From Candidatus Rokuibacteriota bacterium (GTDB lineage: Bacteria > Methylomirabilota > Methylomirabilia > Rokubacteriales > CSP1-6): a stretch of 64,000 nucleotides of DNA. Positions 1 through 64,000 of the stretch are shown here, piece by piece. The notes below the pieces were generated by a model, which was given only the letters and a program-made list of their open reading frames with translations, was not told where the DNA came from and made no database searches. Every line of letters starts with the position of its first letter. Position 1 is the stretch's first letter. Location: the NCBI GenBank assembly GCA_003220615.1, contig QHTB01000131.1, forward strand, positions 33,244 to 97,243, given 5' to 3'. A program made the translations under genes and the position numbers.

Positions 1-1
1 G

Positions 2-604
2 CTCGATCCTTTGTATCCGGAGCCCTACAAGGCGCTCGGCGACCTCTTCCTGGCGGCGCCGCGTCGACTCTTCGACCAGGCCGTCGAGGCGTACAACAAG
101 GCGATCGAGCTTCGACCCTTCTACGCCGACGCCCACGTTGGACTGGGGGAAGCCCGCGCGGCGAAAGGCGAGACCGATGCGGCGGTGGCGGCCTACCAGA
201 AGGCTCTGAGCTTCAACCCGGTGAATCCACGCGTTTACATGAGCCTCGGGAAGATCTACTACAGCGAGAAGGGCCTCTACTATGAGGCCGTGAACGCCTA
301 CAAGAAGGCCATCGATCTCGATCCGTCGTCGGTCGAGGCTCGTATGGGCCTCGGCGAGGTCTACGAGGACAAGGGCCTCTACAAGGAAGCGATCGAGGAG
401 TACCGGCGCGTCATCGAGGTCGACGCCAAGCACACCGGCGCCATGTACAACTTGGCCGTCGTCTACGAGCGCACGGATCCCCGGGAAGCGATCGCCCAGT
501 GGGAGCGCTATATCGCGCTGGCTTCCCAGCTCCCGTCCGAGAAGGACTGGGTCGACGTCGCCCGCCAGCATCTCAAGAAGCTGCGCAACCAGGTCAAGGA
601 CTAG
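2..604 (+). CDS. TPR-repeat protein, 5' end missing
   Basis: The reading frame is open to the left edge of the window, so the gene starts upstream and only its last 200 codons are visible; the TTG at 11 is not a credible start because the frame runs through it. The protein consists of consecutive 34-residue tetratricopeptide repeats with the usual spacing of small and aromatic residues (for example A-Y-N-K-A-I-E-L-R-P, A-Y-Q-K-A-L-S-F-N-P and A-Y-K-K-A-I-D-L-D-P at repeat ends). At least four repeats are recognisable. TPR arrays are protein-protein interaction scaffolds; nothing here names the partner. The stop is followed 8 nt later by the GTG of the GalT-like gene, so the two are probably co-transcribed. 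Function beyond TPR scaffold is unknown. Confidence 0.85.
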   Translation, partial: LDPLYPEPYKALGDLFLAAPRRLFDQAVEAYNKAIELRPFYADAHVGLGEARAAKGETDAAVAAYQKALSFNPVNPRVYMSLGKIYYSEKGLYYEAVNAYKKAIDLDPSSVEARMGLGEVYEDKGLYKEAIEEYRRVIEVDAKHTGAMYNLAVVYERTDPREAIAQWERYIALASQLPSEKDWVDVARQHLKKLRNQVKD

Positions 605-612
605 CCCCCCGC

Positions 613-1599
613 GTGGAGGAGCTCAGGAAGGATCCCACCCGCGGCCGGTGGGTGTTGATCCGGCCCAAGGGCCACAGCGCAGGCGAGGATGACTGCCCGT
701 ACTGTCCCGGCAATGAGGCCGCCACCATCGAAATCGCGGCCTACCGGAAGGATGGTGCGCCACCCAATGGCCCGGGGTGGAGCGTGCGAGTTGTCCCCGC
801 CAGCGATCCCTACTTTCGCATCGAGTGGGAGCTGATCCGCGAAGGCGTCGGCATGTTCGACATGATCACGCCCCGCGGCGCCAGCGAGCTCGTGCTCGAG
901 TCGCCTCGCCACGACGACACGCTGGCGACGATGGCGCCCGAGCAGATCGAGTCCGTGCTGTGGATGTGGCGCGACCGACTGCTGGACCTGAAGCGCGATG
1001 GGCAGATCCGCGACATCCTGGTCTCCCGTCATCACAAGAAGCCTGGTGTGCCGTGGCACCATCCGTACTCGCGCCTGACGGCCATCCCGATCGTGTTCGA
1101 CGAGACGCGCCAGGAGTTGCGCGAGGCGCGCGAGTACTACCAGTACAAGCGGCGCTGTCTCTATTGCGACATGCTGCGTCAGGAGATCGGAGCCCAGGGG
1201 CGAGTCGCACGGCTGACGCCGGGGTTTGCCGCCCTCGTCCCGTACGCGGCCCGCAGTCCGCTGGAGACGTGGTTCCTGCCGCGACGCCACGGGTGCTCGT
1301 TCGAGGATGCCCTGACGGCGGACACCGCGGCCGACCTCGCCCGGCTCGTGTCCCAGTACTTCCGGACCCTCGCGGCCTCGTTCGGCGATCCCGGCTACGA
1401 GCTCGTTCTCCACACCGCTCCGAATCTTCGATCCCGGATCCTCCAGGGGGACTGGGCAACGATCCGCGACGACTATCACTGGCACATCGAGATCCTGGCC
1501 CAGCCCGAGAAGATCAACAGGGTCGGTGGGATCTTCGTGAACGAGAAGCCTCCGGAGGCCACGGCGAACGACCTCCGGACGTCCTGGCAGACGACCTAG
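613..1599 (+). CDS. GalT-like nucleotidyltransferase (HIT superfamily) with altered active site
   Basis: 328 residues resembling galactose-1-phosphate uridylyltransferase: N-terminal E-L-R-K-D-P-x-x-G-R-W-V, a CPYCPGNE zinc-type motif near residue 27, a second CLYC pair near residue 181, and C-terminal HWHIEIL typical of the GalT second domain. GTG 613 is chosen because the family begins with this ELRKDP motif; open frame continues upstream only inside the TPR gene. GalT transfers UMP from UDP-glucose to galactose-1-phosphate through a covalent uridylyl-His in an HPHxQ motif. Here the corresponding segment reads WHHPYSRL (His150-Pro151-Tyr152-Ser-Arg154), so the nucleophilic His is Tyr and the Gln is Arg. 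It may therefore have another activity or none. Confident of the family, not of the reaction. Confidence 0.75.
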   Translation: MEELRKDPTRGRWVLIRPKGHSAGEDDCPYCPGNEAATIEIAAYRKDGAPPNGPGWSVRVVPASDPYFRIEWELIREGVGMFDMITPRGASELVLESPRHDDTLATMAPEQIESVLWMWRDRLLDLKRDGQIRDILVSRHHKKPGVPWHHPYSRLTAIPIVFDETRQELREAREYYQYKRRCLYCDMLRQEIGAQGRVARLTPGFAALVPYAARSPLETWFLPRRHGCSFEDALTADTAADLARLVSQYFRTLAASFGDPGYELVLHTAPNLRSRILQGDWATIRDDYHWHIEILAQPEKINRVGGIFVNEKPPEATANDLRTSWQTT

Positions 1600-1626
1600 G
1601 ATTCACCAGTCCCGGCAGGGTTTTCC

Positions 1627-1654
1627 TTGACATCAGGACGACGGGGTGTAAACT
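1627..1654 (+). promoter_or_regulatory. Probable promoter of the isc operon
   Basis: A perfect TTGACA (1627-1632) is followed after 16 bp by TAAACT (1649-1654). It sits about 50 bp upstream of the iscR start and just after the GalT-like stop. The better AT content and position fit the main promoter of iscR and the downstream genes. IscR of known bacteria represses its own promoter; I did not find a convincing full IscR palindrome here. Confidence 0.55.
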
Positions 1655-1706
1655 CCGACTGAAATGATCGCCGATCGAAATGGTCGCCTTTGATGGGAGA
1701 ACGGTG

Positions 1707-2138
1707 ATGCTGCGCTTCACCAAACGAGCCGACTACGGACTGATGGCCATCCATTACATTGCCATCCATGAGGACCGCGGCTCGGTGAGCGCAAAGCGGA
1801 TCGCGGACGAGTTCGGGATTCCACCGGAGCTCCTGGCCAAGATCCTCCAGCGGCTGGCGCGAGAGCGGTTGATCGTCAGCTACAACGGGCCGAAGGGCGG
1901 GTATGCGCTGGCCCGGCGACCGGCGGAGATCTCGGTCGGGCAGGTGGTGCGCGCGCTCGAGGGCCCGATCAACATCGTGGAGTGTATGGAGAGCGACAGT
2001 GACTGTCCGCAGATGGCTCGCTGCAACCTGCGACGGCCGGTGCAGAAGATCCAGGTCGCGATCAGCCAGATGCTGGACTCGATGAGCCTGGCCGAGCTGG
2101 TGGCCAATGACGTGCCCGAGTTGTTCGCGATTCGGTAG
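1707..2138 (+). CDS. iscR: Rrf2-family Fe-S regulator IscR
   Basis: 143-residue Rrf2-family transcription factor, beginning LRFTKRADYGL, the usual start of the N-terminal winged helix. Three cysteines (Cys93, Cys100, Cys106) in C-x6-C-x5-C spacing match the Fe-S-binding loop of IscR, one residue longer than the C-x5-C-x5-C of E. coli. ATG 1707 is preferred over ATG 1680 because a GGAGA stands 7 bp before it and the family starts at this point. IscR senses cellular [2Fe-2S] status and represses the isc operon when holo. Directly downstream lie IscS-like, IscU, IscA, HscB, HscA, Fdx and IscX genes, which strongly supports the assignment over NsrR or CymR. Confidence 0.9.
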   Translation: MLRFTKRADYGLMAIHYIAIHEDRGSVSAKRIADEFGIPPELLAKILQRLARERLIVSYNGPKGGYALARRPAEISVGQVVRALEGPINIVECMESDSDCPQMARCNLRRPVQKIQVAISQMLDSMSLAELVANDVPELFAIR

Positions 2139-2280
2139 TGCGAGCCGAGCAGCGCGGGAGTTGCCGCAGGCACGATCGCTGCGAGGTGAGCGGTGAAATG
2201 GCCCGAGGAGTGCGAACCGAGCGACCCGAGCGGCCCGAGCGGGCTGGGCCCCGCCAGTCGCGAGCCGAGCAGTGAAATGA
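2139..2280 (+). repeat. Short imperfect direct repeats between iscR and the iscS-like gene
   Basis: The 175 bp gap contains degenerate copies of a 14-mer: TGCGAGCCGAGCAG at 2139, TGCGAACCGAGCGA at 2211 and CGCGAGCCGAGCAG at 2259, plus two GTGAAATG words at 2193 and 2272. No good gene or terminator is seen in the gap. Related AGTGCGAGCCG also appears at 4366, after the iscA terminator. Confidence 0.5.
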
Positions 2281-2313
2281 CCGGAAATCGATGAGCGAAG
2301 AGAGAGGCGAGCG

Positions 2314-3540
2314 ATGGCAGTGACGTTCCCGATCTTCATGGATGCGCAGTCGACCACGCCGGCGGATCCACGCGTGGTCGAGGCGATGCTGCCGTACTTC
2401 ACCCAGAAGTATGGCCATCCGGCCAGCCGGAACCATCCCTTCGGATGGGAAGCTGAAGCGGCCGTCGATACGGCCCGCAGCCAGCTCGCGGCGCTGATCG
2501 GCGCCCGGGATCCGAAGGAGATCGTGTTCACGTCGGGCGGGACGGAGTCGATCAACCTCGCCCTCAAGGGCGTGGCCGAGATGTATCGGGAGAAGGGGAA
2601 CCACATCGTCACTACGGTCATCGAGCAGCGCGCCGGCCTCGACGTGGCCAAGCGTCTGGAGCGGCAGGGCTCCGAGGTCACGTACGTGCCCGTGCAGCCC
2701 GACGGCCTGATCGACGTCGAGCAGATCGGCAAGGCGATCACGGACAAGACGGTCCTGGTCTCCGTGATGTTCGCCAACAACGAGATCGGTACGATCCAGG
2801 ACATCGCGGCCATCGGCAAGCTCTGCAAGGCCAAGGGCATCCTCTTCCACACGGACGCCACGCAGGCGGTGGGGAAGATCCCGGTGAACGTGGAGGCGAT
2901 GGGCATCGACCTGCTCTCGTGCACGGCGCACCTGATGTACGGGCCCAAGGGCATCGGAGCGCTCTACGTCCGGCGCAAGGGACCACGGGTCCGCATCGCG
3001 CCGATCATCGACGGCGGCGGGCATGAGCGAGGCATGCGGTCGGGCACGCTGCCCGTGCCCCTCATCGTCGGCCTCGGCAAGGCCGCCGAGATCGCCCGCG
3101 AGGTCATGCCCGAGGAGAGCGTGCGGCTGGCGCGGCTGCGCGACAAGCTGCAGGACGCCGTCCTGTCGAACGTCGACGAGGCCTTCCTGAACGGGAACGT
3201 CGAACGGCGACTGCCGCACAACCTGAACATCTCGTTCGCCTACGTCGAAGGGGAATCGGTGCTGATGGGCCTCAACAAGGAGTGCGCGCTGTCGTCGGGC
3301 TCGGCCTGCACGTCGTCGACGCTCGAGCCCTCGTACGTCATCGCGGCGCTCGGAGCCAGCGCCGAGCTGGCGCACTCGTCGATCCGCTTCAGCCTCCATC
3401 GGTTCAACACCGAGGAGGAAGTGGATTGGGTAGGTCGGCGCACCATCGAGGTGATCAAGCGCCTGCGGGAGATGTCGCCACTCTACGAATTGGCCAAGGA
3501 AGGCGTGGACCTGAAGTCGATCCAGTGGAAGGCCGAGTAA
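2314..3540 (+). CDS. IscS/NifS-like cysteine desulfurase lacking the PLP lysine
   Basis: 408-residue fold-type I protein closely following IscS: TSGGTES phosphate-binding loop, NNEIG, HTDATQAVGK with the PLP-pairing Asp, and the mobile loop SSGSACTSS with the persulfide Cys332. IscS normally strips sulfur from cysteine and passes it to IscU. Two core residues are changed: where IscS has the HK of SxHKxYGPKG, this protein reads AHLMYGPKG, so the Schiff-base Lys is Leu207 (nt 2932-2934, CTG); and the His that stacks on PLP (EHKAV) is Gln105 (EQRAG). Overall length and remaining motifs are intact, so this is not simple decay. It sits between iscR and a canonical iscU, the normal iscS position. 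It may be a non-catalytic scaffold or use PLP without an internal aldimine. A canonical paralogue lies at 8458. Confidence 0.85.
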   Translation: MAVTFPIFMDAQSTTPADPRVVEAMLPYFTQKYGHPASRNHPFGWEAEAAVDTARSQLAALIGARDPKEIVFTSGGTESINLALKGVAEMYREKGNHIVTTVIEQRAGLDVAKRLERQGSEVTYVPVQPDGLIDVEQIGKAITDKTVLVSVMFANNEIGTIQDIAAIGKLCKAKGILFHTDATQAVGKIPVNVEAMGIDLLSCTAHLMYGPKGIGALYVRRKGPRVRIAPIIDGGGHERGMRSGTLPVPLIVGLGKAAEIAREVMPEESVRLARLRDKLQDAVLSNVDEAFLNGNVERRLPHNLNISFAYVEGESVLMGLNKECALSSGSACTSSTLEPSYVIAALGASAELAHSSIRFSLHRFNTEEEVDWVGRRTIEVIKRLREMSPLYELAKEGVDLKSIQWKAE

Positions 3541-3556
3541 CGGGGGAGACACGTTC

Positions 3557-3961
3557 ATGGCTTACAGCGACAAGGTCGTCGATCACTACAACAACCCGCG
3601 CAACGTCGGGTCCTTCGCCAAGGACACGCCGGGCGTGGGGACGGGGCTCGTGGGCGCGCCCGAGTGCGGCGACGTCATGAAGCTCCAGATCAAGGTCAAC
3701 CTCGAGACGGGCATCATCGAGGACGCGAAGTTCAAGACGTTCGGCTGCGGCAGCGCCATCGCGTCGTCGAGCCTGGCCACCGAGTGGCTCAAGGGGAAGT
3801 CTGTCGACGAGGCGGCCAAGATCAAGAACACGGACATCGTGAACGAGCTCAAGCTGCCACCCGTGAAGATCCACTGCTCGGTGCTGGCCGAGGACGCGAT
3901 CAAGGCGGCCCTCGCGGATTACAAAACCAAGCAACCGGCCGAACCGGCGGCGACGAGGTAG
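3557..3961 (+). CDS. iscU: Fe-S cluster scaffold IscU
   Basis: 134 residues, almost co-linear with E. coli IscU. The three ligand cysteines are present: Cys37 in PECGDVMK, Cys64 in FGCGSAIASSS and Cys107 in KIHCSVLAEDAIKAA, together with the Asp two residues after Cys37 that promotes cluster release. The HscA-recognition motif LPPVK precedes the last Cys. A GGGGGAG ribosome binding site is about 8 bp before ATG 3557. It lies 16 bp after the IscS-like gene and 16 bp before iscA. IscU assembles [2Fe-2S] clusters from sulfur donated by IscS and hands them on through HscB/HscA, both encoded downstream. Nothing is missing in this copy. Confidence 0.95.
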   Translation: MAYSDKVVDHYNNPRNVGSFAKDTPGVGTGLVGAPECGDVMKLQIKVNLETGIIEDAKFKTFGCGSAIASSSLATEWLKGKSVDEAAKIKNTDIVNELKLPPVKIHCSVLAEDAIKAALADYKTKQPAEPAATR

Positions 3962-3977
3962 GAGGAGGCGAAGAGCG

Positions 3978-4307
3978 ATGGCGGTCGAGCTGACGGAAGC
4001 GGCGTCCAAGCAGGTCAAGGAGCTCAAGCAGGCGCAGAACCTGCCCGAGAACGTGTTTCTGCGGATGGGAGTACGCGGCGGCGGCTGCTCGGGTATGTCG
4101 TACTCGCTGGAGTTCGACACCGAGAAGGGGCCGCACGACCGCGAGTTCGATATCGACGGCGTGAAGGTCGTCGTGGACACCAAGAGCTATCTCTACCTGG
4201 CCGGAATCACGCTCGATTACGTCCAGCAGGGATTGACGGGCGGCTTCACGTTCGTGAACCCGAAGGCGAAGTCGACCTGTGGGTGCGGCACGTCGTTCTC
4301 GGCGTAG
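3978..4307 (+). CDS. iscA: A-type Fe-S carrier IscA
   Basis: 109 residues of the HesB/IscA family. The three conserved cysteines are present: Cys37 in GGGCSGMSY and Cys101/Cys103 in the C-terminal CGCGTSFSA. A-type carriers accept clusters from IscU and deliver them, mostly as [4Fe-4S], to apo-enzymes. AGGAGG at 3960-3965 precedes ATG 3978. The position directly after iscU and before a terminator-like hairpin makes it the last gene of the first half of the isc operon. ErpA would have the same motifs, but operon context favours IscA. Confidence 0.93.
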   Translation: MAVELTEAASKQVKELKQAQNLPENVFLRMGVRGGGCSGMSYSLEFDTEKGPHDREFDIDGVKVVVDTKSYLYLAGITLDYVQQGLTGGFTFVNPKAKSTCGCGTSFSA

Positions 4308-4330
4308 CCGGCCCGCTCGACACGAGGTTG

Positions 4331-4360
4331 AACGGGCCCACGACGGGCCCGTTTTAGTTT
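4331..4360 (+). terminator. Rho-independent terminator after iscA
   Basis: Perfect 9 bp inverted repeat AACGGGCCC/GGGCCCGTT with a 5 nt loop (4331-4353) followed by TTAGTTT. It begins 24 nt after the iscA stop and would split the isc operon into iscR-S-U-A and hscBA-fdx-iscX, or attenuate expression of the second half. Confidence 0.8.
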
Positions 4361-4469
4361 GTGGCAGTGCGAGCCGTTCAGGTTCGGATACGGGTGACGC
4401 CAGGACAGCGTCACGCGTCGTCGCGACGCTGATCGGACAGGAAAGGAACCGCCGTGAGTGATCGCGGCG

Positions 4470-4543
4470 GGGCACGGGCGGGCGATGTGGGAGCGAAGGG
4501 GGCTACGCCCCCCTCGAACTCCCCCGGCCGGGTGCCCGTGCCC
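4470..4543. repeat. Nested inverted repeat upstream of hscB
   Basis: Three concentric inverted repeats: outer 10 bp GGGCACGGGC (4470-4479)/GCCCGTGCCC (4534-4543), middle GGGAG (4489-4493)/CTCCC (4519-4523), inner GGGGGC (4498-4503)/GCCCCC (4507-4512) with loop TAC. It ends 14 bp before the hscB start codon and fills most of the 250 bp iscA-hscB gap together with the terminator. It looks like a REP-type dispersed element or an mRNA leader structure; only genome-wide comparison can tell. Confidence 0.6.
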
Positions 4544-4557
4544 GGTGAGATGAGTCG

Positions 4558-5145
4558 GTGAACCACTTCGAGGTCTTCGGATTGGAGCGGCGGCTCGGCA
4601 TCGATGCCGAGGCGTTACAGCGACGGTTCTACGAGCTGTCGCGGCGCTATCACCCTGACTTCCACGCGTACGCGACGCCCACGGAGCAGGCGGAGGCGCT
4701 TGCGGCATCGGCACGACTCAACGCCGCGTACCGGACGCTGCGCGACCCCATCGCCCGCATCGATTACCTGGTTCGCCTGGAGGAAGGCCGCGAAACGAAG
4801 GAAGGCGCCACCGACAAGCCGAAGGCGCCGCCGGAGCTCTTGGCCGAGATGTTCGAGATCCAGGAAGCCCTGGCCGAGGCGAAGGCCGGCGGCCTGGATG
4901 AGACCACCCGGCGCACGCTGACCGAGCAGCGCGAGCGCTTGCTCGCGCGCCATGCCGAGGAAGAAGCGCGGCTGATCGGCCCGCTGTCGGCGGTGTGGGA
5001 TGGGGCGGCCCCGGACAGGCGGCCGGCCCTCCTGGCCGCGTTCAAGCAAGCGCTGGCCACCCGCGCCTACCTGCGCACCGTGATCGATGACCTCGGGCAG
5101 GCGCTGGGTGAGGGAGACGAGATTGTCGCGCATCATCGGCATTGA
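4558..5145 (+). CDS. hscB: J-domain co-chaperone HscB
   Basis: 195 residues. The N-terminal J-domain (about 1-75) carries the HPD tripeptide at residues 32-34 (YHPDFH), and the C-terminal half is the helical, acidic IscU-binding domain typical of HscB/Jac1. HscB brings IscU-cluster complexes to HscA and stimulates its ATPase. The start is GTG 4558, giving N-H-F-E-V-F-G-L, the standard HscB beginning; only a weak GGTGAG precedes it. The 3' end overlaps hscA by 23 bp, so hscA translation is probably coupled. Confidence 0.9.
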   Translation: MNHFEVFGLERRLGIDAEALQRRFYELSRRYHPDFHAYATPTEQAEALAASARLNAAYRTLRDPIARIDYLVRLEEGRETKEGATDKPKAPPELLAEMFEIQEALAEAKAGGLDETTRRTLTEQRERLLARHAEEEARLIGPLSAVWDGAAPDRRPALLAAFKQALATRAYLRTVIDDLGQALGEGDEIVAHHRH

Positions 5146-6976
5146 CCTCGGGACGACCAACAGCCTCGTCGCCTACGTCGACGACGCGACGGGACTGCCG
5201 CGCGTCATTCCCGACGGCGAAGGGCGGAAGCTGTTGCCCTCGGTCGTCGCGTTCGCGCCCGAGGGCATCCTCGTGGGCGAGGCCGCTCGCCGGCAACTGG
5301 TCCGGCGGCCGCACTCCACCGTCTATTCGGTGAAGCGCTTCATGGGCCGCGACTACGAGGACGTCAAGGACGAGCTGCGCTATTTCCCGTTCGCCATCCG
5401 TCCGGCCGACGGCATCGTGAAGCTCGACGTCGGAGGCCGCGAGGTCACGCCGCCCGAGGTGTCGGCCGTCGTGCTGAAGTCGCTGAAGGAGCGGGCCGAG
5501 GCGCACTTCAAGGAGCCGGTCGAGAAGGCGGTCGTCACCGTCCCCGCCTACTTCAACGACAGTCAGCGGCAGGCCACCCGCGATGCCGGCCGCATCGCCG
5601 GGCTCGACGTCGTCCGCATCGTGAACGAGCCGACGGCGGCGGCGCTCGCGTACGGCCTCCACCGTTTGTCCGAGGGCGTGATCGCCGTATACGACCTGGG
5701 CGGCGGGACGTTCGACATCTCGATCTTGAGGGTCAAGGACGGGATCTTCGAGGTCCTGGCCACCAACGGCAACACGCATCTGGGCGGTGACGACTTCGAC
5801 CGCGTCATCATGTTGTGGCTGCTCGAAGACATCCAGTGCCGCCACCACGCGGAGATCGTCCGGAGCGGACTCGATCTCGCTCGCGATGCCGAGGCGATGC
5901 AGGAGCTGCGGCTGGCCGCCGAGGCCGCGAAGATCCGGTTGTCCACCGAGGAACGGACGCGGCTCACGATCCCGTTCGCCGGTTTCACCTACCGCACGGA
6001 GATCACGCGGGCCGACGTCGAGCGCCTCATCGAGCCACTGGTGGCCCGAACCCTCGAGCCGTGCCGCCGCGCGCTGGCCGATGCCGGGCTCCGCCGCGAG
6101 CAGATCGACCAGGTCGTCCTCGTCGGCGGCTCGACGCGGGTGCCTCTGGTGCGCCGGCGGGTGGAGGAGCTCTTCGGGCGCACGCCGCACAGCCATCTCG
6201 ATCCCGACGAGGTGGTCGCGCTCGGCGCCGCCGTCCAGGCCCGGATCCTCGCCGGCGGCATCACCGACATGCTGTTGCTGGACGTCACGCCGCTGTCGCT
6301 CGGCATCGAGACGCTGGGCGGAATCGTGAGCATCCTGATTCCGCGCAACACCACGATCCCGACCAGCGCCCGCGAGATGTTCACCACGTCGGTCGACGGC
6401 CAGACGGTCGTCGACATGCACGTCGTGCAGGGGGAGCGCGAGCTGGCCAAGGACTGCCGGTCGCTCGCCCGCTTCGAGCTGCGCGGCATCGATCCGATGC
6501 CGGCCGGCATGCCCAAGATCGAGGTGACCTTTCTCATCGACGCCAACGGAATCCTCCAGGTGGCCGCCCGGGAGCAGCGCACCGGCAAGGCCACGTCGAT
6601 CGAGGTGAAGCCGACCTACGGCCTGGCCGAGGCCGACGTGGAGCGCATGGTCGAGGAGTCGTTCCAGTACGCCGAGGCCGACGTCAGCGCGCGACTCCTC
6701 ATCGAAGCGCGCAACGAGGCCGACACGGTCCTGACCCACGTGCGCCGCGCGCTCAGCCAGGGCGGTCATCTCGTCGGCGAGGACGAGCGTCGCGGCATCG
6801 CGTCCGCGCTCGAAGCGCTGGAGCGGGCGCGCGCGGGGCAGGACCGCGATCTCATCCGGGACGCGACGACGGCCCTCAACCATGCCACCGAGCATCTGGC
6901 CGAGCTGATGATGGACGCCGCGCTCAAGGGCGCGCTCTCATCCAAGCGGGCCGCCGAGATCATGGAGTCGTCGTGA
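5123..6976 (+). CDS. hscA: Hsp70-class chaperone HscA
   Basis: 617 residues from TTG 5123, matching the length of E. coli HscA. The Hsp70 ATPase signatures are complete: [13 protein letters not shown] at the N-terminus, [12 protein letters not shown] and [16 protein letters not shown]; the substrate-binding domain follows from about residue 385. HscA uses ATP to drive cluster transfer from IscU, recognising LPPVK, which iscU in this operon has. TTG 5123 is preferred because an AGGGAG lies 6-7 bp upstream and the protein then starts [15 protein letters not shown] 5108 is the alternative. It overlaps hscB by 23 bp and fdx by 1 bp. Confidence 0.92.
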
Positions 6977-7299
6977 TGGCTGTGCACCGCGTGACGTTCC
7001 TTCCCCTGAACAAGACCGTCGAGGTCGACGACACCAAGTACCCGTTGGCCGATCACGGCAAGCCGGGCTCGCTCCTCGACATCGCGCTCGCCCACGACAT
7101 CCCGCTCGAGCACAACTGCGGGGGCAGCTGCGCGTGCACGACCTGCCACGTCGTCGTGCGCGAGGGTGAGGAGAATCTCTCGGAGATGCAGGCCGACGAG
7201 GAGGATCGCCTGGACATGGCGGAAGGGCTGACGATCCATTCCCGCCTGGGCTGTCAGGCGGTGGTTCACGGCGACGTCGTGGTGGAGGTTCCCAAGTGA
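6976..7299 (+). CDS. fdx: ISC-type [2Fe-2S] ferredoxin
   Basis: 107 residues. Ligand cysteines follow the adrenodoxin/Isc-Fdx pattern C-x5-C-x2-C...C: Cys48, Cys54, Cys57 (segment CGGSCACTTCH) and Cys93 in LGCQAVV. Isc ferredoxin supplies electrons for cluster assembly on IscU. ATG 6976 overlaps the hscA stop (TGATG), and its own stop overlaps the iscX start, so hscA-fdx-iscX are translationally coupled. The order hscB-hscA-fdx-iscX is that of proteobacterial isc operons. Confidence 0.93.
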   Translation: MAVHRVTFLPLNKTVEVDDTKYPLADHGKPGSLLDIALAHDIPLEHNCGGSCACTTCHVVVREGEENLSEMQADEEDRLDMAEGLTIHSRLGCQAVVHGDVVVEVPK

Positions 7300-7502
7300 C
7301 GATGAAGTGGCGAGACGCCGAAGACATCGCCATCGCGCTCAGCGAGCGGTATCCCGACACCGATCCGCTGGCCGTGCGGTTCACGGATCTCCATCGCTGG
7401 GTGACCGAGCTCGCCGGGTTCGCCGACGACCCCAAGGCCTCGAACGAGTCGACGCTCGAGAAGATCCAGATGGCGTGGCTGGATGAGTACCGGAACCGCT
7501 AG
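7296..7502 (+). CDS. iscX: IscX (YfhJ) Fe-S assembly regulator
   Basis: 68 residues with the whole family signature: K-W-x-D-A-x-x-I-A, R-F-T-D-L-H-x-W, DDPKASNE and the C-terminal WLDEYRN. IscX binds IscS and iron and tunes desulfurase activity in E. coli; presence of this gene argues that an IscS-type protein is a functional partner. GTG 7296 overlaps the fdx stop by 4 nt; ATG 7302 is the alternative start and fits the family length equally well. It is the last gene of the isc run and converges with the DsrH-like gene after 10 bp, with no clear terminator between them. Confidence 0.92.
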   Translation: MTMKWRDAEDIAIALSERYPDTDPLAVRFTDLHRWVTELAGFADDPKASNESTLEKIQMAWLDEYRNR

Positions 7503-7512
7503 CGTGAGCCGT

Positions 7513-7737
7513 CTACCAGGTGACGACCTGGTCCGCCGCGAAGATCTGCTCGAGGAGCGCGTCCCACGAGAGCTCGTCGGGCACGCGCTGGACCCGGACG
7601 CCCACGGGCAGCATCGAAAGCGCGGCGCCGTGCAGGAGCGCGACGGCGACCTGGTCGCCGACGCCGAGCGCGCGCTCGACGGCGGCCCGGACGAGGTCGG
7701 GATCGCCACCCTTGAAGAGATGGAGGACCGCGGCCAT
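7513..7737 (-). CDS. DsrH/TusB-like sulfur relay protein
   Basis: 74-residue small protein, third in a minus-strand trio. It begins A-A-V-L-H-L-F-K-G-G-D-P-D and ends A-A-D-Q-V-V-T-W, the terminal Trp ending being typical of DsrH/TusB. TusBCD form a hexamer that passes persulfide sulfur from IscS via TusA to TusE for tRNA 2-thiouridine; DsrEFH does the analogous job in sulfur oxidation. No cysteine is present here, as in many TusB proteins. The start overlaps the stop of the upstream gene by one base. Assignment rests on size, tail motif and gene order; tusA and tusE/dsrC are not in the window. Confidence 0.65.
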   Translation of the reverse strand: MAAVLHLFKGGDPDLVRAAVERALGVGDQVAVALLHGAALSMLPVGVRVQRVPDELSWDALLEQIFAADQVVTW

Positions 7738-8090
7738 CAGAAGACGATGAAACTCCGGGCGTGGCGCATCAGGTCGGCGATGTCTTCACGACTCACGGGG
7801 ACGACGGGATGCTTGTCGGCGTTCCAGTCCGAGGCGTCCGGGATGGCGGAGGCCTCGACGTGGAAGGGCACACCGAGCTGGCGAAGGCTCGCGCGGAACT
7901 TGGCGATGTCGTCGCCGTCTACCAACTCGTCGGTGTCGTCGTCGAGCAGGTGCACGGCCCCGTCGGTCAGCACGAACGTCACCTGGTTCTCGCCGGCGAC
8001 CACCCCGACGCCGATGCGCATGGCCTCGAAGGCCCGGTGCGACGTGCGGGGGTCGCTCGCGATGAGCACGAGGACCGGCGAGCCCGACAC
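7737..8090 (-). CDS. DsrF/TusC-like protein (DsrE/DsrF superfamily)
   Basis: 117 residues; Rossmann-like alternation of hydrophobic strands (PVLVLIASDP, VTFVLTDGAVHLL) and helices, with the R-A-F-E-A-M-R-I-G-V pattern of the DsrE/DsrF superfamily helix after strand one. It contains no cysteine, as expected for a TusC/DsrF-type structural subunit. It lies 1 nt after the DsrE-like gene and overlaps the DsrH-like gene, giving the standard D-C-B order. Likely forms a heteromeric sulfur-transfer complex with its neighbours. Individual sequence similarity to TusC is modest. Confidence 0.65.
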   Translation of the reverse strand: MSGSPVLVLIASDPRTSHRAFEAMRIGVGVVAGENQVTFVLTDGAVHLLDDDTDELVDGDDIAKFRASLRQLGVPFHVEASAIPDASDWNADKHPVVPVSREDIADLMRHARSFIVF

Positions 8091-8091
8091 G

Positions 8092-8415
8092 TCAGTTCAG
8101 CGCGATGAAGCGGTCGGTGCCGTTGATGATATCGGTCAGCACGACGAGGCCGCAGTACGTCACGTCGGCGGCGTCTTCCAGGGGGATGCGACGCTTCTGG
8201 CAGCCGTAGGCGCAGGCGAACAGCTTGACGCCGCGCGCGGGCAGCGCGCGCAGACGGCGATCGGCGAGCGCGCGCACGCCGTCGTCGATCAAATACAGGT
8301 ACACGTTGGCGCCGCGGTCGAGCGCAGCTTGGGCGAGGCCGAGTGCGGTGGCGAGGTTCGGATGCTCGGGCGCCGTCGAGATCATCAGCCCGAGCTTTTT
8401 GCCGGACAGCTCCAT
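8092..8415 (-). CDS. DsrE/TusD-like sulfurtransferase subunit
   Basis: 107 residues of the DsrE fold: strand KLGLMISTAPEHPN, helix A-L-G-L-A-Q-A-A-L-D-R-G, strand NVYLYLIDDG, then L-F-A-C-A-Y-G-C-Q-K-R-R-I-P, which holds the persulfide-carrying Cys region of TusD/DsrE. It is the first gene of the minus-strand trio and the only one with cysteines, so it is the likely sulfur-accepting subunit. It starts 42 bp from the divergent cysteine desulfurase gene at 8458, which would be the natural sulfur donor. An alternative is a stand-alone DsrE-family protein of unknown function. Confidence 0.7.
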   Translation of the reverse strand: MELSGKKLGLMISTAPEHPNLATALGLAQAALDRGANVYLYLIDDGVRALADRRLRALPARGVKLFACAYGCQKRRIPLEDAADVTYCGLVVLTDIINGTDRFIALN

Positions 8416-8457
8416 CGCGGATCGAGCCTAACATCGTGACCAGGGGAGAGCAAGGCA

Positions 8458-9615
8458 ATGAGCCGTAAGGTTTACCTCGATCACAACGCCTCGACGCCTG
8501 TTCATCCGGACGTCGTGGCCGAGATGGTGCCGTACTTCCACGACGTGTTCGGGAATCCCTCCAGCATCCACGGCTTCGGCCGGGCCGCGCGCGATGCGGT
8601 GGACGTGGCCCGCGAGCGCGTCGGCCGTTTCCTCGCGGTGGCGCCGGAGGAGATCGTCTTCACGTCGGGTGGGACCGAGTCCGACAACTTCGGCGTGAAG
8701 GGACTGGCCCTGGCCCGCGGCCGCGGCCACATCATCACGTCGAAGATCGAGCACCACGCCGTGTTGCGCACGTGCCAGACGCTCGAGGAACGCGGCTTCG
8801 AGGTCACCTATCTTCCCGTCGACGAGTACGGCATGGTGGCGGCCGACGACGTGAAGCGCGCGATCCGGCCCGACACGATCGCGATCAGCGTGATGCACGC
8901 CAACAGCGAGATCGGCACCATCCAGCCGGTCGCGGCCATCGGCGCGCTGGCCCGCGAGCACGGCGTGCCGTTCCACGTCGACGCCGTGCAGACGTTCGGC
9001 AAGGTTCCGATCGACGTGCACGGCTCCTCCATCGACCTGCTGTCGTTCTCCGGCCACAAGATCTACGGCCCCAAGGGCATCGCCGGGCTCTACATCCGCA
9101 AGGGGACGAAGATGGTGGCGATCCAGCACGGCGGTGAGCACGAGCGCCGGCGGCGGGCCGGCACCGAGAACGTGCCGGGGATCGTCGGGCTGGGCAAGGC
9201 GGTCGAGGTTCGTGGCCGCGACATGGCGGAGGAAGCGGTGCGCGTGATGTCGCTGCGCGACCTCCTGTGGAACGGCGTGCGCCAGCGGATCCCCGAAGTT
9301 CGCCTCAATGGCCATCCCGTCGAGCGCTTGCCCGGCACCGCCAACATCGCGTTCCGTCACGTCGAGTCGGAGTCGATCGTGCTCGGCCTCGATCTGAAGG
9401 GCGTGGCCGTGTCGGCGGGCTCGGCCTGCACGGCCGGTCACGTGGAGCCGTCGCACGTCCTGGTGGCCCTCGGGCTCCCGCTCGACTGGGCGATGGGCGC
9501 GGTGCGCTTCTCGCTCGGCCGCAGCACGACCGCCGACGATATCGATTACGTCGTGGATTGCCTCGAGCCGCTCGTGCGGAAGCTGCGCGTGGCGCTGCCG
9601 GCTGGACGCGCGTGA
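8458..9615 (+). CDS. Cysteine desulfurase IscS/NifS, catalytically intact copy
   Basis: 385 residues with every catalytic element: TSGGTES, the PLP-stacking His99 in IEHHAVL, NSEIG, HVDAVQTFGK, the Schiff-base Lys201 in SGHKIYGPKG and the persulfide Cys324 in SAGSACTAGHVEPSH. It converts L-cysteine to alanine and enzyme-bound persulfide. GGGGAG lies about 11 bp before ATG 8458. The stop overlaps the start of a second iscU-like gene and cysE follows, so this operon couples cysteine synthesis to sulfur mobilisation. It is the only complete desulfurase in the window and could serve the isc operon and the Tus-like trio. Confidence 0.92.
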   Translation: MSRKVYLDHNASTPVHPDVVAEMVPYFHDVFGNPSSIHGFGRAARDAVDVARERVGRFLAVAPEEIVFTSGGTESDNFGVKGLALARGRGHIITSKIEHHAVLRTCQTLEERGFEVTYLPVDEYGMVAADDVKRAIRPDTIAISVMHANSEIGTIQPVAAIGALAREHGVPFHVDAVQTFGKVPIDVHGSSIDLLSFSGHKIYGPKGIAGLYIRKGTKMVAIQHGGEHERRRRAGTENVPGIVGLGKAVEVRGRDMAEEAVRVMSLRDLLWNGVRQRIPEVRLNGHPVERLPGTANIAFRHVESESIVLGLDLKGVAVSAGSACTAGHVEPSHVLVALGLPLDWAMGAVRFSLGRSTTADDIDYVVDCLEPLVRKLRVALPAGRA

Positions 9616-9992
9616 GGTACAGCCCGACCGTCGTGGATCACTTCCTCAACCCGCGGAACGCCGGGCTCATGCGCGAGCCGGATGGGGTCGGTGAGGACGA
9701 GTACGAGGGCTGCGGCGATCTCGCCCGCTTCTTTCTGCGCGTCGCGGACGGCCGGGCCCGCGAGCTGCGCTTTCAGACATACGGCTGCGGGCCGACCATC
9801 GCCGCCGCCAGCGTGGCCAGCGAGCGACTGGTCGGGCGCGCGGTCGAGGATCTCGTGAACGTCAAGGCGGACGAGATCGAGCGCGCGCTGGACGGGCTGC
9901 CGGAGGAGCGCAGGCATGCGGCTGACGTGGTGGCCGGCGCGGTGCGAGCCGCGGCGCTCGATCACCTGCGCCGTCGGAACGGCCATGTTTGA
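9612..9992 (+). CDS. IscU/NifU-N-like scaffold lacking the third ligand Cys
   Basis: 126 residues; the start [16 protein letters not shown] is unmistakably IscU. Cys34 (EGCGDL, with the following Asp) and Cys59 ([11 protein letters not shown]) match the first two ligands. The third site is changed: the expected LPPVK-x-HC is LPEERRHA, so Cys becomes Ala103 and the HscA-binding motif is lost. Such a protein could bind a cluster with other ligands, act as a sulfur acceptor, or be non-functional. GTG 9612 overlaps the desulfurase stop (GTGA) and the 3' end overlaps cysE by 8 nt, so it is translated as part of an iscS-iscU-cysE unit. Confidence 0.8.
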
Positions 9993-10650
9993 CCGGCTGC
10001 GCGACGACGTGCGCGTGGTCCTCGAGCGTGACCCGGCCGCGCGCTCGACGCTCGAGGTGCTCCTGTCCTATCCAGGGGTGCACGCCCAGGCCCTCCACCG
10101 GTTCGCCCACCGGCTCTGGAATGGCGGCTGGCCGACGACCGCGCGATTCGTGTCCCACGTGTCGCGCTTCCTGACCGGCATCGAGATCCATCCGGCGGCC
10201 AGGCTCGGCCGAGGGCTCTTCATCGATCACGGGATGGGCGTCGTCATCGGCGAGACGACCGAGATCGGCGAGAACGTCACGCTGCTCCAGGGCGTCACGC
10301 TCGGCGGCACCAGCCTGAAGCGCGAGAAGCGCCATCCCACGCTCGGCAACAATGTCGTGGTGGGTGCCGGGGCCAAGATCATCGGTGGCTTCACGATCGG
10401 CGACGGCAGCCGCATCGGCGCCGGCTCGGTCGTGGTGCGGGAGGTGCCACCGAACTCCGTTGTGGTCGGGGTACCGGGCCGCGTAACATACCGCGACGGC
10501 CAGCGGGTGACGGGAGAGATCGACCTGAACCAGACCGATCTGCCCGATCCGGTGGCCAAGGCGATCGAGCAGCTCATCGAGCGCCTGCGCCGACTCGAAG
10601 TGGAGGTCGAGGAGCTGCGCAAGGCGGCCAAAGAGGAGGAGGTCCAGTGA
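9985..10650 (+). CDS. cysE: Serine O-acetyltransferase CysE
   Basis: 221 residues. An N-terminal helical part is followed by a left-handed beta-helix of hexapeptide repeats ([21 protein letters not shown], then [28 protein letters not shown]). The catalytic His-containing [11 protein letters not shown] and the [14 protein letters not shown] loop are those of CysE. It acetylates serine with acetyl-CoA to give O-acetylserine, the carbon skeleton for cysteine, which the upstream desulfurase consumes. ATG 9985 is used because it starts FDRLRDDV, the family beginning. A basic/acidic coiled C-terminus ([19 protein letters not shown]) replaces the feedback tail of E. coli CysE. Confidence 0.93.
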
Positions 10651-10829
10651 CTCCGAAGGACGTGATGAGTGTGCGGGAGGCTTCGACGTACCTGGCGATC
10701 GACGAGGCAACGCTCACGCAGCTCGCCGCCCAGCGCGGCATCCCCTGCATGGAAGTCAACGGCAGCTGGCTCTTCTCGAAGAAGTCCATCGACAAGTGGC
10801 GTACGCAGAGGCAGGTGACGCGCAAGTAG
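10647..10829 (+). CDS. Small helix-turn-helix (excisionase/MerR-like) DNA-binding protein
   Basis: 60 residues. The pattern [20 protein letters not shown], then a Cys-containing turn, [13 protein letters not shown] is the HTH_17 fold used by excisionases and small MerR-like regulators. It overlaps cysE by 4 nt (GTGA) and its stop overlaps the next gene by 1 nt, so it is translated with cysE rather than standing alone. It might regulate this operon, but no target site is evident. No neighbouring integrase supports a phage role. Confidence 0.7.
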
Positions 10830-11392
10830 TGGATCGCGCCGCGGCCTGGGCGATCCTGACCGAGTTCACCTACGGCGACAGCCTGCGCAAGCACGCCAGA
10901 GCCGTGGAGGCGTCGATGCGCGCGTACGCTGGACGCTACGGCGAAGATCCCGAGACGTGGGGCATCGCCGGCATGCTCCACGACTTCGACTACGAGATGC
11001 ACCCCCGTGCGCCTCACCATCCGATGAAGGGCGCCGAGATCCTCAGTGCCCGCGGCGTGGCCGAGCCGATCGTGTACGCGATCCTGGCCCACGCCGACTA
11101 CTCGGGCATGCCGCGCCAGAGCCTGCTCGACCGCGCCCTCTACGCCTGCGACGAGCTGACCGGATTCGTCCACGCCTGCGCCCTCGTCCGGCCCGGCAAG
11201 GTCATCACCGGTCTGGAAGCCGCGTCGGTGAAGAAAAAGCTGAAGGACAAGGCCTTCGCGCGTACGGTCAATCGCGACGACGTCTACCGCGGAGCCGCCG
11301 AGCTCGGGGTGGATCTCGATGCGCACGTCACGTTCGTCGTCGAAGCCCTGACCGCCGTCGCCCCCGAGATCGGGCTCGCCCGAACGACGTAG
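10829..11392 (+). CDS. HD-domain hydrolase
   Basis: 187 residues of the HD superfamily: a first His in L-R-K-H-A-R-A-V, the HD doublet in GMLHDFDYEMHP, an A-I-L-A-H-A-D-Y helix and a final Asp in ACDELTGF complete a metal site. Members hydrolyse phosphoesters, often of nucleotides; the exact substrate cannot be read from the sequence. GTG 10829 overlaps the preceding stop by one base and gives a sensible N-terminus. The length matches the stand-alone HDIG/YqeK-like single-domain class. It ends 56 bp before the ATG of polymerase IV. Confidence 0.8.
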   Translation: MDRAAAWAILTEFTYGDSLRKHARAVEASMRAYAGRYGEDPETWGIAGMLHDFDYEMHPRAPHHPMKGAEILSARGVAEPIVYAILAHADYSGMPRQSLLDRALYACDELTGFVHACALVRPGKVITGLEAASVKKKLKDKAFARTVNRDDVYRGAAELGVDLDAHVTFVVEALTAVAPEIGLARTT

Positions 11393-11447
11393 CCAAGAGG
11401 CGGGCGCCGCCACGCGCACCTCGCTCGCCACGATCCTCCACGTCGAC

Positions 11448-12617
11448 ATGGATGCGTTCTACGCATCCGTCGAGCAGCGCGACCGCCCCGAGCTGCGGGG
11501 CCGCCCGGTCATCGTCGGCGCCGATCCGAAGGGGCGTGGCGTCGTCGCCGCCGCCTCGTACGAGGCGCGACGCTTCGGAGTCCGCTCGGCCATGCCCATC
11601 GGGCGTGCCGCTCGTCTCTGTCCGCACGCCGCGTTCGTCCGTCCCGACATGGAAAAGTACGGACGCGTCTCGGCGGAAATCATGGCGATCCTCGACACGT
11701 TCTCGCCCCTCGTCGAGGCGGTCTCGGTGGACGAGGCCTTCGTCGATCTCACCGGGACTGGCGGCCTGCACGGCAGTCCGGTGGAGGCCGCGCGCCGCAT
11801 CAAGGCGCGCATCGTCGAGGCGACGCGCCTCACCGCTTCGGCCGGGCTCGCCACGAACCGGTTCGTGGCGAAGGTCGCGTCGGAGCTCGAGAAGCCCGAC
11901 GGCCTCGTGGTCGTTCCCGCCGGTCAAGAAGCGAGCTTCCTCGCGCCGCTGGCGATCGAGCGGATCTGGGGCGTCGGCAAGGTGATGGCGGCCGAGCTAC
12001 GCAGCCTCGGCCTCACGACCATCGCGCAGCTTCAAGCGTATCCGCGCCACGCGCTCGTCCAGAGGTTCGGCCGGCACGGCGAGAGTCTCCACGAGCTGGC
12101 CTTCGGGCGCGACGCTTCTCCGGTCGAGCCCTTCGCGGCCGCCAAGTCGATGGGAGCCGAGAATACGTTCCCGGTCGACTGCCGCGACGCGAGCACGCTC
12201 GCGACGACGCTGCGCGAGCAGGCCGAGCGCGTGGCCCGCGAGCTTCGCGCCGAGCACCTGGCCGCGGCCCGGATCACGCTCAAGCTTCGCTACGCCGACT
12301 TCCACACGATCACGCGCGCCTGGACCGGCGAGCCGACCCAGGACGGCCTCGAGATCTACCGGCGAGCGGCAACGCTGCTCGAGCGGGAGCGCGTCACCGA
12401 GCCGGTCCGGCTGATCGGGCTGTCCTCGTCTTCGTTCCAGCCCGAGGCCACCGGCCAGCTCCCGCTGCTCGATCCGACGACGGTGCGGCGCGAGCGCCTG
12501 GCGCGCGCGACCGACGCGCTGGCCCGTCGCTTCGGAGACGACACCGTCGTGCCGGCCGCGCTGGCGCCATCGCGCCCCCGGCGCCGACGCTCACCGGGAG
12601 CAGCCGACACCGTATAA
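11448..12617 (+). CDS. dinB: DNA polymerase IV (Y-family), start codon uncertain
   Basis: Y-family translesion polymerase: SVDEAFVDLTG palm motif, the ELEKPDGLVV finger segment, helix-hairpin-helix WGVGKVMAAELRSLGL, little-finger domain and a C-terminal QLPLLD matching the beta-clamp-binding motif. From ATG 11448 it has 389 residues, but this start omits the conserved ILHVD strand and its catalytic Asp, which are encoded in the same frame just upstream (11433-11447). No ATG, GTG or TTG occurs in frame between the stop at 11349 and 11448. The true start must be a rare codon (for example ACG 11412 or ATC 11433) with AAGAGG at 11395 as ribosome site, or the annotated protein lacks one metal ligand. 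Confidence 0.88.
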   Translation: MDAFYASVEQRDRPELRGRPVIVGADPKGRGVVAAASYEARRFGVRSAMPIGRAARLCPHAAFVRPDMEKYGRVSAEIMAILDTFSPLVEAVSVDEAFVDLTGTGGLHGSPVEAARRIKARIVEATRLTASAGLATNRFVAKVASELEKPDGLVVVPAGQEASFLAPLAIERIWGVGKVMAAELRSLGLTTIAQLQAYPRHALVQRFGRHGESLHELAFGRDASPVEPFAAAKSMGAENTFPVDCRDASTLATTLREQAERVARELRAEHLAAARITLKLRYADFHTITRAWTGEPTQDGLEIYRRAATLLERERVTEPVRLIGLSSSSFQPEATGQLPLLDPTTVRRERLARATDALARRFGDDTVVPAALAPSRPRRRRSPGAADTV

Positions 12618-12626
12618 TGAGGCGGC

Positions 12627-13382
12627 ATGGAACGGCCCATCGCCTACGACAAGCTCGCGCGTGAGGAGCGCTTCGTGCGCAAGCGCGCCCGCGACATCGC
12701 GGAGCTGCGCATGGCGCAGGGCCTCTCGCCGATGGCCGATCTGGCCAGCCGCGAATCCATCCGCGAGCGCGTCCACGGCATCCTCGTCGGTGAGCTGCAA
12801 GCGATGGAGGGGGCCGGCCGTACCGTCTGCGACTTTCCCGACGCGCCGTGGGAGTTCACCCTGGACATGGCCCGTCAGGTCTGGGACGAGTCGCGTCACG
12901 TCGAGATCTACCTGGGCCTGCTCGAGTACCTGGGCGGTTACGTGGGCGAGTTCGCGGAGTCCACGATCCTCTGGCGGTGCGCCTGTGCCGAAGACGCGGC
13001 GGCCCGCGTGGCCGGCGTCAATCGTGGCCTCGAAGGCCTGGCCTGCGACGTCTTCAACCAGCTGATCCACATCGCGCGCAAGATCGGTGATCCCGTCATC
13101 GAGCGCGCCGTCGATTTCGTGCTGGCCGACGAGATCACCCACGTGCGCATGGGCTCGCGCTGGCTGAACGAGCTCACCAAGGGTGATCCCGACCGGCGGC
13201 GGCAGGCCATCGCGTTCCAGGAGACGATCGACGAGCGCTTCAACCTCGGCGGCGTCCGCCTGGACGGCGCGCATGAGGAGGTCGGCATCTCGATCGCCAA
13301 GGAAGCGCGACGGCTGGCCGGCTTCACCGACGAGGAGATCGACAAGCTCGTCCGCAGCACGCAGCGCTCTCCTGTCTACTGA
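12627..13382 (+). CDS. Ferritin-like (DUF455-type) protein
   Basis: 251 residues, mostly helical. Carboxylate/His positions of a di-iron site are visible: E in GELQAMEGAGR, the pair E-S-R-H-V-E (VWDESRHVEIYL), a further Glu in the third helix and E-I-T-H-V (ADEITHVRMGSRWL). This E...ExxH...E...ExxH layout is that of ferritin-like oxidases and of DUF455 proteins. It follows dinB by 9 bp and precedes a second, more divergent ferritin-like gene by 9 bp. The reaction is unknown; tRNA hydroxylase MiaE-like or iron-handling roles are possible but unproven. Confidence 0.7.
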   Translation: MERPIAYDKLAREERFVRKRARDIAELRMAQGLSPMADLASRESIRERVHGILVGELQAMEGAGRTVCDFPDAPWEFTLDMARQVWDESRHVEIYLGLLEYLGGYVGEFAESTILWRCACAEDAAARVAGVNRGLEGLACDVFNQLIHIARKIGDPVIERAVDFVLADEITHVRMGSRWLNELTKGDPDRRRQAIAFQETIDERFNLGGVRLDGAHEEVGISIAKEARRLAGFTDEEIDKLVRSTQRSPVY

Positions 13383-13391
13383 CCGGCCGTC

Positions 13392-14351
13392 GTGAGCGAT
13401 CACCCCCTGGCCGGCATCTTCTCCGTCGAGGCGTCGGCCCGTCGCATCCGCAACTATCGCTACGCCGAGGAGCGGATGATGCGCACGCTCGGCGGCTGGA
13501 TCGCCCTCACCCCCGAGCTCGCGCCCAAGCTGCTGTTCGGGCGCCACGTCTGGGATTGCGCTCAGCACGCCGATCTCTGGGGTCGCCGGCTCCCCGAGTT
13601 GCGCGCGCCCGCCCAGCAGTCCGAGCCGGCGAACGCCCGCTTCGCCGCCTTCATGGACCTGCTCGACGGTCGCGAGGCCCGCCACGAGACGGTGGAGCGC
13701 ATCGTGGGCGTCTATCGCGTCCTGAAGCCACACCTGATCGCGACCTACGAAGCTCACCTGGCCGCGGCGAACCCGGTGTACGAGCCGCCGACGCGCCGGA
13801 TCCTCGAGCGTTGCCTCACCGAGGAGCGCCGTCACGTCGCCGCCGCGATGATGGTGCTCGAGCGGCTACTCGACAGCGACGCCAAGCGGCGGGCCAGCGA
13901 GTGGCAGACACGACTCCTCGACGCGCTGGCCGACTCCGGTGGCGTGACCGGCGAGACGCCGACGCCGCTGCTGGCCCCCGAGGTGGCCGGCAGCGATGGC
14001 TCGGGCGACGTCGTGTCCGTGCCCGCGGCGTTCGATCCCAACGTCATCGGCGCCGAGCTGCGGCCGATCCTCGAGGACCACTGCCGCGCCCTCATCGCCC
14101 GCGACGTCGCCCGCCTCGGTGAGCACGTCGCCGGCGAGAGGCGGGGCGCGGTGCTCGGCGTCTACGAGAGCGTGCCGGCGGCCCGCACCTGCGAGATCGC
14201 CGCCCAGGCCAAGATCGGCGCCCACCGGCTCATCAAGATCAGGCTGGTCGGCCCGAGCGGTGTTTCCGTGCTGCAGCTTCAGTGGCAACAGCGAGCCGGG
14301 ATCTGGCACGTCGTCGAGGCCGAGCTCGTGCGCGTCGAGCCCGCCGCCTAG
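13392..14351 (+). CDS. Ferritin-like protein with C-terminal extension domain
   Basis: 319 residues. The N-terminal 180 residues resemble the preceding gene: R-N-Y-R-Y-A-E-E-R-M-M-R, then H-V-W-D-C-A-Q-H-A-D-L-W and E-E-R-R-H-V-A-A-A. The first ExxH is replaced by DCAQH, so a complete di-iron site is doubtful. After a glycine/serine-rich linker (about 185-205) a separate domain of about 110 residues ends in beta strands (LIKIRLVGPSGVSVLQLQWQQ, IWHVVEAELVRV) reminiscent of NTF2/SnoaL folds. GTG 13392 is the start. Likely co-expressed with 12627. Function unknown. Confidence 0.6.
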   Translation: MSDHPLAGIFSVEASARRIRNYRYAEERMMRTLGGWIALTPELAPKLLFGRHVWDCAQHADLWGRRLPELRAPAQQSEPANARFAAFMDLLDGREARHETVERIVGVYRVLKPHLIATYEAHLAAANPVYEPPTRRILERCLTEERRHVAAAMMVLERLLDSDAKRRASEWQTRLLDALADSGGVTGETPTPLLAPEVAGSDGSGDVVSVPAAFDPNVIGAELRPILEDHCRALIARDVARLGEHVAGERRGAVLGVYESVPAARTCEIAAQAKIGAHRLIKIRLVGPSGVSVLQLQWQQRAGIWHVVEAELVRVEPAA

Positions 14352-15697
14352 TGTTCCGGAAAGTCCTCGTCGCGAACCGGGGAGAGATCGCGCGCCGGAT
14401 CATGCGCGCCTGCCGTCACGTCGGTGCTGCGACGGTTGCCGTGCACTCCGACGCCGACGCGTCGGCGGCCCACGTGGCGGACGCGGATGAAGCCGTGCTC
14501 ATCGGGCCGGCTCCGGCGCGTGAGAGTTACCTCAATATCGAGGCGATCATTCACGCGGCGCGGCGCACGCAGGCCGAGGCGATTCATCCCGGCTACGGAT
14601 TCCTGTCGGAGAACTGGCGATTCGCCGAAGCGTGCGCGAGCGCTGACATCACGTTCATTGGTCCGCCTGCCGAGGCCATCCGACGCATGGGCGACAAGCC
14701 GGAAGCTCGACGTCTGATGGCGGCGGCCGGAGTCCCTGTCCTGCCCGGGAGTCCGGGGCCCGTGAGCGACGTCGCCGAAGCCACGCGCCTGGCCGAGCGC
14801 GTGGGCTTCCCCGTGTTGCTCAAGGCCGCCGCCGGCGGTGGCGGAATCGGCATGGCGAAGGTCGGCGAGGCCGGTCAGCTCGCCGCCGCGTTCACTGCCG
14901 CCAAGCGCCGTGCCGAGGCGGCGTTCGGCAACGGCGCGGTGTACGTCGAGCGGTATCTCACCACGCCCCGTCACATCGAAGTCCAGGTGTTCGGGGACGC
15001 GCGAGGCACCGTCGTGCATCTGCACGAGCGAGAATGCTCGATCCAGCGCCGCCATCAGAAGCTCATCGAGGAGTCGCCGGCGCCGGGACTCGATCCCACG
15101 GTCAAGGCCCGGCTGACCGCGGCCGCGGTGAAGGGTGCCGCCGCCATCGGCTACGTCAACGCGGGGACGCTCGAGTTCCTGCTCGACGCCGACGGGTCGT
15201 TCTACTTTCTCGAGATGAACACGCGCCTCCAGGTGGAGCACCCGGTGACGGAAGCCGTGACCGGCCTCGACCTGGTGGTGGCCCAGCTCCGCGTGGCCGC
15301 CGGCGAGTCGCTCCCGTGGACTCAAGATGCGATCGCCCAGCGCGGCGCCGCGATCGAGTGCCGCATCTACGCCGAGGACCCCACGAAGAATTTTCTGCCG
15401 TCGCCCGGAACGATCAGCCGGCTCGAGCTGCCGGCCGGCGAGGGGATTCGCGTCGAGTCGGGAGTGGTGACGGGCAGCGCGGTGACCGTCCACTACGACC
15501 CGCTCTTGCTGAAGCTCGTCGCCGGCGGCGCTTCCCGGTTGGAGGCGATCGCTCGCATGAGCGAAGCGCTCGACCGCTGCGTGATCGAGGGCGTCAAGAC
15601 GACGATTCCGTTCCTCCGGCGAGTCATGGCTCATGCCGACTATCGCCGCGGTGCCGTGCATACCCAGATGGTCGAACAAGGAGCCTTCAATGCCTGA
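14351..15697 (+). CDS. Acyl-CoA (acetyl/propionyl-CoA) carboxylase, biotin carboxylase subunit
   Basis: 448 residues, the normal length of a stand-alone biotin carboxylase. Motifs: FRKVLVANRGEIARRI start, IHPGYGFLSEN, glycine-rich ATP-grasp loop KAAAGGGGIGM, catalytic EMNTRLQVEHPVTE and IECRIYAEDP. It carboxylates biotin on the carrier protein using ATP and bicarbonate. GTG 14351 overlaps the previous stop by one base. The carrier gene overlaps its 3' end by 8 nt and a carboxyltransferase gene lies at 17000, so the enzyme is a split acyl-CoA carboxylase. Whether acetyl-, propionyl- or methylcrotonyl-CoA is the substrate cannot be fixed here. Confidence 0.92.
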   Translation: MFRKVLVANRGEIARRIMRACRHVGAATVAVHSDADASAAHVADADEAVLIGPAPARESYLNIEAIIHAARRTQAEAIHPGYGFLSENWRFAEACASADITFIGPPAEAIRRMGDKPEARRLMAAAGVPVLPGSPGPVSDVAEATRLAERVGFPVLLKAAAGGGGIGMAKVGEAGQLAAAFTAAKRRAEAAFGNGAVYVERYLTTPRHIEVQVFGDARGTVVHLHERECSIQRRHQKLIEESPAPGLDPTVKARLTAAAVKGAAAIGYVNAGTLEFLLDADGSFYFLEMNTRLQVEHPVTEAVTGLDLVVAQLRVAAGESLPWTQDAIAQRGAAIECRIYAEDPTKNFLPSPGTISRLELPAGEGIRVESGVVTGSAVTVHYDPLLLKLVAGGASRLEAIARMSEALDRCVIEGVKTTIPFLRRVMAHADYRRGAVHTQMVEQGAFNA

Positions 15698-15905
15698 GGA
15701 GATCAAGGCCCACATCACCGGGATCGTGTTCCAGGTGACGGCGAAGCCCGGTGATCGGCTCCAGGCCGGCGATCCCGTCATCGTGCTCGAGTCCATGAAG
15801 ATGGAAATCCCGGTCGAGATGCCGCGAGCGGGCGCCGTCAAGGAGATCCGCGTGCAGGAAGGGCAGACCGTTCAGGAAGGCGATACCGTGGCCGTACTCG
15901 AGTAG
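15690..15905 (+). CDS. Small biotin carboxyl carrier protein
   Basis: 71 residues forming just a biotinyl domain. Lys37 in ESMKME is the biotin attachment site, flanked by the usual G-D-x-V-x-x-G-D-P turns. AAGGAG lies 6 bp before ATG 15690. It overlaps the carboxylase gene by 8 nt, and presumably swings between that subunit and the carboxyltransferase encoded at 17000. It lacks the long N-terminal extension of AccB, which fits BCCPs of acyl-CoA carboxylases and of decarboxylase systems. Confidence 0.92.
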   Translation: MPEEIKAHITGIVFQVTAKPGDRLQAGDPVIVLESMKMEIPVEMPRAGAVKEIRVQEGQTVQEGDTVAVLE

Positions 15906-15914
15906 GAGGACGTC

Positions 15915-16433
15915 ATGGCGGACAGCTCGAGCGTAGGACTCCTCCGTGGCCTCTACGATTATCACTGGTGGGCCAACCACCGGCTCTTCGGGACCGTTCG
16001 CGCGCTCGGTGAGGAGACGGCGCGGCGCGAGGTCGGCAAGCAGTTCAGCTTTCCGACGTTGAAGGGCATGTTCGCGCACCTCTATGGGGCCGACTTCATC
16101 TGGCTGTCGCGCTGGCAGGGCGTGCCGACGGGTCGCCTCATGGGTGATGGCGACTTCGCGACGCTGGCCGAGCTGCGCTCACGGTGGGACCGGCTCGAGG
16201 CGGAGCAGAAGGCGTTCGTCGAGGGACTGACGCCAGCCGACCTCGACCGCGTCGTGAGCTACAAGAACACCGAGGGCAAGGCGCTCGCCCCGCCCCTGTG
16301 GCAGGTGCTCCAGCACGTCCCGAACCACGCCACCCACCATCGCAGCGAGATTGCGACGATGCTGACGATGATCAGCGGCTCGCCGGCCGATAGCGGTATC
16401 GCCACGTACGCGAGCCAGTTCGCCGGCCGCTAA
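15915..16433 (+). CDS. DinB/YfiT-fold putative metal-dependent enzyme (copy 1)
   Basis: 172 residues with the four-helix DinB fold: helix one Y-D-Y-H-W-W-A-N-H-R-L-F, helix two M-F-A-H-L-Y-G-A-D-F-I-W-L, and the helix Q-H-V-P-N-H-A-T-H-H-R-S-E-I. The three His expected to bind a divalent metal (one in helix two, two in NHATHH) are all present. The family includes thiol transferases (bacillithiol, mycothiol-dependent) and damage-inducible proteins of unknown role. AGGAGG stands 8 bp before ATG 15915. It lies inside the acyl-CoA carboxylase operon and is followed by a paralogue with the same helices. Confidence 0.82.
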   Translation: MADSSSVGLLRGLYDYHWWANHRLFGTVRALGEETARREVGKQFSFPTLKGMFAHLYGADFIWLSRWQGVPTGRLMGDGDFATLAELRSRWDRLEAEQKAFVEGLTPADLDRVVSYKNTEGKALAPPLWQVLQHVPNHATHHRSEIATMLTMISGSPADSGIATYASQFAGR

Positions 16434-16457
16434 GACCCCGGCGCGGGAGAGCAGGCG

Positions 16458-16997
16458 ATGGGCGACGTGACGACGCTCGAGATGATGCGCGGGCTCTACG
16501 AGTACCACCGCTGGGCCAACCGGCGGCTCTTCGACGTGGCGATCGGACTCGGTGACGACGTGACCGCGCGCGACCTCGGGAAGTCGTTCAGCTTTCCCAC
16601 CATCAAGGCGATGTTCACGCACATCTACGGAGCCGACTTCTTGTGGTTTCAGTGCTGGAAGGCGATCACGCCGGTCCGGAGGCTTCGGGACGGTGATTTT
16701 CCGACGCTGGCCGCCGTGCGGGCGCCGTGGGACGAGTTCGAGAAGGAGCAGGCGATGTTCATCGACACGTTGACGCCGGCCGACCTCGGGCGCGCCGTGG
16801 AGTTCGTCAGCGTCGCCTATCCGCGTCCCGATGGCGGTGCCTATCAGCTTCCGTTGTGGTCGGCGCTCCAACACGTGGCCAACCACGGAACCCATCACCG
16901 GAGCGAGATCGCCACGATGATCACGATGGTCAGCGGCTCGCCCCCGGGGACCGATCTCGCGGTCCGCTACTTCCGCGCCCAGGGATTTCCAGGCTGA
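16458..16997 (+). CDS. DinB/YfiT-fold putative metal-dependent enzyme (copy 2)
   Basis: 179 residues, a clear tandem duplicate of the gene at 15915: Y-E-Y-H-R-W-A-N-R-R-L-F, K-S-F-S-F-P-T-I-K-A-M-F-T-H-I-Y-G-A-D-F and the metal-binding Q-H-V-A-N-H-G-T-H-H-R-S-E-I. Spacing of the metal His residues is the same in both. The insertion R-P-D-G-G-A-Y-Q accounts for the small length difference. GGGAGAG precedes ATG 16458. It ends 2 bp before the carboxyltransferase start, so all five genes 14351-18553 look co-transcribed. Substrate unknown. Confidence 0.82.
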   Translation: MGDVTTLEMMRGLYEYHRWANRRLFDVAIGLGDDVTARDLGKSFSFPTIKAMFTHIYGADFLWFQCWKAITPVRRLRDGDFPTLAAVRAPWDEFEKEQAMFIDTLTPADLGRAVEFVSVAYPRPDGGAYQLPLWSALQHVANHGTHHRSEIATMITMVSGSPPGTDLAVRYFRAQGFPG

Positions 16998-16999
16998 CG

Positions 17000-18553
<1,554 letters not shown>

Positions 18554-18598
18554 GTGACCGACGAGGGCGCGGCTTAGCTGGCTCGAGGCGTGGGGGGT

Positions 18599-18623
18599 GT
18601 GGGGGGCATGTCGGGCCCCCCAC
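18599..18623. terminator. Bidirectional terminator-like hairpin between pccB-type gene and rpoD
   Basis: Perfect 9 bp stem GTGGGGGGC (18599-18607)/GCCCCCCAC (18615-18623) with a 7 nt loop in the 74 bp gap between two convergent genes. On the plus strand it is followed by a modest T-containing run, on the minus strand by none, so termination may be partly structure-driven. Confidence 0.6.
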
Positions 18624-18627
18624 GTTC

Positions 18628-20121
18628 CTAATTTTCGACGAAGGCCTTGAGGTTCCTTCCGCGCAACGGGTGGCGAAGCTTGCGCAACGCCTTGGCCTCG
18701 ATCTGGCGAATGCGCTCGCGCGTCACGGCGAAGCGCTTGCCGACCTCCTCCAGCGTGTGCTCGCCTTCCTCGCCGATGCCGAACCGGAGGCGGAGGATCT
18801 CCTTCTCCTTCGGAGACAGCATGGCCAGCGCCCGCTCCACCTGGGTGGAGAGGTCCTGGCTCAACAGCGTATCGTTCGGCGACCCCGCCGACTTGTCCTC
18901 GAGGAAATCGCCGAGCTCCGAGTCCTCGCCGATCGGCGTCTCAAGCGAGAGCGGCTTGCGCGACGACTCGAGGATGAGCCGGACCTTCTTGGCCGGCACG
19001 CCGGTCCGCTGGGCCAGTTCCTCCGGAGTGGGCTCGCGGCCAAGCTCGTTGACCATCGCCCGGTTCACCCGAGAGATCCGGTTCAGCGTCTCGACCATGT
19101 GCACGGGGATCCGAATCGTCCGCGAGTGGTCGGCGATGGCGCGCGTGATCGCCTGGCGGATCCACCACGTCGCGTACGTGGAGAACTTGAAGCCGCGGCG
19201 GTACTGGAAGCGATCCACCGCCTTCATCAGCCCGATGTTGCCCTCCTGGATCAGGTCGAGCAGGCTCAGGTCGCTTCCCAGGTAGCGCTTGGCCACGGAG
19301 ACGACGAGGCGGAGGTTGGCCTCCATCAACTCCTTCTTGGCCTGGCGCACCTCACGATCGCTGCGGGCGATCTCGGTCAGCAACGCCTGGAGCTGACGAC
19401 GCGGCAGTCCGACCTCGCGCTCGAGGTGACGGACTTCGCGAGCGACGACCTGGCTCTTGCCGCGCCGGACCTCGGAGCCGAGCTGCTCGATGCGCTCGCA
19501 CTGCCGTCGGATGCGGGCCACCAGGTCGTCGATCAGCGCCGGCTTGAGCGGCATGTCGGCGATGACCTTCTGAATGGCCTCACGGTTGGCGGCGATCCAC
19601 TTCGCGTAGTTCGCCCGCGTCGTGGCCGAGCGGCGCTTGTCTCGGAGCGACTGGTGGAGCCGGTCGATCTCCCGCTCCAGCCGACGGATCCGCGCAAAGG
19701 CGGCAAGGACGCGCTTGATCTCGCCAGCGTCCAGCTCCCCGCCTTCGGGGAGGACGATGACGTCGTCCGCAGCGATCTGCTCGTGACGGAGGCGGTCTCC
19801 GAAGTCGAGGAGAGCACGCAGCGCCATGGGGATGGCGGCCAGCAGTCTGCGCAGCGCGATCTGGCCGACCTCGATCCGGCGGCCGATCTCGACTTCCTGC
19901 CGCGCGGTGAGCAGCGGCACCTTCCCGATCTCCTTGAGGTAGAGGCGGACCGGGTCCTCGCCCCGGGCGGGCAGGGGGGTGAACGCCTCTTCGGGAACGG
20001 GCTCCGGGGTCTCGGCCTCGTCCTCGGTCAGTGGCGTCGGCTCGGCCGTCTCCTCGGTTGCCAACGGGGTGGGCACCCCGTGGTTGGTTTCGGCCTCTTG
20101 ATCGCGTTCCCTGAATGTCAT
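18628..20121 (-). CDS. rpoD: Primary sigma factor RpoD (sigma-70)
   Basis: 497 residues. An acidic, proline-rich N-terminus (1-50) replaces a recognisable region 1.1; region 1.2 reads [11 protein letters not shown]; region 2 contains [33 protein letters not shown] and [17 protein letters not shown]; region 3 [14 protein letters not shown]; region 4 [10 protein letters not shown] and [17 protein letters not shown]. These identify the group 1/2 sigma-70 class, and the [17 protein letters not shown] helix is that of housekeeping sigma. It directs RNA polymerase to -35/-10 promoters of the kind seen in this window. Unlike many genomes there is no dnaG immediately upstream. A second, group 2 sigma elsewhere cannot be excluded. 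Confidence 0.9.
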
Positions 20122-20445
20122 GCTGTCACCCGAAAATCATCACGATTCATCGCTTCGTTTTGATGCGAGTGCGGCCGGTTTCGATTCCGCTCGTCTCTTG
20201 GGGCCCCAGTCGCTACAAGAAGCAAGCCACCCAACCGCTCGATCACCTAAATCGCCGTATATACGTCCCTGCCAGATGGGACGGATCGAAGGGCTGGGTA
20301 TTCTCCTTCACGTATTGGGGCGAATGTTGCTCTGCTATCATGGCGCGGTTGGGGACTCCATGAGGGCCGGAGTGGTCGCCGCGCGTCGTGAACAGCCCCG
20401 TCGTTACAACATGACCATTGTCCCGGCGGGGGTGTAGGGCCGGCC
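20122..20445. other. Divergent intergenic region between rpoD and malic enzyme gene
   Basis: 324 bp without a credible gene. Short open frames here lack ribosome sites and family resemblance. The stretch 20245-20275 is locally AT-richer, and the right half holds an extended -10 promoter candidate for the malic enzyme gene (listed separately). I see no riboswitch or terminator. The rpoD promoter must also lie here but I cannot place it reliably. Confidence 0.6.
20313..20341 (+). promoter_or_regulatory. Candidate extended -10 promoter for the malic enzyme gene
   Basis: TGC-TATCAT (20333-20341) forms an extended -10 box; upstream TATTGG (20313-20318, 17 bp spacing) is a weak -35. It would start transcripts about 100 nt before the GTG at 20446. 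Confidence 0.4.
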
Positions 20446-21873
<1,428 letters not shown>

Positions 21874-21890
21874 CGGGTGGGTTCCGGCTG

Positions 21891-22700
21891 GTGAGTTTTT
21901 CAACGATGATGAATCGGGAAGATCCGCGCAGCCAGGTCGCGCCTCGATCAGGCCCCCCACGACCTGACCCGGGCGCGCGGGCCCCGCTTCAATGGTCCGT
22001 CATCATCCCTGCCTACAACGAGGCGCACCGCCTCCCGCGTTACCTCGACACCGTCGTCGCCTACTTCGACGGCCGTGGTCAGCCTTACGAAGTGATCGTC
22101 GTCGACGACGGGAGCACCGACGACACCGCCCAGCTCGTCGAAGGCCTCGCGCGGCACCACCCGGAAGTCCGCGTGCTCCGGAGCGGCCGCAACGAAGGCA
22201 AGGGCGCGGCCGTTCGAAGAGGAATGATCGCGGCGCGCGGCGACTGGCGGCTGTTCGCCGACGCCGACGGGGCGACACCCATCACCGAGCTCAAGCGCCT
22301 GGAGGCGGCCCTGGCCGCCGGCGCCGACATTGCAATCGGTTCTCGCGGTTTGTCGGACGCCTCCATCTCGCTCCAGACTCGTCGTCACCGCGTCATGGCC
22401 GGACGGCTCTTCAACTGGGTCGTCGGACGCACCGGCCTTCATGGGATTCACGACAGCCAGTGCGGGTTCAAGGCCCTGAGAGCCACCGCGGCGGACGCGC
22501 TCTTTCCGCGAATGACCATCGAAGGCTTCGGCTTCGACGTCGAGCTGCTCCTGCGCGCTCGACGGGCCGGCTTCGAGGTGGCCGAGGTCGCCGTGAACTG
22601 GGCCGATCAGCCGGGCAGCAAGTCCAGTGTCCTGCGCGACGGCCCGCGCATGATGTGGCAGATCCTCCGCGCCCGGAGTCGTTTGGGGAAGACGGGATGA
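21891..22700 (+). CDS. GT2 glycosyltransferase, polyprenyl-phosphate glucosyl/mannosyltransferase type
   Basis: 269 residues (GTG 21891; ATG 21906 or 21909 may be the real start because the first 30 residues are low complexity). GT-A motifs: SVIIPAYNEAHRLP, VVDDGSTDDT, GRNEGKGAAVRRGM, the metal-binding DADGATP and the C-terminal H-D-S-Q-C-G-F-K-A-L-R and I-E-G-F-G-F-D-V-E-L-L. These last two are typical of Alg5/DPM1-like enzymes that load undecaprenyl or dolichyl phosphate with a sugar. No C-terminal membrane helices are present. The downstream GT39-like membrane enzyme is the kind that uses such a lipid-linked sugar, so they may work together. Confidence 0.88.
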   Translation: MSFSTMMNREDPRSQVAPRSGPPRPDPGARAPLQWSVIIPAYNEAHRLPRYLDTVVAYFDGRGQPYEVIVVDDGSTDDTAQLVEGLARHHPEVRVLRSGRNEGKGAAVRRGMIAARGDWRLFADADGATPITELKRLEAALAAGADIAIGSRGLSDASISLQTRRHRVMAGRLFNWVVGRTGLHGIHDSQCGFKALRATAADALFPRMTIEGFGFDVELLLRARRAGFEVAEVAVNWADQPGSKSSVLRDGPRMMWQILRARSRLGKTG

Positions 22701-23851
22701 TGTCGGCGCGCAGCGCGCTGATCGAGCCATTCCTCGCCGTCGAGATGAGCGAGCGGGCAGAAGACCTCGAGCGGCGGGGCATCGACGTGGTTCACCTGGA
22801 GTTCGGCGAGCCCGACTTCGAAGCGCCCGCTGTCGTCCGAGACGCAGCGGAGAAGGCTCTGAAGGATGGCCGCACCAAGTACACCCACAGCCTGGGCATC
22901 CTCGCGCTTCGCGAGGCGATCTCCGAGCACTACCGCGTGACGTACGGTGTCGACGTCTCTCCCGAGCGCATCCTCGTCACGCCCGGCACCTCGCCCGCCA
23001 TGCTGCTCCTGTTCGGCCATCTTCTCGACGCCGGCGACGAGGTCGTGCTGTCGGATCCGTATTACGCCTGCTATCCGAACTTCATCCGCTATGCCGGAGG
23101 CGTTCCGGCCACCGTCGGGATCACGGGCCATGACGGGTTTCAGTTGCGAGCCGACGCCGTGGCCGGGCGCATCGGTGCCCGGACGAAAGCCATCCTGATC
23201 AACTCGCCCAGCAACCCGACCGGGACCGTGCTCGCTCCCGATAGCCTGCGTGGCATCGCCGCGCTGGGCGGGAAGGGGGGGCCGGTGATCGTCTCCGACG
23301 AGATCTATCACGGGCTTACGTACGAGGGCCGGGACCGGACGATCCTGGAGTTCACCGATCACGCGTTCGTCCTCAACGGGTTCTCCAAGGCCTACGCGAT
23401 GACCGGTTGGCGCCTCGGCTACCTCATCGCGCCCGCGGATCACGTCCGGGCACTGCAGAAGGCGTTCGGTAACTTCTTCATCTCGACCAACGAGTTCGTC
23501 CAGTGGGGGGGTGTCGCGGCACTTCGGGAAGCGGGCGAGGACAGCCGGCGCTTCCGCGCGATCTTCGACGAGCGCCGGCACGCGATGGTGGCCGGCCTGC
23601 GAGCGCTCGGCCTCGGCGTGGAGCACGAGCCGACCGGCGCCTTCTACGTGTTGGCCGACGCCCGACGTTTCTCCGCCGATTCGCGCCAGCTGGCCCTGGA
23701 GCTGCTCGAACGGTGCCACGTTGCCGTCACGCCAGGCATCGCCTTCGGCGACAACGCGGAGGGGTATCTGCGGTTTTCGTATGCCGCGTCGCTCGAGCGC
23801 ATCCAGGAAGGGCTCGCGCGTCTTGGCCCTTTCCTGGCCGGGCCCCGGTGA
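22697..23851 (+). CDS. PLP-dependent aminotransferase class I/II
   Basis: 384 residues. Fold-type I motifs: V-H-L-E-F-G-E-P-D-F, Y-T-H-S-L-G-I-L-A-L-R-E-A-I, S-D-P-Y-Y-A-C-Y, NSPSNPTG, the PLP-pairing SDEIYHGL and the Schiff-base Lys in NGFSKAYAMTGWRLGY. C-terminal G-Y-L-R-F-S-Y-A binds substrate carboxylate. This is the aspartate/alanine-type aminotransferase group; the amino donor cannot be deduced. ATG 22697 overlaps the preceding stop, and the stop overlaps the HIT gene start, so it belongs to the operon 21891-28985. Confidence 0.9.
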   Translation: MMSARSALIEPFLAVEMSERAEDLERRGIDVVHLEFGEPDFEAPAVVRDAAEKALKDGRTKYTHSLGILALREAISEHYRVTYGVDVSPERILVTPGTSPAMLLLFGHLLDAGDEVVLSDPYYACYPNFIRYAGGVPATVGITGHDGFQLRADAVAGRIGARTKAILINSPSNPTGTVLAPDSLRGIAALGGKGGPVIVSDEIYHGLTYEGRDRTILEFTDHAFVLNGFSKAYAMTGWRLGYLIAPADHVRALQKAFGNFFISTNEFVQWGGVAALREAGEDSRRFRAIFDERRHAMVAGLRALGLGVEHEPTGAFYVLADARRFSADSRQLALELLERCHVAVTPGIAFGDNAEGYLRFSYAASLERIQEGLARLGPFLAGPR

Positions 23852-24273
23852 CGGGACCATCCGAGTGTCCGGCGTGCTCGGGGCAGTGGCCCCGGCCCGA
23901 GCAGCGCATCGCTGACTTCGATCAGTGCATCGTGTACCTCCACGACGATCAGTTCTTTCCGGGTTGGACGGTCCTGGTGCTGAAGCGTCACGCCACTGAG
24001 CTGTTCGCGCTCACGCCGCCCGAGCGAGCCGCCCTCATGGAGGAGGTCTCGAACGTCGCGGAGGCCCTGGCCGGCGTCTTCAATGCCCATAAGATGAACT
24101 ACGAGCTGCTGGGCAATCAGATCGCGCATATTCACTGGCATCTCATCCCGCGTCTCGCCGACGATCCGCGGCGAGCCGAGCCCGTGTGGCGACACGACCA
24201 CCGGCCGCTCGCCTTGCCGGCGGCCGAGCGCAACGAGCGCATCGCGCGGATCCGCGCCGCGCTCAAGCGCTGA
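23848..24273 (+). CDS. HIT-family hydrolase
   Basis: 141 residues with the histidine triad HIHWHLIPR near residue 92-100, plus an N-terminal C-P-A-C that may bind zinc. HIT proteins hydrolyse or transfer nucleoside monophosphates (for example Ap4A, AMP-lysine). The conserved N-Y-E-L-L-G-N-Q-I-A-H segment leads into the triad. GTG 23848 overlaps the aminotransferase stop by 4 nt. The neighbours do not point to one substrate. Confidence 0.88.
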   Translation: MTGPSECPACSGQWPRPEQRIADFDQCIVYLHDDQFFPGWTVLVLKRHATELFALTPPERAALMEEVSNVAEALAGVFNAHKMNYELLGNQIAHIHWHLIPRLADDPRRAEPVWRHDHRPLALPAAERNERIARIRAALKR

Positions 24274-24278
24274 CCGCG

Positions 24279-24998
24279 ATGGACCAGGCGTACGTCGCCG
24301 CCCACATCGAGGAGGATCGCCGGCACTGGTGGTTCCGTGGACGTCTGCGAGTGCTGCTGGCCGTGCTCCGCGCGTCGCTCCCGCGGCGTCGACTCCGGCT
24401 GCTCGAGCTGGGGTGCGGCACCGGTAACGTCCTGCGCGCCCTCGGCGAGTTCGGCGACAGCGTGGGCATGGAACGCGACGAACGCTTGATCGCGGCGGCC
24501 CGTGCCGACGGCCTCGACGTTCGGCGCGGAACGATCCCGGGTGATCTGGTCGTGCCCGAGGGCTGGGCCGACGTGGTGCTCCTCCTCGACGTGCTCGAGC
24601 ACCTGGACGACGAAGGCGCCGCGCTTGAGACGGCGCGACGCGCACTCGCGGCCGGAGGAACGCTCGTCATCACTGTGCCCGCCTTCGCCTGGCTCTGGAG
24701 CGCTCACGATCGTGCGCTCGGCCATCGGCGCCGCTACACGGCAGGGCAGCTCCGTCGCGTCGTGGAGCGCGCGGGCTTTGCCGTGGCGCGCGTGACGTAC
24801 TTCGGCACGCTGCTGTTTCCAGCCTTCGCGCTGGTTCGGTGGCTCAAGCGCGGCCGTGGCGTGGCGGCTCACGATCTCAGACGGCCGCCGGCCGCTCTCA
24901 ATGCGCTGCTCGCTTCGTGCTTCGCGGCCGAGCGCCACCTCGTTCCCCGACTCCGGTTGCCGGTCGGATCATCGCTCCTCTTGATCGCCCATCGATGA
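24279..24998 (+). CDS. SAM-dependent class I methyltransferase
   Basis: 239 residues. SAM-binding motif I LLELGCGTGNVL, motif II acidic M-E-R-D, motif post-I L-L-L-D-V-L-E-H-L and F-A-W-L-W-S-A-H-D belong to Methyltransf_11/23-type enzymes often found in polysaccharide and lipid clusters. The N-terminal H-W-W-F-R-G-R is typical of this subgroup. A C-terminal hydrophobic, basic region could contact membrane. It begins 5 bp after the HIT gene and overlaps the next gene by 4 nt. The target is unknown; a sugar or quinone-like lipid is plausible from context. Confidence 0.85.
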   Translation: MDQAYVAAHIEEDRRHWWFRGRLRVLLAVLRASLPRRRLRLLELGCGTGNVLRALGEFGDSVGMERDERLIAAARADGLDVRRGTIPGDLVVPEGWADVVLLLDVLEHLDDEGAALETARRALAAGGTLVITVPAFAWLWSAHDRALGHRRRYTAGQLRRVVERAGFAVARVTYFGTLLFPAFALVRWLKRGRGVAAHDLRRPPAALNALLASCFAAERHLVPRLRLPVGSSLLLIAHR

Positions 24999-27142
24999 CT
25001 CCCGTTTGGTCCCGGCGATGGGAGTGGGCAGTGGTCGGCGCCGTGTGGCTCGTTCTCGTGGGCGTGACCGCGATGTGGCTCGCCATCGACCGGCATCCAC
25101 CCGAGTGGGATTATGCCAATCACCTCGAGCGCGCCGTGCTGTGCTGGCGTGGCCTGGTGACCGGAGACGTCGCGGCAGTGCTGGGGCGCTCTTCGTTCTA
25201 TCCGCCACTCGTTCCCTGTCTGGCCGGCCTTCTATTCCGCGTGATGCCGTCGGACGCGGCGTTCGGCCAGATCGTCGTCCTCGCCTTCCTCGGGCTCGGC
25301 ATGGCCGCGACCTACGTGCTCGCGCGGCAGTGGGCCAATGGCGGGGGCGCCGTGGTGGCGGCGGTCCTGGTGGGCACCGCGCCGTCCGTCGTGCAACTCA
25401 CGCTTCGTTTTCAACTCGACGTGCCGCTGATGGCCATGGTCGTCGTGGCGCTCGAGACACTCCTGCGCACCCAGGGCTTCAAACGCGTCGGCTGGTCGCT
25501 GGCCGTCGGGATCATCGTCGGGCTCGGCCTGCTGACCAAGCCGCCCTTCGTCGTCTATGTGGCGCCGGCGATCATTCTCTCCGTTCTCGCGGTGAGGACC
25601 CGAGACGCGGTGTGGAACACGATGGCCGCGACGCTGGTGACGCTCATCATCGCCGTGCCGTGGTACGGGCCGCGCATCCTCGGCATCCCGATGCAAGTGC
25701 AAAGCCGGTCCTTCAAGCAGGCCGCCGAATCGGGACTTCCTGATGCCCTCAGCGCGACTTCGCTCGCCTATTACCCGTTGAATTTCGCCGCCCAGTTCGG
25801 CGTCGTGGGCGTCGCAATGTTCATGGTCGGGCTCGTCGTCGTGCTGGGCCGCGGGTACTGGTACGTCCTCGCCGGGCTCGCCCCGCTCGTGGCATTCTTT
25901 CTGATCCAGAACAAGCAGCTCCGCTACACGCTGCCGCTGCTCCCGCTCGCCGCGGTGGCGGCCGGGATCGGCTTCTCGGCATTACCCCGCAGCGTCCGTG
26001 CCTTCACCGGGGCGCTCGTCGCGGTGGCGGCCGCAGTGCAGGTCTCGTCCACGCTGTTCGCCGTTCCGCCTGCGCTGAGCGTGCCGCTGGTCGGCATCCG
26101 CCTCACCGAGCCGTCGCCACCGTCGCGCGCCGCATGGCAGCAGCGCCCGATTCTCTCCCTGATCGCGCGAGACGCCTCGGGTCGGGACGCGATGGTCAGC
26201 GTGCCGCCGAACAGCGCGTGGTTCTCGATCGCCAATTTCAGGTATTACGCCGTCCGCGATGATCTGCCCCTACGGTTCATGCGCGCCTGGGACGACGAGC
26301 CTCTCGGCGTCGATTACATGATTCTCAAAACGGGCGACGTCGGTCCACCGTGGACGGCCGAGAGGCCGCGGCGAATCGTCGCGCGCCTGGCCGCGGATCG
26401 TCATCTCGACGCCGCGTTCCCCGTCATCGGTGAGTTTCCGCTGCCCGACGGCTCGCGGGCCACCGTACGTGCCCGCCGCCTCCCCGTCGTGAGCGGCGCC
26501 GCCGACACCCTGGCTCGTGCCCTGGCCGGTGCGCTACGACAGCGCGCCGCTGACGTGGCGCGGGACGTCGAAGGCCTCGAGGTCGCGGTCGAGCCCGGCG
26601 ATGCCATCCAGCAGGGACGAGCCCGGCGCGTCGTGGTCTCCGCCACCGCCGCCACGCTGGGGGACACGCGTCGTCGCGGCGTCGCGCTCCTGCGCGCCCA
26701 CGATCTGCGACTCGTGTTGGAGGATCTCGTGTTCAACGCGTCGAGCCTGATGGCCGAGGGCCGGCTCGATCCCCTCGATCTCGGCCGGCTGCGGCTGGAG
26801 CGGCTCTCGGTGACGGCCGACGACTTCCACGCCTTCCTCGCGGCTGGCAAAGATCGCGGACGGACACAGGTCGCCTTCGATCGCGGGTTCGCCGACGTGC
26901 GGATGGAGCTTCCGGGGCCGGACATCAGCGCACGCGTCCGCTTCGTGCCGGCTTCGGACCGGCCGTTCGCGCTGGCCGCCGATCGCGTCCGGGTGGGCGG
27001 CGTCCCGGTGCCGTCCCTGCTCGTCGGCTGGGTGATGAACGTGATCGATCCGTCGCGGGGCATCGCCGCGCGCCTGCCGTTTCCGGTCGAGGTCGCTCGG
27101 ATCGAGATCGTGCCGGCCGGGCTCCAGGTGGGGGGATCGTGA
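24995..27142 (+). CDS. GT39-like membrane glycosyltransferase fused to LmeA/DUF2993-like domain
   Basis: 715 residues. The first 400 contain about ten hydrophobic helices (for example A-V-V-G-A-V-W-L-V-L-V-G-V, I-I-V-G-L-G-L-L, A-G-L-A-P-L-V-A-F-F-L-I). The catalytic E-W-D-Y-A-N-H motif in the first periplasmic loop (about residue 37) matches GT39/GT83 PMT/ArnT-type enzymes, which use lipid-phosphate sugars. After a soluble loop (400-500) comes a beta-rich domain of about 215 residues resembling DUF2993/LmeA lipid-binding proteins: R-R-V-V-V-S-A-T, L-E-D-L-V-F-N-A-S-S-L, P-D-I-S-A-R-V-R-F, and terminal D-P-S-R-G-I-A-A-R-L-P-F-P. The join is in one uninterrupted frame. Start overlaps the methyltransferase stop. 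Confidence 0.7.
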   Translation: MTPVWSRRWEWAVVGAVWLVLVGVTAMWLAIDRHPPEWDYANHLERAVLCWRGLVTGDVAAVLGRSSFYPPLVPCLAGLLFRVMPSDAAFGQIVVLAFLGLGMAATYVLARQWANGGGAVVAAVLVGTAPSVVQLTLRFQLDVPLMAMVVVALETLLRTQGFKRVGWSLAVGIIVGLGLLTKPPFVVYVAPAIILSVLAVRTRDAVWNTMAATLVTLIIAVPWYGPRILGIPMQVQSRSFKQAAESGLPDALSATSLAYYPLNFAAQFGVVGVAMFMVGLVVVLGRGYWYVLAGLAPLVAFFLIQNKQLRYTLPLLPLAAVAAGIGFSALPRSVRAFTGALVAVAAAVQVSSTLFAVPPALSVPLVGIRLTEPSPPSRAAWQQRPILSLIARDASGRDAMVSVPPNSAWFSIANFRYYAVRDDLPLRFMRAWDDEPLGVDYMILKTGDVGPPWTAERPRRIVARLAADRHLDAAFPVIGEFPLPDGSRATVRARRLPVVSGAADTLARALAGALRQRAADVARDVEGLEVAVEPGDAIQQGRARRVVVSATAATLGDTRRRGVALLRAHDLRLVLEDLVFNASSLMAEGRLDPLDLGRLRLERLSVTADDFHAFLAAGKDRGRTQVAFDRGFADVRMELPGPDISARVRFVPASDRPFALAADRVRVGGVPVPSLLVGWVMNVIDPSRGIAARLPFPVEVARIEIVPAGLQVGGS

Positions 27143-27795
27143 AACGCGAGACACCGGTCGAGCGCAAAGCCCGCGCCCGGAAGATCATCCGACTCCTCGA
27201 ACGCGCCTACCCCGACGCGAGGATCGCGCTGACCTTCAGCGACCCGCTCGAGCTGCTGGTCGCGACGATTCTGTCCGCGCAGTGCACCGATGAGCGGGTG
27301 AACCAGGTGACTCCCGCGCTGTTCAAGAAGTACCGCACCGCGGCCGAGTGGGCGCGGCTGACGCCGCCCACGCTCGAGCCGCAGATCCGGTCGACCGGCT
27401 TTTATCGCGCCAAGGCGCGCTCCATCATCGGGATGGCCAACGCTCTGGTCGCCGAGCACGGCGGCGAAGTCCCACGCGACCGCGCCGCGCTCACCGCGCT
27501 GCCCGGTGTCGGCCTCAAGACCGCCAACGTGCTGCTCGGCAACGCCTTCGACGAGCCGGCGATCGCGGTGGACACGCACGTCTTCCGCGTGAGCCAGCGG
27601 CTCGGCCTGGCCAAGTCCAACGATCCCGACGTGATCCACGACCAGCTCACCGAGGTCCTGCCGAAGGCGTCATGGACGCGGACCACGCACCTGATTCAGG
27701 CTCACGGTCGCCGTACCTGCGTGGCGCGGGCGCCGCGCTGTCCGGTCTGCCCCGTGCGCGCGCTCTGTCCGTGGCCGGAGAAGACGCGCGCGTGA
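27139..27795 (+). CDS. nth: Endonuclease III
   Basis: 218 residues. The helix-hairpin-helix LPGVGLKTANVLL contains the catalytic Lys (K in GLKTA) and VDTHVFRV holds the catalytic Asp. The [4Fe-4S] loop at the C-terminus is complete: Cys194-x6-Cys201-x2-Cys204-x5-Cys210. It removes oxidised pyrimidines and nicks the abasic strand. GTG 27139 overlaps the upstream gene by 4 nt. Its position inside an envelope-type operon has no functional logic that I can see. Confidence 0.93.
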   Translation: MKRETPVERKARARKIIRLLERAYPDARIALTFSDPLELLVATILSAQCTDERVNQVTPALFKKYRTAAEWARLTPPTLEPQIRSTGFYRAKARSIIGMANALVAEHGGEVPRDRAALTALPGVGLKTANVLLGNAFDEPAIAVDTHVFRVSQRLGLAKSNDPDVIHDQLTEVLPKASWTRTTHLIQAHGRRTCVARAPRCPVCPVRALCPWPEKTRA

Positions 27796-28985
27796 GACTG
27801 CCCCGAGTGCTGACGCCGCGGCTCATCGCCGTCGCCGTCGGGTTGCTCTTCGCTCTCGCCATCGTCGAGGTCGGTCTGCGCTTCCGCGCTGCGGGCGAGC
27901 ACCGCTACATGGCGTCCGACCCGCTCCTGCACCATCGGCTCAAGCCAAATCTTCGGACTCGGGTGAGCGGCGTGGAGTTCAACACGAATTCCCTCGGCTT
28001 GCGCGAGCGTGAGATCACGCGCCCGAAGCCGGCGGGCGTGTTCCGCGTGCTCATGCTCGGCGACTCGTTCACCGAGGGCGCGGGCCTTCCCGTCGAGGCG
28101 ACCGTCGCCAAGCGCGTCGAATCGGCGCTCAACGGTCACGGGTGCCGCACCACCGTGGAGGTCCTGAACGCCGGCGTCGCGAGCTACTCGCCGATTCTCG
28201 AGTACCTCCAGCTCAAGCACCTGGGCCTCGCGCTGCAGCCGGACCTCGTCGTGCTCAACTTCGACATGACCGACGTCCACGACGATTGGGTGCGAACCGC
28301 CGTGGCGAGGCTCGACGCCGACGGCCTGCCCGTTGCCGTTCCGGGCGACCGGCGGCTCGAGGCGGCGCTGCTCATTCCGCTCGTGTGGAAGCCCGCGGTC
28401 TTCCGCTTTCTCGATCCGATCGAGCGTGGGATGAACCGGCTGGTGGCATACCAGGAGCTTCGCCGGTCCGGTATCGGCCAGAACCTCCTGGGGCCACTCC
28501 GGTTGACACCCGAGCGCGCCGCCATTCTCGGCCTCGAAGGGGATCCCCAGTACGATCTCGAGGCCATCACGCGCGACCAGGACTCGCCCAAGCTCCGCGC
28601 CGCGTGGCGTCTCACCGAGCGATACATCGCGGCGACGAATCGCATGGCGCGTGGCCACGGCGCCGCATTCGCCCTCGTCGTGTATCCCCACGCGCAACAG
28701 GTCGCCGCCGACGCCTCGCCCGAGGGGCGCCGCCGCCATGCGCTGGGCCCCGGGCTCTTCGGTTCGACACGGCCGTTCGACATCCTCGTCGAGCTCGGTC
28801 GCCGCGAGGGATTTCCCGTGCTCAACCTGCTCGCGCTGTTCCGAGCGCGCGAGAGGCCCAATGATCCGCTCTTCCGGGCCGACGACATTCACCACACCCG
28901 CGCCGGGGCTCGCGTGTTCGCCGAGGGCGTAGTGGACGGCCTCGACCGCCTGGAGTTGGTCCCGTGCCGGCGGCCGATTCGTTGA
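27792..28985 (+). CDS. SGNH/GDSL-type hydrolase, membrane-anchored
   Basis: 397 residues. An N-terminal transmembrane helix (about 10-28, R-L-I-A-V-A-V-G-L-L-F-A-L-A) is followed by block I M-L-G-D-S-F-T-E-G with nucleophilic Ser, N-A-G-V-A-S-Y-S-P (block II Gly/Asn), and the terminal D-D-I-H-H-T-R-A-G with Asp/His of the triad. This matches periplasmic SGNH hydrolases related to AlgX/PatB that acetylate or deacetylate polysaccharides. Upstream GT and methyltransferase genes fit that role. GTG 27792 overlaps nth by 4 nt; the stop codon lies inside the next promoter. Confidence 0.8.
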   Translation: MRLPRVLTPRLIAVAVGLLFALAIVEVGLRFRAAGEHRYMASDPLLHHRLKPNLRTRVSGVEFNTNSLGLREREITRPKPAGVFRVLMLGDSFTEGAGLPVEATVAKRVESALNGHGCRTTVEVLNAGVASYSPILEYLQLKHLGLALQPDLVVLNFDMTDVHDDWVRTAVARLDADGLPVAVPGDRRLEAALLIPLVWKPAVFRFLDPIERGMNRLVAYQELRRSGIGQNLLGPLRLTPERAAILGLEGDPQYDLEAITRDQDSPKLRAAWRLTERYIAATNRMARGHGAAFALVVYPHAQQVAADASPEGRRRHALGPGLFGSTRPFDILVELGRREGFPVLNLLALFRARERPNDPLFRADDIHHTRAGARVFAEGVVDGLDRLELVPCRRPIR

Positions 28986-29010
28986 CATGGCAGGGACTTT
29001 CAAGTAACGT
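28982..29010 (+). promoter_or_regulatory. Promoter of rplM-rpsI operon
   Basis: Consensus TTGACA (28982-28987) with a 17 bp spacer to TAACGT (29005-29010). The -35 box contains the TGA stop codon of the SGNH gene. Initiation near 29017 would exclude upstream start codons for rplM and leave a 50 nt leader. Confidence 0.6.
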
Positions 29011-29067
29011 ATGACGTTGCGATTTTCCCGGTCCTATGCCCACTTACGTGGCCTGCAAGGGGTGATG

Positions 29068-29523
29068 ATGCCGACGCCGATGTTGCGTGAAGACGAGATC
29101 GAGCGGAAGTGGTTCGTCGTCGACGCCGATGGTCAGGTTCTCGGGCGACTGGCCAGCCGGGTGGCGGCGATCTTGAGGGGCAAGCACAAGCCGGCGTTTG
29201 CCCCGCACATGGACGTCGGCGACCACGTGGTCGTGATCAATGCCGAGAAGGTTCACCTCACGGGACGGAAGCTCCGCGACAAGATCTACCGCTGGCATAC
29301 CGGCTACATCGGCGGCCTCCGCGAGGTCAACGCCGAGAAGATGATCAAGACCCACCCCGAGCGCGTGATCGAGTGGGCGGTGCAGGGGATGCTCCCCAAG
29401 AATCGTCTGGGCCGGGCCATGGGCAAGAAGCTGAAGGTCTACAAAGGCGCCACGCATCCCCATCAGGCCCAGCAGCCCGCCGCGCTTCCCGAGTGGCTGG
29501 CCGGTCAAAAGGGAGGCCAGTGA
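29068..29523 (+). CDS. rplM: 50S ribosomal protein L13
   Basis: 151 residues from ATG 29068. The core [35 protein letters not shown]-x-D-K and V-x-G-M-L-P-K-N are all L13 hallmarks. AAGGGG 5 bp upstream supports 29068 (ATG 29065 is adjacent); a more upstream ATG at 29011 would lie at or before the predicted transcript start. L13 is an early assembly protein of the large subunit. It overlaps nothing upstream but shares the TGATG junction with rpsI. Confidence 0.95.
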
Positions 29524-29918
29524 TGGCCGTCGTCGAGCGGTTCTACGGTACCGGCCGGCGCAAGACGTCGGTTGCGCGCGTGTGGCTGCGCTCAGGGCAG
29601 GGCCGCATCGCCGTGAATCGCCGCGCCTTCGAGAATTACTTTCCGCGTGAGACGCTGCGGATGATCATCGCCCAGCCGCTCGAGGTCACGAACACCAGCG
29701 GGCAGTTCGACATTCTGGTCAACGTCGGCGGTGGTGGCCCGACCGGCCAGGCTGGCGCCGTGCGCCACGGCATCGCCCGTGCGCTCGTTCGCTTCGACGA
29801 GAAGCTTCGACAGCCCCTCAAGAAAGCCGGCCTGCTCACCCGCGATCCCCGGATGCGGGAGCGGAAGAAGTACGGGCAGCCCGGAGCTCGCCAGAAGTTC
29901 CAGTACTCGAAGCGGTAG
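29523..29918 (+). CDS. rpsI: 30S ribosomal protein S9
   Basis: 131 residues: [13 protein letters not shown] near the start, [14 protein letters not shown] and the C-terminal Y-G-x-P-G-A-R-x-K-F-Q-Y-S-K-R whose last Lys-Arg touches P-site tRNA. All are standard. ATG 29523 overlaps the rplM stop (TGATG), so translation is coupled. argC follows 16 bp later, probably on the same transcript. Confidence 0.96.
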
Positions 29919-29934
29919 CACGGAGACGAGTGCC

Positions 29935-30984
29935 GTGATTCGCGTCGCTGTCGCCGGGGCCAGCGGCTACATGGGAGCAGAGCTGCTGCGGCTGCTTCTC
30001 CGTCATCCCGAGGTCGAGCTGACCGCCGTCACCTCCGATCGGCTCTCTGGTGAGCCGCTGGCGGCGGCGTACCCGCACCTGCGTGGCCTCACGACGCTCG
30101 CGTTCCACGCGCTGGAGGCCGAGTGGCTCGCCGGCGTGGCCGATGTCGTCTTCCTCGCCTTGCCGCACCTCGAGTCCCAGAAGGTCGTGCCGGTCCTTCG
30201 CCGGCATCGCGTGAAGGCCATCGACCTCTCGGCCGATTACCGCCTGCGTGACCCGAACGATTACGTGACCTGGTACAAGGCCGCTCATCTCGATTCTCAG
30301 GGCCTCGGTGAAGCCGTGTATGGGTTGCCCGAGCTGCACCGGAAATCGATCGCGGCCGCGTCGCTGGTGGCGTCGCCCGGCTGCTATCCGGTGGGCGCCA
30401 TTCTCGCGACGGCGCCATTGCTCAAATCGGGGTTGGCGCGGCTCGAGGGGATCGTCGTCGACGGCAAGTCGGGCGTGAGCGGTGCGGGCGCTCAGGGGCG
30501 CAAGGCCGATCCGATGTACCTGTACACGGAAGCCAACGAGAACGTTCAGGCCTACGGAATCACCACGCACCGCCACACGCCCGAGATCGAGCAGGAGTTG
30601 TCGGCGCTGGCCGGGAGCCCCGTGCGCGTGAGCTTCACGCCTCACCTCGTTCCGTTGAATCGCGGACTCTTCACCACCGCGTCGGTTCCGCTCGCGTCCA
30701 CGCTGAGCACCGTCGAGCTCGTGTCCGTCTATCGCGACTTCTATGCGGGCGAGCCGTTCGTCCGCGTTCTCGGCGAGGGCGAGCGGCCGACGACACGGGC
30801 CGTCATCGGATCGAACTTCTGCGACGTCACGGTGGTCTCCGATCCGCGGACGGGCCGCGCCACGTGCGTGAGCGCGATCGACAACCTCGGCAAGGGCGGG
30901 TCGGCGAACGGCGTGCAGAACCTGAACATCGTGTATGGATGGAGCGAGCGCACCGGCCTCGACGCCCCGCCGGTGTACCCGTAG
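29935..30984 (+). CDS. argC: N-acetyl-gamma-glutamyl-phosphate reductase
   Basis: 349 residues. N-terminal dinucleotide motif VAVAGASGYMGAELLRLL, catalytic Cys in SPGCYPVGAIL and the ending N-L-G-K-G-G-S-A-N-G-V-Q-N-L-N are the ArgC signature. It reduces N-acetylglutamyl phosphate to the semialdehyde in arginine synthesis. GTG 29935 gives V-I-R-V-A-V. The stop overlaps the argJ start by one base, and the ribosomal genes upstream tie arginine synthesis to growth-regulated transcription. Confidence 0.95.
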   Translation: MIRVAVAGASGYMGAELLRLLLRHPEVELTAVTSDRLSGEPLAAAYPHLRGLTTLAFHALEAEWLAGVADVVFLALPHLESQKVVPVLRRHRVKAIDLSADYRLRDPNDYVTWYKAAHLDSQGLGEAVYGLPELHRKSIAAASLVASPGCYPVGAILATAPLLKSGLARLEGIVVDGKSGVSGAGAQGRKADPMYLYTEANENVQAYGITTHRHTPEIEQELSALAGSPVRVSFTPHLVPLNRGLFTTASVPLASTLSTVELVSVYRDFYAGEPFVRVLGEGERPTTRAVIGSNFCDVTVVSDPRTGRATCVSAIDNLGKGGSANGVQNLNIVYGWSERTGLDAPPVYP

Positions 30985-32228
30985 TGCCGGAGGCGCGAGC
31001 AACGGAGCCAAAACCAGGCGATCTCGAATGGCTGACGGGCGGCGTCACTGCCGTCCCCGAAATCCTGGCCAGCGGCATCGCCGCCGGGATCAAGCCGAGC
31101 GGCAAGAAGGATCTCGCCCTCCTGTATTCGTCGTCTCCCGCCCGGGCGGCCGCCGTGTTCACCAGCAACCAGGTGAAGGGCGCGCCCGTCCTCGTTTCCC
31201 AGGAGCACGTGAAGAGCGGCGTGGCCCAGGCCATCGTGGCCTCGAGCGGTTGCTCCAATGTCTGCACCGGCGAGCAGGGCATGCGCGACGCCCGTGAGAT
31301 GACGAAGGTCGTCGGCGACCTGCTCCGCATTCCGGCCCGGCAGGTGCTGATCGCTTCCACGGGCGTGATCGGCCAGCCGCTGCCGATGGACCGAATCCGC
31401 GCCGCCCTGCCGAAACTCGTGAAAGCGCTGTCGCCGCAGGGCGGGCACGCCGCTGCCGAAGCCATCATGACGACCGATACGCGCCCGAAAGAGGCTGCGG
31501 TCAAGGTCGAGGTCAACGGCCGGCCCATCACGATCGGCGGGATCGCCAAAGGCGTGGGGATGATCGAGCCCCACCTGGCCACGATGTTCTGCTTCCTCAC
31601 CACCGACGCCGCCGTGGCGCCCGCGGCGCTGCGCTCGGCGCTCAAGCGCAGCGTCGACGACTCGTTCAACCGGATCACCGTGGACAGCGATCAGTCCACC
31701 AGCGATACCGTCGCCATCCTCGCCAACGGCCTGGCCGAGACGGCTCCGCTGGATGCGGGCAGCCGCGGGTTCCGTCAATTCACGCGGGCGCTTGGCGCGG
31801 TGACGACGCGCCTGGCCCGCATGCTGGTCGAGGACGGGGAGGGCGCCACCAGACTGGTGACGGTGGCGGTGCGCGGGGCGCGGACCCGGCGTGACGCCGT
31901 CGTGGTCGCGCGCAGCGTGGCGAACTCGCCCCTGGTGAAGACTGCGATCAACGGCCAGGATCCCAACTGGGGCCGCATCATGATGGCGATCGGCAAGTCT
32001 CCGGCCAGGGTGGAGGCGGACAAGATCGCCGTGGCCTTCGAGGACGAGCTGCTGGTCGAGCGGGGAATGCTGCGCGACGGCGCGAAGCACGAGCGGATCC
32101 GCGAGACCATGACGCGGCCGGCCTACACGATCACCATCGACCTCGGGCTGGGACGGGGCGAGGCCCACGTCTTCACGTGCGATCTCAGCGAGGAGTACGT
32201 ACGCATCAACGCGAAGTACACGACGTAG
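30984..32228 (+). CDS. argJ: Ornithine acetyltransferase/N-acetylglutamate synthase
   Basis: 414 residues. The autoprocessing site is present (I-M-T-T-D-T with the nucleophilic Thr), as are T-S-N-x-V-K-G-A, oxyanion S-T-G-V-I-G, and G-x-D-P-N-W-G-R-I near the C-terminus. ArgJ recycles the acetyl group from N-acetylornithine to glutamate. One oddity: the usual NSGNANACTG segment reads [13 protein letters not shown] 30984 overlaps the argC stop. Whether it is mono- or bifunctional cannot be told. An 82 bp gap separates it from rpsB. Confidence 0.93.
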
Positions 32229-32249
32229 TCGACCATCACGCACGCCGCG

Positions 32250-32261
32250 CCACTTCGGTGG
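32250..32261 (+). promoter_or_regulatory. UUCG hairpin in the rpsB leader
   Basis: CCAC-TTCG-GTGG, a 4 bp stem with the very stable UUCG tetraloop, lies 50 bp before the rpsB start in the only gap of this cluster. I found no convincing promoter in the gap. It could be a leader structure, but a short stem of this type can also arise by chance. Confidence 0.25.
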
Positions 32262-32310
32262 GACGCCCGGCGATCCCGAGCGCGGCGGAGGAACAACCGA
32301 AGGAGGAACC

Positions 32311-33072
32311 ATGGCAGCTCTGACGATGAAGGAACTCCTGGAGGCCGGGGTGCACTTCGGCCACCAGACCAAGCGGTGGAACCCGAAGATGCAGAAGTAC
32401 ATCTTCGGCGAGCGCAACGGCATCTACATCATCGATCTCCAGAAGACGCTCAAGAAATTCCGCGAGGCCTACGGCTTCGTCCGCGACACCGCGGCCGGCG
32501 GCGGCAACGTGCTCTTCATCGGCACCAAGAAGCAGGCCCAGGACACGGTGTTCGAGGAGGCCGGTCGCTGCGGGATGTTCTACGTCAATCAGCGGTGGCT
32601 GGGCGGAACGCTGACGAACTTCCAGACGATCCGCAAGTCGATCGGCCGCCTCAAGAAGATCGAGGAGATGAAGGAGGCGGGTGAGTTCGACCGCCTGCCC
32701 AAGAAGGAAGCGCTCGAGCTCGACCGTGAGCGCGAGAAGCTGGAGAAGGCGCTGATCGGCATCAAGAGCATGGAGAGTTTGCCGGCGGCCGTTTTCATCA
32801 TCGATCCGCGCAAGGAGAAGATCGCGGTGGCCGAAGCCCAGCGGCTGGGCATCCCGATCGTGGCCATCGTGGACACCAACTGCGATCCCACCGGGATCGA
32901 CTATCCGGTCCCGGGCAATGACGACGCCATCCGGGCCGTGCGTCTGATCACCGCGCGCATCGCCGACGCCATCCTGGAAGGGCGCGGCACGTTGAGCAAG
33001 GACGAGACCGAGGAGTCGCCCGACGCGGGCGTCGAGTCCGAGATGGTGGCGGCCGCCGAGCAGGAGGCCTAG
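32311..33072 (+). CDS. rpsB: 30S ribosomal protein S2
   Basis: 253 residues: start [24 protein letters not shown], central [10 protein letters not shown] and D-T-N-C-D-P are invariant S2 features. GGAGG 7 bp upstream gives a strong ribosome site. S2 is needed for S1 binding to the small subunit. The acidic C-terminus ([11 protein letters not shown]) is variable as usual. tsf starts 4 bp after the stop, the universal rpsB-tsf order. Confidence 0.97.
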
Positions 33073-33076
33073 CCCA

Positions 33077-33679
33077 ATGGCCACCGCGCAGCAGGTCAAA
33101 GAGTTGCGCGACCGCACCGGCGCCGGTGTCATGGACTGCAAAGAGGCGCTGGCGGCCAGCAAGGACGACGTGCAAGCCGCCGTGGAATATCTGAGGAAGA
33201 AGGGCCTGGCCGCCGCGGCCAAGCGGGCCGGGCGCACGGCGCGCGAGGGCGTCGTGTCCGCCTACATCCACCCGGGCTCGAAGCTCGGTGTCCTGGTCGA
33301 GGTGAATTGCGAGACCGACTTCGTGGCCAAGACCGACGCCTTCCAGGCCCTCGTGAAGGATCTCGGCATGCAGGTGGCGGCCTCCAATCCCGCCTACGTG
33401 GGCCGTGAGGACGTTCCGGCCGACGTGCTCGAGAAGGAGCGTGAGATCTATCGCGGCCAGCTCGCCGACCAGAAGAAGCCGGCGCAGGTGATCGACAAGA
33501 TCGTCGAGGGCAAGCTCGAGAAGTGGTTCAGCGAGCAGTGCCTCCTCGAGCAGCCGTTCGTGAAGGACGCCACCGGCAAGACGAAGATCAAGGACCTCGT
33601 CGACGGAGTGAACGCGCAGACGCAGGAGCGCATCGTCATCCGGCGCTTCTCGCGCTTCCAGGTCGGCGAGGCCGGGTAG
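33077..33679 (+). CDS. tsf: Elongation factor Ts
   Basis: 200 residues, the short bacterial form. Signature [16 protein letters not shown] is near the N-terminus; the EF-Tu-contacting T-D-F-V-A-K motif is at about residue 80; E-V-N-C-E-T-D lies next to it. EF-Ts catalyses GDP release from EF-Tu. The C-terminal coiled-coil part is compact compared with E. coli (283 aa), as in thermophiles and many deep-branching phyla. pyrH follows after 2 bp. Confidence 0.96.
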
Positions 33680-33681
33680 TC

Positions 33682-34416
33682 GTGGCGGCGGACGCCGGCT
33701 CGCCACGCCCGGCCTACCGCCGTATCGTCCTCAAGCTCTCGGGTGAGGCACTGGCCGGGAGCCAGGGCTACGGGATCGATCCTCCCGTGCTCGATCGCGT
33801 CGCGGCCGAGCTGCGCGAGGTCGTCGGGCTCGGCGTCCAGGTGGCCATCGTCATCGGCGGGGGCAACATCTTCCGCGGCGTCGCCGCCAGCGCCGGCGGC
33901 ATGGACCGGGCCACCGCCGACTACATGGGGATGCTGGCCACCATCATCAACGCGTTGGCTCTGCAGAACGCCCTCGAGAAGGCAGATCTGCAGACGCGCG
34001 TGCTCTCGGCCATCGAGATGCGCGCGGTGGCCGAACCCTACATCCGGCGCCGGGCCATCCGTCACCTCGAGAAGGGCCGCGTGGTCATCTTCGCCGCCGG
34101 CACCGGGAATCCGTTCTTCACCACCGACACCGCGGGCGCGTTGCGCGCCATCGAGATCGGCGCCGACGCGATCATGAAGGCCACCAAGGTGGACGGCGTC
34201 TACTCGGCCGATCCGACCAAGGTCGCCAACGCCGAGCGGTTCGCGCGCATGACCTACAAGGATGTGCTGAGTCGCGGGTTGCAGGTGATGGATAGCACAG
34301 CCATCTCACTCTGTATGGACAACGGGCTGCCCATCATCGTCTTCGATCTGACCCGGTCGGGCAACATCAAGCGGATCGTGCTCGGCGAGGCCGTGGGGTC
34401 GATCGTCGCCGGCTGA
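33682..34416 (+). CDS. pyrH: UMP kinase
   Basis: 244 residues of the amino-acid kinase fold: [10 protein letters not shown] start, [11 protein letters not shown], the [11 protein letters not shown] loop and K-A-T-K-V-D-G-V-Y. It phosphorylates UMP to UDP, feeding RNA, DNA and envelope precursors. GTG 33682 follows the tsf stop by 2 bp. A 10-residue N-terminal extension before Y-R-R-I-V-L-K is mildly longer than usual. Order rpsB-tsf-pyrH-frr is the common one. Confidence 0.96.
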
Positions 34417-34440
34417 CCGTGCGCCGATGGAGGGCTATCG

Positions 34441-35004
34441 ATGCAATCGATGCAAGACCTGCTGAAGGACATCGAGACGCGGATGAACGGATCGCTCGAC
34501 ACACTCGGCCGTGAGCTCGCCTCCGTGCGTACCGGCCGCGCGGCCCCGGGACTGCTCGACACCGTCCGCGCGGATTATTACGGGACGCCCACGCCCGTCG
34601 GCCAGATGGCCTCGGTCTCCGTTCCCGACGCGCGGACGCTCGTCATCCAGCCCTGGGAGCAGGCGCAGCTCAAGGCCATCGAGAAGGCGATCATGACCTC
34701 CGATCTCGGACTGACGCCAGTGAACGATGGCAAGGTCATCCGGCTCACCATGCCGACGCCCACCGAGGAGCGCCGCAAGCAGCTGGCCAAGCAGGTCCAC
34801 AAGATCGCCGAGGACACGCGCGTGGCGATTCGTAACATCCGCCGCGAGGCCAACGACAAGCTGAAGGCGATGTCCAAGGACAAGAAGGTGTCGGAGGACG
34901 AGGAGCGCCGCGGACACGACCAGATCCAGAAGACGACCGACAAGTTCATCGCCAAGGTCGACGACGTGCTGAAGAAAAAGGAGCAGGAGATCCTGTCCTT
35001 CTAA
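34441..35004 (+). CDS. frr: Ribosome recycling factor
   Basis: 187 residues. The N-terminal helix, R-T-G-R-A-x-P-G-L-L-D-x-V, the domain II Y-Y-G-T-P-T-P-V-G-Q-M-A-S-V and the C-terminal N-I-R-R-E-A-N-D-K identify RRF. With EF-G it splits post-termination ribosomes. ATG 34441 is 24 bp after pyrH; a second ATG (34447) is an alternative start. The order matches the conserved cluster and uppS follows after 14 bp. Confidence 0.96.
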   Translation: MQSMQDLLKDIETRMNGSLDTLGRELASVRTGRAAPGLLDTVRADYYGTPTPVGQMASVSVPDARTLVIQPWEQAQLKAIEKAIMTSDLGLTPVNDGKVIRLTMPTPTEERRKQLAKQVHKIAEDTRVAIRNIRREANDKLKAMSKDKKVSEDEERRGHDQIQKTTDKFIAKVDDVLKKKEQEILSF

Positions 35005-35018
35005 TACGATGAGTGCGC

Positions 35019-35801
35019 ATGGCCCTCAGATCTCGTAGCGGCACGCCGCGGGCCGAGCTCAGCACGCTGTCCGAGAGTGAGCTCCTCGTGCGTGCGCGTG
35101 AGCACCCGGTCCCGCGCCACGTCGCCATCATCATGGACGGCAACGGCCGGTGGGCGACCCGGCGCGGGCTGCCGCGCGTGGCCGGTCATCGCGAAGGCGT
35201 GAAGGCGGCGCGCGCGGCGGTCCGCGCCGGCACCGAGATCGGCCTCGACTATCTGACGCTCTACGCGTTCTCGACGGAGAACTGGAGCCGGCCGGAGGAC
35301 GAGGTCTCCATGCTGATGAGCCTCCTCGAGGAGGCGATCTACCGCGAGCTGCCCGATCTCATGGCGCGCAACGTGCGCCTGCGCGTGATCGGACGCCCGG
35401 GCGGCGTGCCGCTGCCGATCCGTCGGGGCATCGATCGCGTCGTCGAGGCCACGCGCGACAACACCGGCCTCACGCTGGTCATGGCCTTCAACTACGGCGG
35501 GCGCGACGAGTTGCTGGAGGCGGTGCGCGCGCTGGCGGTACGCGTGCAAGCGGGCGAGCTCGCGCCGGCCGCTATTTCCGAAGCCGACGTGAGCGCCGCC
35601 CTCTACACGCGCGACATCCCCGATCCCGACCTTCTCATCCGCACCAGCGGCGAGATGCGCGTGTCGAACTTTCTGCTCTGGCAGATCGCGTATACGGAGC
35701 TCTGGATCACGCCCACGCTGTGGCCGGACTTCGGGGCCCGTGACCTCTACCGTGCCCTCGTCGACTTCCAGGGCCGGACCCGGCGATTCGGTGGGGTGTG
35801 A
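35019..35801 (+). CDS. uppS: Undecaprenyl diphosphate synthase (isoprenyl transferase)
   Basis: 260 residues. H-V-A-I-I-M-D-G-N-G-R-W-A with catalytic Asp, G-H-R-E-G, L-T-L-Y-A-F-S-T-E-N-W-x-R and the C-terminal D-L-L-I-R-T-S-G-E-M-R-V-S-N-F-L-L-W-Q are the cis-prenyltransferase signature. It makes the C55 lipid carrier for peptidoglycan and polysaccharides. ATG 35019 is adopted; GTG 35013 would add two residues. Both starts have only weak ribosome sites. cdsA starts 1-2 bp after the stop. Confidence 0.94.
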   Translation: MALRSRSGTPRAELSTLSESELLVRAREHPVPRHVAIIMDGNGRWATRRGLPRVAGHREGVKAARAAVRAGTEIGLDYLTLYAFSTENWSRPEDEVSMLMSLLEEAIYRELPDLMARNVRLRVIGRPGGVPLPIRRGIDRVVEATRDNTGLTLVMAFNYGGRDELLEAVRALAVRVQAGELAPAAISEADVSAALYTRDIPDPDLLIRTSGEMRVSNFLLWQIAYTELWITPTLWPDFGARDLYRALVDFQGRTRRFGGV

Positions 35802-35802
35802 G

Positions 35803-36678
35803 GTGGCGGCCAGCGTGGCGGCGGCGATGATGGAGCCAGCGCGCACGGCGACGATCGCGAGCCCGCTGCGACGCGTGGCCACGGCCGTCGTCTTCATTCC
35901 TGTCTTCGTGTGGGTGGTGACGCGGGCGCCAGCGTGGATGTTTCCTGCGCTCGTGAGCGCCGCCGCGGTCGGCGCGCTTTCGGAGCTGTACCGTCTCTTC
36001 GCGCACGCCGGCCAGCCGTGCAATGGCCGCCTCGGCATCCTGCTGGGCCTGGCGCTCGTCGTGAGCTTCGAGATCGCGGGCGGGAATGCCGCGGTCGTTC
36101 CGGCGCTGCCCGCCCTCGTCCTCGGTGTTGCCGTCGCCGCCATTCTGACGGCGCCGGTCCTGACCGGCGGCAAGCCGGCCACCGAAGGAGTCGCGCTGAC
36201 GCTGCTCGGGCTCCTCTACGTGAGCTGGTTCCTCGGGCATGCGCTGCTGCTCCGCCACCTGGCCGACGGAGCCGGCCTCGTTCTCGTCCTCGTCAGTGTG
36301 ACGTGGGTCGGAGAAACGGCCGCCTACGCCGTCGGCTCATGGCTCGGTCGTCACAAGCTCGTTCCGGCCATCAGCCCCGGGAAGACCGTGGAAGGCGCCC
36401 TGGCCCAGCTCGTCGCCTCCATCGTGGCCGCCGTCGTCTTCGGGCCTGGCTGGTTGCTGCCGAGCTGGACCATGGGGTTCGCCGCCGGCGCCGGCGCGAT
36501 TCTCGGCGTCGTCGGTCAGCTCGGAGACCTCGCCGAATCAGCCATCAAGCGCTCCGTCGGCGTCAAGGATGCCGGCGGCCTCATTCCGGGCCATGGCGGC
36601 GTGCTCGACCGCATCGACGGCCTGCTCTTCAACGTGCCCGCGCTCTACTACTACGTCAGGCTGGGGACCGGCGCATGA
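35803..36678 (+). CDS. cdsA: Phosphatidate cytidylyltransferase
   Basis: 291 residues, about eight transmembrane helices. The family signature near the C-terminus is complete: S-A-I-K-R-S-V-G-V-K-D-A-G-G-L-I-P-G-H-G-G, then D-R-I-D. It makes CDP-diacylglycerol, precursor of phospholipids. Starts GTG 35803, GTG 35815 and ATG 35827/35830 are all in frame; the first keeps closest linkage to uppS, while the ATGs give a protein starting nearer the basic R-R-V-A-T-A. dxr overlaps the 3' end by 4 nt. Confidence 0.92.
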   Translation: MAASVAAAMMEPARTATIASPLRRVATAVVFIPVFVWVVTRAPAWMFPALVSAAAVGALSELYRLFAHAGQPCNGRLGILLGLALVVSFEIAGGNAAVVPALPALVLGVAVAAILTAPVLTGGKPATEGVALTLLGLLYVSWFLGHALLLRHLADGAGLVLVLVSVTWVGETAAYAVGSWLGRHKLVPAISPGKTVEGALAQLVASIVAAVVFGPGWLLPSWTMGFAAGAGAILGVVGQLGDLAESAIKRSVGVKDAGGLIPGHGGVLDRIDGLLFNVPALYYYVRLGTGA

Positions 36679-37850
36679 AGCGCATCACGGTGCTCGGGGC
36701 GACCGGATCGATCGGGCTGCGCACGCTCGAGATCGTGTCCAGCTTCCCGGAGGAGTTCTCGGTGGCCGGCGTGGCCGCGCGCGGCACGACCGTCGAGCGG
36801 CTCGTCGACATCGCGCGGAAGTATGCGCCGCAGGCGATCGCGCTGCTCGAGCCGGAGGCGGTGGATCGGCTCGCCGCGCTCTTGCCCCGGCCGCGGCCCG
36901 AGCTGCTGGCGGGCGCCGACGGCCTCGTCGCGCTCACCCGCGACGTCCCGGCCGACGTCGTGGTCTCGGCGCTGGTGGGTGGCGCGGGCTTGCTGCCGAC
37001 GATGGCGGCGATCCGGGCCGGTCGCGCGGTGGCGCTCGCCAACAAGGAGACGCTCGTGATGGCGGGCCGGCTGATGACGACGGCCGCGCGACACCACGGC
37101 GTGCCGCTGCTCCCGGTGGACTCCGAGCACAGCGCGGTCTTCCAGTGCCTGTGCGGCCACAATCGCCGCGACGTCCACCGCATCCTGCTCACGGCGTCGG
37201 GCGGGCCGTTCCGCGAGCTGCCCAAGGAGCAGTTCGCCACGATCACCGTGGACGATGCGCTCCGCCATCCGACGTGGAAGATGGGCGCCAAGATCACGAT
37301 CGACTCGGCCACGTTGATGAACAAGGGCCTCGAGGTCATCGAGGCGCGCTGGCTCTTCGACGTCGCGCCCGAACAGGTCCAGATCGTCGTGCACCCGCAG
37401 TCGGTCGTGCACTCGATGGTCGAGTACATCGATGGCTCCGTCATCGCCCAACTCGGTGTCGCCGACATGGGCGTGCCCATCCTCTATGCGCTGACGTACC
37501 CTGAGCGGCGGCCCACCCCGGCCGCGCGCCTCGACCTCGCTCGGGTGGGCCAGCTCACCTTCTTCGAGCCGGATCCCGCGCGCTTCCCGTGCCTCCGGTT
37601 GGCCCGTCACGCCCTCGAGCAGGGCGGGGCGGCCCCGGTGGTGCTCAATGCTGCCAACGAGATCGCGGTCGCAGCCTTTCTCGATCGCCGCATCGCATTC
37701 ACGGACATTCCCGAACTCATCGAGGACGCGCTGGTCGACGTTCCGGCCGGCGAGCTCGAGTCCATCGAGGCCTGCGTCGCCATCGACGCCGAGACGCGCC
37801 GCCGCGTCGAGCGGGCGGTCGCCGCGCGGGCCGGAAGGAAGTCGCTGTGA
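36675..37850 (+). CDS. dxr: 1-deoxy-D-xylulose 5-phosphate reductoisomerase
   Basis: 391 residues. NADPH-binding GATGSIG at 8-14, A-N-K-E-T-L-V, metal/substrate motifs P-V-D-S-E-H-S-A, T-A-S-G-G-P-F, H-P-T-W-K-M-G and M-N-K-G-L-E-V-I-E-A-R identify Dxr. It is the committed step of the MEP isoprenoid pathway; ispG of the same pathway is two genes downstream and uppS, a user of its product, upstream. ATG 36675 overlaps cdsA by 4 nt (ATGA), and rseP overlaps its 3' end. Confidence 0.96.
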   Translation: MKRITVLGATGSIGLRTLEIVSSFPEEFSVAGVAARGTTVERLVDIARKYAPQAIALLEPEAVDRLAALLPRPRPELLAGADGLVALTRDVPADVVVSALVGGAGLLPTMAAIRAGRAVALANKETLVMAGRLMTTAARHHGVPLLPVDSEHSAVFQCLCGHNRRDVHRILLTASGGPFRELPKEQFATITVDDALRHPTWKMGAKITIDSATLMNKGLEVIEARWLFDVAPEQVQIVVHPQSVVHSMVEYIDGSVIAQLGVADMGVPILYALTYPERRPTPAARLDLARVGQLTFFEPDPARFPCLRLARHALEQGGAAPVVLNAANEIAVAAFLDRRIAFTDIPELIEDALVDVPAGELESIEACVAIDAETRRRVERAVAARAGRKSL

Positions 37851-39214
37851 CCACCGTCCTATCGTTCGTCGTCGTCATTGGCATCCTCATTCTCATCCAC
37901 GAGCTCGGCCACTTCCTGGTCGCCCGCTGGGTCGGCGTGGGCGTCGAGCGCTTCTCCATCGGCTTCGGTCCCGTGCTCCTTCGCTGGCGGGGCAAAGAAA
38001 CCGAGTACTGCTTGTCGGTCATTCCGATGGGCGGCTACGTGAAGATGATGGGCGAGGAGAATCCGCTCGAAGGGGGCGGGGGCGCGCTGGCCTACGATCC
38101 CGGCAAGGCCTTCGCGCTCAAGCCGTTGTGGGCGCGCTTCCTCATCGTCTTCGCGGGCCCGGGCATGAACTTCGTGCTGGCCGCCGTCATCTTCATGCTC
38201 GTGTTCGCGACGGTGGGCCGTCCGGTGTGGCCTCCCGTGATCGGTCGTGTCGCCGAAGGCACCCCCGCGGCCGAGGCGGGACTCAAGACGGGTGATCTGA
38301 TCGTCGCCGTCGATGGCCGGCCGGTCCGCCACTGGGAGGACATGGACGAGCTCGTCACCACGTCCCGCGGCCGACCGCTCAAGCTCACCATCAAGAGGGG
38401 TGGTGCCGAGCAGACCGTCACGGTGACACCACGCCTCGTCACCGTGCGCGATCCGATCTTCCGCGAGCCGAAAGAATCGTGGGAGCTCGGAGTGGGGCCG
38501 CAGCTCACACCACAGATCGGCTCGGTCACGGGCGGATCCGCGGCCGAGAAGGCCGGGCTGAAGCCGGGCGATCTCGTTCGCGCGGTCGCCGACCAGCCGG
38601 TCTTCACGCCGGAAGAGCTGATGCAGGCGATCCAGAAGCGGGCGGGCCAGACCTTCGAGGTCACGGTCGAGCGCGAGGGCCGCACGCTCCGGCTTCCGGT
38701 GACCGCCACCGTGGTCAAGGAGAAGGTGCCGGGCGGACAGGAGGCCGAAGTCGGGCGGATCGGCGTGGGCATCGTCACCCGCGCTGTCAGCTACGAAGCG
38801 TATTCGTTGCCGCGGGCCGTCTGGTACGGTGCGATGAAGACGTGGGAAATGACGGCGATCACGGTCAAAGGACTGTGGAAGATCGTCATCGGGGTGCTCG
38901 ATCGCTCGAACATCGGTGGCCCGATTCAGATCGCGGCCGAAGCCGGGCGGCAGTGGCGTGAAGGCCTGGCGTCCCTGACGTTGTTCACCGCGGTGATCAG
39001 CGTCAACCTCGCCGTCCTGAATCTATTACCGGTGCCGATGCTCGATGGCGGCCACCTGTTCTTCTTCGTCATCGAAGCCGTCCTGGGCCGCCCCCTGTCG
39101 CTCCGCAAGCGCGAGTGGGCCCAGCAGGTGGGCCTGGTGTTGCTGATGCTCTTGATGGTGTACGCGCTTTACAATGACTTGGTGCGTATCGATGCGTTCA
39201 GGTTCCTGAAATAG
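37847..39214 (+). CDS. rseP: RIP metalloprotease RseP (site-2 protease)
   Basis: 455 residues. Zinc motif HELGH at 18-22 in the first membrane helix; C-terminal N-L-L-P-V-P-M-L-D-G-G-H holds the third metal ligand. Two tandem PDZ domains (about 115-190 and 200-290; motifs E-G-T-P-A-A-E-A-G-L and G-S-A-A-E-K-A-G-L) lie between the membrane parts. It cleaves anti-sigma factors and signal-peptide remnants within the membrane. GTG 37847 overlaps the dxr stop. No rseA or sigma-E gene is nearby. Confidence 0.94.
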   Translation: MTTVLSFVVVIGILILIHELGHFLVARWVGVGVERFSIGFGPVLLRWRGKETEYCLSVIPMGGYVKMMGEENPLEGGGGALAYDPGKAFALKPLWARFLIVFAGPGMNFVLAAVIFMLVFATVGRPVWPPVIGRVAEGTPAAEAGLKTGDLIVAVDGRPVRHWEDMDELVTTSRGRPLKLTIKRGGAEQTVTVTPRLVTVRDPIFREPKESWELGVGPQLTPQIGSVTGGSAAEKAGLKPGDLVRAVADQPVFTPEELMQAIQKRAGQTFEVTVEREGRTLRLPVTATVVKEKVPGGQEAEVGRIGVGIVTRAVSYEAYSLPRAVWYGAMKTWEMTAITVKGLWKIVIGVLDRSNIGGPIQIAAEAGRQWREGLASLTLFTAVISVNLAVLNLLPVPMLDGGHLFFFVIEAVLGRPLSLRKREWAQQVGLVLLMLLMVYALYNDLVRIDAFRFLK

Positions 39215-39233
39215 GACGACCACGGACGAGGCC

Positions 39234-40325
39234 ATGATCACACGGCGCCAGACGAGACCGATCACGCTCGGCAAGCTCAAGGTGGGCGGCAACGCCCCGA
39301 TCACCGTACAGTCGATGACGAAGACCGACACGCGGGACGTCGAGGCGACGCTCCTGCAGATCTGGGCGCTGGAGGCCGCCGGCTGCGAGATCGTGCGCTG
39401 CGCAGTGCCGGTGCGCGAGGCGGCCGAGAAACTCGGCGAGATCAAGCGCCAGATCCGCATTCCGCTCGTCGCCGACATCCATTTCAACTACAAGCTGGCG
39501 CTCATCGCCCTCGACCAGGGCGTGGACGGGCTCCGGCTCAATCCCGGCAACATCGGCGGCAAGCGGTTCGTTCAGGAGGTCGTGAACCTCGCCAAGGAGC
39601 GCAAGATCCCGATCCGGATCGGCGTCAATGCCGGCTCCCTCGAGAAGGACCTGCTCGAGCAGCACGGTGGACCGACTGCGGATGGCATGGTGGAGTCGGC
39701 GCTCCGCCACATCCGCATCCTCGAAGAGTGCGGCTACCCCGAGATGAAGATTTCGCTCAAGGCGTCCGATCCGCTGATGATGATCGAGGCCTACCGCATG
39801 CTGGCCGACAAGGTCGAGTATGCCTTCCACCTCGGCGTGACCGAGGCCGGCACGCCCGGCGTCGGGACGATCAAGTCCGCCGTGGGCCTGGGCGCGCTCC
39901 TGTCGGAAGGCATCGGCGACACGATTCGCGTCTCGCTTTCCGCCGACCCGGTCGAAGAAGTACGCGTCGGCATCGACATCCTGAAATCGCTCGGACTGCG
40001 CAAGGGCGGGCTGACGTTCGTGGCGTGTCCGTCGTGCGGCCGCGCCGACGTCGATCTGGTGAAGCTCGCGCGCGAGGTCGAGGACGAATTCAAGGGGCTC
40101 AACGAGGAGATCCACATCGCCGTGATGGGATGCGAGGTCAACGGCCCTGGTGAGGCTCGCGCCGCCGACATCGGCGTGGCGGGTGGGCGCGGGATCGGGC
40201 TGATCTTCAAGAACGGCGAGGTCGTTCGCAAGGTCCCGGAGGCGGAGATCGTCCGGGCCATGCGCGAGGAAGTGAACAAGTTCCTGGCCGAGCGCAAAGC
40301 CGCTCAGCCGGCGGCGGCGGAGTAG
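39234..40325 (+). CDS. ispG: 4-hydroxy-3-methylbut-2-enyl diphosphate synthase (flavodoxin type)
   Basis: 363 residues. N-terminal TIM barrel (I-T-V-Q-S-M-T-K-T-D-T-R-D; R-L-N-P-G-N-I-G) and C-terminal [4Fe-4S] domain with Cys pair A-C-P-S-C-G-R and third Cys in M-G-C-E-V-N-G-P-G-E. It converts MEcPP to HMBPP, the penultimate MEP step, using reducing electrons. The compact two-domain form is the usual bacterial one. A thioredoxin-like ferredoxin gene follows by 3 bp and could be an electron carrier. It depends on Fe-S supply from the isc genes. Confidence 0.96.
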   Translation: MITRRQTRPITLGKLKVGGNAPITVQSMTKTDTRDVEATLLQIWALEAAGCEIVRCAVPVREAAEKLGEIKRQIRIPLVADIHFNYKLALIALDQGVDGLRLNPGNIGGKRFVQEVVNLAKERKIPIRIGVNAGSLEKDLLEQHGGPTADGMVESALRHIRILEECGYPEMKISLKASDPLMMIEAYRMLADKVEYAFHLGVTEAGTPGVGTIKSAVGLGALLSEGIGDTIRVSLSADPVEEVRVGIDILKSLGLRKGGLTFVACPSCGRADVDLVKLAREVEDEFKGLNEEIHIAVMGCEVNGPGEARAADIGVAGGRGIGLIFKNGEVVRKVPEAEIVRAMREEVNKFLAERKAAQPAAAE

Positions 40326-40328
40326 CGC

Positions 40329-40661
40329 ATGGGCCAATACCGCACACACGTGTTCGTCTGTACCGGTGGCGAGACGTGCCCGACCCAGGGTGACGTCGAG
40401 CAGTTCGTCAAACAGCTGCGGGGCGAGGCCCTCAAAGCCGGGCTCAAAGAGGACGTCCGCATCAACAAAGCCGGCTGCTTTTCGCAGTGCGGTCACGGCC
40501 CGATGATGGTCGTCTATCCCGACGACGTCTGGTATTCGGGCGTGCAGGCCTCCGACCTCCAGGAGATCTTCGAGTCCCACATCGTCCGGGGCGAGCCCGT
40601 CAAGCGGTTGCGCTACGAGCCTGGTGTGAAGGGCGCGAACAAGAAGCCCGGTACCCACTAG
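40329..40661 (+). CDS. Thioredoxin-like [2Fe-2S] ferredoxin
   Basis: 110 residues. Four cysteines in the pattern of thioredoxin-fold ferredoxins: H-V-F-V-C-T-G-G-E-T-C-P (Cys-x5-Cys) and N-K-A-G-C-F-S-Q-C-G-H-G-P (Cys-x3-Cys). The C-terminal strand V-V-Y-P-D-D-V-W-Y fits. It sits 3 bp after ispG, whose enzyme needs external electrons, so it is a plausible partner; this is an inference from position. proS starts 6 bp after its stop. Confidence 0.85.
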   Translation: MGQYRTHVFVCTGGETCPTQGDVEQFVKQLRGEALKAGLKEDVRINKAGCFSQCGHGPMMVVYPDDVWYSGVQASDLQEIFESHIVRGEPVKRLRYEPGVKGANKKPGTH

Positions 40662-40667
40662 AGCTGG

Positions 40668-42353
40668 ATGCGGCTCAGCAAGTCCCTCGTTCCCACCCTG
40701 AGGGAGGAGCCTGCCGAGGCGGAGGCGCTGAGCCACAAGCTCATGCTGCGGGCCGGACTCGTCCGGCAACTCGCGGCCGGCATCTACGTCTACCTTCCCC
40801 TCGGCCAGCGCGTCCTCGACAAGGTCAACGCGATCATCCGCGAAGAGATGAACGCGATCGGCGGGCAGGAGATCACCATGCCCGTGATGCACCCCGCCGA
40901 GATCTGGAAGCAGTCGGGGCGTTGGGACAACATTCCCGAGATGTTCAAGCTCAAGGACCGCAAGGGCGCCGACATGTGCCTGGGCATGACGCACGAAGAG
41001 GTCGTCGCCTGGCTGGCCGCTCGAGAGATCCGCTCCTACCGCGACCTGCCGCAGATCTGGTACCAGATCCAGACGAAGGAACGCGACGAGGCACGGCCGC
41101 GCTCGGGCGTGCTGCGAACGCGTGAGTTCCTGATGAAGGACTCCTACACGCTCGATCCCGACCTGGCCGCTCTCGACCGTTCGTACGCGGCGCACGAGTC
41201 GGCGTACCGCAAGATCTTCGAGCGCTGTGGACTCCGCTTTCACGTGGTTCAGTCCGACACGGGCATGATGGGTGGGCTCGGCTCCCACGAGTTCATGGCG
41301 CCGAGCGCCGCCGGCGAGGACGAGATCGCGCTCTGCGCCGGCTGCGACTACGCCGCCAACGTCGAGCTGGCCCGGGGCGTGCCGGCCGCTCCCGTGTTCC
41401 CGGCGGGAAGCCGCGAAGAGGTGGCAACGCCGAACGCGCGGACCATCGCCGAGGTCGCCGACTTCCTGAAGATCGATCCGCGGCTGACGATCAAGTCCCT
41501 GGTGTACGTGGCGACCTCGGGCCCGGTGCTCGTCCTCGTCCGGGGCGACCACACGATCCACGAGCGCAAGCTCGCGCGCGCGCTCGGGGAGGAGTTCCGA
41601 GCGGCGCATCCCGACGAGGTGCGCGGTGCGCTGGGCGCCCCCGTGGGCTCGGTTGGACCCGTCGGCGCCCGCGTGCCGATCCTGGCCGACGAGAGCCTGA
41701 AGGGTGGGGCATACGTCGTCGGCGCCAACCGCGAGGGGTTCCATCTCCGCGGCGTCGTCCCGGGCCGGGATTTCGACGCGCGGTTCGTGGATCTTCACAC
41801 GGTACAGGCGGGCGAAGCGTGCCCGCAGTGCGGCAAGCCGCTCGCCGTGGAACGGGTGATCGAGATCGGCAACATCTTCAAGCTGGGCACGAAGTACTCG
41901 GTGCCGCTCGGCGCCACGTATCTCGACGAGAGTGGTCAGCAGAAGCCGATCATCATGGGCAGCTACGGCATCGGCCCCGCCCGCATCGCCGCCGCGGCCG
42001 TCGAGCAGCAGGCCGATACCGATGGTATCGTCTGGCCGGCCGCCATCGCCCCGTACCTCGTGCACATCGTCGCGGTCAACGTGAAGGACCAGACGCAGGC
42101 GAAGGCCGCCGAGTCGCTCTACGCCCAGTGCCAGGAGCAGGGGCTCGAACCGTTGCTCGACGACCGCGACGAGCGGCCGGGCGTGAAGTTCAAGGACGCG
42201 GACCTGCTCGGTATGCCGATCCGCGTGACGATCGGCAACGCCTTCGTGAAGGAAGGTATCGTGGAGGTCCGGGCGCGGCGCTCGCGGGCCGAGCGGAAGG
42301 TGACTCAGCAGGCGGCAATCGCCGCGATCAAGGAGCTCTTGAGCTCGCGCTGA
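40668..42353 (+). CDS. proS: Prolyl-tRNA synthetase (bacterial type with editing domain)
   Basis: 561 residues. Class II motifs: R-A-G-L-V-R-Q-L-A-A-G-I-Y, motif 2 E-A-R-P-R-S-G-V-L-R-x-R-E-F-L-M-K-D-S-Y, motif 3 G-S-Y-G-I-G-P-A-R. Between motifs 2 and 3 the INS/YbaK-like editing domain is present (about 235-385, D-H-T-I-H-E-R-K-L and G-R-D-F-D). It charges tRNA-Pro and edits Ala mischarging. A strong terminator and a new promoter follow the stop, closing the operon that begins upstream of rpsB. Confidence 0.96.
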   Translation: MRLSKSLVPTLREEPAEAEALSHKLMLRAGLVRQLAAGIYVYLPLGQRVLDKVNAIIREEMNAIGGQEITMPVMHPAEIWKQSGRWDNIPEMFKLKDRKGADMCLGMTHEEVVAWLAAREIRSYRDLPQIWYQIQTKERDEARPRSGVLRTREFLMKDSYTLDPDLAALDRSYAAHESAYRKIFERCGLRFHVVQSDTGMMGGLGSHEFMAPSAAGEDEIALCAGCDYAANVELARGVPAAPVFPAGSREEVATPNARTIAEVADFLKIDPRLTIKSLVYVATSGPVLVLVRGDHTIHERKLARALGEEFRAAHPDEVRGALGAPVGSVGPVGARVPILADESLKGGAYVVGANREGFHLRGVVPGRDFDARFVDLHTVQAGEACPQCGKPLAVERVIEIGNIFKLGTKYSVPLGATYLDESGQQKPIIMGSYGIGPARIAAAAVEQQADTDGIVWPAAIAPYLVHIVAVNVKDQTQAKAAESLYAQCQEQGLEPLLDDRDERPGVKFKDADLLGMPIRVTIGNAFVKEGIVEVRARRSRAERKVTQQAAIAAIKELLSSR

Positions 42354-42355
42354 AC

Positions 42356-42384
42356 TTGCCTCCTCCGGGGTCACGTGCTAAAGT
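42356..42384 (+). promoter_or_regulatory. Probable promoter of the rimP-nusA-infB operon
   Basis: TTGCCT (42356-42361) with a 17 bp spacer to TAAAGT (42379-42384), beginning 2 bp after the proS stop. Predicted initiation at about 42391 lies within the left arm of the following terminator hairpin, so each new transcript would begin with that stem-loop. Confidence 0.5.
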
Positions 42385-42388
42385 CTTG

Positions 42389-42414
42389 AAAAACTGGGCC
42401 TTGCCCAGTTTTTT
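42389..42414 (+). terminator. Strong terminator between proS and rimP
   Basis: 11 bp stem AAAAACTGGGC (42389-42399)/GCCCAGTTTTT with a 3 nt loop and run of six T (42409-42414). The A-rich left arm also makes it usable in the opposite direction. It separates the rpsB-proS transcript from the rimP-nusA one. Confidence 0.9.
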
Positions 42415-42432
42415 ACTTTAGGCGGATCGGCG

Positions 42433-42900
42433 ATGCAGGACGAGGATCGGAGTTTCCGGATCGAAGAAGTCATTCAGCCGGTGCTCCGCGATTACGGCCT
42501 CGAGCTCGTGGAGCTCGAATGGCATGCACGCCGGCCGCGTTCGGTCCTGCGCGTCTTCGTGGACAAGCCGGGTGGTGTAGCAGTCGGCGATTGTGAGCGA
42601 GTCAGCCGTGAAGTCGGCGACCTGATCGACGTCGAGGGGCTGATCGAGGACGCCTACGATCTCGAGGTCTCGTCGCCGGGGCTGGATCGCTTGCTCCGGA
42701 GCGACCGCGAGTTTCGGTGGGCTGTGGGCAAGCTGGTGCGGCTGTGGCAAGCGGGCGGGCTGGAGACCCGCGGGCGCCTCGCCGATGTCACGGCCGAGCG
42801 CCTGGTGGTGGAGCGCGACGGTGAGCGGGTGGAGCTCCCGAGGGGAAGCGTGACCAAGGCCCGGCTCGACGCCGAGGTGCCGTGGCCGCGCCGAGGATGA
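42433..42900 (+). CDS. rimP: Ribosome maturation factor RimP
   Basis: 155 residues. I-x-P-V-L-R-D-Y-G-L-E-L-V-E-L-E, L-R-V-F-V-D-K-P-G-G-V-x-x-x-D-C, and E-V-S-S-P-G-L-D-R-L-L are diagnostic. It assists assembly of the 30S subunit. It leads the conserved nusA operon, 18 bp after the terminator. nusA begins 12 bp after the stop. The C-terminal SH3-like half is a little short but complete. Confidence 0.94.
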   Translation: MQDEDRSFRIEEVIQPVLRDYGLELVELEWHARRPRSVLRVFVDKPGGVAVGDCERVSREVGDLIDVEGLIEDAYDLEVSSPGLDRLLRSDREFRWAVGKLVRLWQAGGLETRGRLADVTAERLVVERDGERVELPRGSVTKARLDAEVPWPRRG

Positions 42901-42912
42901 CGGACGCCAACG

Positions 42913-44210
<1,298 letters not shown>

Positions 44211-44214
<4 letters not shown>

Positions 44215-44465
44215 GCGCAAGCGCGATCCCGTGGCGCACGTGCATCGGTTGCCGGAAGGTGAAGCCTCAGGCGGACTTGATGAGACTCGTCCGGGGGCCG
44301 GATGGGCGGGTCGAGATGGATCGGCGCGGGCCCGGACGCGGCGCGTACGTGTGTACGAGTGAAGAGTGTATCGGGCGCGCGCTCAAGGGCGGGCGCTTGG
44401 CGCAGGCATTCAGGAAGCCATGTGAAGCTGGCGAAAGCTTGACGAGATGGGTTCCCAGGAGGTGA
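44211..44465 (+). CDS. rnpM: RnpM/YlxR RNA-binding protein
   Basis: 84 residues. The YlxR signature is clear: I-P-W-R-T-C-I-G-C-R-K-V-K-P-Q-A-D-L-M-R, G-R-G-A-Y-V-C, E-E-C-I-G-R-A-L, with two Cys pairs. In Bacillus it is a nucleoid-associated/RNase P modulator. GTG 44211 overlaps nusA by 4 nt and gives the correct length; longer starts would run inside nusA. Order nusA-ylxR-infB is conserved in many phyla. Confidence 0.9.
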
Positions 44466-44472
44466 GGGGGCG

Positions 44473-47043
44473 GTGGCAGCGACAAAGATAAAAGTCATCG
44501 AGCTGGCCAAGGAGCTCGGCGTTACCAGTAAAGATCTCATGCTGGCCGCCGAGGAAATGGGAACCAAGGGCGTGCGGGCCATGACCCCCCTCGAAACCAC
44601 GCTCGCCAACGCGCTTCGCGTCAAGCTCGGCAAGGGACGCGACCTTCCCGAAGAGCCCAAGCCCAAGCGTCCCGCGCGTGCGAAGACGGCCGCGCCGGCC
44701 GAAGGCGATGCCGAGGGCGAGCTGAAGAAGGTGGCGCATCCACGGAAGAAGGCCACAGGCGAAGACGAGGCCGCGCCAGTCGAGGTGCGGCCGGCGGCGA
44801 CGATCGTGAAGCCGAAGCCCGCCGAGCCGACGGAAGCGCCGGAGCCACTCGCGCCAGTTGCCGAGGTCGTCGTCGAGACGAAGCCCCCGGTGGTCGTCCC
44901 GCCGCCGGTGCTGGAACCACCCGCACCTCCGAAGCCCGTGGGCACACCCGCGCCTCCGGTCGTCACTCCGCCGCCACCTGTCTCGCGGCCTGCGACGCCC
45001 CCGCGGCCCGAGCCCAAGATCGTGCCGTACCGGCCACTCGAGCGGCCGGCGGCGCCACCGCCGTCGCGGCCCGGACCGCGTCAGCCCTTCGCGCCGCCGC
45101 GCGTGGTGTCGGCACCTCCGCGTCCACCGGCGCCGCCTCGCGAGATCCGGCCGCCCCAGCCCGCGCGCGAGCCGGTACGGCCCGCGGCGGCAGCGGCGGT
45201 TGCCCCGCCGGAGATCACCACGCGTCCCGCCCCGACAGCCGAGCCCATGGTCGCGTCGCCCGCGGTCGCGACGATCGAGGCGCCGCCGGCAGATGTCAGG
45301 CGCGAGCTCGTCAAGGTCGGCGAGTCAGTGACCGTCGCCGAGCTGGCCGAGAAGATGCGCCGGAAGTCCGGTGAGGTGATCAAGGCGCTGCTCGAGCTCG
45401 GCGTCATGCGCATGGTGAACGACCTGCTCGATCCGACCGAAGCCAAGCTCGTCGGTGACAAGTTCGGTTTCGACGTCGAGATCCGCTCGGTCGAGGGCGA
45501 GGTCATCGAAGAGGAAGAGGCCGAGGGTGGCCAGCTGTCGCTGCGGCCGCCCGTCGTCACGGTCATGGGTCACGTCGACCACGGCAAGACGTCGCTCCTC
45601 GACGCCATCCGCAAGTCAAAGGTCGCCGAGAAGGAGTTCGGCGGCATTACGCAGCACATCGGGGCCTATCAGGTCGCGACGTCGCACGGCAAGGTCACCT
45701 TCCTCGACACGCCGGGTCACGAAGCGTTCACGGCCATGCGGGCTCGGGGTGCCCAGGCGACGGACATCGTCATCCTGGTCGTGGCCGCCGACGACGGCGT
45801 CATGCCGCAGACGGTGGAGGCCATCAACCATGCGCGGGCCGCCAATGTGCCGATCATCGTCGCGGTCAACAAGGTCGACAAGCCGGAGGCCGATCCGGAC
45901 CGCGTGAAGCGTGAGCTCTCCAATCACAATCTGGTGCCCGAAGACTGGGGCGGCCAGACGATCTACGTGCCGACCTCGGCCAAGAAGGGCACCGGAATCG
46001 AGCAGCTCCTCGAGATGTCGGCGCTGCAGGCCGAGATCCTCGAGCTCAAAGCCAACCCCAACCGCGCCGCCAAGGGTGTCGTCATCGAGAGCCGGCTCGA
46101 CCGGGGCCGCGGGCCGGTGGCGACGGTGCTCGTGCAGACGGGTACGTTGAAGGAGGGCGACGCCGTCGTGGTCGGCGCGAACTCGGGGCGTATTCGCGCC
46201 CTGCTCGATGCGGGCGGACGCAAGGTGAAGTCGGCCGGGCCGTCCGATCCGGTGGAGATCCTCGGCCTGAGCGGCGTGCCCTCGGCCGGCGACGTTCTCG
46301 TCGCGGTCTCCGACGAGCGCAAGGCGCGGCAGATCGCCACCATGCGCGCCGACAAGGAGAAGGCCAAGGTCAAGGCGGCCACCCGCATCACCCTCGAAGG
46401 CTTGCACCAGCAAATCAAGACAGGCGAGGTCAAGGAGCTGCGGCTCGTGCTCAAGGCCGACGTGCAGGGCTCGGTGGAAGCGCTCACCGAATCGCTGGAG
46501 CGGTTATCGACCGAGGAGGTCAAGCTCAAGGTGATTCACTCCTCGGTCGGCGCCATCATCGAGAGCGACGTCATGCTGGCCTCGGCGTCGAACGCCATCG
46601 TGCTCGGCTTCAACGTGAAACCCGAGGCGAAGGCGGCCCAGCAGGCTCAGGCCAACGGCGTCGACGTGCGGATGTACAACGTGATCTACGAGGCGATCAA
46701 CGACGTGAGGGCCGCGTTGGCCGGCATGCTCGCGCCCGAGATCCGGGAGACGCTGCTCGGCCGGGCCCTCGTGCGGCAGATCTTCGTCATCTCGAAGCTC
46801 GGCCCGATCGCCGGATCGTACGTCCAGGAGGGCAAGTTTGTCCGTACCGCCAAGGTGCGCGTACGCCGCGGCGACTCGGTCGTGGGAACGGGCACGGTCG
46901 GATCGCTCAAGCGCTTCAAGGACGACGTGCGCGAGGTGCTGGCCGGTCTCGAGTGCGGCATCGGCGTGGACGGCGTCAACGGAGTGCAGGCGGGGGACCT
47001 TCTCGAGGCCTTCACGACCGAGGAAGTCGCGCGGACGCTCTGA
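44473..47043 (+). CDS. infB: Translation initiation factor IF-2
   Basis: 856 residues. N-terminal IF2-N helices (1-55), then an about 200-residue linker very rich in Pro, Ala and Lys (85-280), a second IF2-N-like helix segment ([11 protein letters not shown]), GTPase domain from about 360 with G1 [13 protein letters not shown] and N-K-V-D, then domains II-IV ending in [14 protein letters not shown]-2 brings initiator tRNA to the 30S subunit. GTG 44473 with GAGGGGG upstream is the start. The long proline-rich linker is variable between species. Confidence 0.96.
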
Positions 47044-47064
47044 GCGTCGCGCCCAGCGTCGCTC

Positions 47065-47355
47065 ATGTCGGTCGCGCGGGTCGCCCTCGGCACGATCGAG
47101 CTGCACCTACCCGCCGTGGATTCCCTCAAAGGCAAGCGCCACGTGATCAAGGGCCTCAAGGAGAAGGTGCGGGCCAAGTTCGAGGTGGCGGTGGCCGAGG
47201 TCGACCATCAGGACACCTGGCAGCGCGCCACCCTCGCGGTGGCCTACGTGTCCCACGATTCACGGCACGCCAACGAGGTCGTCTCCAAGGCCATGAACTT
47301 CATCGAGGGCAACGTGGACGGCACCGTCATCGACGTGGCGGTGGAGATCCTCTGA
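47065..47355 (+). CDS. DUF503 (YlxP-like) small protein
   Basis: 96 residues: L-H-L-P-x-V-D-S-L-K-G-K-R-H-V-I-K-G-L-K-E-K-V-R-A-K-F and V-A-E-V-D-H-Q-D-T-W-Q-R are the DUF503 signature; YlxP of Bacillus sits in the same place between infB and rbfA. The fold is ferredoxin-like. Its role is thought to relate to ribosome assembly or translation, but is not settled. The stop overlaps the rbfA start by one base. Confidence 0.92.
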   Translation: MSVARVALGTIELHLPAVDSLKGKRHVIKGLKEKVRAKFEVAVAEVDHQDTWQRATLAVAYVSHDSRHANEVVSKAMNFIEGNVDGTVIDVAVEIL

Positions 47356-47702
47356 TGCAGGGCAAGCGCCTGGACCGCGTGAACCAGCTCATCAAGGAGG
47401 AGATCTCGATGCTCCTGCAGCGGGAGCTCAAGGATCCCCGCCTGGGATTCGTTACCGTGACTGACGTGGAGACGTCGAAGGACCTCCGCCAGGCGAAGGT
47501 CTTCGTCTCCGTGCTCGGCGACGAGAGCAAGTGGGCGGGCTCGCTGACGGCGCTCGCCAGCGCCCGCGGCTTCATCCGGAACTGGCTTCGGCAGCACCTC
47601 GACCTCCGGGTGACGCCCGATCTCGACTTCCGTCCCGATCGTTCGATGGAGCACGCCGCCCGCATTCAGGAACTGCTCAAGCGGATCGATGCCAATCGCT
47701 GA
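47355..47702 (+). CDS. rbfA: Ribosome-binding factor A
   Basis: 115 residues. R-L-D-R-V-N-Q-L-I-K-E-E-I-S, L-K-D-P-R-L-G-F-V-T-V-T-D-V-E-T-S-x-D-L-x-x-A-K-V-F and D-R-S-M-E-H-A-A-R-I identify RbfA, a cold-shock 30S maturation factor. ATG 47355 overlaps the DUF503 stop. The last 14 nt overlap the DHH phosphoesterase gene, so the series is coupled. Confidence 0.95.
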   Translation: MQGKRLDRVNQLIKEEISMLLQRELKDPRLGFVTVTDVETSKDLRQAKVFVSVLGDESKWAGSLTALASARGFIRNWLRQHLDLRVTPDLDFRPDRSMEHAARIQELLKRIDANR

Positions 47703-48645
47703 CGCCGTCCTCGCACCCTTTCGCGGGCGGGGCCGGCGGGCCCTCATGCTCGGCCACGTCCACCCCGACGCAGACGTCCTGGGCACGCTCCTCGCGCTCG
47801 ATCTGGCCCTCGTCGACCGAGGGTGGTCGGTCGTCTCCGGGGGCCCGCATCCGGCGCCCGAGGTGCTGTCCTTCCTCCCCGGCATCGAGCGGTATCGACG
47901 GCTCGATGCGGTCACCGGACCGCTCGACGTCGTCGTCCTCACCGACTGCCCGAACCCGGGGCGCACCGAAGGCTTGATCGATCAGGCCCGGGCGACCGGC
48001 GCGACGATCGTCAACGTCGATCATCACCACGACAACCGCCGGTACGGCGACGTCAACTGGGTCGAGCCCGCGGCCGCCGCCACCGGCGAGATGGTCTACG
48101 AGCTGCTGGTCGCGCTGGGCGCGAAGATCACGCCGGCCATCGCGATGAACCTGTTCACGGCCATCCACATGGATACCGGCTCGTTCCGCTACTCGAACGT
48201 GACGCCAGAGACGTTCCGGATCGCCGCCGCGCTGGTCTCCGCTGGCGCCGATCCCTATCGCGTGTCCAACGCGCTCTACGAGCGCCGTCCGCGCCAGGCG
48301 CTGGGCTGGCTGGGCGCGGCGCTTTCGCGGGTGGAGGTGAGCACGGACGGACGGATCGCCTGGCTGGCCCTGCCGGCCGGGCTCGTGCCCGAGGCATTCG
48401 TGGAGGCCGAGGACCTCGTGAACTATCCGCGCTCGGTCGAGTCCGTCCGCGTCGCCTGTCTCCTGCGTGAGCGGGACGGCCAGGTGAAGGTCAGCCTGCG
48501 CGGCAAGGGTGAGGTCGACGTCAGCGCCATCGCCGCGACGTTCGGCGGCGGCGGTCACCGGAACGCCGCGGGCTTCACGATGGCGGGGCCGCTCGCGGCC
48601 GCGACTCAGTCCGTGCTCGTCGCCGTCCGCTCCGCCATCGAGTGA
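47689..48645 (+). CDS. DHH-family phosphoesterase, NrnA-like
   Basis: 318 residues. H-V-H-P-D-A-D-V-L-G-T (motif I, usually HxNPDGD), T-D-C-P-N-P-G-R, DHH motif in V-D-H-H-H-D-N, H-M-D-T-G-S-F-R-Y and the DHHA1 G-G-G-G-H-R-N-A-A-G-F at the C-terminus. NrnA degrades nanoRNA and dephosphorylates pAp. Manganese ligands are all present; the motif I Gly to Ala change is minor. It overlaps rbfA by 14 nt and truB by 4 nt, the common arrangement. Confidence 0.9.
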   Translation: MPIADAVLAPFRGRGRRALMLGHVHPDADVLGTLLALDLALVDRGWSVVSGGPHPAPEVLSFLPGIERYRRLDAVTGPLDVVVLTDCPNPGRTEGLIDQARATGATIVNVDHHHDNRRYGDVNWVEPAAAATGEMVYELLVALGAKITPAIAMNLFTAIHMDTGSFRYSNVTPETFRIAAALVSAGADPYRVSNALYERRPRQALGWLGAALSRVEVSTDGRIAWLALPAGLVPEAFVEAEDLVNYPRSVESVRVACLLRERDGQVKVSLRGKGEVDVSAIAATFGGGGHRNAAGFTMAGPLAAATQSVLVAVRSAIE

Positions 48646-49559
48646 ACCCGCTCGTCTCGGGCATCCTGCCGATCGACAAGGTCGCCGGCGTCACGTCGCA
48701 CGACGTCGTCGCGCTCGTTCGCCGCCACCTGCAGGCGGATCGCGTGGGCCACGCTGGCACCCTCGATCCCGCCGCCGTCGGTGTCCTGCTGATCCTGATC
48801 GGCGAAGCGACGAAGTTGATGCCGTACGTGAGCGACCAGACGAAGGAGTACGTGGTCACCGTCCGTTTCGGAGTCACGACCGACACGCAGGATCTCGAGG
48901 GCCGTCGCCTCTCGGAGGTCGCGGTTCCCCCGTTCACCGTCGGCGACATCGATCGGCTGGCGAAGCGATTCGTCGGTCGGATCCGTCAGGTGCCGCCGAT
49001 GTACTCGGCGGTTCACCACCAGGGCCGGCGCCTCTACGAGATCGCTCGCGAAGGCCGCGAGGTGGCGCGGGAGCCGCGCGAGGTCGTCGTCCACTCGATC
49101 GTGGTCGAGGCCGTCGAGCCGCCGGTGGCTCGGCTGCGTGTCGTCTGCGGCAAGGGGACGTACGTCCGTGCGGTCGCGGCCGACATCGGCGAGGCGTTCG
49201 GCTGCGGGGGTGTCGTCGAGCGGATCGAGCGCGTCAGGGTCGGAGCATTTCGACGAGACGCGGCCGTCTCGTCGGCGGACATCGCGGAGATCCCGCCGCC
49301 CACGCTGTGGTCCCGGGTAATGCCCCCGGAGTCCGGGTTGTCGGGTTGGAGCGTGGTCGATCTCGATGCCGCCGGCGCCCGGCAGTTCGTCAACGGCCAG
49401 CCGGCGGCCACCGATCGAGCGGAATCGTCGCCGATCCTGGTCCGAGTTCACGAGAGCGGTGGTCCGCTGCTGGGCGTGGGTGAGCTGGCGTGCGGGTCCG
49501 TGAAACCGGTGCGGGTTCTTCATGCGGATCGTCCAGGGGCTCGAGTCCTACCCGCCTGA
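48642..49559 (+). CDS. truB: tRNA pseudouridine(55) synthase
   Basis: 305 residues. Catalytic Asp42 in G-H-A-G-T-L-D-P-A-A-V-G-V-L, S-G-I-L-P-I-D-K start, K-E-Y, Q-V-P-P-M-Y-S-A-V and C-G-K-G-T-Y-V-R identify TruB. It makes psi55 in the T-loop of tRNAs. GTG 48642 overlaps the previous stop by 4 nt. A C-terminal PUA-like part (about 235-300) follows. Its 3' end overlaps ribF by 38 nt, an unusually long overlap for this cluster. Confidence 0.95.
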   Translation: MNPLVSGILPIDKVAGVTSHDVVALVRRHLQADRVGHAGTLDPAAVGVLLILIGEATKLMPYVSDQTKEYVVTVRFGVTTDTQDLEGRRLSEVAVPPFTVGDIDRLAKRFVGRIRQVPPMYSAVHHQGRRLYEIAREGREVAREPREVVVHSIVVEAVEPPVARLRVVCGKGTYVRAVAADIGEAFGCGGVVERIERVRVGAFRRDAAVSSADIAEIPPPTLWSRVMPPESGLSGWSVVDLDAAGARQFVNGQPAATDRAESSPILVRVHESGGPLLGVGELACGSVKPVRVLHADRPGARVLPA

Positions 49560-50448
49560 CGCAGGACCGGCGGTCGTCGCCCTCGGTGTCTTCGACGGCG
49601 TGCACCTCGGACACCGTGAGATCCTCGGCGCCGCGGTCACTCGCGCGCGCGAGGGCGGCATGGTCGCCGTCGCGTGCACGTTCGAGCCTCATCCGATGGA
49701 GGTCCTTCAGCCGGGACGCGCCCCGGCGCCGATCGCCACCCTGGACGAGCGGCTCGAGCTGATCGGAGCAACCGGGGCCGACACCACGGTCGTGCTGCCG
49801 TTCACCCGCGCGCTGGCGGCCATCGAGCCCGAGACGTTCGTGAAGGACGTCGTGCTGCAGCGGTTGCGAGCCCGCGAGATCGTCGTCGGCTTCAACCACA
49901 CGTTCGGACGCGGCGCCCGCGGCAACGCGCGGCTCCTGGAGGACCTGGCCCGCCAGCTCGGGTTTCGCGTGGATGTCGTGCCTCCGCGGATCGTCGATGG
50001 CGTCCCCGTTTCATCCTCAGAGATTCGTGAGGCGCTGCGCCTCGGTGATGTCGAGCGCGCCGGGCGGTACCTCGGACGGCCGTACGCCATCAAGGGCACG
50101 GTCGAGTCAGGAGCCGGTCGAGGGCGGACCCTGGGGTTTCCCACGGCGAACATTCGTCCCGACCGTCCACTGTTGATCGCCACCGGCGTCTACGCCGGTA
50201 GGGTCGAGGCCGAGGGGGTCCGTCACGGGGCGGTCGTCAACGTCGGAGTTCGTCCGACCTTTGGTGAGAGCCAGCTGGTGGTCGAGGCCCATCTCCTCGA
50301 TTTCACAGGCAGCTTGTACGACCTGTCGGTACGTCTGGCCTTCATCGGCCGGGTTCGCGAGGAGCGGAAGTTCCCCGGTGTCGACGCCCTCCGCCGGCAG
50401 ATCACCGAGGACGTGGAGACGGCCCGCAAGCGGCTGGCCGGAGGTTAA
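49522..50448 (+). CDS. ribF: Bifunctional riboflavin kinase/FAD synthetase
   Basis: 308 residues. N-terminal nucleotidyltransferase G-V-F-D-G-V-H-L-G-H, F-E-P-H-P and V-S-S-S-E-I-R; C-terminal riboflavin kinase G-R-T-L-G-F-P-T-A-N-I, G-V-Y-A-G and V-x-x-G-x-R-P-T-F-G. It makes FMN and FAD. ATG 49522 lies within the 3' end of truB (38 nt overlap), and M-R-I-V-Q-G-L is a normal family start. A new promoter follows its stop. Confidence 0.95.
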   Translation: MRIVQGLESYPPDAGPAVVALGVFDGVHLGHREILGAAVTRAREGGMVAVACTFEPHPMEVLQPGRAPAPIATLDERLELIGATGADTTVVLPFTRALAAIEPETFVKDVVLQRLRAREIVVGFNHTFGRGARGNARLLEDLARQLGFRVDVVPPRIVDGVPVSSSEIREALRLGDVERAGRYLGRPYAIKGTVESGAGRGRTLGFPTANIRPDRPLLIATGVYAGRVEAEGVRHGAVVNVGVRPTFGESQLVVEAHLLDFTGSLYDLSVRLAFIGRVREERKFPGVDALRRQITEDVETARKRLAGG

Positions 50449-50449
50449 C

Positions 50450-50478
50450 TTTACTTAGCGGGGTGCCGGTGGTACCAT
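50450..50478 (+). promoter_or_regulatory. Promoter of rpsO-pnp
   Basis: TTTACT (50450-50455), 17 bp spacer, TACCAT (50473-50478), overlapping the end of ribF by nothing and leaving about 80 nt of leader before rpsO. The only AT-rich gap in this stretch. Confidence 0.6.
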
Positions 50479-50520
50479 CGCTCCGTAATTAGCAGCAAAA
50501 CAAGGCGTTTTGAACCCGTT

Positions 50521-50543
50521 CAGGTGGAGCCTGGGCTCCCCTG
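50521..50543 (+). promoter_or_regulatory. Leader hairpin before rpsO, candidate S15 autoregulatory element
   Basis: CAGG-t-GGAGC-CTGG-GCTCC-CCTG: nine paired bases with one bulge and a 4 nt loop, ending 12 bp before the GGAGG of rpsO. S15 is known to repress its own mRNA through leader structures in several phyla, each with a different fold. Position and stability fit; recognition by S15 is inferred only. Confidence 0.4.
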
Positions 50544-50564
50544 AGCGTGGCGATTGGAGGCTCC

Positions 50565-50834
50565 ATGCCGCTGGCCATCGAAAAGAAGAAAACCCTCATT
50601 CAGCAGTATCGCGTCCACGATGGAGACACGGGGTCTCCCGAGGTGCAGATCGCGCTCCTCACCGAGCGGGTCAACAGCCTGACCGAGCACTTCAAGCAGC
50701 ACACCAAGGACCACCATTCGCGACGCGGTCTGCTGATGCTGATCGGCAAGCGGCGGAGTCTGATCGAGTACCTGCGCAAGAAGGACACCGAGCGGTACCG
50801 GGCGATCATCGAGAAGCTCGGGATTCGCCGGTGA
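50565..50834 (+). CDS. rpsO: 30S ribosomal protein S15
   Basis: 89 residues, standard length. [36 protein letters not shown] are universal in S15. GGAGG lies 5 bp before ATG 50565; ATG 50547 is upstream of this site and rejected. S15 is a primary binder of 16S rRNA. It is followed by pnp, the widely conserved rpsO-pnp pair. Confidence 0.97.
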
Positions 50835-50890
50835 GCGGATCCGACAATAATAACTGGTTGGTCCTCGGACGGCACAACTCCGGGGGCCCA

Positions 50891-50910
50891 GGAGCGGCCA
50901 CGCCCGCTCC
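50891..50910 (+). promoter_or_regulatory. Hairpin in rpsO-pnp intercistronic region
   Basis: Perfect 7 bp stem GGAGCGG/CCGCTCC with a 6 nt loop and no T-run, in the 124 bp gap. In other bacteria an RNase III-processed stem in this place controls pnp expression; here it is a candidate processing or stabilising structure. Confidence 0.4.
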
Positions 50911-50958
50911 ACACGGCGTTCGCCGGACACCGGCCGATACGCGAGGACAAAAGCCCGT

Positions 50959-53095
<2,137 letters not shown>

Positions 53096-53103
<8 letters not shown>

Positions 53104-54361
53104 AGAGTATCGGAAAAGCGTTCTGCCGAACGGCATCCGCGTCATCACCGAGCGGATGCCTCACGTTCGGTCCGTCGCGGTCGGGGTGTGGGTGGAGACG
53201 GGTTCCCGCCACGAGCCGGCCGAGCGGGGCGGCATGTCCCACCTCATCGAGCACCTCGTCTTCAAGGGCACCGCGACCCGGAGCGCCGAGGCCATCGCGC
53301 GCACGATGGACTCGGTGGGCGGCCAGATGGACGCCTTCACCACCAAGGAGCACACCTGCTTCTACGTGCAGGTGCTCGACGAGCACCTGCCGATGGCCGT
53401 CGACCTCCTCACGGACATCCTCCTGCAGCCGCTCTTCGACGCCGAGGAGCTCGAGCGCGAGAAGTCGGTCGTGCTGCAGGAGATCAAGATGGTGGAGGAC
53501 ACGCCCGACGACCTGATCCATGACCTCTTCGCCGCGCAGGTCTGGGAAGGTCACCCGCTCGGCCGGCCCATCCTGGGGACCCGGCAGGCCGTGCAGGAAT
53601 ATGGGCGCGACGCCGTCCACGGCCACTTCGTGGAGGCCTACACGCCGCCCCGGATCATCATCGCGGTGGCCGGGAACGTGACCCACGAGCGGGCGATCGA
53701 GCTCTTCGGCGCCGGCTTCAACGGCTTCTCCCGGCAGTCGATCGACTCCACCGACCCGGCGCCGGCGCTGAAGCCCGGGGTCAACATCGTCCACAAGGAG
53801 CTCGAGCAGGTGCACCTGGTCATGGGCTTCCCCGGGCTCAGCCACGTGGCGCCCGAGCGTTACGCCCTGTTCCTGCTCAACGACGTCATCGGCGGCAGCA
53901 TGTCCTCGCGGCTGTTCCAGGAAATCCGGGAGCGCCAGGGCCTGGTCTACTCGATCCACTCCGGCGTGCAGGCCTTCCGCGACACCGGCGTTCTCTACGT
54001 CTACGCCGCCACGGACGCCGGCAACTTCTCCAAGGTGCTGAAGTCGACGCTCAAGGAGATCCGCGATCTGAAGAAGAACGGCGTGTCAGCCGACGACCTC
54101 AAGCGGTCGAAGGATCACCTCAAGGGCAGCCTCATGCTGTCGCTCGAGTCCACGTCGAGCCGCATGAACCGGTTGGCCAAGCACGAGATGCACCTCGGCT
54201 CGTTCCTGACCATGGATCAGATGATCCAGGCCATCGAACGCGTCAAGCACGAGGAGGTCCAGGCCCTCGTCAGCGAGCTGATCGATGAGGACCGGCTGGC
54301 GCTGACGACCTACGGCCCGCTCGACCGCCGGAACCTGCCCCGCGAGCTCCTCCGGCACTAG
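53096..54361 (+). CDS. M16-family zinc peptidase
   Basis: 421 residues. Inverted zinc motif H-L-I-E-H near residue 50 with the distal Glu in E-E-L-E-R-E-K-S-V-V-L-Q-E-I, the pitrilysin/processing peptidase pattern; the C-terminal inactive domain has R-x-x-Q-G-L-V-Y-S-I. Homologues (YmxG/MlpA) follow pnp in Bacillus and others. Natural substrates are not established. GTG 53096 overlaps pnp. Its 3' 92 nt are antisense to the end of the minus-strand cyclase gene. Confidence 0.92.
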
Positions 54362-55214
54362 CCGGACTCTTAAGCTTCGACTTCGTCCCGACCGCCTCCT
54401 GCACTTCCTCCACGCTGAGGGGGCCCACGTCGAGGAAGGCGATGATGCGGCACGGGCACGCCTCGCCGCCCTCGAACTTCCACGGAAACGCGCCGATGAT
54501 GCAGCGCGTGTTGAGCACCTTCTCGATGTCGCCGCCGACGTTCTCGGCGTGGATGCAGCCCTCGGGGAAGGCGAGGTAGTGCATGGGGAAGATTTCTTCC
54601 TTCACCAGCCGCCCGCTCTTGTGGTGGCGATACTCGTACTCGCCGAAGAAGTCACGCACGGACCGGCCCATCGTCTCCTCGAAGCGCTGGGCGAGGTCGG
54701 GCCGCATGTACCGGATGGTCGTGTTCATCGGATGATCGCCGGAGCCGGCGTCGATACCCCACCACGAGATCGCCATGTCGTGCATCCACTGGGCGAGCTC
54801 GCGGGTGCCGCCGGGATGCAGGCAGAAGTACCGGGTGAGGTCCTGCTGTGGCTTGCCTTCGTAATAGCGGTGGTAGCCGGTGTGCAGGATCACGATGTCA
54901 CCGCGCTTGACCTCCATGCGGTCGGTGATGTGCTTGGGCGTGATGATGCTCCAGTCGTCGACCACGTCCGAGATGTCGACGATCACGCCCTCGTGCACCA
55001 GCTTGGTCAGGGGGAGCGACGCCATGTCGCCGGCGCCGTCGGCGGCGTGCATCGGCCCGTCGAGGTGCGTCCCCACGTGCAGCGACGTCTCCACCCGCTG
55101 GGACACGATGCGGTTCGTCTGCAGTGTCTGCGTGTAGTAGATCTTGGAGCCGGGATAGCCGACCCACCCGGGCGTGTGCATGTTCCAGGGATGCGAGAGA
55201 TCGACGAGTCTCAT
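54270..55214 (-). CDS. Cyclase-family metal-dependent hydrolase (kynurenine formamidase-like)
   Basis: 314 residues. The metal site H-V-G-T-H-L-D-G-P-M-H near residue 47 is the complete HxGTHxDxPxH of the cyclase family, followed by a downstream F-P-E-G-C-I-H-A-E-N segment. The family hydrolyses amide or ester bonds in aromatic or cyclic substrates. The last 45 residues are low complexity and read antisense to the end of the M16 gene, because no stop occurs until 54272-54270. ATG 55214 overlaps the GntR stop (ATGA), so the two are coupled; the GntR probably controls this gene. Confidence 0.88.
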   Translation of the reverse strand: MRLVDLSHPWNMHTPGWVGYPGSKIYYTQTLQTNRIVSQRVETSLHVGTHLDGPMHAADGAGDMASLPLTKLVHEGVIVDISDVVDDWSIITPKHITDRMEVKRGDIVILHTGYHRYYEGKPQQDLTRYFCLHPGGTRELAQWMHDMAISWWGIDAGSGDHPMNTTIRYMRPDLAQRFEETMGRSVRDFFGEYEYRHHKSGRLVKEEIFPMHYLAFPEGCIHAENVGGDIEKVLNTRCIIGAFPWKFEGGEACPCRIIAFLDVGPLSVEEVQEAVGTKSKLKSPASAGGARGAGSGGRAGRRSSAPAGPHRSAR

Positions 55215-55873
55215 TCCGTCCTCACCATGGCTTTGAGCACGGCCTCTTTGAGATTGGTGATGTGGGCGGCGACCAGGGCCGCGCCCTGCTCGAGCTTGCC
55301 GTGCTCGAGCGCGTCGATGATTGCCTCGTGCTCGGCCTGGGAGCGTTCCGGCTGCCCGGGCGATCCGATGATCGAGATCTGGTAACGGCGGAGCGAGATC
55401 TTCAGCTCTTCGTGGAGTCGGGTGAGCTGACGGTTGCCGGCGAGCGCGACGAGGCCGTCGTGGAACCGCAGCGAGGCGCGATGCCACGCCTCGAAGGCGT
55501 TCGTCGCCAGCGCTTTCCGCGCCTCGTCCACGGGCGCGCGCAGCGGGGCGATCACGTCGGCGGTGATCCGGTGCCCGTCGCGGCGAAGGCCGTGACTCTC
55601 GATCATGAGTCGGAGGTCGAAGATTTCCTGGAGATCGTCGTCACCCACCGGGCGCACGTGGGCCCCCCGGTGAGGCTCGAGCGTCAGCAGACCCTCCGAC
55701 TCGAGGACGCGGATCGCCTCGCGGACCGGGGAGCGGCTGAGCCCGAGGTCGCGCGTCAGCTTCGACTCGTTGACGCGCTCGCCGGGAGCGAGCTCGCCCT
55801 TGATGATCGCCTCGCGCAGGTGGCGCGCGATCTCCGTCGCCAGCGTCGTTGGCTTCTGGAAGCGTTCTTTCAT
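55211..55873 (-). CDS. GntR-family (FCD subfamily) transcriptional regulator
   Basis: 220 residues. N-terminal winged helix G-E-L-A-P-G-E-R-V-N-E-S-K-L-T-R-D-L-G-L-S-R-S-P-V-R-E-A-I-R-V-L, followed by the all-helical FCD ligand domain with metal-ligand-like D-L-R-L-M-I-E, H-D-G-L, H-E-A-I-I-D-A-L. FCD members sense carboxylates and usually repress catabolic operons. ATG 55873 is the start. It is divergent from an SDR/transport operon with palindromic operator between (see 55930). Confidence 0.92.
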   Translation of the reverse strand: MKERFQKPTTLATEIARHLREAIIKGELAPGERVNESKLTRDLGLSRSPVREAIRVLESEGLLTLEPHRGAHVRPVGDDDLQEIFDLRLMIESHGLRRDGHRITADVIAPLRAPVDEARKALATNAFEAWHRASLRFHDGLVALAGNRQLTRLHEELKISLRRYQISIIGSPGQPERSQAEHEAIIDALEHGKLEQGAALVAAHITNLKEAVLKAMVRTE

Positions 55874-55916
55874 CGCGTCTCCGCGGCGATTGCGTGGCTC
55901 CCTGCTGCGCGGCGGG

Positions 55917-55945
55917 ATGATAGGGCGTTGACAATCGATTGTCGA
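55917..55945 (-). promoter_or_regulatory. Minus-strand promoter for gntR-cyclase
   Basis: Read on the minus strand: TCGACA (55945-55940), 17 bp, TATCAT (55922-55917). Both boxes score well and the spacer contains the palindrome, as expected for autoregulation. Confidence 0.55.
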
Positions 55946-55956
55946 TTGTTTAGTTT
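55928..55956 (+). promoter_or_regulatory. Plus-strand promoter for the SDR/ABC/Tct operon
   Basis: Perfect TTGACA at 55928-55933. The -10 is weaker: TAGTTT (55951-55956, 17 bp) or TTTAGT (55949, 15 bp). It overlaps the operator. Confidence 0.5.
55930..55943. promoter_or_regulatory. Palindromic operator candidate for the GntR/FCD regulator
   Basis: GACAATCGATTGTC is a perfect 14 bp palindrome, followed at once by a further GATTGT half. It overlaps both divergent promoters, the classic layout for a repressor of both directions. Confidence 0.6.
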
Positions 55957-56052
55957 CGCGAGCAATTCCGATTCTCCGCGTTCGCGCCAGCCCGCCGGCG
56001 TGCCTCCGCGACGTGTGTGTGCGGGCGGCGGCCTCGACAAAGGAGCGCACCG

Positions 56053-56847
56053 ATGGATCTCGGTTTGAAAGGCAAGGTGGCGCTGGTCACCGGCGGCAGC
56101 AAAGGTATCGGCAAGGCGGTGGCGCGCGGCCTCGCCGAGGAAGGGGCGCGCGTCGCCATCTGCGCCCGCACCCAGCGCGAGCTCGAGGCGGCGGCCGCCG
56201 AGCTCGGCAAGGTCACCGGCGCCGAAGTGTTCGCCGTGGCCGGCGATCTCACCCGCGAGTCCGACGTGAAGAAGATCGTCGACGCGACGGTCGGCCGGCT
56301 CCAGCGCATCGACATCCTCATCAACAACGCGGGCGCGGCGCCCGGTGGTCTGCTGATGGACCTCAGCGAGGAGGACTGGCAGACGGCGCTCCAGCTCAAG
56401 TTCATGGGCTACGTGCGCTGCATGAAGGCCGTCATCCCCCACATGCTCAAGCAAGGGGGCGGCCGCATCGTGAACATCATCGGCAACGACGGCGTGAAGC
56501 CCATCGGCATCGAGCTCACGCCGAGCGCGGCCAACGCCGCCGATCTCGCCGTGACCGTCGCGCTGGCCGAGCAGTACGGCAAGTACAACATCTGCATCAA
56601 CGCCGTCAATCCGGGCCCGGTGGCCACCGAGCGGTGGGATTATCTGATCGGCGGGATCGCCAAGGTCCGCAAGATCAGCGTCGACGAAGCGCAGAAGCGG
56701 GCCGAGCGCAGCATCCCGCTCGGCCGGATCTGCACGCCCGAGGAGGTGGCCAACGTGGCCATCTTCGTGGCCTCCGAGCGGGCGAGCTTCATGAACGGCG
56801 CGCTCATCACGCTGGACGGTGGTCAGCGCAAGGCGCTGCTCGATTGA
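56053..56847 (+). CDS. SDR-family protein lacking the YxxxK catalytic motif
   Basis: 264 residues. N-terminal dinucleotide motif T-G-G-S-K-G-I-G and N-N-A-G are intact, and the C-terminal G-A-L-I-T-L-D-G-G-Q matches FabG-like enzymes. Where YxxxK is expected the protein has Pro157-S-A-A-Asn161 (TPSAANAADL), and the catalytic Ser position reads Gly144. It may bind NAD(P) without normal reductase chemistry, or use another mechanism. AGGAG 7 bp before ATG 56053. First gene downstream of the GntR-controlled promoter. Confidence 0.85.
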   Translation: MDLGLKGKVALVTGGSKGIGKAVARGLAEEGARVAICARTQRELEAAAAELGKVTGAEVFAVAGDLTRESDVKKIVDATVGRLQRIDILINNAGAAPGGLLMDLSEEDWQTALQLKFMGYVRCMKAVIPHMLKQGGGRIVNIIGNDGVKPIGIELTPSAANAADLAVTVALAEQYGKYNICINAVNPGPVATERWDYLIGGIAKVRKISVDEAQKRAERSIPLGRICTPEEVANVAIFVASERASFMNGALITLDGGQRKALLD

Positions 56848-56852
56848 TCTGG

Positions 56853-56882
56853 ATTGGGGGGAGCGCCGCCGCTCCCCCCAAT
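56853..56882 (+). terminator. Strong GC-rich hairpin after the SDR gene
   Basis: Perfect 13 bp stem ATTGGGGGGAGCG/CGCTCCCCCCAAT with a CCGC loop, starting 5 nt after the stop. There is no T-run, so it may be a partial terminator or an RNA-stabilising element that sets SDR and transporter expression apart. G-rich stem resembles those at 4498 and 18599. Confidence 0.55.
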
Positions 56883-56921
56883 GCCCCCCAGCGTGAACGT
56901 GCGAGAGAGCGGGAGAAGACG

Positions 56922-58196
56922 ATGACACGCAGATCGGGCGGTGCGAGGTGCTTCGCGGCGGTTCTCATCGGCGTGCTGGCGCTCACGACGGCGGGCGGCT
57001 CCTTCATCGCTCCGCGCGGCGCCGAGGGCCAGGGGAAGGAATTCAAGGTCGGCGTGGCCATCTCGTTGAGCGGCATCTTCAGCCGCGACGCCGCGCTGAT
57101 GAAGGAGGTCTACGACCTCTGGGCCGACACCGTCAACCGGGCGGGCGGGATCAAGATCAGGGGCACCGGCTACCCCGTGCGCCTCACGTACTACGACGAC
57201 GAGTCGAGCCCGCAGAAAAACGCCCAGCTCGTGGAGCGCCTGGCCACCTCCGACAAGGTCGACCTCATGCTCGGCGCCTTCGGCTCCAGCGTCGTGTTCG
57301 CGGCCAGCGCGGTCGCCGAGAAGTACAAGTACCCGTACATCTCGGGCGCGGCCAGCGCCAACCCGATCTTCGAGCGGGGCTTCAAGTACGTGTTCGCGAC
57401 ACTGAACAAGACGTTCGACGAGGTGGAGGCGGCGGCCAGGGTCTTCTCGCTCGCCCAGCCCAAGCCGACGAAGGCCGCGGTCATCGGCGCCGACCACCTC
57501 TTCGGCAAGCTGTCGGCGGAGGGCTTCAAGAAGTTCCTGGGCGAGATGGGCATCGAGGTCGTCCACTTCGAGATCTTCCCCGTGGACCTCACCGACTACA
57601 ACTCGATCATGCTCAAGGTGAAGCGCCAGAGCCCCGACCTCGTCTTCGTGGGCGGGCTCTTCGTCAACGCGCTGCGCGCGATGAAGGCCGCCAAGGAGGT
57701 GGACTTCACGCCCAAGGGGTTCGCCTTCAGTTACGGCCCGACGGTGCCCGAGTTCGTCAAGGAGTTCGGGAAGGACGCCGAGGGCGTGATCGCGGCGTCC
57801 GAATGGCTCCCGTCGTTCCCCTTCAAGGATCCCGTGTTCGGCTCGGCTCAGGGGTTTGCCGACGCCATCCAGCAGAAGTACGGCCATGCCGCCGACTACG
57901 TGCAGGCGGCCGGGGCGGCCGGTGTGGTCGCCCAGCAGACGGCCGTCGAGACGCTCGGGCTCGCGCCGCCGCTCGGTGACAAGGAGCGCGAGGCGGTGAT
58001 GGAGCAGCTCCACCGCCAGGACATCCAGACGCTGTACGGCCGCGTGAAGTTCGGCGCCGACGGCGGCATCGTGCAGAAGCCACCGATCGCCGTGCAGAAC
58101 CAGGGCGGCAAGTTCGTGATGGTGTACCCCGCGGAGGTCGGCGGCGCCAAGGCGACGAAGCTCGTCTATCCGCTGACCGCCTGGCGCTCCCGCTGA
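56922..58196 (+). CDS. ABC transporter substrate-binding protein, branched-chain amino acid/amide type
   Basis: 424 residues. A Sec-type signal peptide (about 1-38) with R-R-S and a hydrophobic core L-I-G-V-L-A-L-T-T-A-G precedes the Peripla_BP_6/LivK fold (V-G-V-A-I-S-L-S-G-I-F-S; Y-Y-D-D-E-S-S-P). GGGAG lies 7 bp before ATG 56922. It would deliver a small amide or amino acid derivative to the LivHMGF parts encoded at 58854-62097. Substrate unknown; a DUF1989 gene directly after it hints at a nitrogen compound. Confidence 0.92.
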   Translation: MTRRSGGARCFAAVLIGVLALTTAGGSFIAPRGAEGQGKEFKVGVAISLSGIFSRDAALMKEVYDLWADTVNRAGGIKIRGTGYPVRLTYYDDESSPQKNAQLVERLATSDKVDLMLGAFGSSVVFAASAVAEKYKYPYISGAASANPIFERGFKYVFATLNKTFDEVEAAARVFSLAQPKPTKAAVIGADHLFGKLSAEGFKKFLGEMGIEVVHFEIFPVDLTDYNSIMLKVKRQSPDLVFVGGLFVNALRAMKAAKEVDFTPKGFAFSYGPTVPEFVKEFGKDAEGVIAASEWLPSFPFKDPVFGSAQGFADAIQQKYGHAADYVQAAGAAGVVAQQTAVETLGLAPPLGDKEREAVMEQLHRQDIQTLYGRVKFGADGGIVQKPPIAVQNQGGKFVMVYPAEVGGAKATKLVYPLTAWRSR

Positions 58197-58208
58197 GCGT
58201 CGAGCCGC

Positions 58209-58844
58209 ATGCGTACCGTCTTCGAGCAGGTCATCCCGCCCAAGCGGGGGCTCGCGGTGACCGTGAAGAAGGGCCAGCACCTGCGCGTCACCGATCTCGA
58301 GGGCAAGCAGGTGGTCGACATGGCCATCTTCAACCGGGAGAACCCGCGGGAGAAGCTCTCGACGTCGTACTCGCGCACACGCTACGTCCCCAAGCCGGGC
58401 GCCGAATACGTGCCGCGCGATGCGCTGACCGAGGGCGACACGCTCATGTCCACGATCTGCCGCCCGATGATGACGATCGTGAAGGAGACACCGGAGCCCA
58501 AGGGCGTCCACGACACGCACAACCGCATGTGCAATCGCTTCCTCTACGAGTCGTACGGGCTCGGCCCGCGCGACGGCTGTCACGAGATCATCGCGGCCGC
58601 CGTGAAGCCCTACTCGATCCTGCCCGAGGACATTCCCGACACGATGGACCTCTTCATGAACTACCACCACGATTGCGCGCGCCATCGGTGGGTGATCGGC
58701 GAGCCGGTCTCGAAGCCCGGCGACTCCATCGAGTTCCGTGCCGAGATGGACTGCATCGTAGGCTTCTCGAACTGCCCGCTCGACGTGCTGGCCCCGTGCA
58801 ATGCGTACCACTGCACGCCCGTGAAGGTGGAGATCTTCGAGTAG
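58209..58844 (+). CDS. DUF1989/urea carboxylase-associated family protein
   Basis: 211 residues. Conserved positions: V-V-D-M-A-I-F-N, D-T-H-N-R-M-C-N, H-H-D-C-A-R-H-R-W and C-P-L-D-V-L-A-P-C-N-A-Y, a Cys/His-rich set that may bind zinc. Families of this type accompany urea/guanidine carboxylases and their ABC transporters. It lies 12 bp after the binding protein and 9 bp before the permease. No carboxylase of that system is in view here, so the role is open. Confidence 0.8.
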   Translation: MRTVFEQVIPPKRGLAVTVKKGQHLRVTDLEGKQVVDMAIFNRENPREKLSTSYSRTRYVPKPGAEYVPRDALTEGDTLMSTICRPMMTIVKETPEPKGVHDTHNRMCNRFLYESYGLGPRDGCHEIIAAAVKPYSILPEDIPDTMDLFMNYHHDCARHRWVIGEPVSKPGDSIEFRAEMDCIVGFSNCPLDVLAPCNAYHCTPVKVEIFE

Positions 58845-58853
58845 CGGGCGCCG

Positions 58854-59732
58854 GTGACGTTCCTCGCCGACCTGATCCAGACGCTCATCAATGGCATCCT
58901 GCAGGGCGGTGTCTACGCGGCGGCGGCGGTCGGCCTCTCGCTGATCTTCGGGGTGAGCGGCATCCTCAACGCCGCCCACGGTGAGCTGGTGATGCTGGGC
59001 GCCTTCGCCACGTACTGGCTGGCCACGCTCTATCGGATCGATCCACTCCTGACGCTGCCCATCTCGTTCGGGCTGCTCTTCGGGCTCGGGTACGCGCTCC
59101 AGTACTTCGTGCTCAACCGTACGCTCGGCCGCCCGTTGTTATTGTCGCTCCTCGTCACCTTCGGCATCTCGCTCGTCCTGCTCAACGTGGCGCTCCGGCT
59201 GTGGAGCGCCGACTACCGGCTGCTCCGGACGCCGTACCTCGAGCGCAGCTTCGTGGTGGGCCCGTTGATTGTCCCGTTCGCTCGCCTGGTCGCGTGCGTG
59301 CTCGGCGTGGCGATGGTGGCGGCGCTCTCGTGGCTGCTGGCCTCGACCCGCCTCGGGCGCATGATCCGCGCGACCGCGCAGGACCTCGAGATGGCGCGGA
59401 TGGTCGGCGTCAACCCGCGCGCCGTATATGCGGTGACGTTCGGGCTGGGCGCCGGTGTGTCGGGCGTGGCCGGGTCGCTCGTGGCGCTGTATGCGCCGGT
59501 CGAGCCCAACATGGGCCTGACCTACACGCTCTTCGCCTTCGCGGTGGTCGTCCTCGGCGGCCTCGGTTACACCGGCGGCGTGGTGTGGGGCGGGCTCACC
59601 CTCGGCGTCGCCCAGGCGCTCACCGAAACCTATCTCGAAGCGGGCCTGTCATTGCTGGTGGCGTTCGCTCTGCTCTACCTGATCCTCCGTTTCATGCCGG
59701 CGGGGATCATGGGCAAGGGCCGACTCGAATAA
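58854..59732 (+). CDS. Branched-chain-type ABC permease LivH
   Basis: 292 residues, about eight transmembrane helices. G-I-L-Q-G-G-V-Y-A-A-A-A-V-G-L-S-L-I-F-G-V and N-A-A-H-G-E-L-V-M-L-G-A-F are LivH hallmarks; the E-M-A-R-M-V-G-V-N coupling helix region contacts the ATPases. GTG 58854 is the start. Pairs with LivM (59734) after 1 bp. Confidence 0.92.
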   Translation: MTFLADLIQTLINGILQGGVYAAAAVGLSLIFGVSGILNAAHGELVMLGAFATYWLATLYRIDPLLTLPISFGLLFGLGYALQYFVLNRTLGRPLLLSLLVTFGISLVLLNVALRLWSADYRLLRTPYLERSFVVGPLIVPFARLVACVLGVAMVAALSWLLASTRLGRMIRATAQDLEMARMVGVNPRAVYAVTFGLGAGVSGVAGSLVALYAPVEPNMGLTYTLFAFAVVVLGGLGYTGGVVWGGLTLGVAQALTETYLEAGLSLLVAFALLYLILRFMPAGIMGKGRLE

Positions 59733-59733
59733 C

Positions 59734-60663
59734 GTGATCCGGTGGATCGCGCTCTTCGCGCTCGGCGTCTTGCTGCTGCTCCCGATCGGTGTCGGGCCCT
59801 ATCCGATCCGCGTGGCGACCGTCATCTTCATGTGGGCCGCGCTGGCCGGGAGCTGGAATTTACTCGCGGGGTACGCGGGCGCAGTCGATCTGGGGCCGGT
59901 CGTCTATCACGGCATCGGCGCATTCGTGACGGCGGCGCTCATGCTGAAGCTCGGCCTGCCGTTCCTGGTGAGCGCCGGGCTGGCGGGCGTGGTGGCGGTC
60001 GCGATCGCCTACGCTGTCGGGACGCCGACCCTCCGTCTGCGCGGCGCCTACTTTGCGATCGGGACGCTGGCCCTGGCCGAGTCGACCAAGCAGCTCGCGC
60101 TGGCGTGGGACCGGCTGACGCGGATCCCGCTGACGGGCGGGAGCGCTGGCGTGTCGCTGCCGTTGAGTGCCGGCTACGTCCCGTTCTACTACGTGATGCT
60201 GGGGCTCATGACGGCGGTGACCGTGGCCGCGCTCTGGCTCGGCGGCAGCAAATTCGGCTACGGGCTGCGCGCCATCGCCGAGAACGATCGGCTGGCCGAG
60301 GCCTCCGGCCTCGACATCCACTGTCTCAAGCGCCGTGTCTACGTCGTCAGCGCCTGCGTCATGGCGATGACCGGCGGCACCGCCGGATACTGGCTGTCCT
60401 ACATCAACGCGGCCGACGTCTTCAGCGCTTCGATCACGTTCCAGATGGTCGTCATGGCGCTCCTCGGCGGCCTCGGTACGCCCTTTGGCCCGATCGTCGG
60501 GGCGGCCTTCCTCACGCTGGTTTCGGAGTTCCTGGGCACGCGCTTCGCCTATCACTACCTGATCGCGATCGGCGTGATCATCGTCCTCGTCTCGCTGTTT
60601 GCTCCCGCCGGCTTGACCGGCGTCCTCGAGGTGGTTCGCCGGCGACGGGAAGCGACGGCGTGA
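59734..60663 (+). CDS. Branched-chain-type ABC permease LivM
   Basis: 309 residues, about nine transmembrane helices. S-W-N-L-L-A-G-Y-A-G, L-R-L-R-G-A-Y-F-A-I-G-T-L-A, G-G-S-A-G and G-L-G-T-P-F-G-P-I-V-G are typical of LivM. GTG 59734 is one base after LivH. The stop overlaps LivG by 4 nt. Together with LivH it forms the membrane channel. Confidence 0.92.
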   Translation: MIRWIALFALGVLLLLPIGVGPYPIRVATVIFMWAALAGSWNLLAGYAGAVDLGPVVYHGIGAFVTAALMLKLGLPFLVSAGLAGVVAVAIAYAVGTPTLRLRGAYFAIGTLALAESTKQLALAWDRLTRIPLTGGSAGVSLPLSAGYVPFYYVMLGLMTAVTVAALWLGGSKFGYGLRAIAENDRLAEASGLDIHCLKRRVYVVSACVMAMTGGTAGYWLSYINAADVFSASITFQMVVMALLGGLGTPFGPIVGAAFLTLVSEFLGTRFAYHYLIAIGVIIVLVSLFAPAGLTGVLEVVRRRREATA

Positions 60664-61382
60664 ATCTTCTCGAGGTGCGTGCCGTGACCAAGCGCTTCGG
60701 ATCGTTGACGGCTCTGAACGGCGTGGACTTCGCCCTGGCCGAGGGCGAGATCCTGGGCATCATCGGCCCGAACGGCGCCGGCAAGAGCACGCTCTTCAAC
60801 GTGATCGCCGGGCTCGAGACGCCGACCGCCGGGCGGGTGAGCTACCGTGGCCGCTCGATCGCCGGCATGACTGCCGACGCCGTGTGTCGGCTCGGGATCG
60901 CGAAGACGTTCCAGATCCCGCAGCTCTTTCCGCGACTCACCGTGGCCGAGAACGTCCTGGTGGCCGCGCTCTACGGTGGCGGCCACGGGCTCTCGGCGTC
61001 GTGGCGTGAGGCTCGGGAGTGGCTCGCGTTCGTGGGGCTGGCCGACAAGGCCGAGAAGCCGGCGGAGACGCTGACGGTGTCCGAGCGGCGCCGCGCCGAC
61101 CTCGCGCGCGTCCTGGGCACCGGAGCATCACTCATCTTGCTCGACGAGAACATGGCGGGACTGAACCGGAAGGAGGTCGAGGCCGCCGTCGGGCTCCTGC
61201 GCGACGTGCGCGCGCGCGGACGGACCCTCGTCGTCACCGAGCACATCATGCGCGCCATCATGGGGCTCGCCGACCGGGTCGTGGTGTTGAACTACGGCGA
61301 GAAGATCGCCGAAGGCCGCCCCGCCGACGTGATGCGTGACGCCGCCGTGATCAAGGCGTACCTCGGCGAATCGTATGCCTGA
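60660..61382 (+). CDS. Branched-chain-type ABC ATPase LivG
   Basis: 240 residues. Walker A G-P-N-G-A-G-K-S-T, Walker B L-I-L-L-D-E-N, switch His in V-T-E-H-I. The signature motif is T-L-T-V-S-E-R-R-R instead of LSGGQ, a form also seen in some LivG subfamilies. GTG 60660 overlaps LivM by 4 nt, and LivF overlaps its end by 8 nt. Couples ATP hydrolysis to transport. Confidence 0.9.
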   Translation: MNLLEVRAVTKRFGSLTALNGVDFALAEGEILGIIGPNGAGKSTLFNVIAGLETPTAGRVSYRGRSIAGMTADAVCRLGIAKTFQIPQLFPRLTVAENVLVAALYGGGHGLSASWREAREWLAFVGLADKAEKPAETLTVSERRRADLARVLGTGASLILLDENMAGLNRKEVEAAVGLLRDVRARGRTLVVTEHIMRAIMGLADRVVVLNYGEKIAEGRPADVMRDAAVIKAYLGESYA

Positions 61383-62097
61383 CGCCGCGGCCTGCCTCGA
61401 GCTCGACGCCGTCGATGCCGGGTACGGCGCCCTGCACGTGCTCTGGAGCGTGAGCCTCCGGGTCGCGGCCGGAGAAGTCGTGAGCCTGATCGGCCCCAAC
61501 GGCGCCGGGAAGACCACGGTGATCAAGGCGATCCTGGGGCTCGTGCCATGGCGCAAGGGGACGATTCGCTTCAACGGGGACCGCATCGACGGCCGACAGC
61601 CGGAGGAGATCGTGCAGCGGGGCATCGCCGTGGTCCCCGAGGGCGCGCGGGTCTTCCCCGAGATGACCGTCGTCGACAACCTCCGCATGGGCGCGCTCGT
61701 GCCCCGCGCCCGGCCGCGCGAGGCCGCCACGATGGGCGACGTCTTCACCATGTTCCCGCGTCTGGCCGAGCGGAAGCTGCAGCTCGCCCGCACGCTCTCC
61801 GGCGGCGAGCGGCAGATGCTCGCCATCGGGCGCGCGTTGATGGCCTGCCCGGAGCTGCTCCTGCTCGACGAGCCGTCCCTCGGCTTGCAGCCCACGCTCG
61901 TGCGCTCGATCATCGAGGCGATTCGCGGGATCAACGAGCGCGGCCTCAGCGTGCTGCTCATCGAGCAGAACGTGCATTTCTCGCTGCCGATCAGCCATCG
62001 CGCCTACGTGCTCGAGGAGGGACGCGTGGTCATGCAGGACGCCGGTGTGGCGCTGCTCGAGAATCCTCACGTGCGCGTCTCGTATCTCGGTGTCTGA
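61375..62097 (+). CDS. Branched-chain-type ABC ATPase LivF
   Basis: 240 residues. Walker A I-G-P-N-G-A-G-K-T-T, full signature L-S-G-G-E-R-Q-M-L-A-I-G-R-A-L, Walker B L-L-L-L-D-E-P, switch His replaced in context by I-E-Q-N-V as usual for LivF. It completes the LivHMGF set; ATG 61375 overlaps LivG by 8 nt. The heterodimer partner (LivG) has the degenerate signature, so hydrolysis may be asymmetric. Confidence 0.92.
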   Translation: MPDAAACLELDAVDAGYGALHVLWSVSLRVAAGEVVSLIGPNGAGKTTVIKAILGLVPWRKGTIRFNGDRIDGRQPEEIVQRGIAVVPEGARVFPEMTVVDNLRMGALVPRARPREAATMGDVFTMFPRLAERKLQLARTLSGGERQMLAIGRALMACPELLLLDEPSLGLQPTLVRSIIEAIRGINERGLSVLLIEQNVHFSLPISHRAYVLEEGRVVMQDAGVALLENPHVRVSYLGV

Positions 62098-62109
62098 CGG
62101 GGGAATCGC

Positions 62110-63081
62110 ATGAGTCATCTCGTGCTCGCTACCGCGACACTCGTACTGATGCTCGCGCTGGGAACCCCGGCGGCGGCGCAGCCGGCGTATCCCGCTCGAC
62201 CGATCGAAGTCATCATCCCGTTTCCGCCCGGCGGGCCCGCCGACACCGCGGCCCGCATCATCCAGCCCAAGCTCTCGGCCGCGCTGGGCGTGCCGCTGGT
62301 CCTGGTCAACAAGTCGGGCGGCGGCGGGGCCCTTGCCGCCGATTACGTCTCCAAGTCGAAGCCCGACGGCTACACGGTGTTCGCCGCGACGAACGCGCCG
62401 GTGACGATCGTCGCCGCCACCCAGCCCGACATCTCCTATCGGCCCGCCGACTTCGCCGCGATCGGGACCTCGATGACGGACGTCAGCGTCTTCGTCGGCA
62501 AGGCGGGGAGCCCGTGGAAGACGCTCGAGGAGTTCGTCGAGTACGTGCGGAAGAATCCGGGCAAGCTCAGCTACGGCTCGGCCGGGCTCGGCACCGTGTC
62601 GTTTTTCGCGTTCGAGCTGTTCAAGCACGCGTACGGGCTCGACATCACGCACGTGCCGTTCCAGGGCGGGGGACCGGTGAAGAACGCCATCATGGGCGGC
62701 CACGTCACCATCGCCTCCAGCGGCCTCAACTCGTTCGCACCGTTGATGAAATCGGGCGACCTGATCGCGTTGGCGACCTCGGCGCCCAAGCGGGTGCCGG
62801 CCTTTCCCGACGTTCCCACGCTTGCCGAGAAGGGGTTTCCCGACGCGTCGCTGAACATCTGGATGGCGCTCTTCGTCCCTGCGAAGACGCCTCAGGGCGT
62901 CGTCGACACGCTCGCTCACGCGCTCGAGCAGACGATGAAGGAGCCGTCGGTCGTGACCGCCGTGGAGAAGGCCGGGATGGTCGTCGACTACCGCGGCCCC
63001 TCCGCCACAGCGAAGCTGCTCGAGACGGAGTACGAAGCGGTGAAGAAGGTCGCGACCCGGCTGGGTATCGGCAAGCGATGA
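62110..63081 (+). CDS. Tripartite tricarboxylate transporter substrate-binding protein TctC
   Basis: 323 residues. Signal peptide about 1-23 ending A-A-A-Q-P, then Y-P-A-R-P-I-E-V-I-I-P-F-P-P-G-G-P-A-D-T-A-A-R, the Bug/TctC family start. These periplasmic proteins bind carboxylates and similar solutes. It follows LivF by 12 bp, so two transporters of different class share the operon. tctB overlaps its stop by 4 nt. Confidence 0.92.
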   Translation: MSHLVLATATLVLMLALGTPAAAQPAYPARPIEVIIPFPPGGPADTAARIIQPKLSAALGVPLVLVNKSGGGGALAADYVSKSKPDGYTVFAATNAPVTIVAATQPDISYRPADFAAIGTSMTDVSVFVGKAGSPWKTLEEFVEYVRKNPGKLSYGSAGLGTVSFFAFELFKHAYGLDITHVPFQGGGPVKNAIMGGHVTIASSGLNSFAPLMKSGDLIALATSAPKRVPAFPDVPTLAEKGFPDASLNIWMALFVPAKTPQGVVDTLAHALEQTMKEPSVVTAVEKAGMVVDYRGPSATAKLLETEYEAVKKVATRLGIGKR

Positions 63082-63527
63082 TGAGCCGCGACCGCGTGGC
63101 TGCCGTCACGTTGCTCGTCCTTGGATCAGGCGGTGCGCTCGAGGCGCGCCGGCTCACCCTGGGCAGCGCCGGCAACCCCGGACCTGGCTTCTTTCCCTTC
63201 TGGCTGGCGCTCGGCCTCTGTGCGGTGGCCATCGCGCTCCTGCTCGTGCGCCCCGCGGCGCCGCCGCCCGCCGTCGCGTCCGGCGAACGTCTCGGCTCCG
63301 GCAAGGTCGTCCTCGCTCTGGCCGCGTCGGCGGTCTACGCGTTCATCCTCCCGCTGCTGGGATTCGTCGCGAGCACGTTTCTCTTCCTGCTGGTCATGCT
63401 CACGGCGATCGAGCTGCGCCGGTGGGCCTCCTCGGTCGTGATCGCGGCGATGACCGCGGCCGTGTGCCACGTGCTGTTCAAGACATGGCTCGACGTCCAG
63501 CTCCCGAGCGGCCCCTGGGGATTCTGA
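63078..63527 (+). CDS. Tripartite tricarboxylate transporter small membrane subunit TctB
   Basis: 149 residues with four hydrophobic helices (for example A-A-V-T-L-L-V-L-G-S, L-A-L-G-L-C-A-V-A-I-A-L-L, A-V-Y-A-F-I-L-P-L-L-G-F-V) and the P-G-F-F-P motif after helix one, typical of TctB. Short and poorly conserved as a family. ATG 63078 overlaps tctC; tctA follows after 5 bp. Confidence 0.85.
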   Translation: MMSRDRVAAVTLLVLGSGGALEARRLTLGSAGNPGPGFFPFWLALGLCAVAIALLLVRPAAPPPAVASGERLGSGKVVLALAASAVYAFILPLLGFVASTFLFLLVMLTAIELRRWASSVVIAAMTAAVCHVLFKTWLDVQLPSGPWGF

Positions 63528-63532
63528 GCGTC

Positions 63533-64000
63533 ATGGACCTCGGCCTGCACGCGATCGGCTACGGCTTCGCGGTCAGCGCGGAGCCTCTGAACCTCCTCGC
63601 GTGCTTCGCCGGCGTCTTCATCGGGACGCTGATCGGCGTGCTGCCCGGAATCGGCCCGGTGGCGACGATGTCGATGCTCTTTCCCGTCACCTACGCGATG
63701 ACGCCGACGGCCTCGATCATCATGATGGCCGGCATCTACTATGGGGCGATGTACGGGGGCTCGACGACCTCGATCCTGGCCAACATCCCCGGCGAAGCCG
63801 CGTCGGTGGTGACGTGCCTCGACGGCTACCAGATGGCGCGACAGGGCCAGGCCGGGCCCGCGCTGGGGATCGCGGCGTTCGGGTCGTTCATTGCCGGCAC
63901 CGCCAGCGTGCTGGGCATCATGCTCCTCGGCCCGCCGCTGGCATCGGTCGCGCTCCGCTTCGGCCCGCCCGAGATCTTCGGGCTGCTGCTCCTCGGGTTC
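63533..64000 (+). CDS. Tripartite tricarboxylate transporter large subunit TctA, 3' end missing
   Basis: The first 156 residues are visible; the frame is open at the window edge, so the gene continues. G-T-L-I-G-V-L-P-G-I-G-P, G-I-Y-Y-G-A-M-Y-G-G-S-T-T-S-I-L and N-I-P-G-E are the TctA signature in the first helices. The full protein is about 500 residues with 12 helices. It is the transport channel for the solute bound by TctC, driven by an ion gradient. Confidence 0.93.
   Translation, partial: MDLGLHAIGYGFAVSAEPLNLLACFAGVFIGTLIGVLPGIGPVATMSMLFPVTYAMTPTASIIMMAGIYYGAMYGGSTTSILANIPGEAASVVTCLDGYQMARQGQAGPALGIAAFGSFIAGTASVLGIMLLGPPLASVALRFGPPEIFGLLLLGF

Follow-up and report, generated by a model that had tools for sequence, protein, structure and literature searches.

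The isc operon of a Candidatus Rokuibacteriota bacterium encodes an IscS protein that lacks both the PLP-binding lysine and the catalytic histidine of cysteine desulfurases and retains the persulfide cysteine together with most of the remaining PLP pocket. The gene is situated in a window of 64,000 nucleotides (contig QHTB01000131.1, assembly GCA_003220615.1). The protein of its open reading frame, 2314-3540, is denoted here IscS*, and CSP1-6 stands for the family of the window within Rokubacteriales; both losses are fixed in this family. IscS* may be a disabled desulfurase kept as an IscU-docking relay that bears Cys332 and is fed by a second IscS, IscS2, a reading to which we give just under an even chance.

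In bacteria IscS is regarded as supplying the sulfur for the ISC pathway, a role that falls to NFS1 in mitochondria. Most CSP1-6 genomes examined have the full ISC operon and no detected SufB/D, yet the IscS of this operon is devoid of the desulfurase residues. If the proposed role is true, then among the functions of IscS, the delivery of sulfur to IscU is separable from its mobilisation from cysteine.

The isc locus and the altered residues

IscS* falls into the IscS/NFS1 family by both sequence and fold. It scores 609.8 bits with the NCBIfam model NF010611 (IscS, cut-off 548), and this model would still name it a cysteine desulfurase. The replacements of the PLP lysine and of the histidine, predicted originally from the window alone, are confirmed by alignment to E. 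coli IscS, where Leu207 corresponds to Lys206 and Gln105 to His104 (Table 1). Cys332 (TGC, 3307-3309) corresponds to Cys328. Its loop had been predicted to remain, and indeed Cys332 is present in 51 of 51 CSP1-6 sequences with residues 328-334 invariant. The original prediction did not mention the third change in the pocket, Asp/Asn80 to Ile, which also is found in 51 of 51 sequences of the family.

The gene order is iscR-iscS*-iscU-iscA-hscB-hscA-fdx-iscX, so that all components of an isc operon (iscU, iscA, hscBA, fdx, iscX) are present. The stretch from this operon to iscS2 carries, on the minus strand, two genes of the DsrE family and a small neighbour (7513-8415); the DsrE pair is located likewise in three sister families. 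We take the small protein to resemble TusB/DsrH, and the products of 7737-8090 and 8092-8415 to be TusC-like and TusD-like, respectively. These three proteins possibly form a sulfur carrier set. The NifU_N-like protein encoded by 9612-9992 seems, by eye, to lack the third cysteine of IscU (RHAADV versus IHCSVL in IscU).

Table 1. Genes of the isc locus and altered or retained sites of IscS* (window coordinates)
Feature	Position	Strand	Remarks
iscR (Rrf2 regulator)	1707..2138	+	PF02082
iscS*	2314..3540	+	IscS/NFS1-type protein without PLP lysine, 408 aa; start ATG, internal stops 0
codon 80, ATC (Ile)	2551..2553	+	third CSP1-6-specific change, 3 residues past Thr77; Asp/Asn in Lys-type proteins
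codon 105, CAG (Gln)	2626..2628	+	position of catalytic/stacking histidine, motif IEQRAG
codon 207, CTG (Leu)	2932..2934	+	position of Schiff-base lysine, motif TAHLMYGPKG
persulfide loop SGSACTS, residues 328-334	3295..3315	+	retained
iscU scaffold	3557..3961	+	TIGR01999; no CSP1-6-specific change
iscA	3978..4307	+	PF01521
hscB (DnaJ co-chaperone)	4558..5145	+	PF00226; named by position
hscA (Hsp70)	5123..6976	+	PF00012; named by position
fdx (2Fe-2S ferredoxin)	6976..7299	+	PF00111
iscX	7296..7502	+	family profile match
small protein	7513..7737	-	no family match
DsrE/DsrF-family protein	7737..8090	-	PF02635, weak (23.2 bits, cut-off 22.7)
DsrE/DsrF-family protein	8092..8415	-	PF02635
iscS2, second IscS/NifS	8458..9615	+	HKIYGPKG, EHHA, GSAC; predicted sulfur donor
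NifU_N/IscU-like protein	9612..9992	+	PF01592; overlaps iscS2 stop codon (GTGA overlap)

Fixation in the family and origin of the loss

A protein search scored 8000 candidates. The best 120 of these 8000 together with the query make 121 rows, and all 121 have both Leu207 and Gln105. One of these (P0024) spells the motif HLIYGSKG. The names among the matches listed are five Candidatus Rokubacteria/Rokuibacteriota and one Binatia.

The phylum is represented by 95 genomes, 57 of them from CSP1-6, and the gene was read in all 51 CSP1-6 genomes with a clear match, yielding 52 sequences as one genome contributes two. Position 207 is occupied by Leu in 45 and by Met in seven of them, and position 105 by Gln in 51 of 51, the remaining sequence being a fragment without this site. 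The iscS* gene has no match in six of the 57 genomes. In four of these the contig ends inside the cluster; the other two are G055 and G081. The former is 95% complete, contains SufB/D and has no HKxYGPKG site.

The lysine and the histidine are kept in three sister families from the same order, each represented by a single sequence at 77-79% identity, and in all 20 outgroup sequences, taken from about 25 listed for other families of the class. Close relatives with an intact lysine, which might have spoken against the prediction, thus occur only outside CSP1-6; they date the loss and do not refute the observation. A maximum-likelihood tree was built from 65 rows: 17 of the 52 CSP1-6 proteins, three sisters, 10 of the 20 outgroup sequences, 21 of 100 loci from the scan described below and 14 others. 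In it the CSP1-6 proteins form one clade (support 100/98) nested in the clade of the order (100/99), which in turn lies inside the clade containing E. coli IscS, NFS1 and the outgroup from the class (100/100). Lys and His were thus lost a single time, in the ancestor of the CSP1-6 family. Codon 207 is AAG in the sisters and CTG, CTC or ATG in CSP1-6, and a stepwise replacement by way of Met, AAG to ATG to CTG/CTC, with one change at a time, is possible.

Selection on iscS*

The change is precise. Twenty-five Lys-type IscS proteins (three sisters, 20 outgroup sequences, E. coli and human) share 98 invariant sites, of which the only ones replaced throughout CSP1-6 are 105 and 207; 16 others vary in some members of the family, and 80 are unchanged. 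The 98 sites make 4753 possible pairs.

The ratio dN/dS was estimated by the Nei-Gojobori method as the median within genus (16-18 pairs from 31 CSP1-6 genomes with long loci, the genera being those of MAGs). At 0.079 it is the lowest for iscS* among 11 genes of the cluster, compared to 0.085 for iscU, 0.112 for iscS2 and 0.147 for hscA, so iscS* is not decaying but under strong purifying selection. In the same 31 genomes IscS* has a median amino acid identity of 83%, compared to 76% for IscS2. It had been suggested that the changes are selected rather than random. This is upheld: both strike PLP chemistry, they are fixed family-wide, dN/dS is low and the Cys loop is intact.

The same data bear on whether the loss stems from a sequencing error, from contamination or from the decay of a pseudogene. 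The window comes from a fragmented MAG whose contamination is estimated at 5.5%, and in one CSP1-6 member, G085, iscS* has a stop codon close to the C-terminus. Against this stand the agreement of all 121 rows and of 51 genomes, in which several codons are used for Leu or Met, the low dN/dS and the conserved synteny. Family-wide conservation and dN/dS thus rule out an error or a pseudogene, and the probability of this explanation is negligible.

Loss of the lysine in other phyla

A genome collection was scanned with the pattern S-x-H-(codon not starting with A)-x-YGPKG-[IVM]-G, in which the serine excludes the CSP1-6 family and codons beginning with A (e.g. Met) are outside the pattern. At least 100 loci were found: the lysine is replaced by Arg in 91, Gln in five, His in two and Leu in one, and in one the frame ends at the motif. 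An IscU homologue is encoded within the fetched stretch in 67 of 100 loci. The cysteine is kept in 88 of 89 alignable loci, and the remaining one is cut off before it. Thus loss of Lys with retention of Cys recurs in iscU-linked relatives from several phyla.

Arg-type proteins (SPHRFYGPKG) with the cysteine kept are found among NifS-like proteins of Verrucomicrobia (many of the loci L078-L174, e.g. L081:1972-3423). They have both Asn156 and Gln184 changed and are often encoded in iscR-iscU-nifS clusters. In Hydrothermarchaeota (Pyrohabitans and others) two adjacent NifS-like genes, one with Lys and the other with Arg, precede iscU (L077:4785-7805, L091, L127, L164), and these could possibly be pairs of an active and an inactive protein. 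NifS-like proteins with Gln at this position occur in Thermodesulfobacteria, Nitrospirae, Geothermocultor and Eisenbacteria (L111, L122, L137, L144, L158), with iscU present in four of these five loci.

The PLP pocket

Apart from the altered positions, the pocket of IscS* is strictly conserved. None of the 51 or 52 usable CSP1-6 sequences deviates at Thr77, Asn156, Asp181, Gln184, His206 or Thr245; Thr204 is likewise invariant, and Arg358 is found in 49 of 49. We assume that Arg358 is the arginine that binds the substrate carboxylate, and that Thr245 makes the cross-subunit contact with the PLP phosphate. The codons of all eight residues vary. Since the residues are invariant while their codons are not, the pocket appears to be selected to hold a ligand.

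Other proteins without the lysine mostly show the reverse. As opposed to IscS*, 20 of the 21 scan proteins placed in the tree are outside the IscS/NFS1 clade, 20 of 21 keep His105 and 20 of 21 have lost Arg358. Position 358 is Leu, Ile, Val, Cys or Gln in these 20 sequences, in Archaeoglobus fulgidus IscS and in the third paralogue of the window's genome (see below), and His105 is kept. The sole exception among the other Lys-less proteins tested is a planctomycete protein with Asn at position 105 and Arg358 retained. Asn156 and Gln184 are altered in most other Lys-less proteins of the 65-row set; some keep them, and the Eisenbacteria protein keeps both. Given this reverse pattern, simple decay of the pocket was dropped as an explanation.

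The CSP1-6 family has thus dispensed with both catalytic residues and maintained the cradle for PLP and substrate, a combination that we take as evidence that a ligand is still bound. A loss of PLP binding is not supported, as Asn156, Asp181, Gln184, His206, Thr245 and Arg358 are all invariant. Judging by these residues, the pocket probably still accommodates cysteine or a PLP-like ligand, though not through a Schiff base to lysine. A bound ligand was a possibility that the original prediction did not consider.

One reading of this conservation is that the pocket binds PLP, PMP or PLP-cysteine non-covalently, and that this ligand regulates the Cys loop or allows slow desulfuration independent of the lysine. 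The invariance of the other cradle residues despite varying codons is in line with it, and so is Arg358, which among the other Lys-less proteins tested is shared only by the planctomycete protein. However, no substitute base is apparent in the sequence, and IscS* has neither of the two residues described for IscS (PMC8300815), Lys206, which forms the internal aldimine, and His104, the proposed general base. We consider this reading rather improbable.

Sulfur supply

An intact iscS2 is present in the same cluster in every CSP1-6 cluster read that far, with HK and GSAC in 30 of 30 CSP1-6 clusters tested and in one sister. The exact motif HKxYGPKG occurs once in 54 of the 57 CSP1-6 genomes and is not found in G055, G063 and G081. 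This motif is not exhaustive, as Lys-type relatives of IscS spelled HKxYAPKG escape it: HKLYAPKG was found in G040 and G082, and HKFYAPKG in G091, in all three CSP1-6 genomes read for this (stretches L214, L216 and L215, respectively). In G040 this relative is on the same contig as SufB/D genes.

The genome of the window has six matches to IscS relatives, namely iscS*, iscS2, a third paralogue with Asp, a SufS-type protein with Lys and two distant relatives. As iscS2 is the only IscS/NifS-type relative with the lysine found there, it is a natural donor and, on sequence grounds, the most likely candidate for feeding IscS*. The stronger suggestion, that iscS2 is the only possible desulfurase, was rejected because of the SufS-type protein (contig C154, L004:1084-2646) and the HKxYAPKG relatives in the three other CSP1-6 genomes. 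The SufS-type protein also scores, below the cut-off, with the model of encapsulin-cargo desulfurases; it occurs in a genome in which no SufB/D was detected. The third IscS/NifS-like gene is located on contig C149 directly behind a TusA gene (L003:1393-2640; L209:5931-7485); its product has Asp at the position of the lysine (SSNDLYGPPG) and retains the cysteine. The window's genome thus holds two Lys-less relatives, unless the bin is contaminated.

The SufB/D core was undetected in the window's genome and in 48 of the 57 CSP1-6 genomes, some of which are incomplete, whereas 14 of 14 control genomes were positive. It was also undetected in the sister families f2 and f3, and therefore its absence is older than the loss of the lysine or is not linked to it.

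The proposed role and its alternatives

Since both Lys and His are gone, we infer that IscS* has no desulfurase turnover and would be unable to desulfurate cysteine by itself. In the relay that we tentatively favour as the most economical role, IscS2, encoded about 5 kb downstream, would load Cys332 by transpersulfuration, either directly or through the DsrE-family proteins encoded between them; Cys332 would then pass the sulfur to IscU, with Fdx as the reductant. The original prediction, a relay or assembly platform that receives persulfide from the second IscS, is thus partly supported, by changes in PLP chemistry that look selected, by the kept Cys loop and by IscS2 as a natural donor.

The partner surfaces are largely kept: CSP1-6 conserves the IscU site at the C-terminus of IscS*, as well as most of the patch for IscX and Fdx. 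The positions matching E. coli Arg340 and Glu227 are conserved neither in CSP1-6 nor in the sisters, which counts against the proposed role. Co-evolution of the partners with the loss gave no usable signal, with zero CSP1-6-specific replacements in IscU, one in Fdx and two in IscX relative to only one to three sister sequences. The residue of the TusA site, Glu49, is Ala, Gly or other in CSP1-6. A connection between loss of TusA binding and loss of the lysine was rejected, as this residue is not Glu in two sisters and in NFS1 either.

Several observations speak against transfer from IscS2 to IscS*. The iscS2 gene has its own NifU_N gene beside it, IscU shows no CSP1-6-specific change, and iscS2 predates the loss, as it already adjoins the Lys-bearing IscS in the sister family f2. 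Alternatively, IscS* may dock IscU as a platform, with Cys332 transiently ligating the [2Fe-2S] cluster as it forms and with sulfide instead of a persulfide relay. The invariance of Cys332 and the retention of most of the IscU site agree with this. A. fulgidus IscS, which has no lysine, is reported to be inactive and to contribute a cysteine ligand when complexed with IscU (PMC7585200). As to sulfide, in E. coli devoid of iscS H2S can supply IscU under anoxic conditions, in a process that needs IscU and HscBA (PMC13015791), and because H2S replaces IscS there, sulfide stays a rival source. However, intact iscS2 and Fdx are kept, and these would seem to be less needed with sulfide. Moreover, Gln184 and Arg358 are retained, compared to Ala and Leu in A. 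fulgidus IscS. We regard such a platform as unlikely.

The fully kept cradle of Asn156, Gln184 and Arg358 would be superfluous for a plain platform. It could instead serve as a sensor, IscS* being a non-catalytic sulfur relay gated by a ligand and supplied with sulfur by the partner desulfurase of the same cluster, so that mobilisation and delivery of sulfur would be split between two proteins; this is an unlikely variant. Finally, IscS* and IscS2 might form a heterodimer of a disabled and a catalytic subunit, in which IscS* provides docking and cross-subunit contacts such as that of Thr245. The homologous genes share one conserved cluster, and Thr245 is invariant; but the two proteins are only 46% identical, and a pure partner role does not explain why cradle residues acting within the same subunit are kept as well. 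The heterodimer is very improbable.

Comparison with known systems

IscS* resembles E. coli IscS and human NFS1 in fold, length, the loop of Cys328, most of the IscU site and the full isc operon, and belongs to the same well-supported clade. It differs from them in the absence of the Schiff-base lysine and the catalytic histidine and in having Ile for Asp79/Asn.

The precedent is A. fulgidus IscS, in which the lysine is likewise replaced (by Asp), the cysteine is retained and the protein is paired with IscU, whose gene is the next one after iscS* in the window. This natural Lys-less IscS, seen in complex with IscU, has known structures (PDB 4eb5, 4eb7 and 4hvk), and the chains have Asp in 4eb5 (natural, motif SSNDIYGPKG) and Lys in 4r5f (mutant). 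It is reported to be inactive and proposed to be a cluster ligand (PMC7585200). Unlike IscS*, it clusters with proteins from archaea and with the third paralogue of the window's genome, separate from the IscS/NFS1 clade (96/80, with some long branches). Its residue pattern is nearly opposite to that of IscS*: His206 is replaced by Asn, His105 is kept, and Gln184 and Arg358 are replaced by Ala and Leu.

Methanosarcina acetivorans IscS1, encoded in an iscSU cluster, is also reported to be without the essential lysine (PMC7585200); it differs in being archaeal. These two were the only Lys-less IscS proteins mentioned, and the Rokubacteria case was not mentioned, in the accessible parts of open-licence literature, which covers few subscription papers. 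Thus loss of the lysine was already known in archaeal IscS, and the apparently new case is a Lys-less IscS in a bacterial ISC operon. Compared to the archaeal precedents, IscS* comes from another lineage, is encoded in a full bacterial ISC operon, has another residue pattern and is found in genomes that are mostly without detectable SufB/D.
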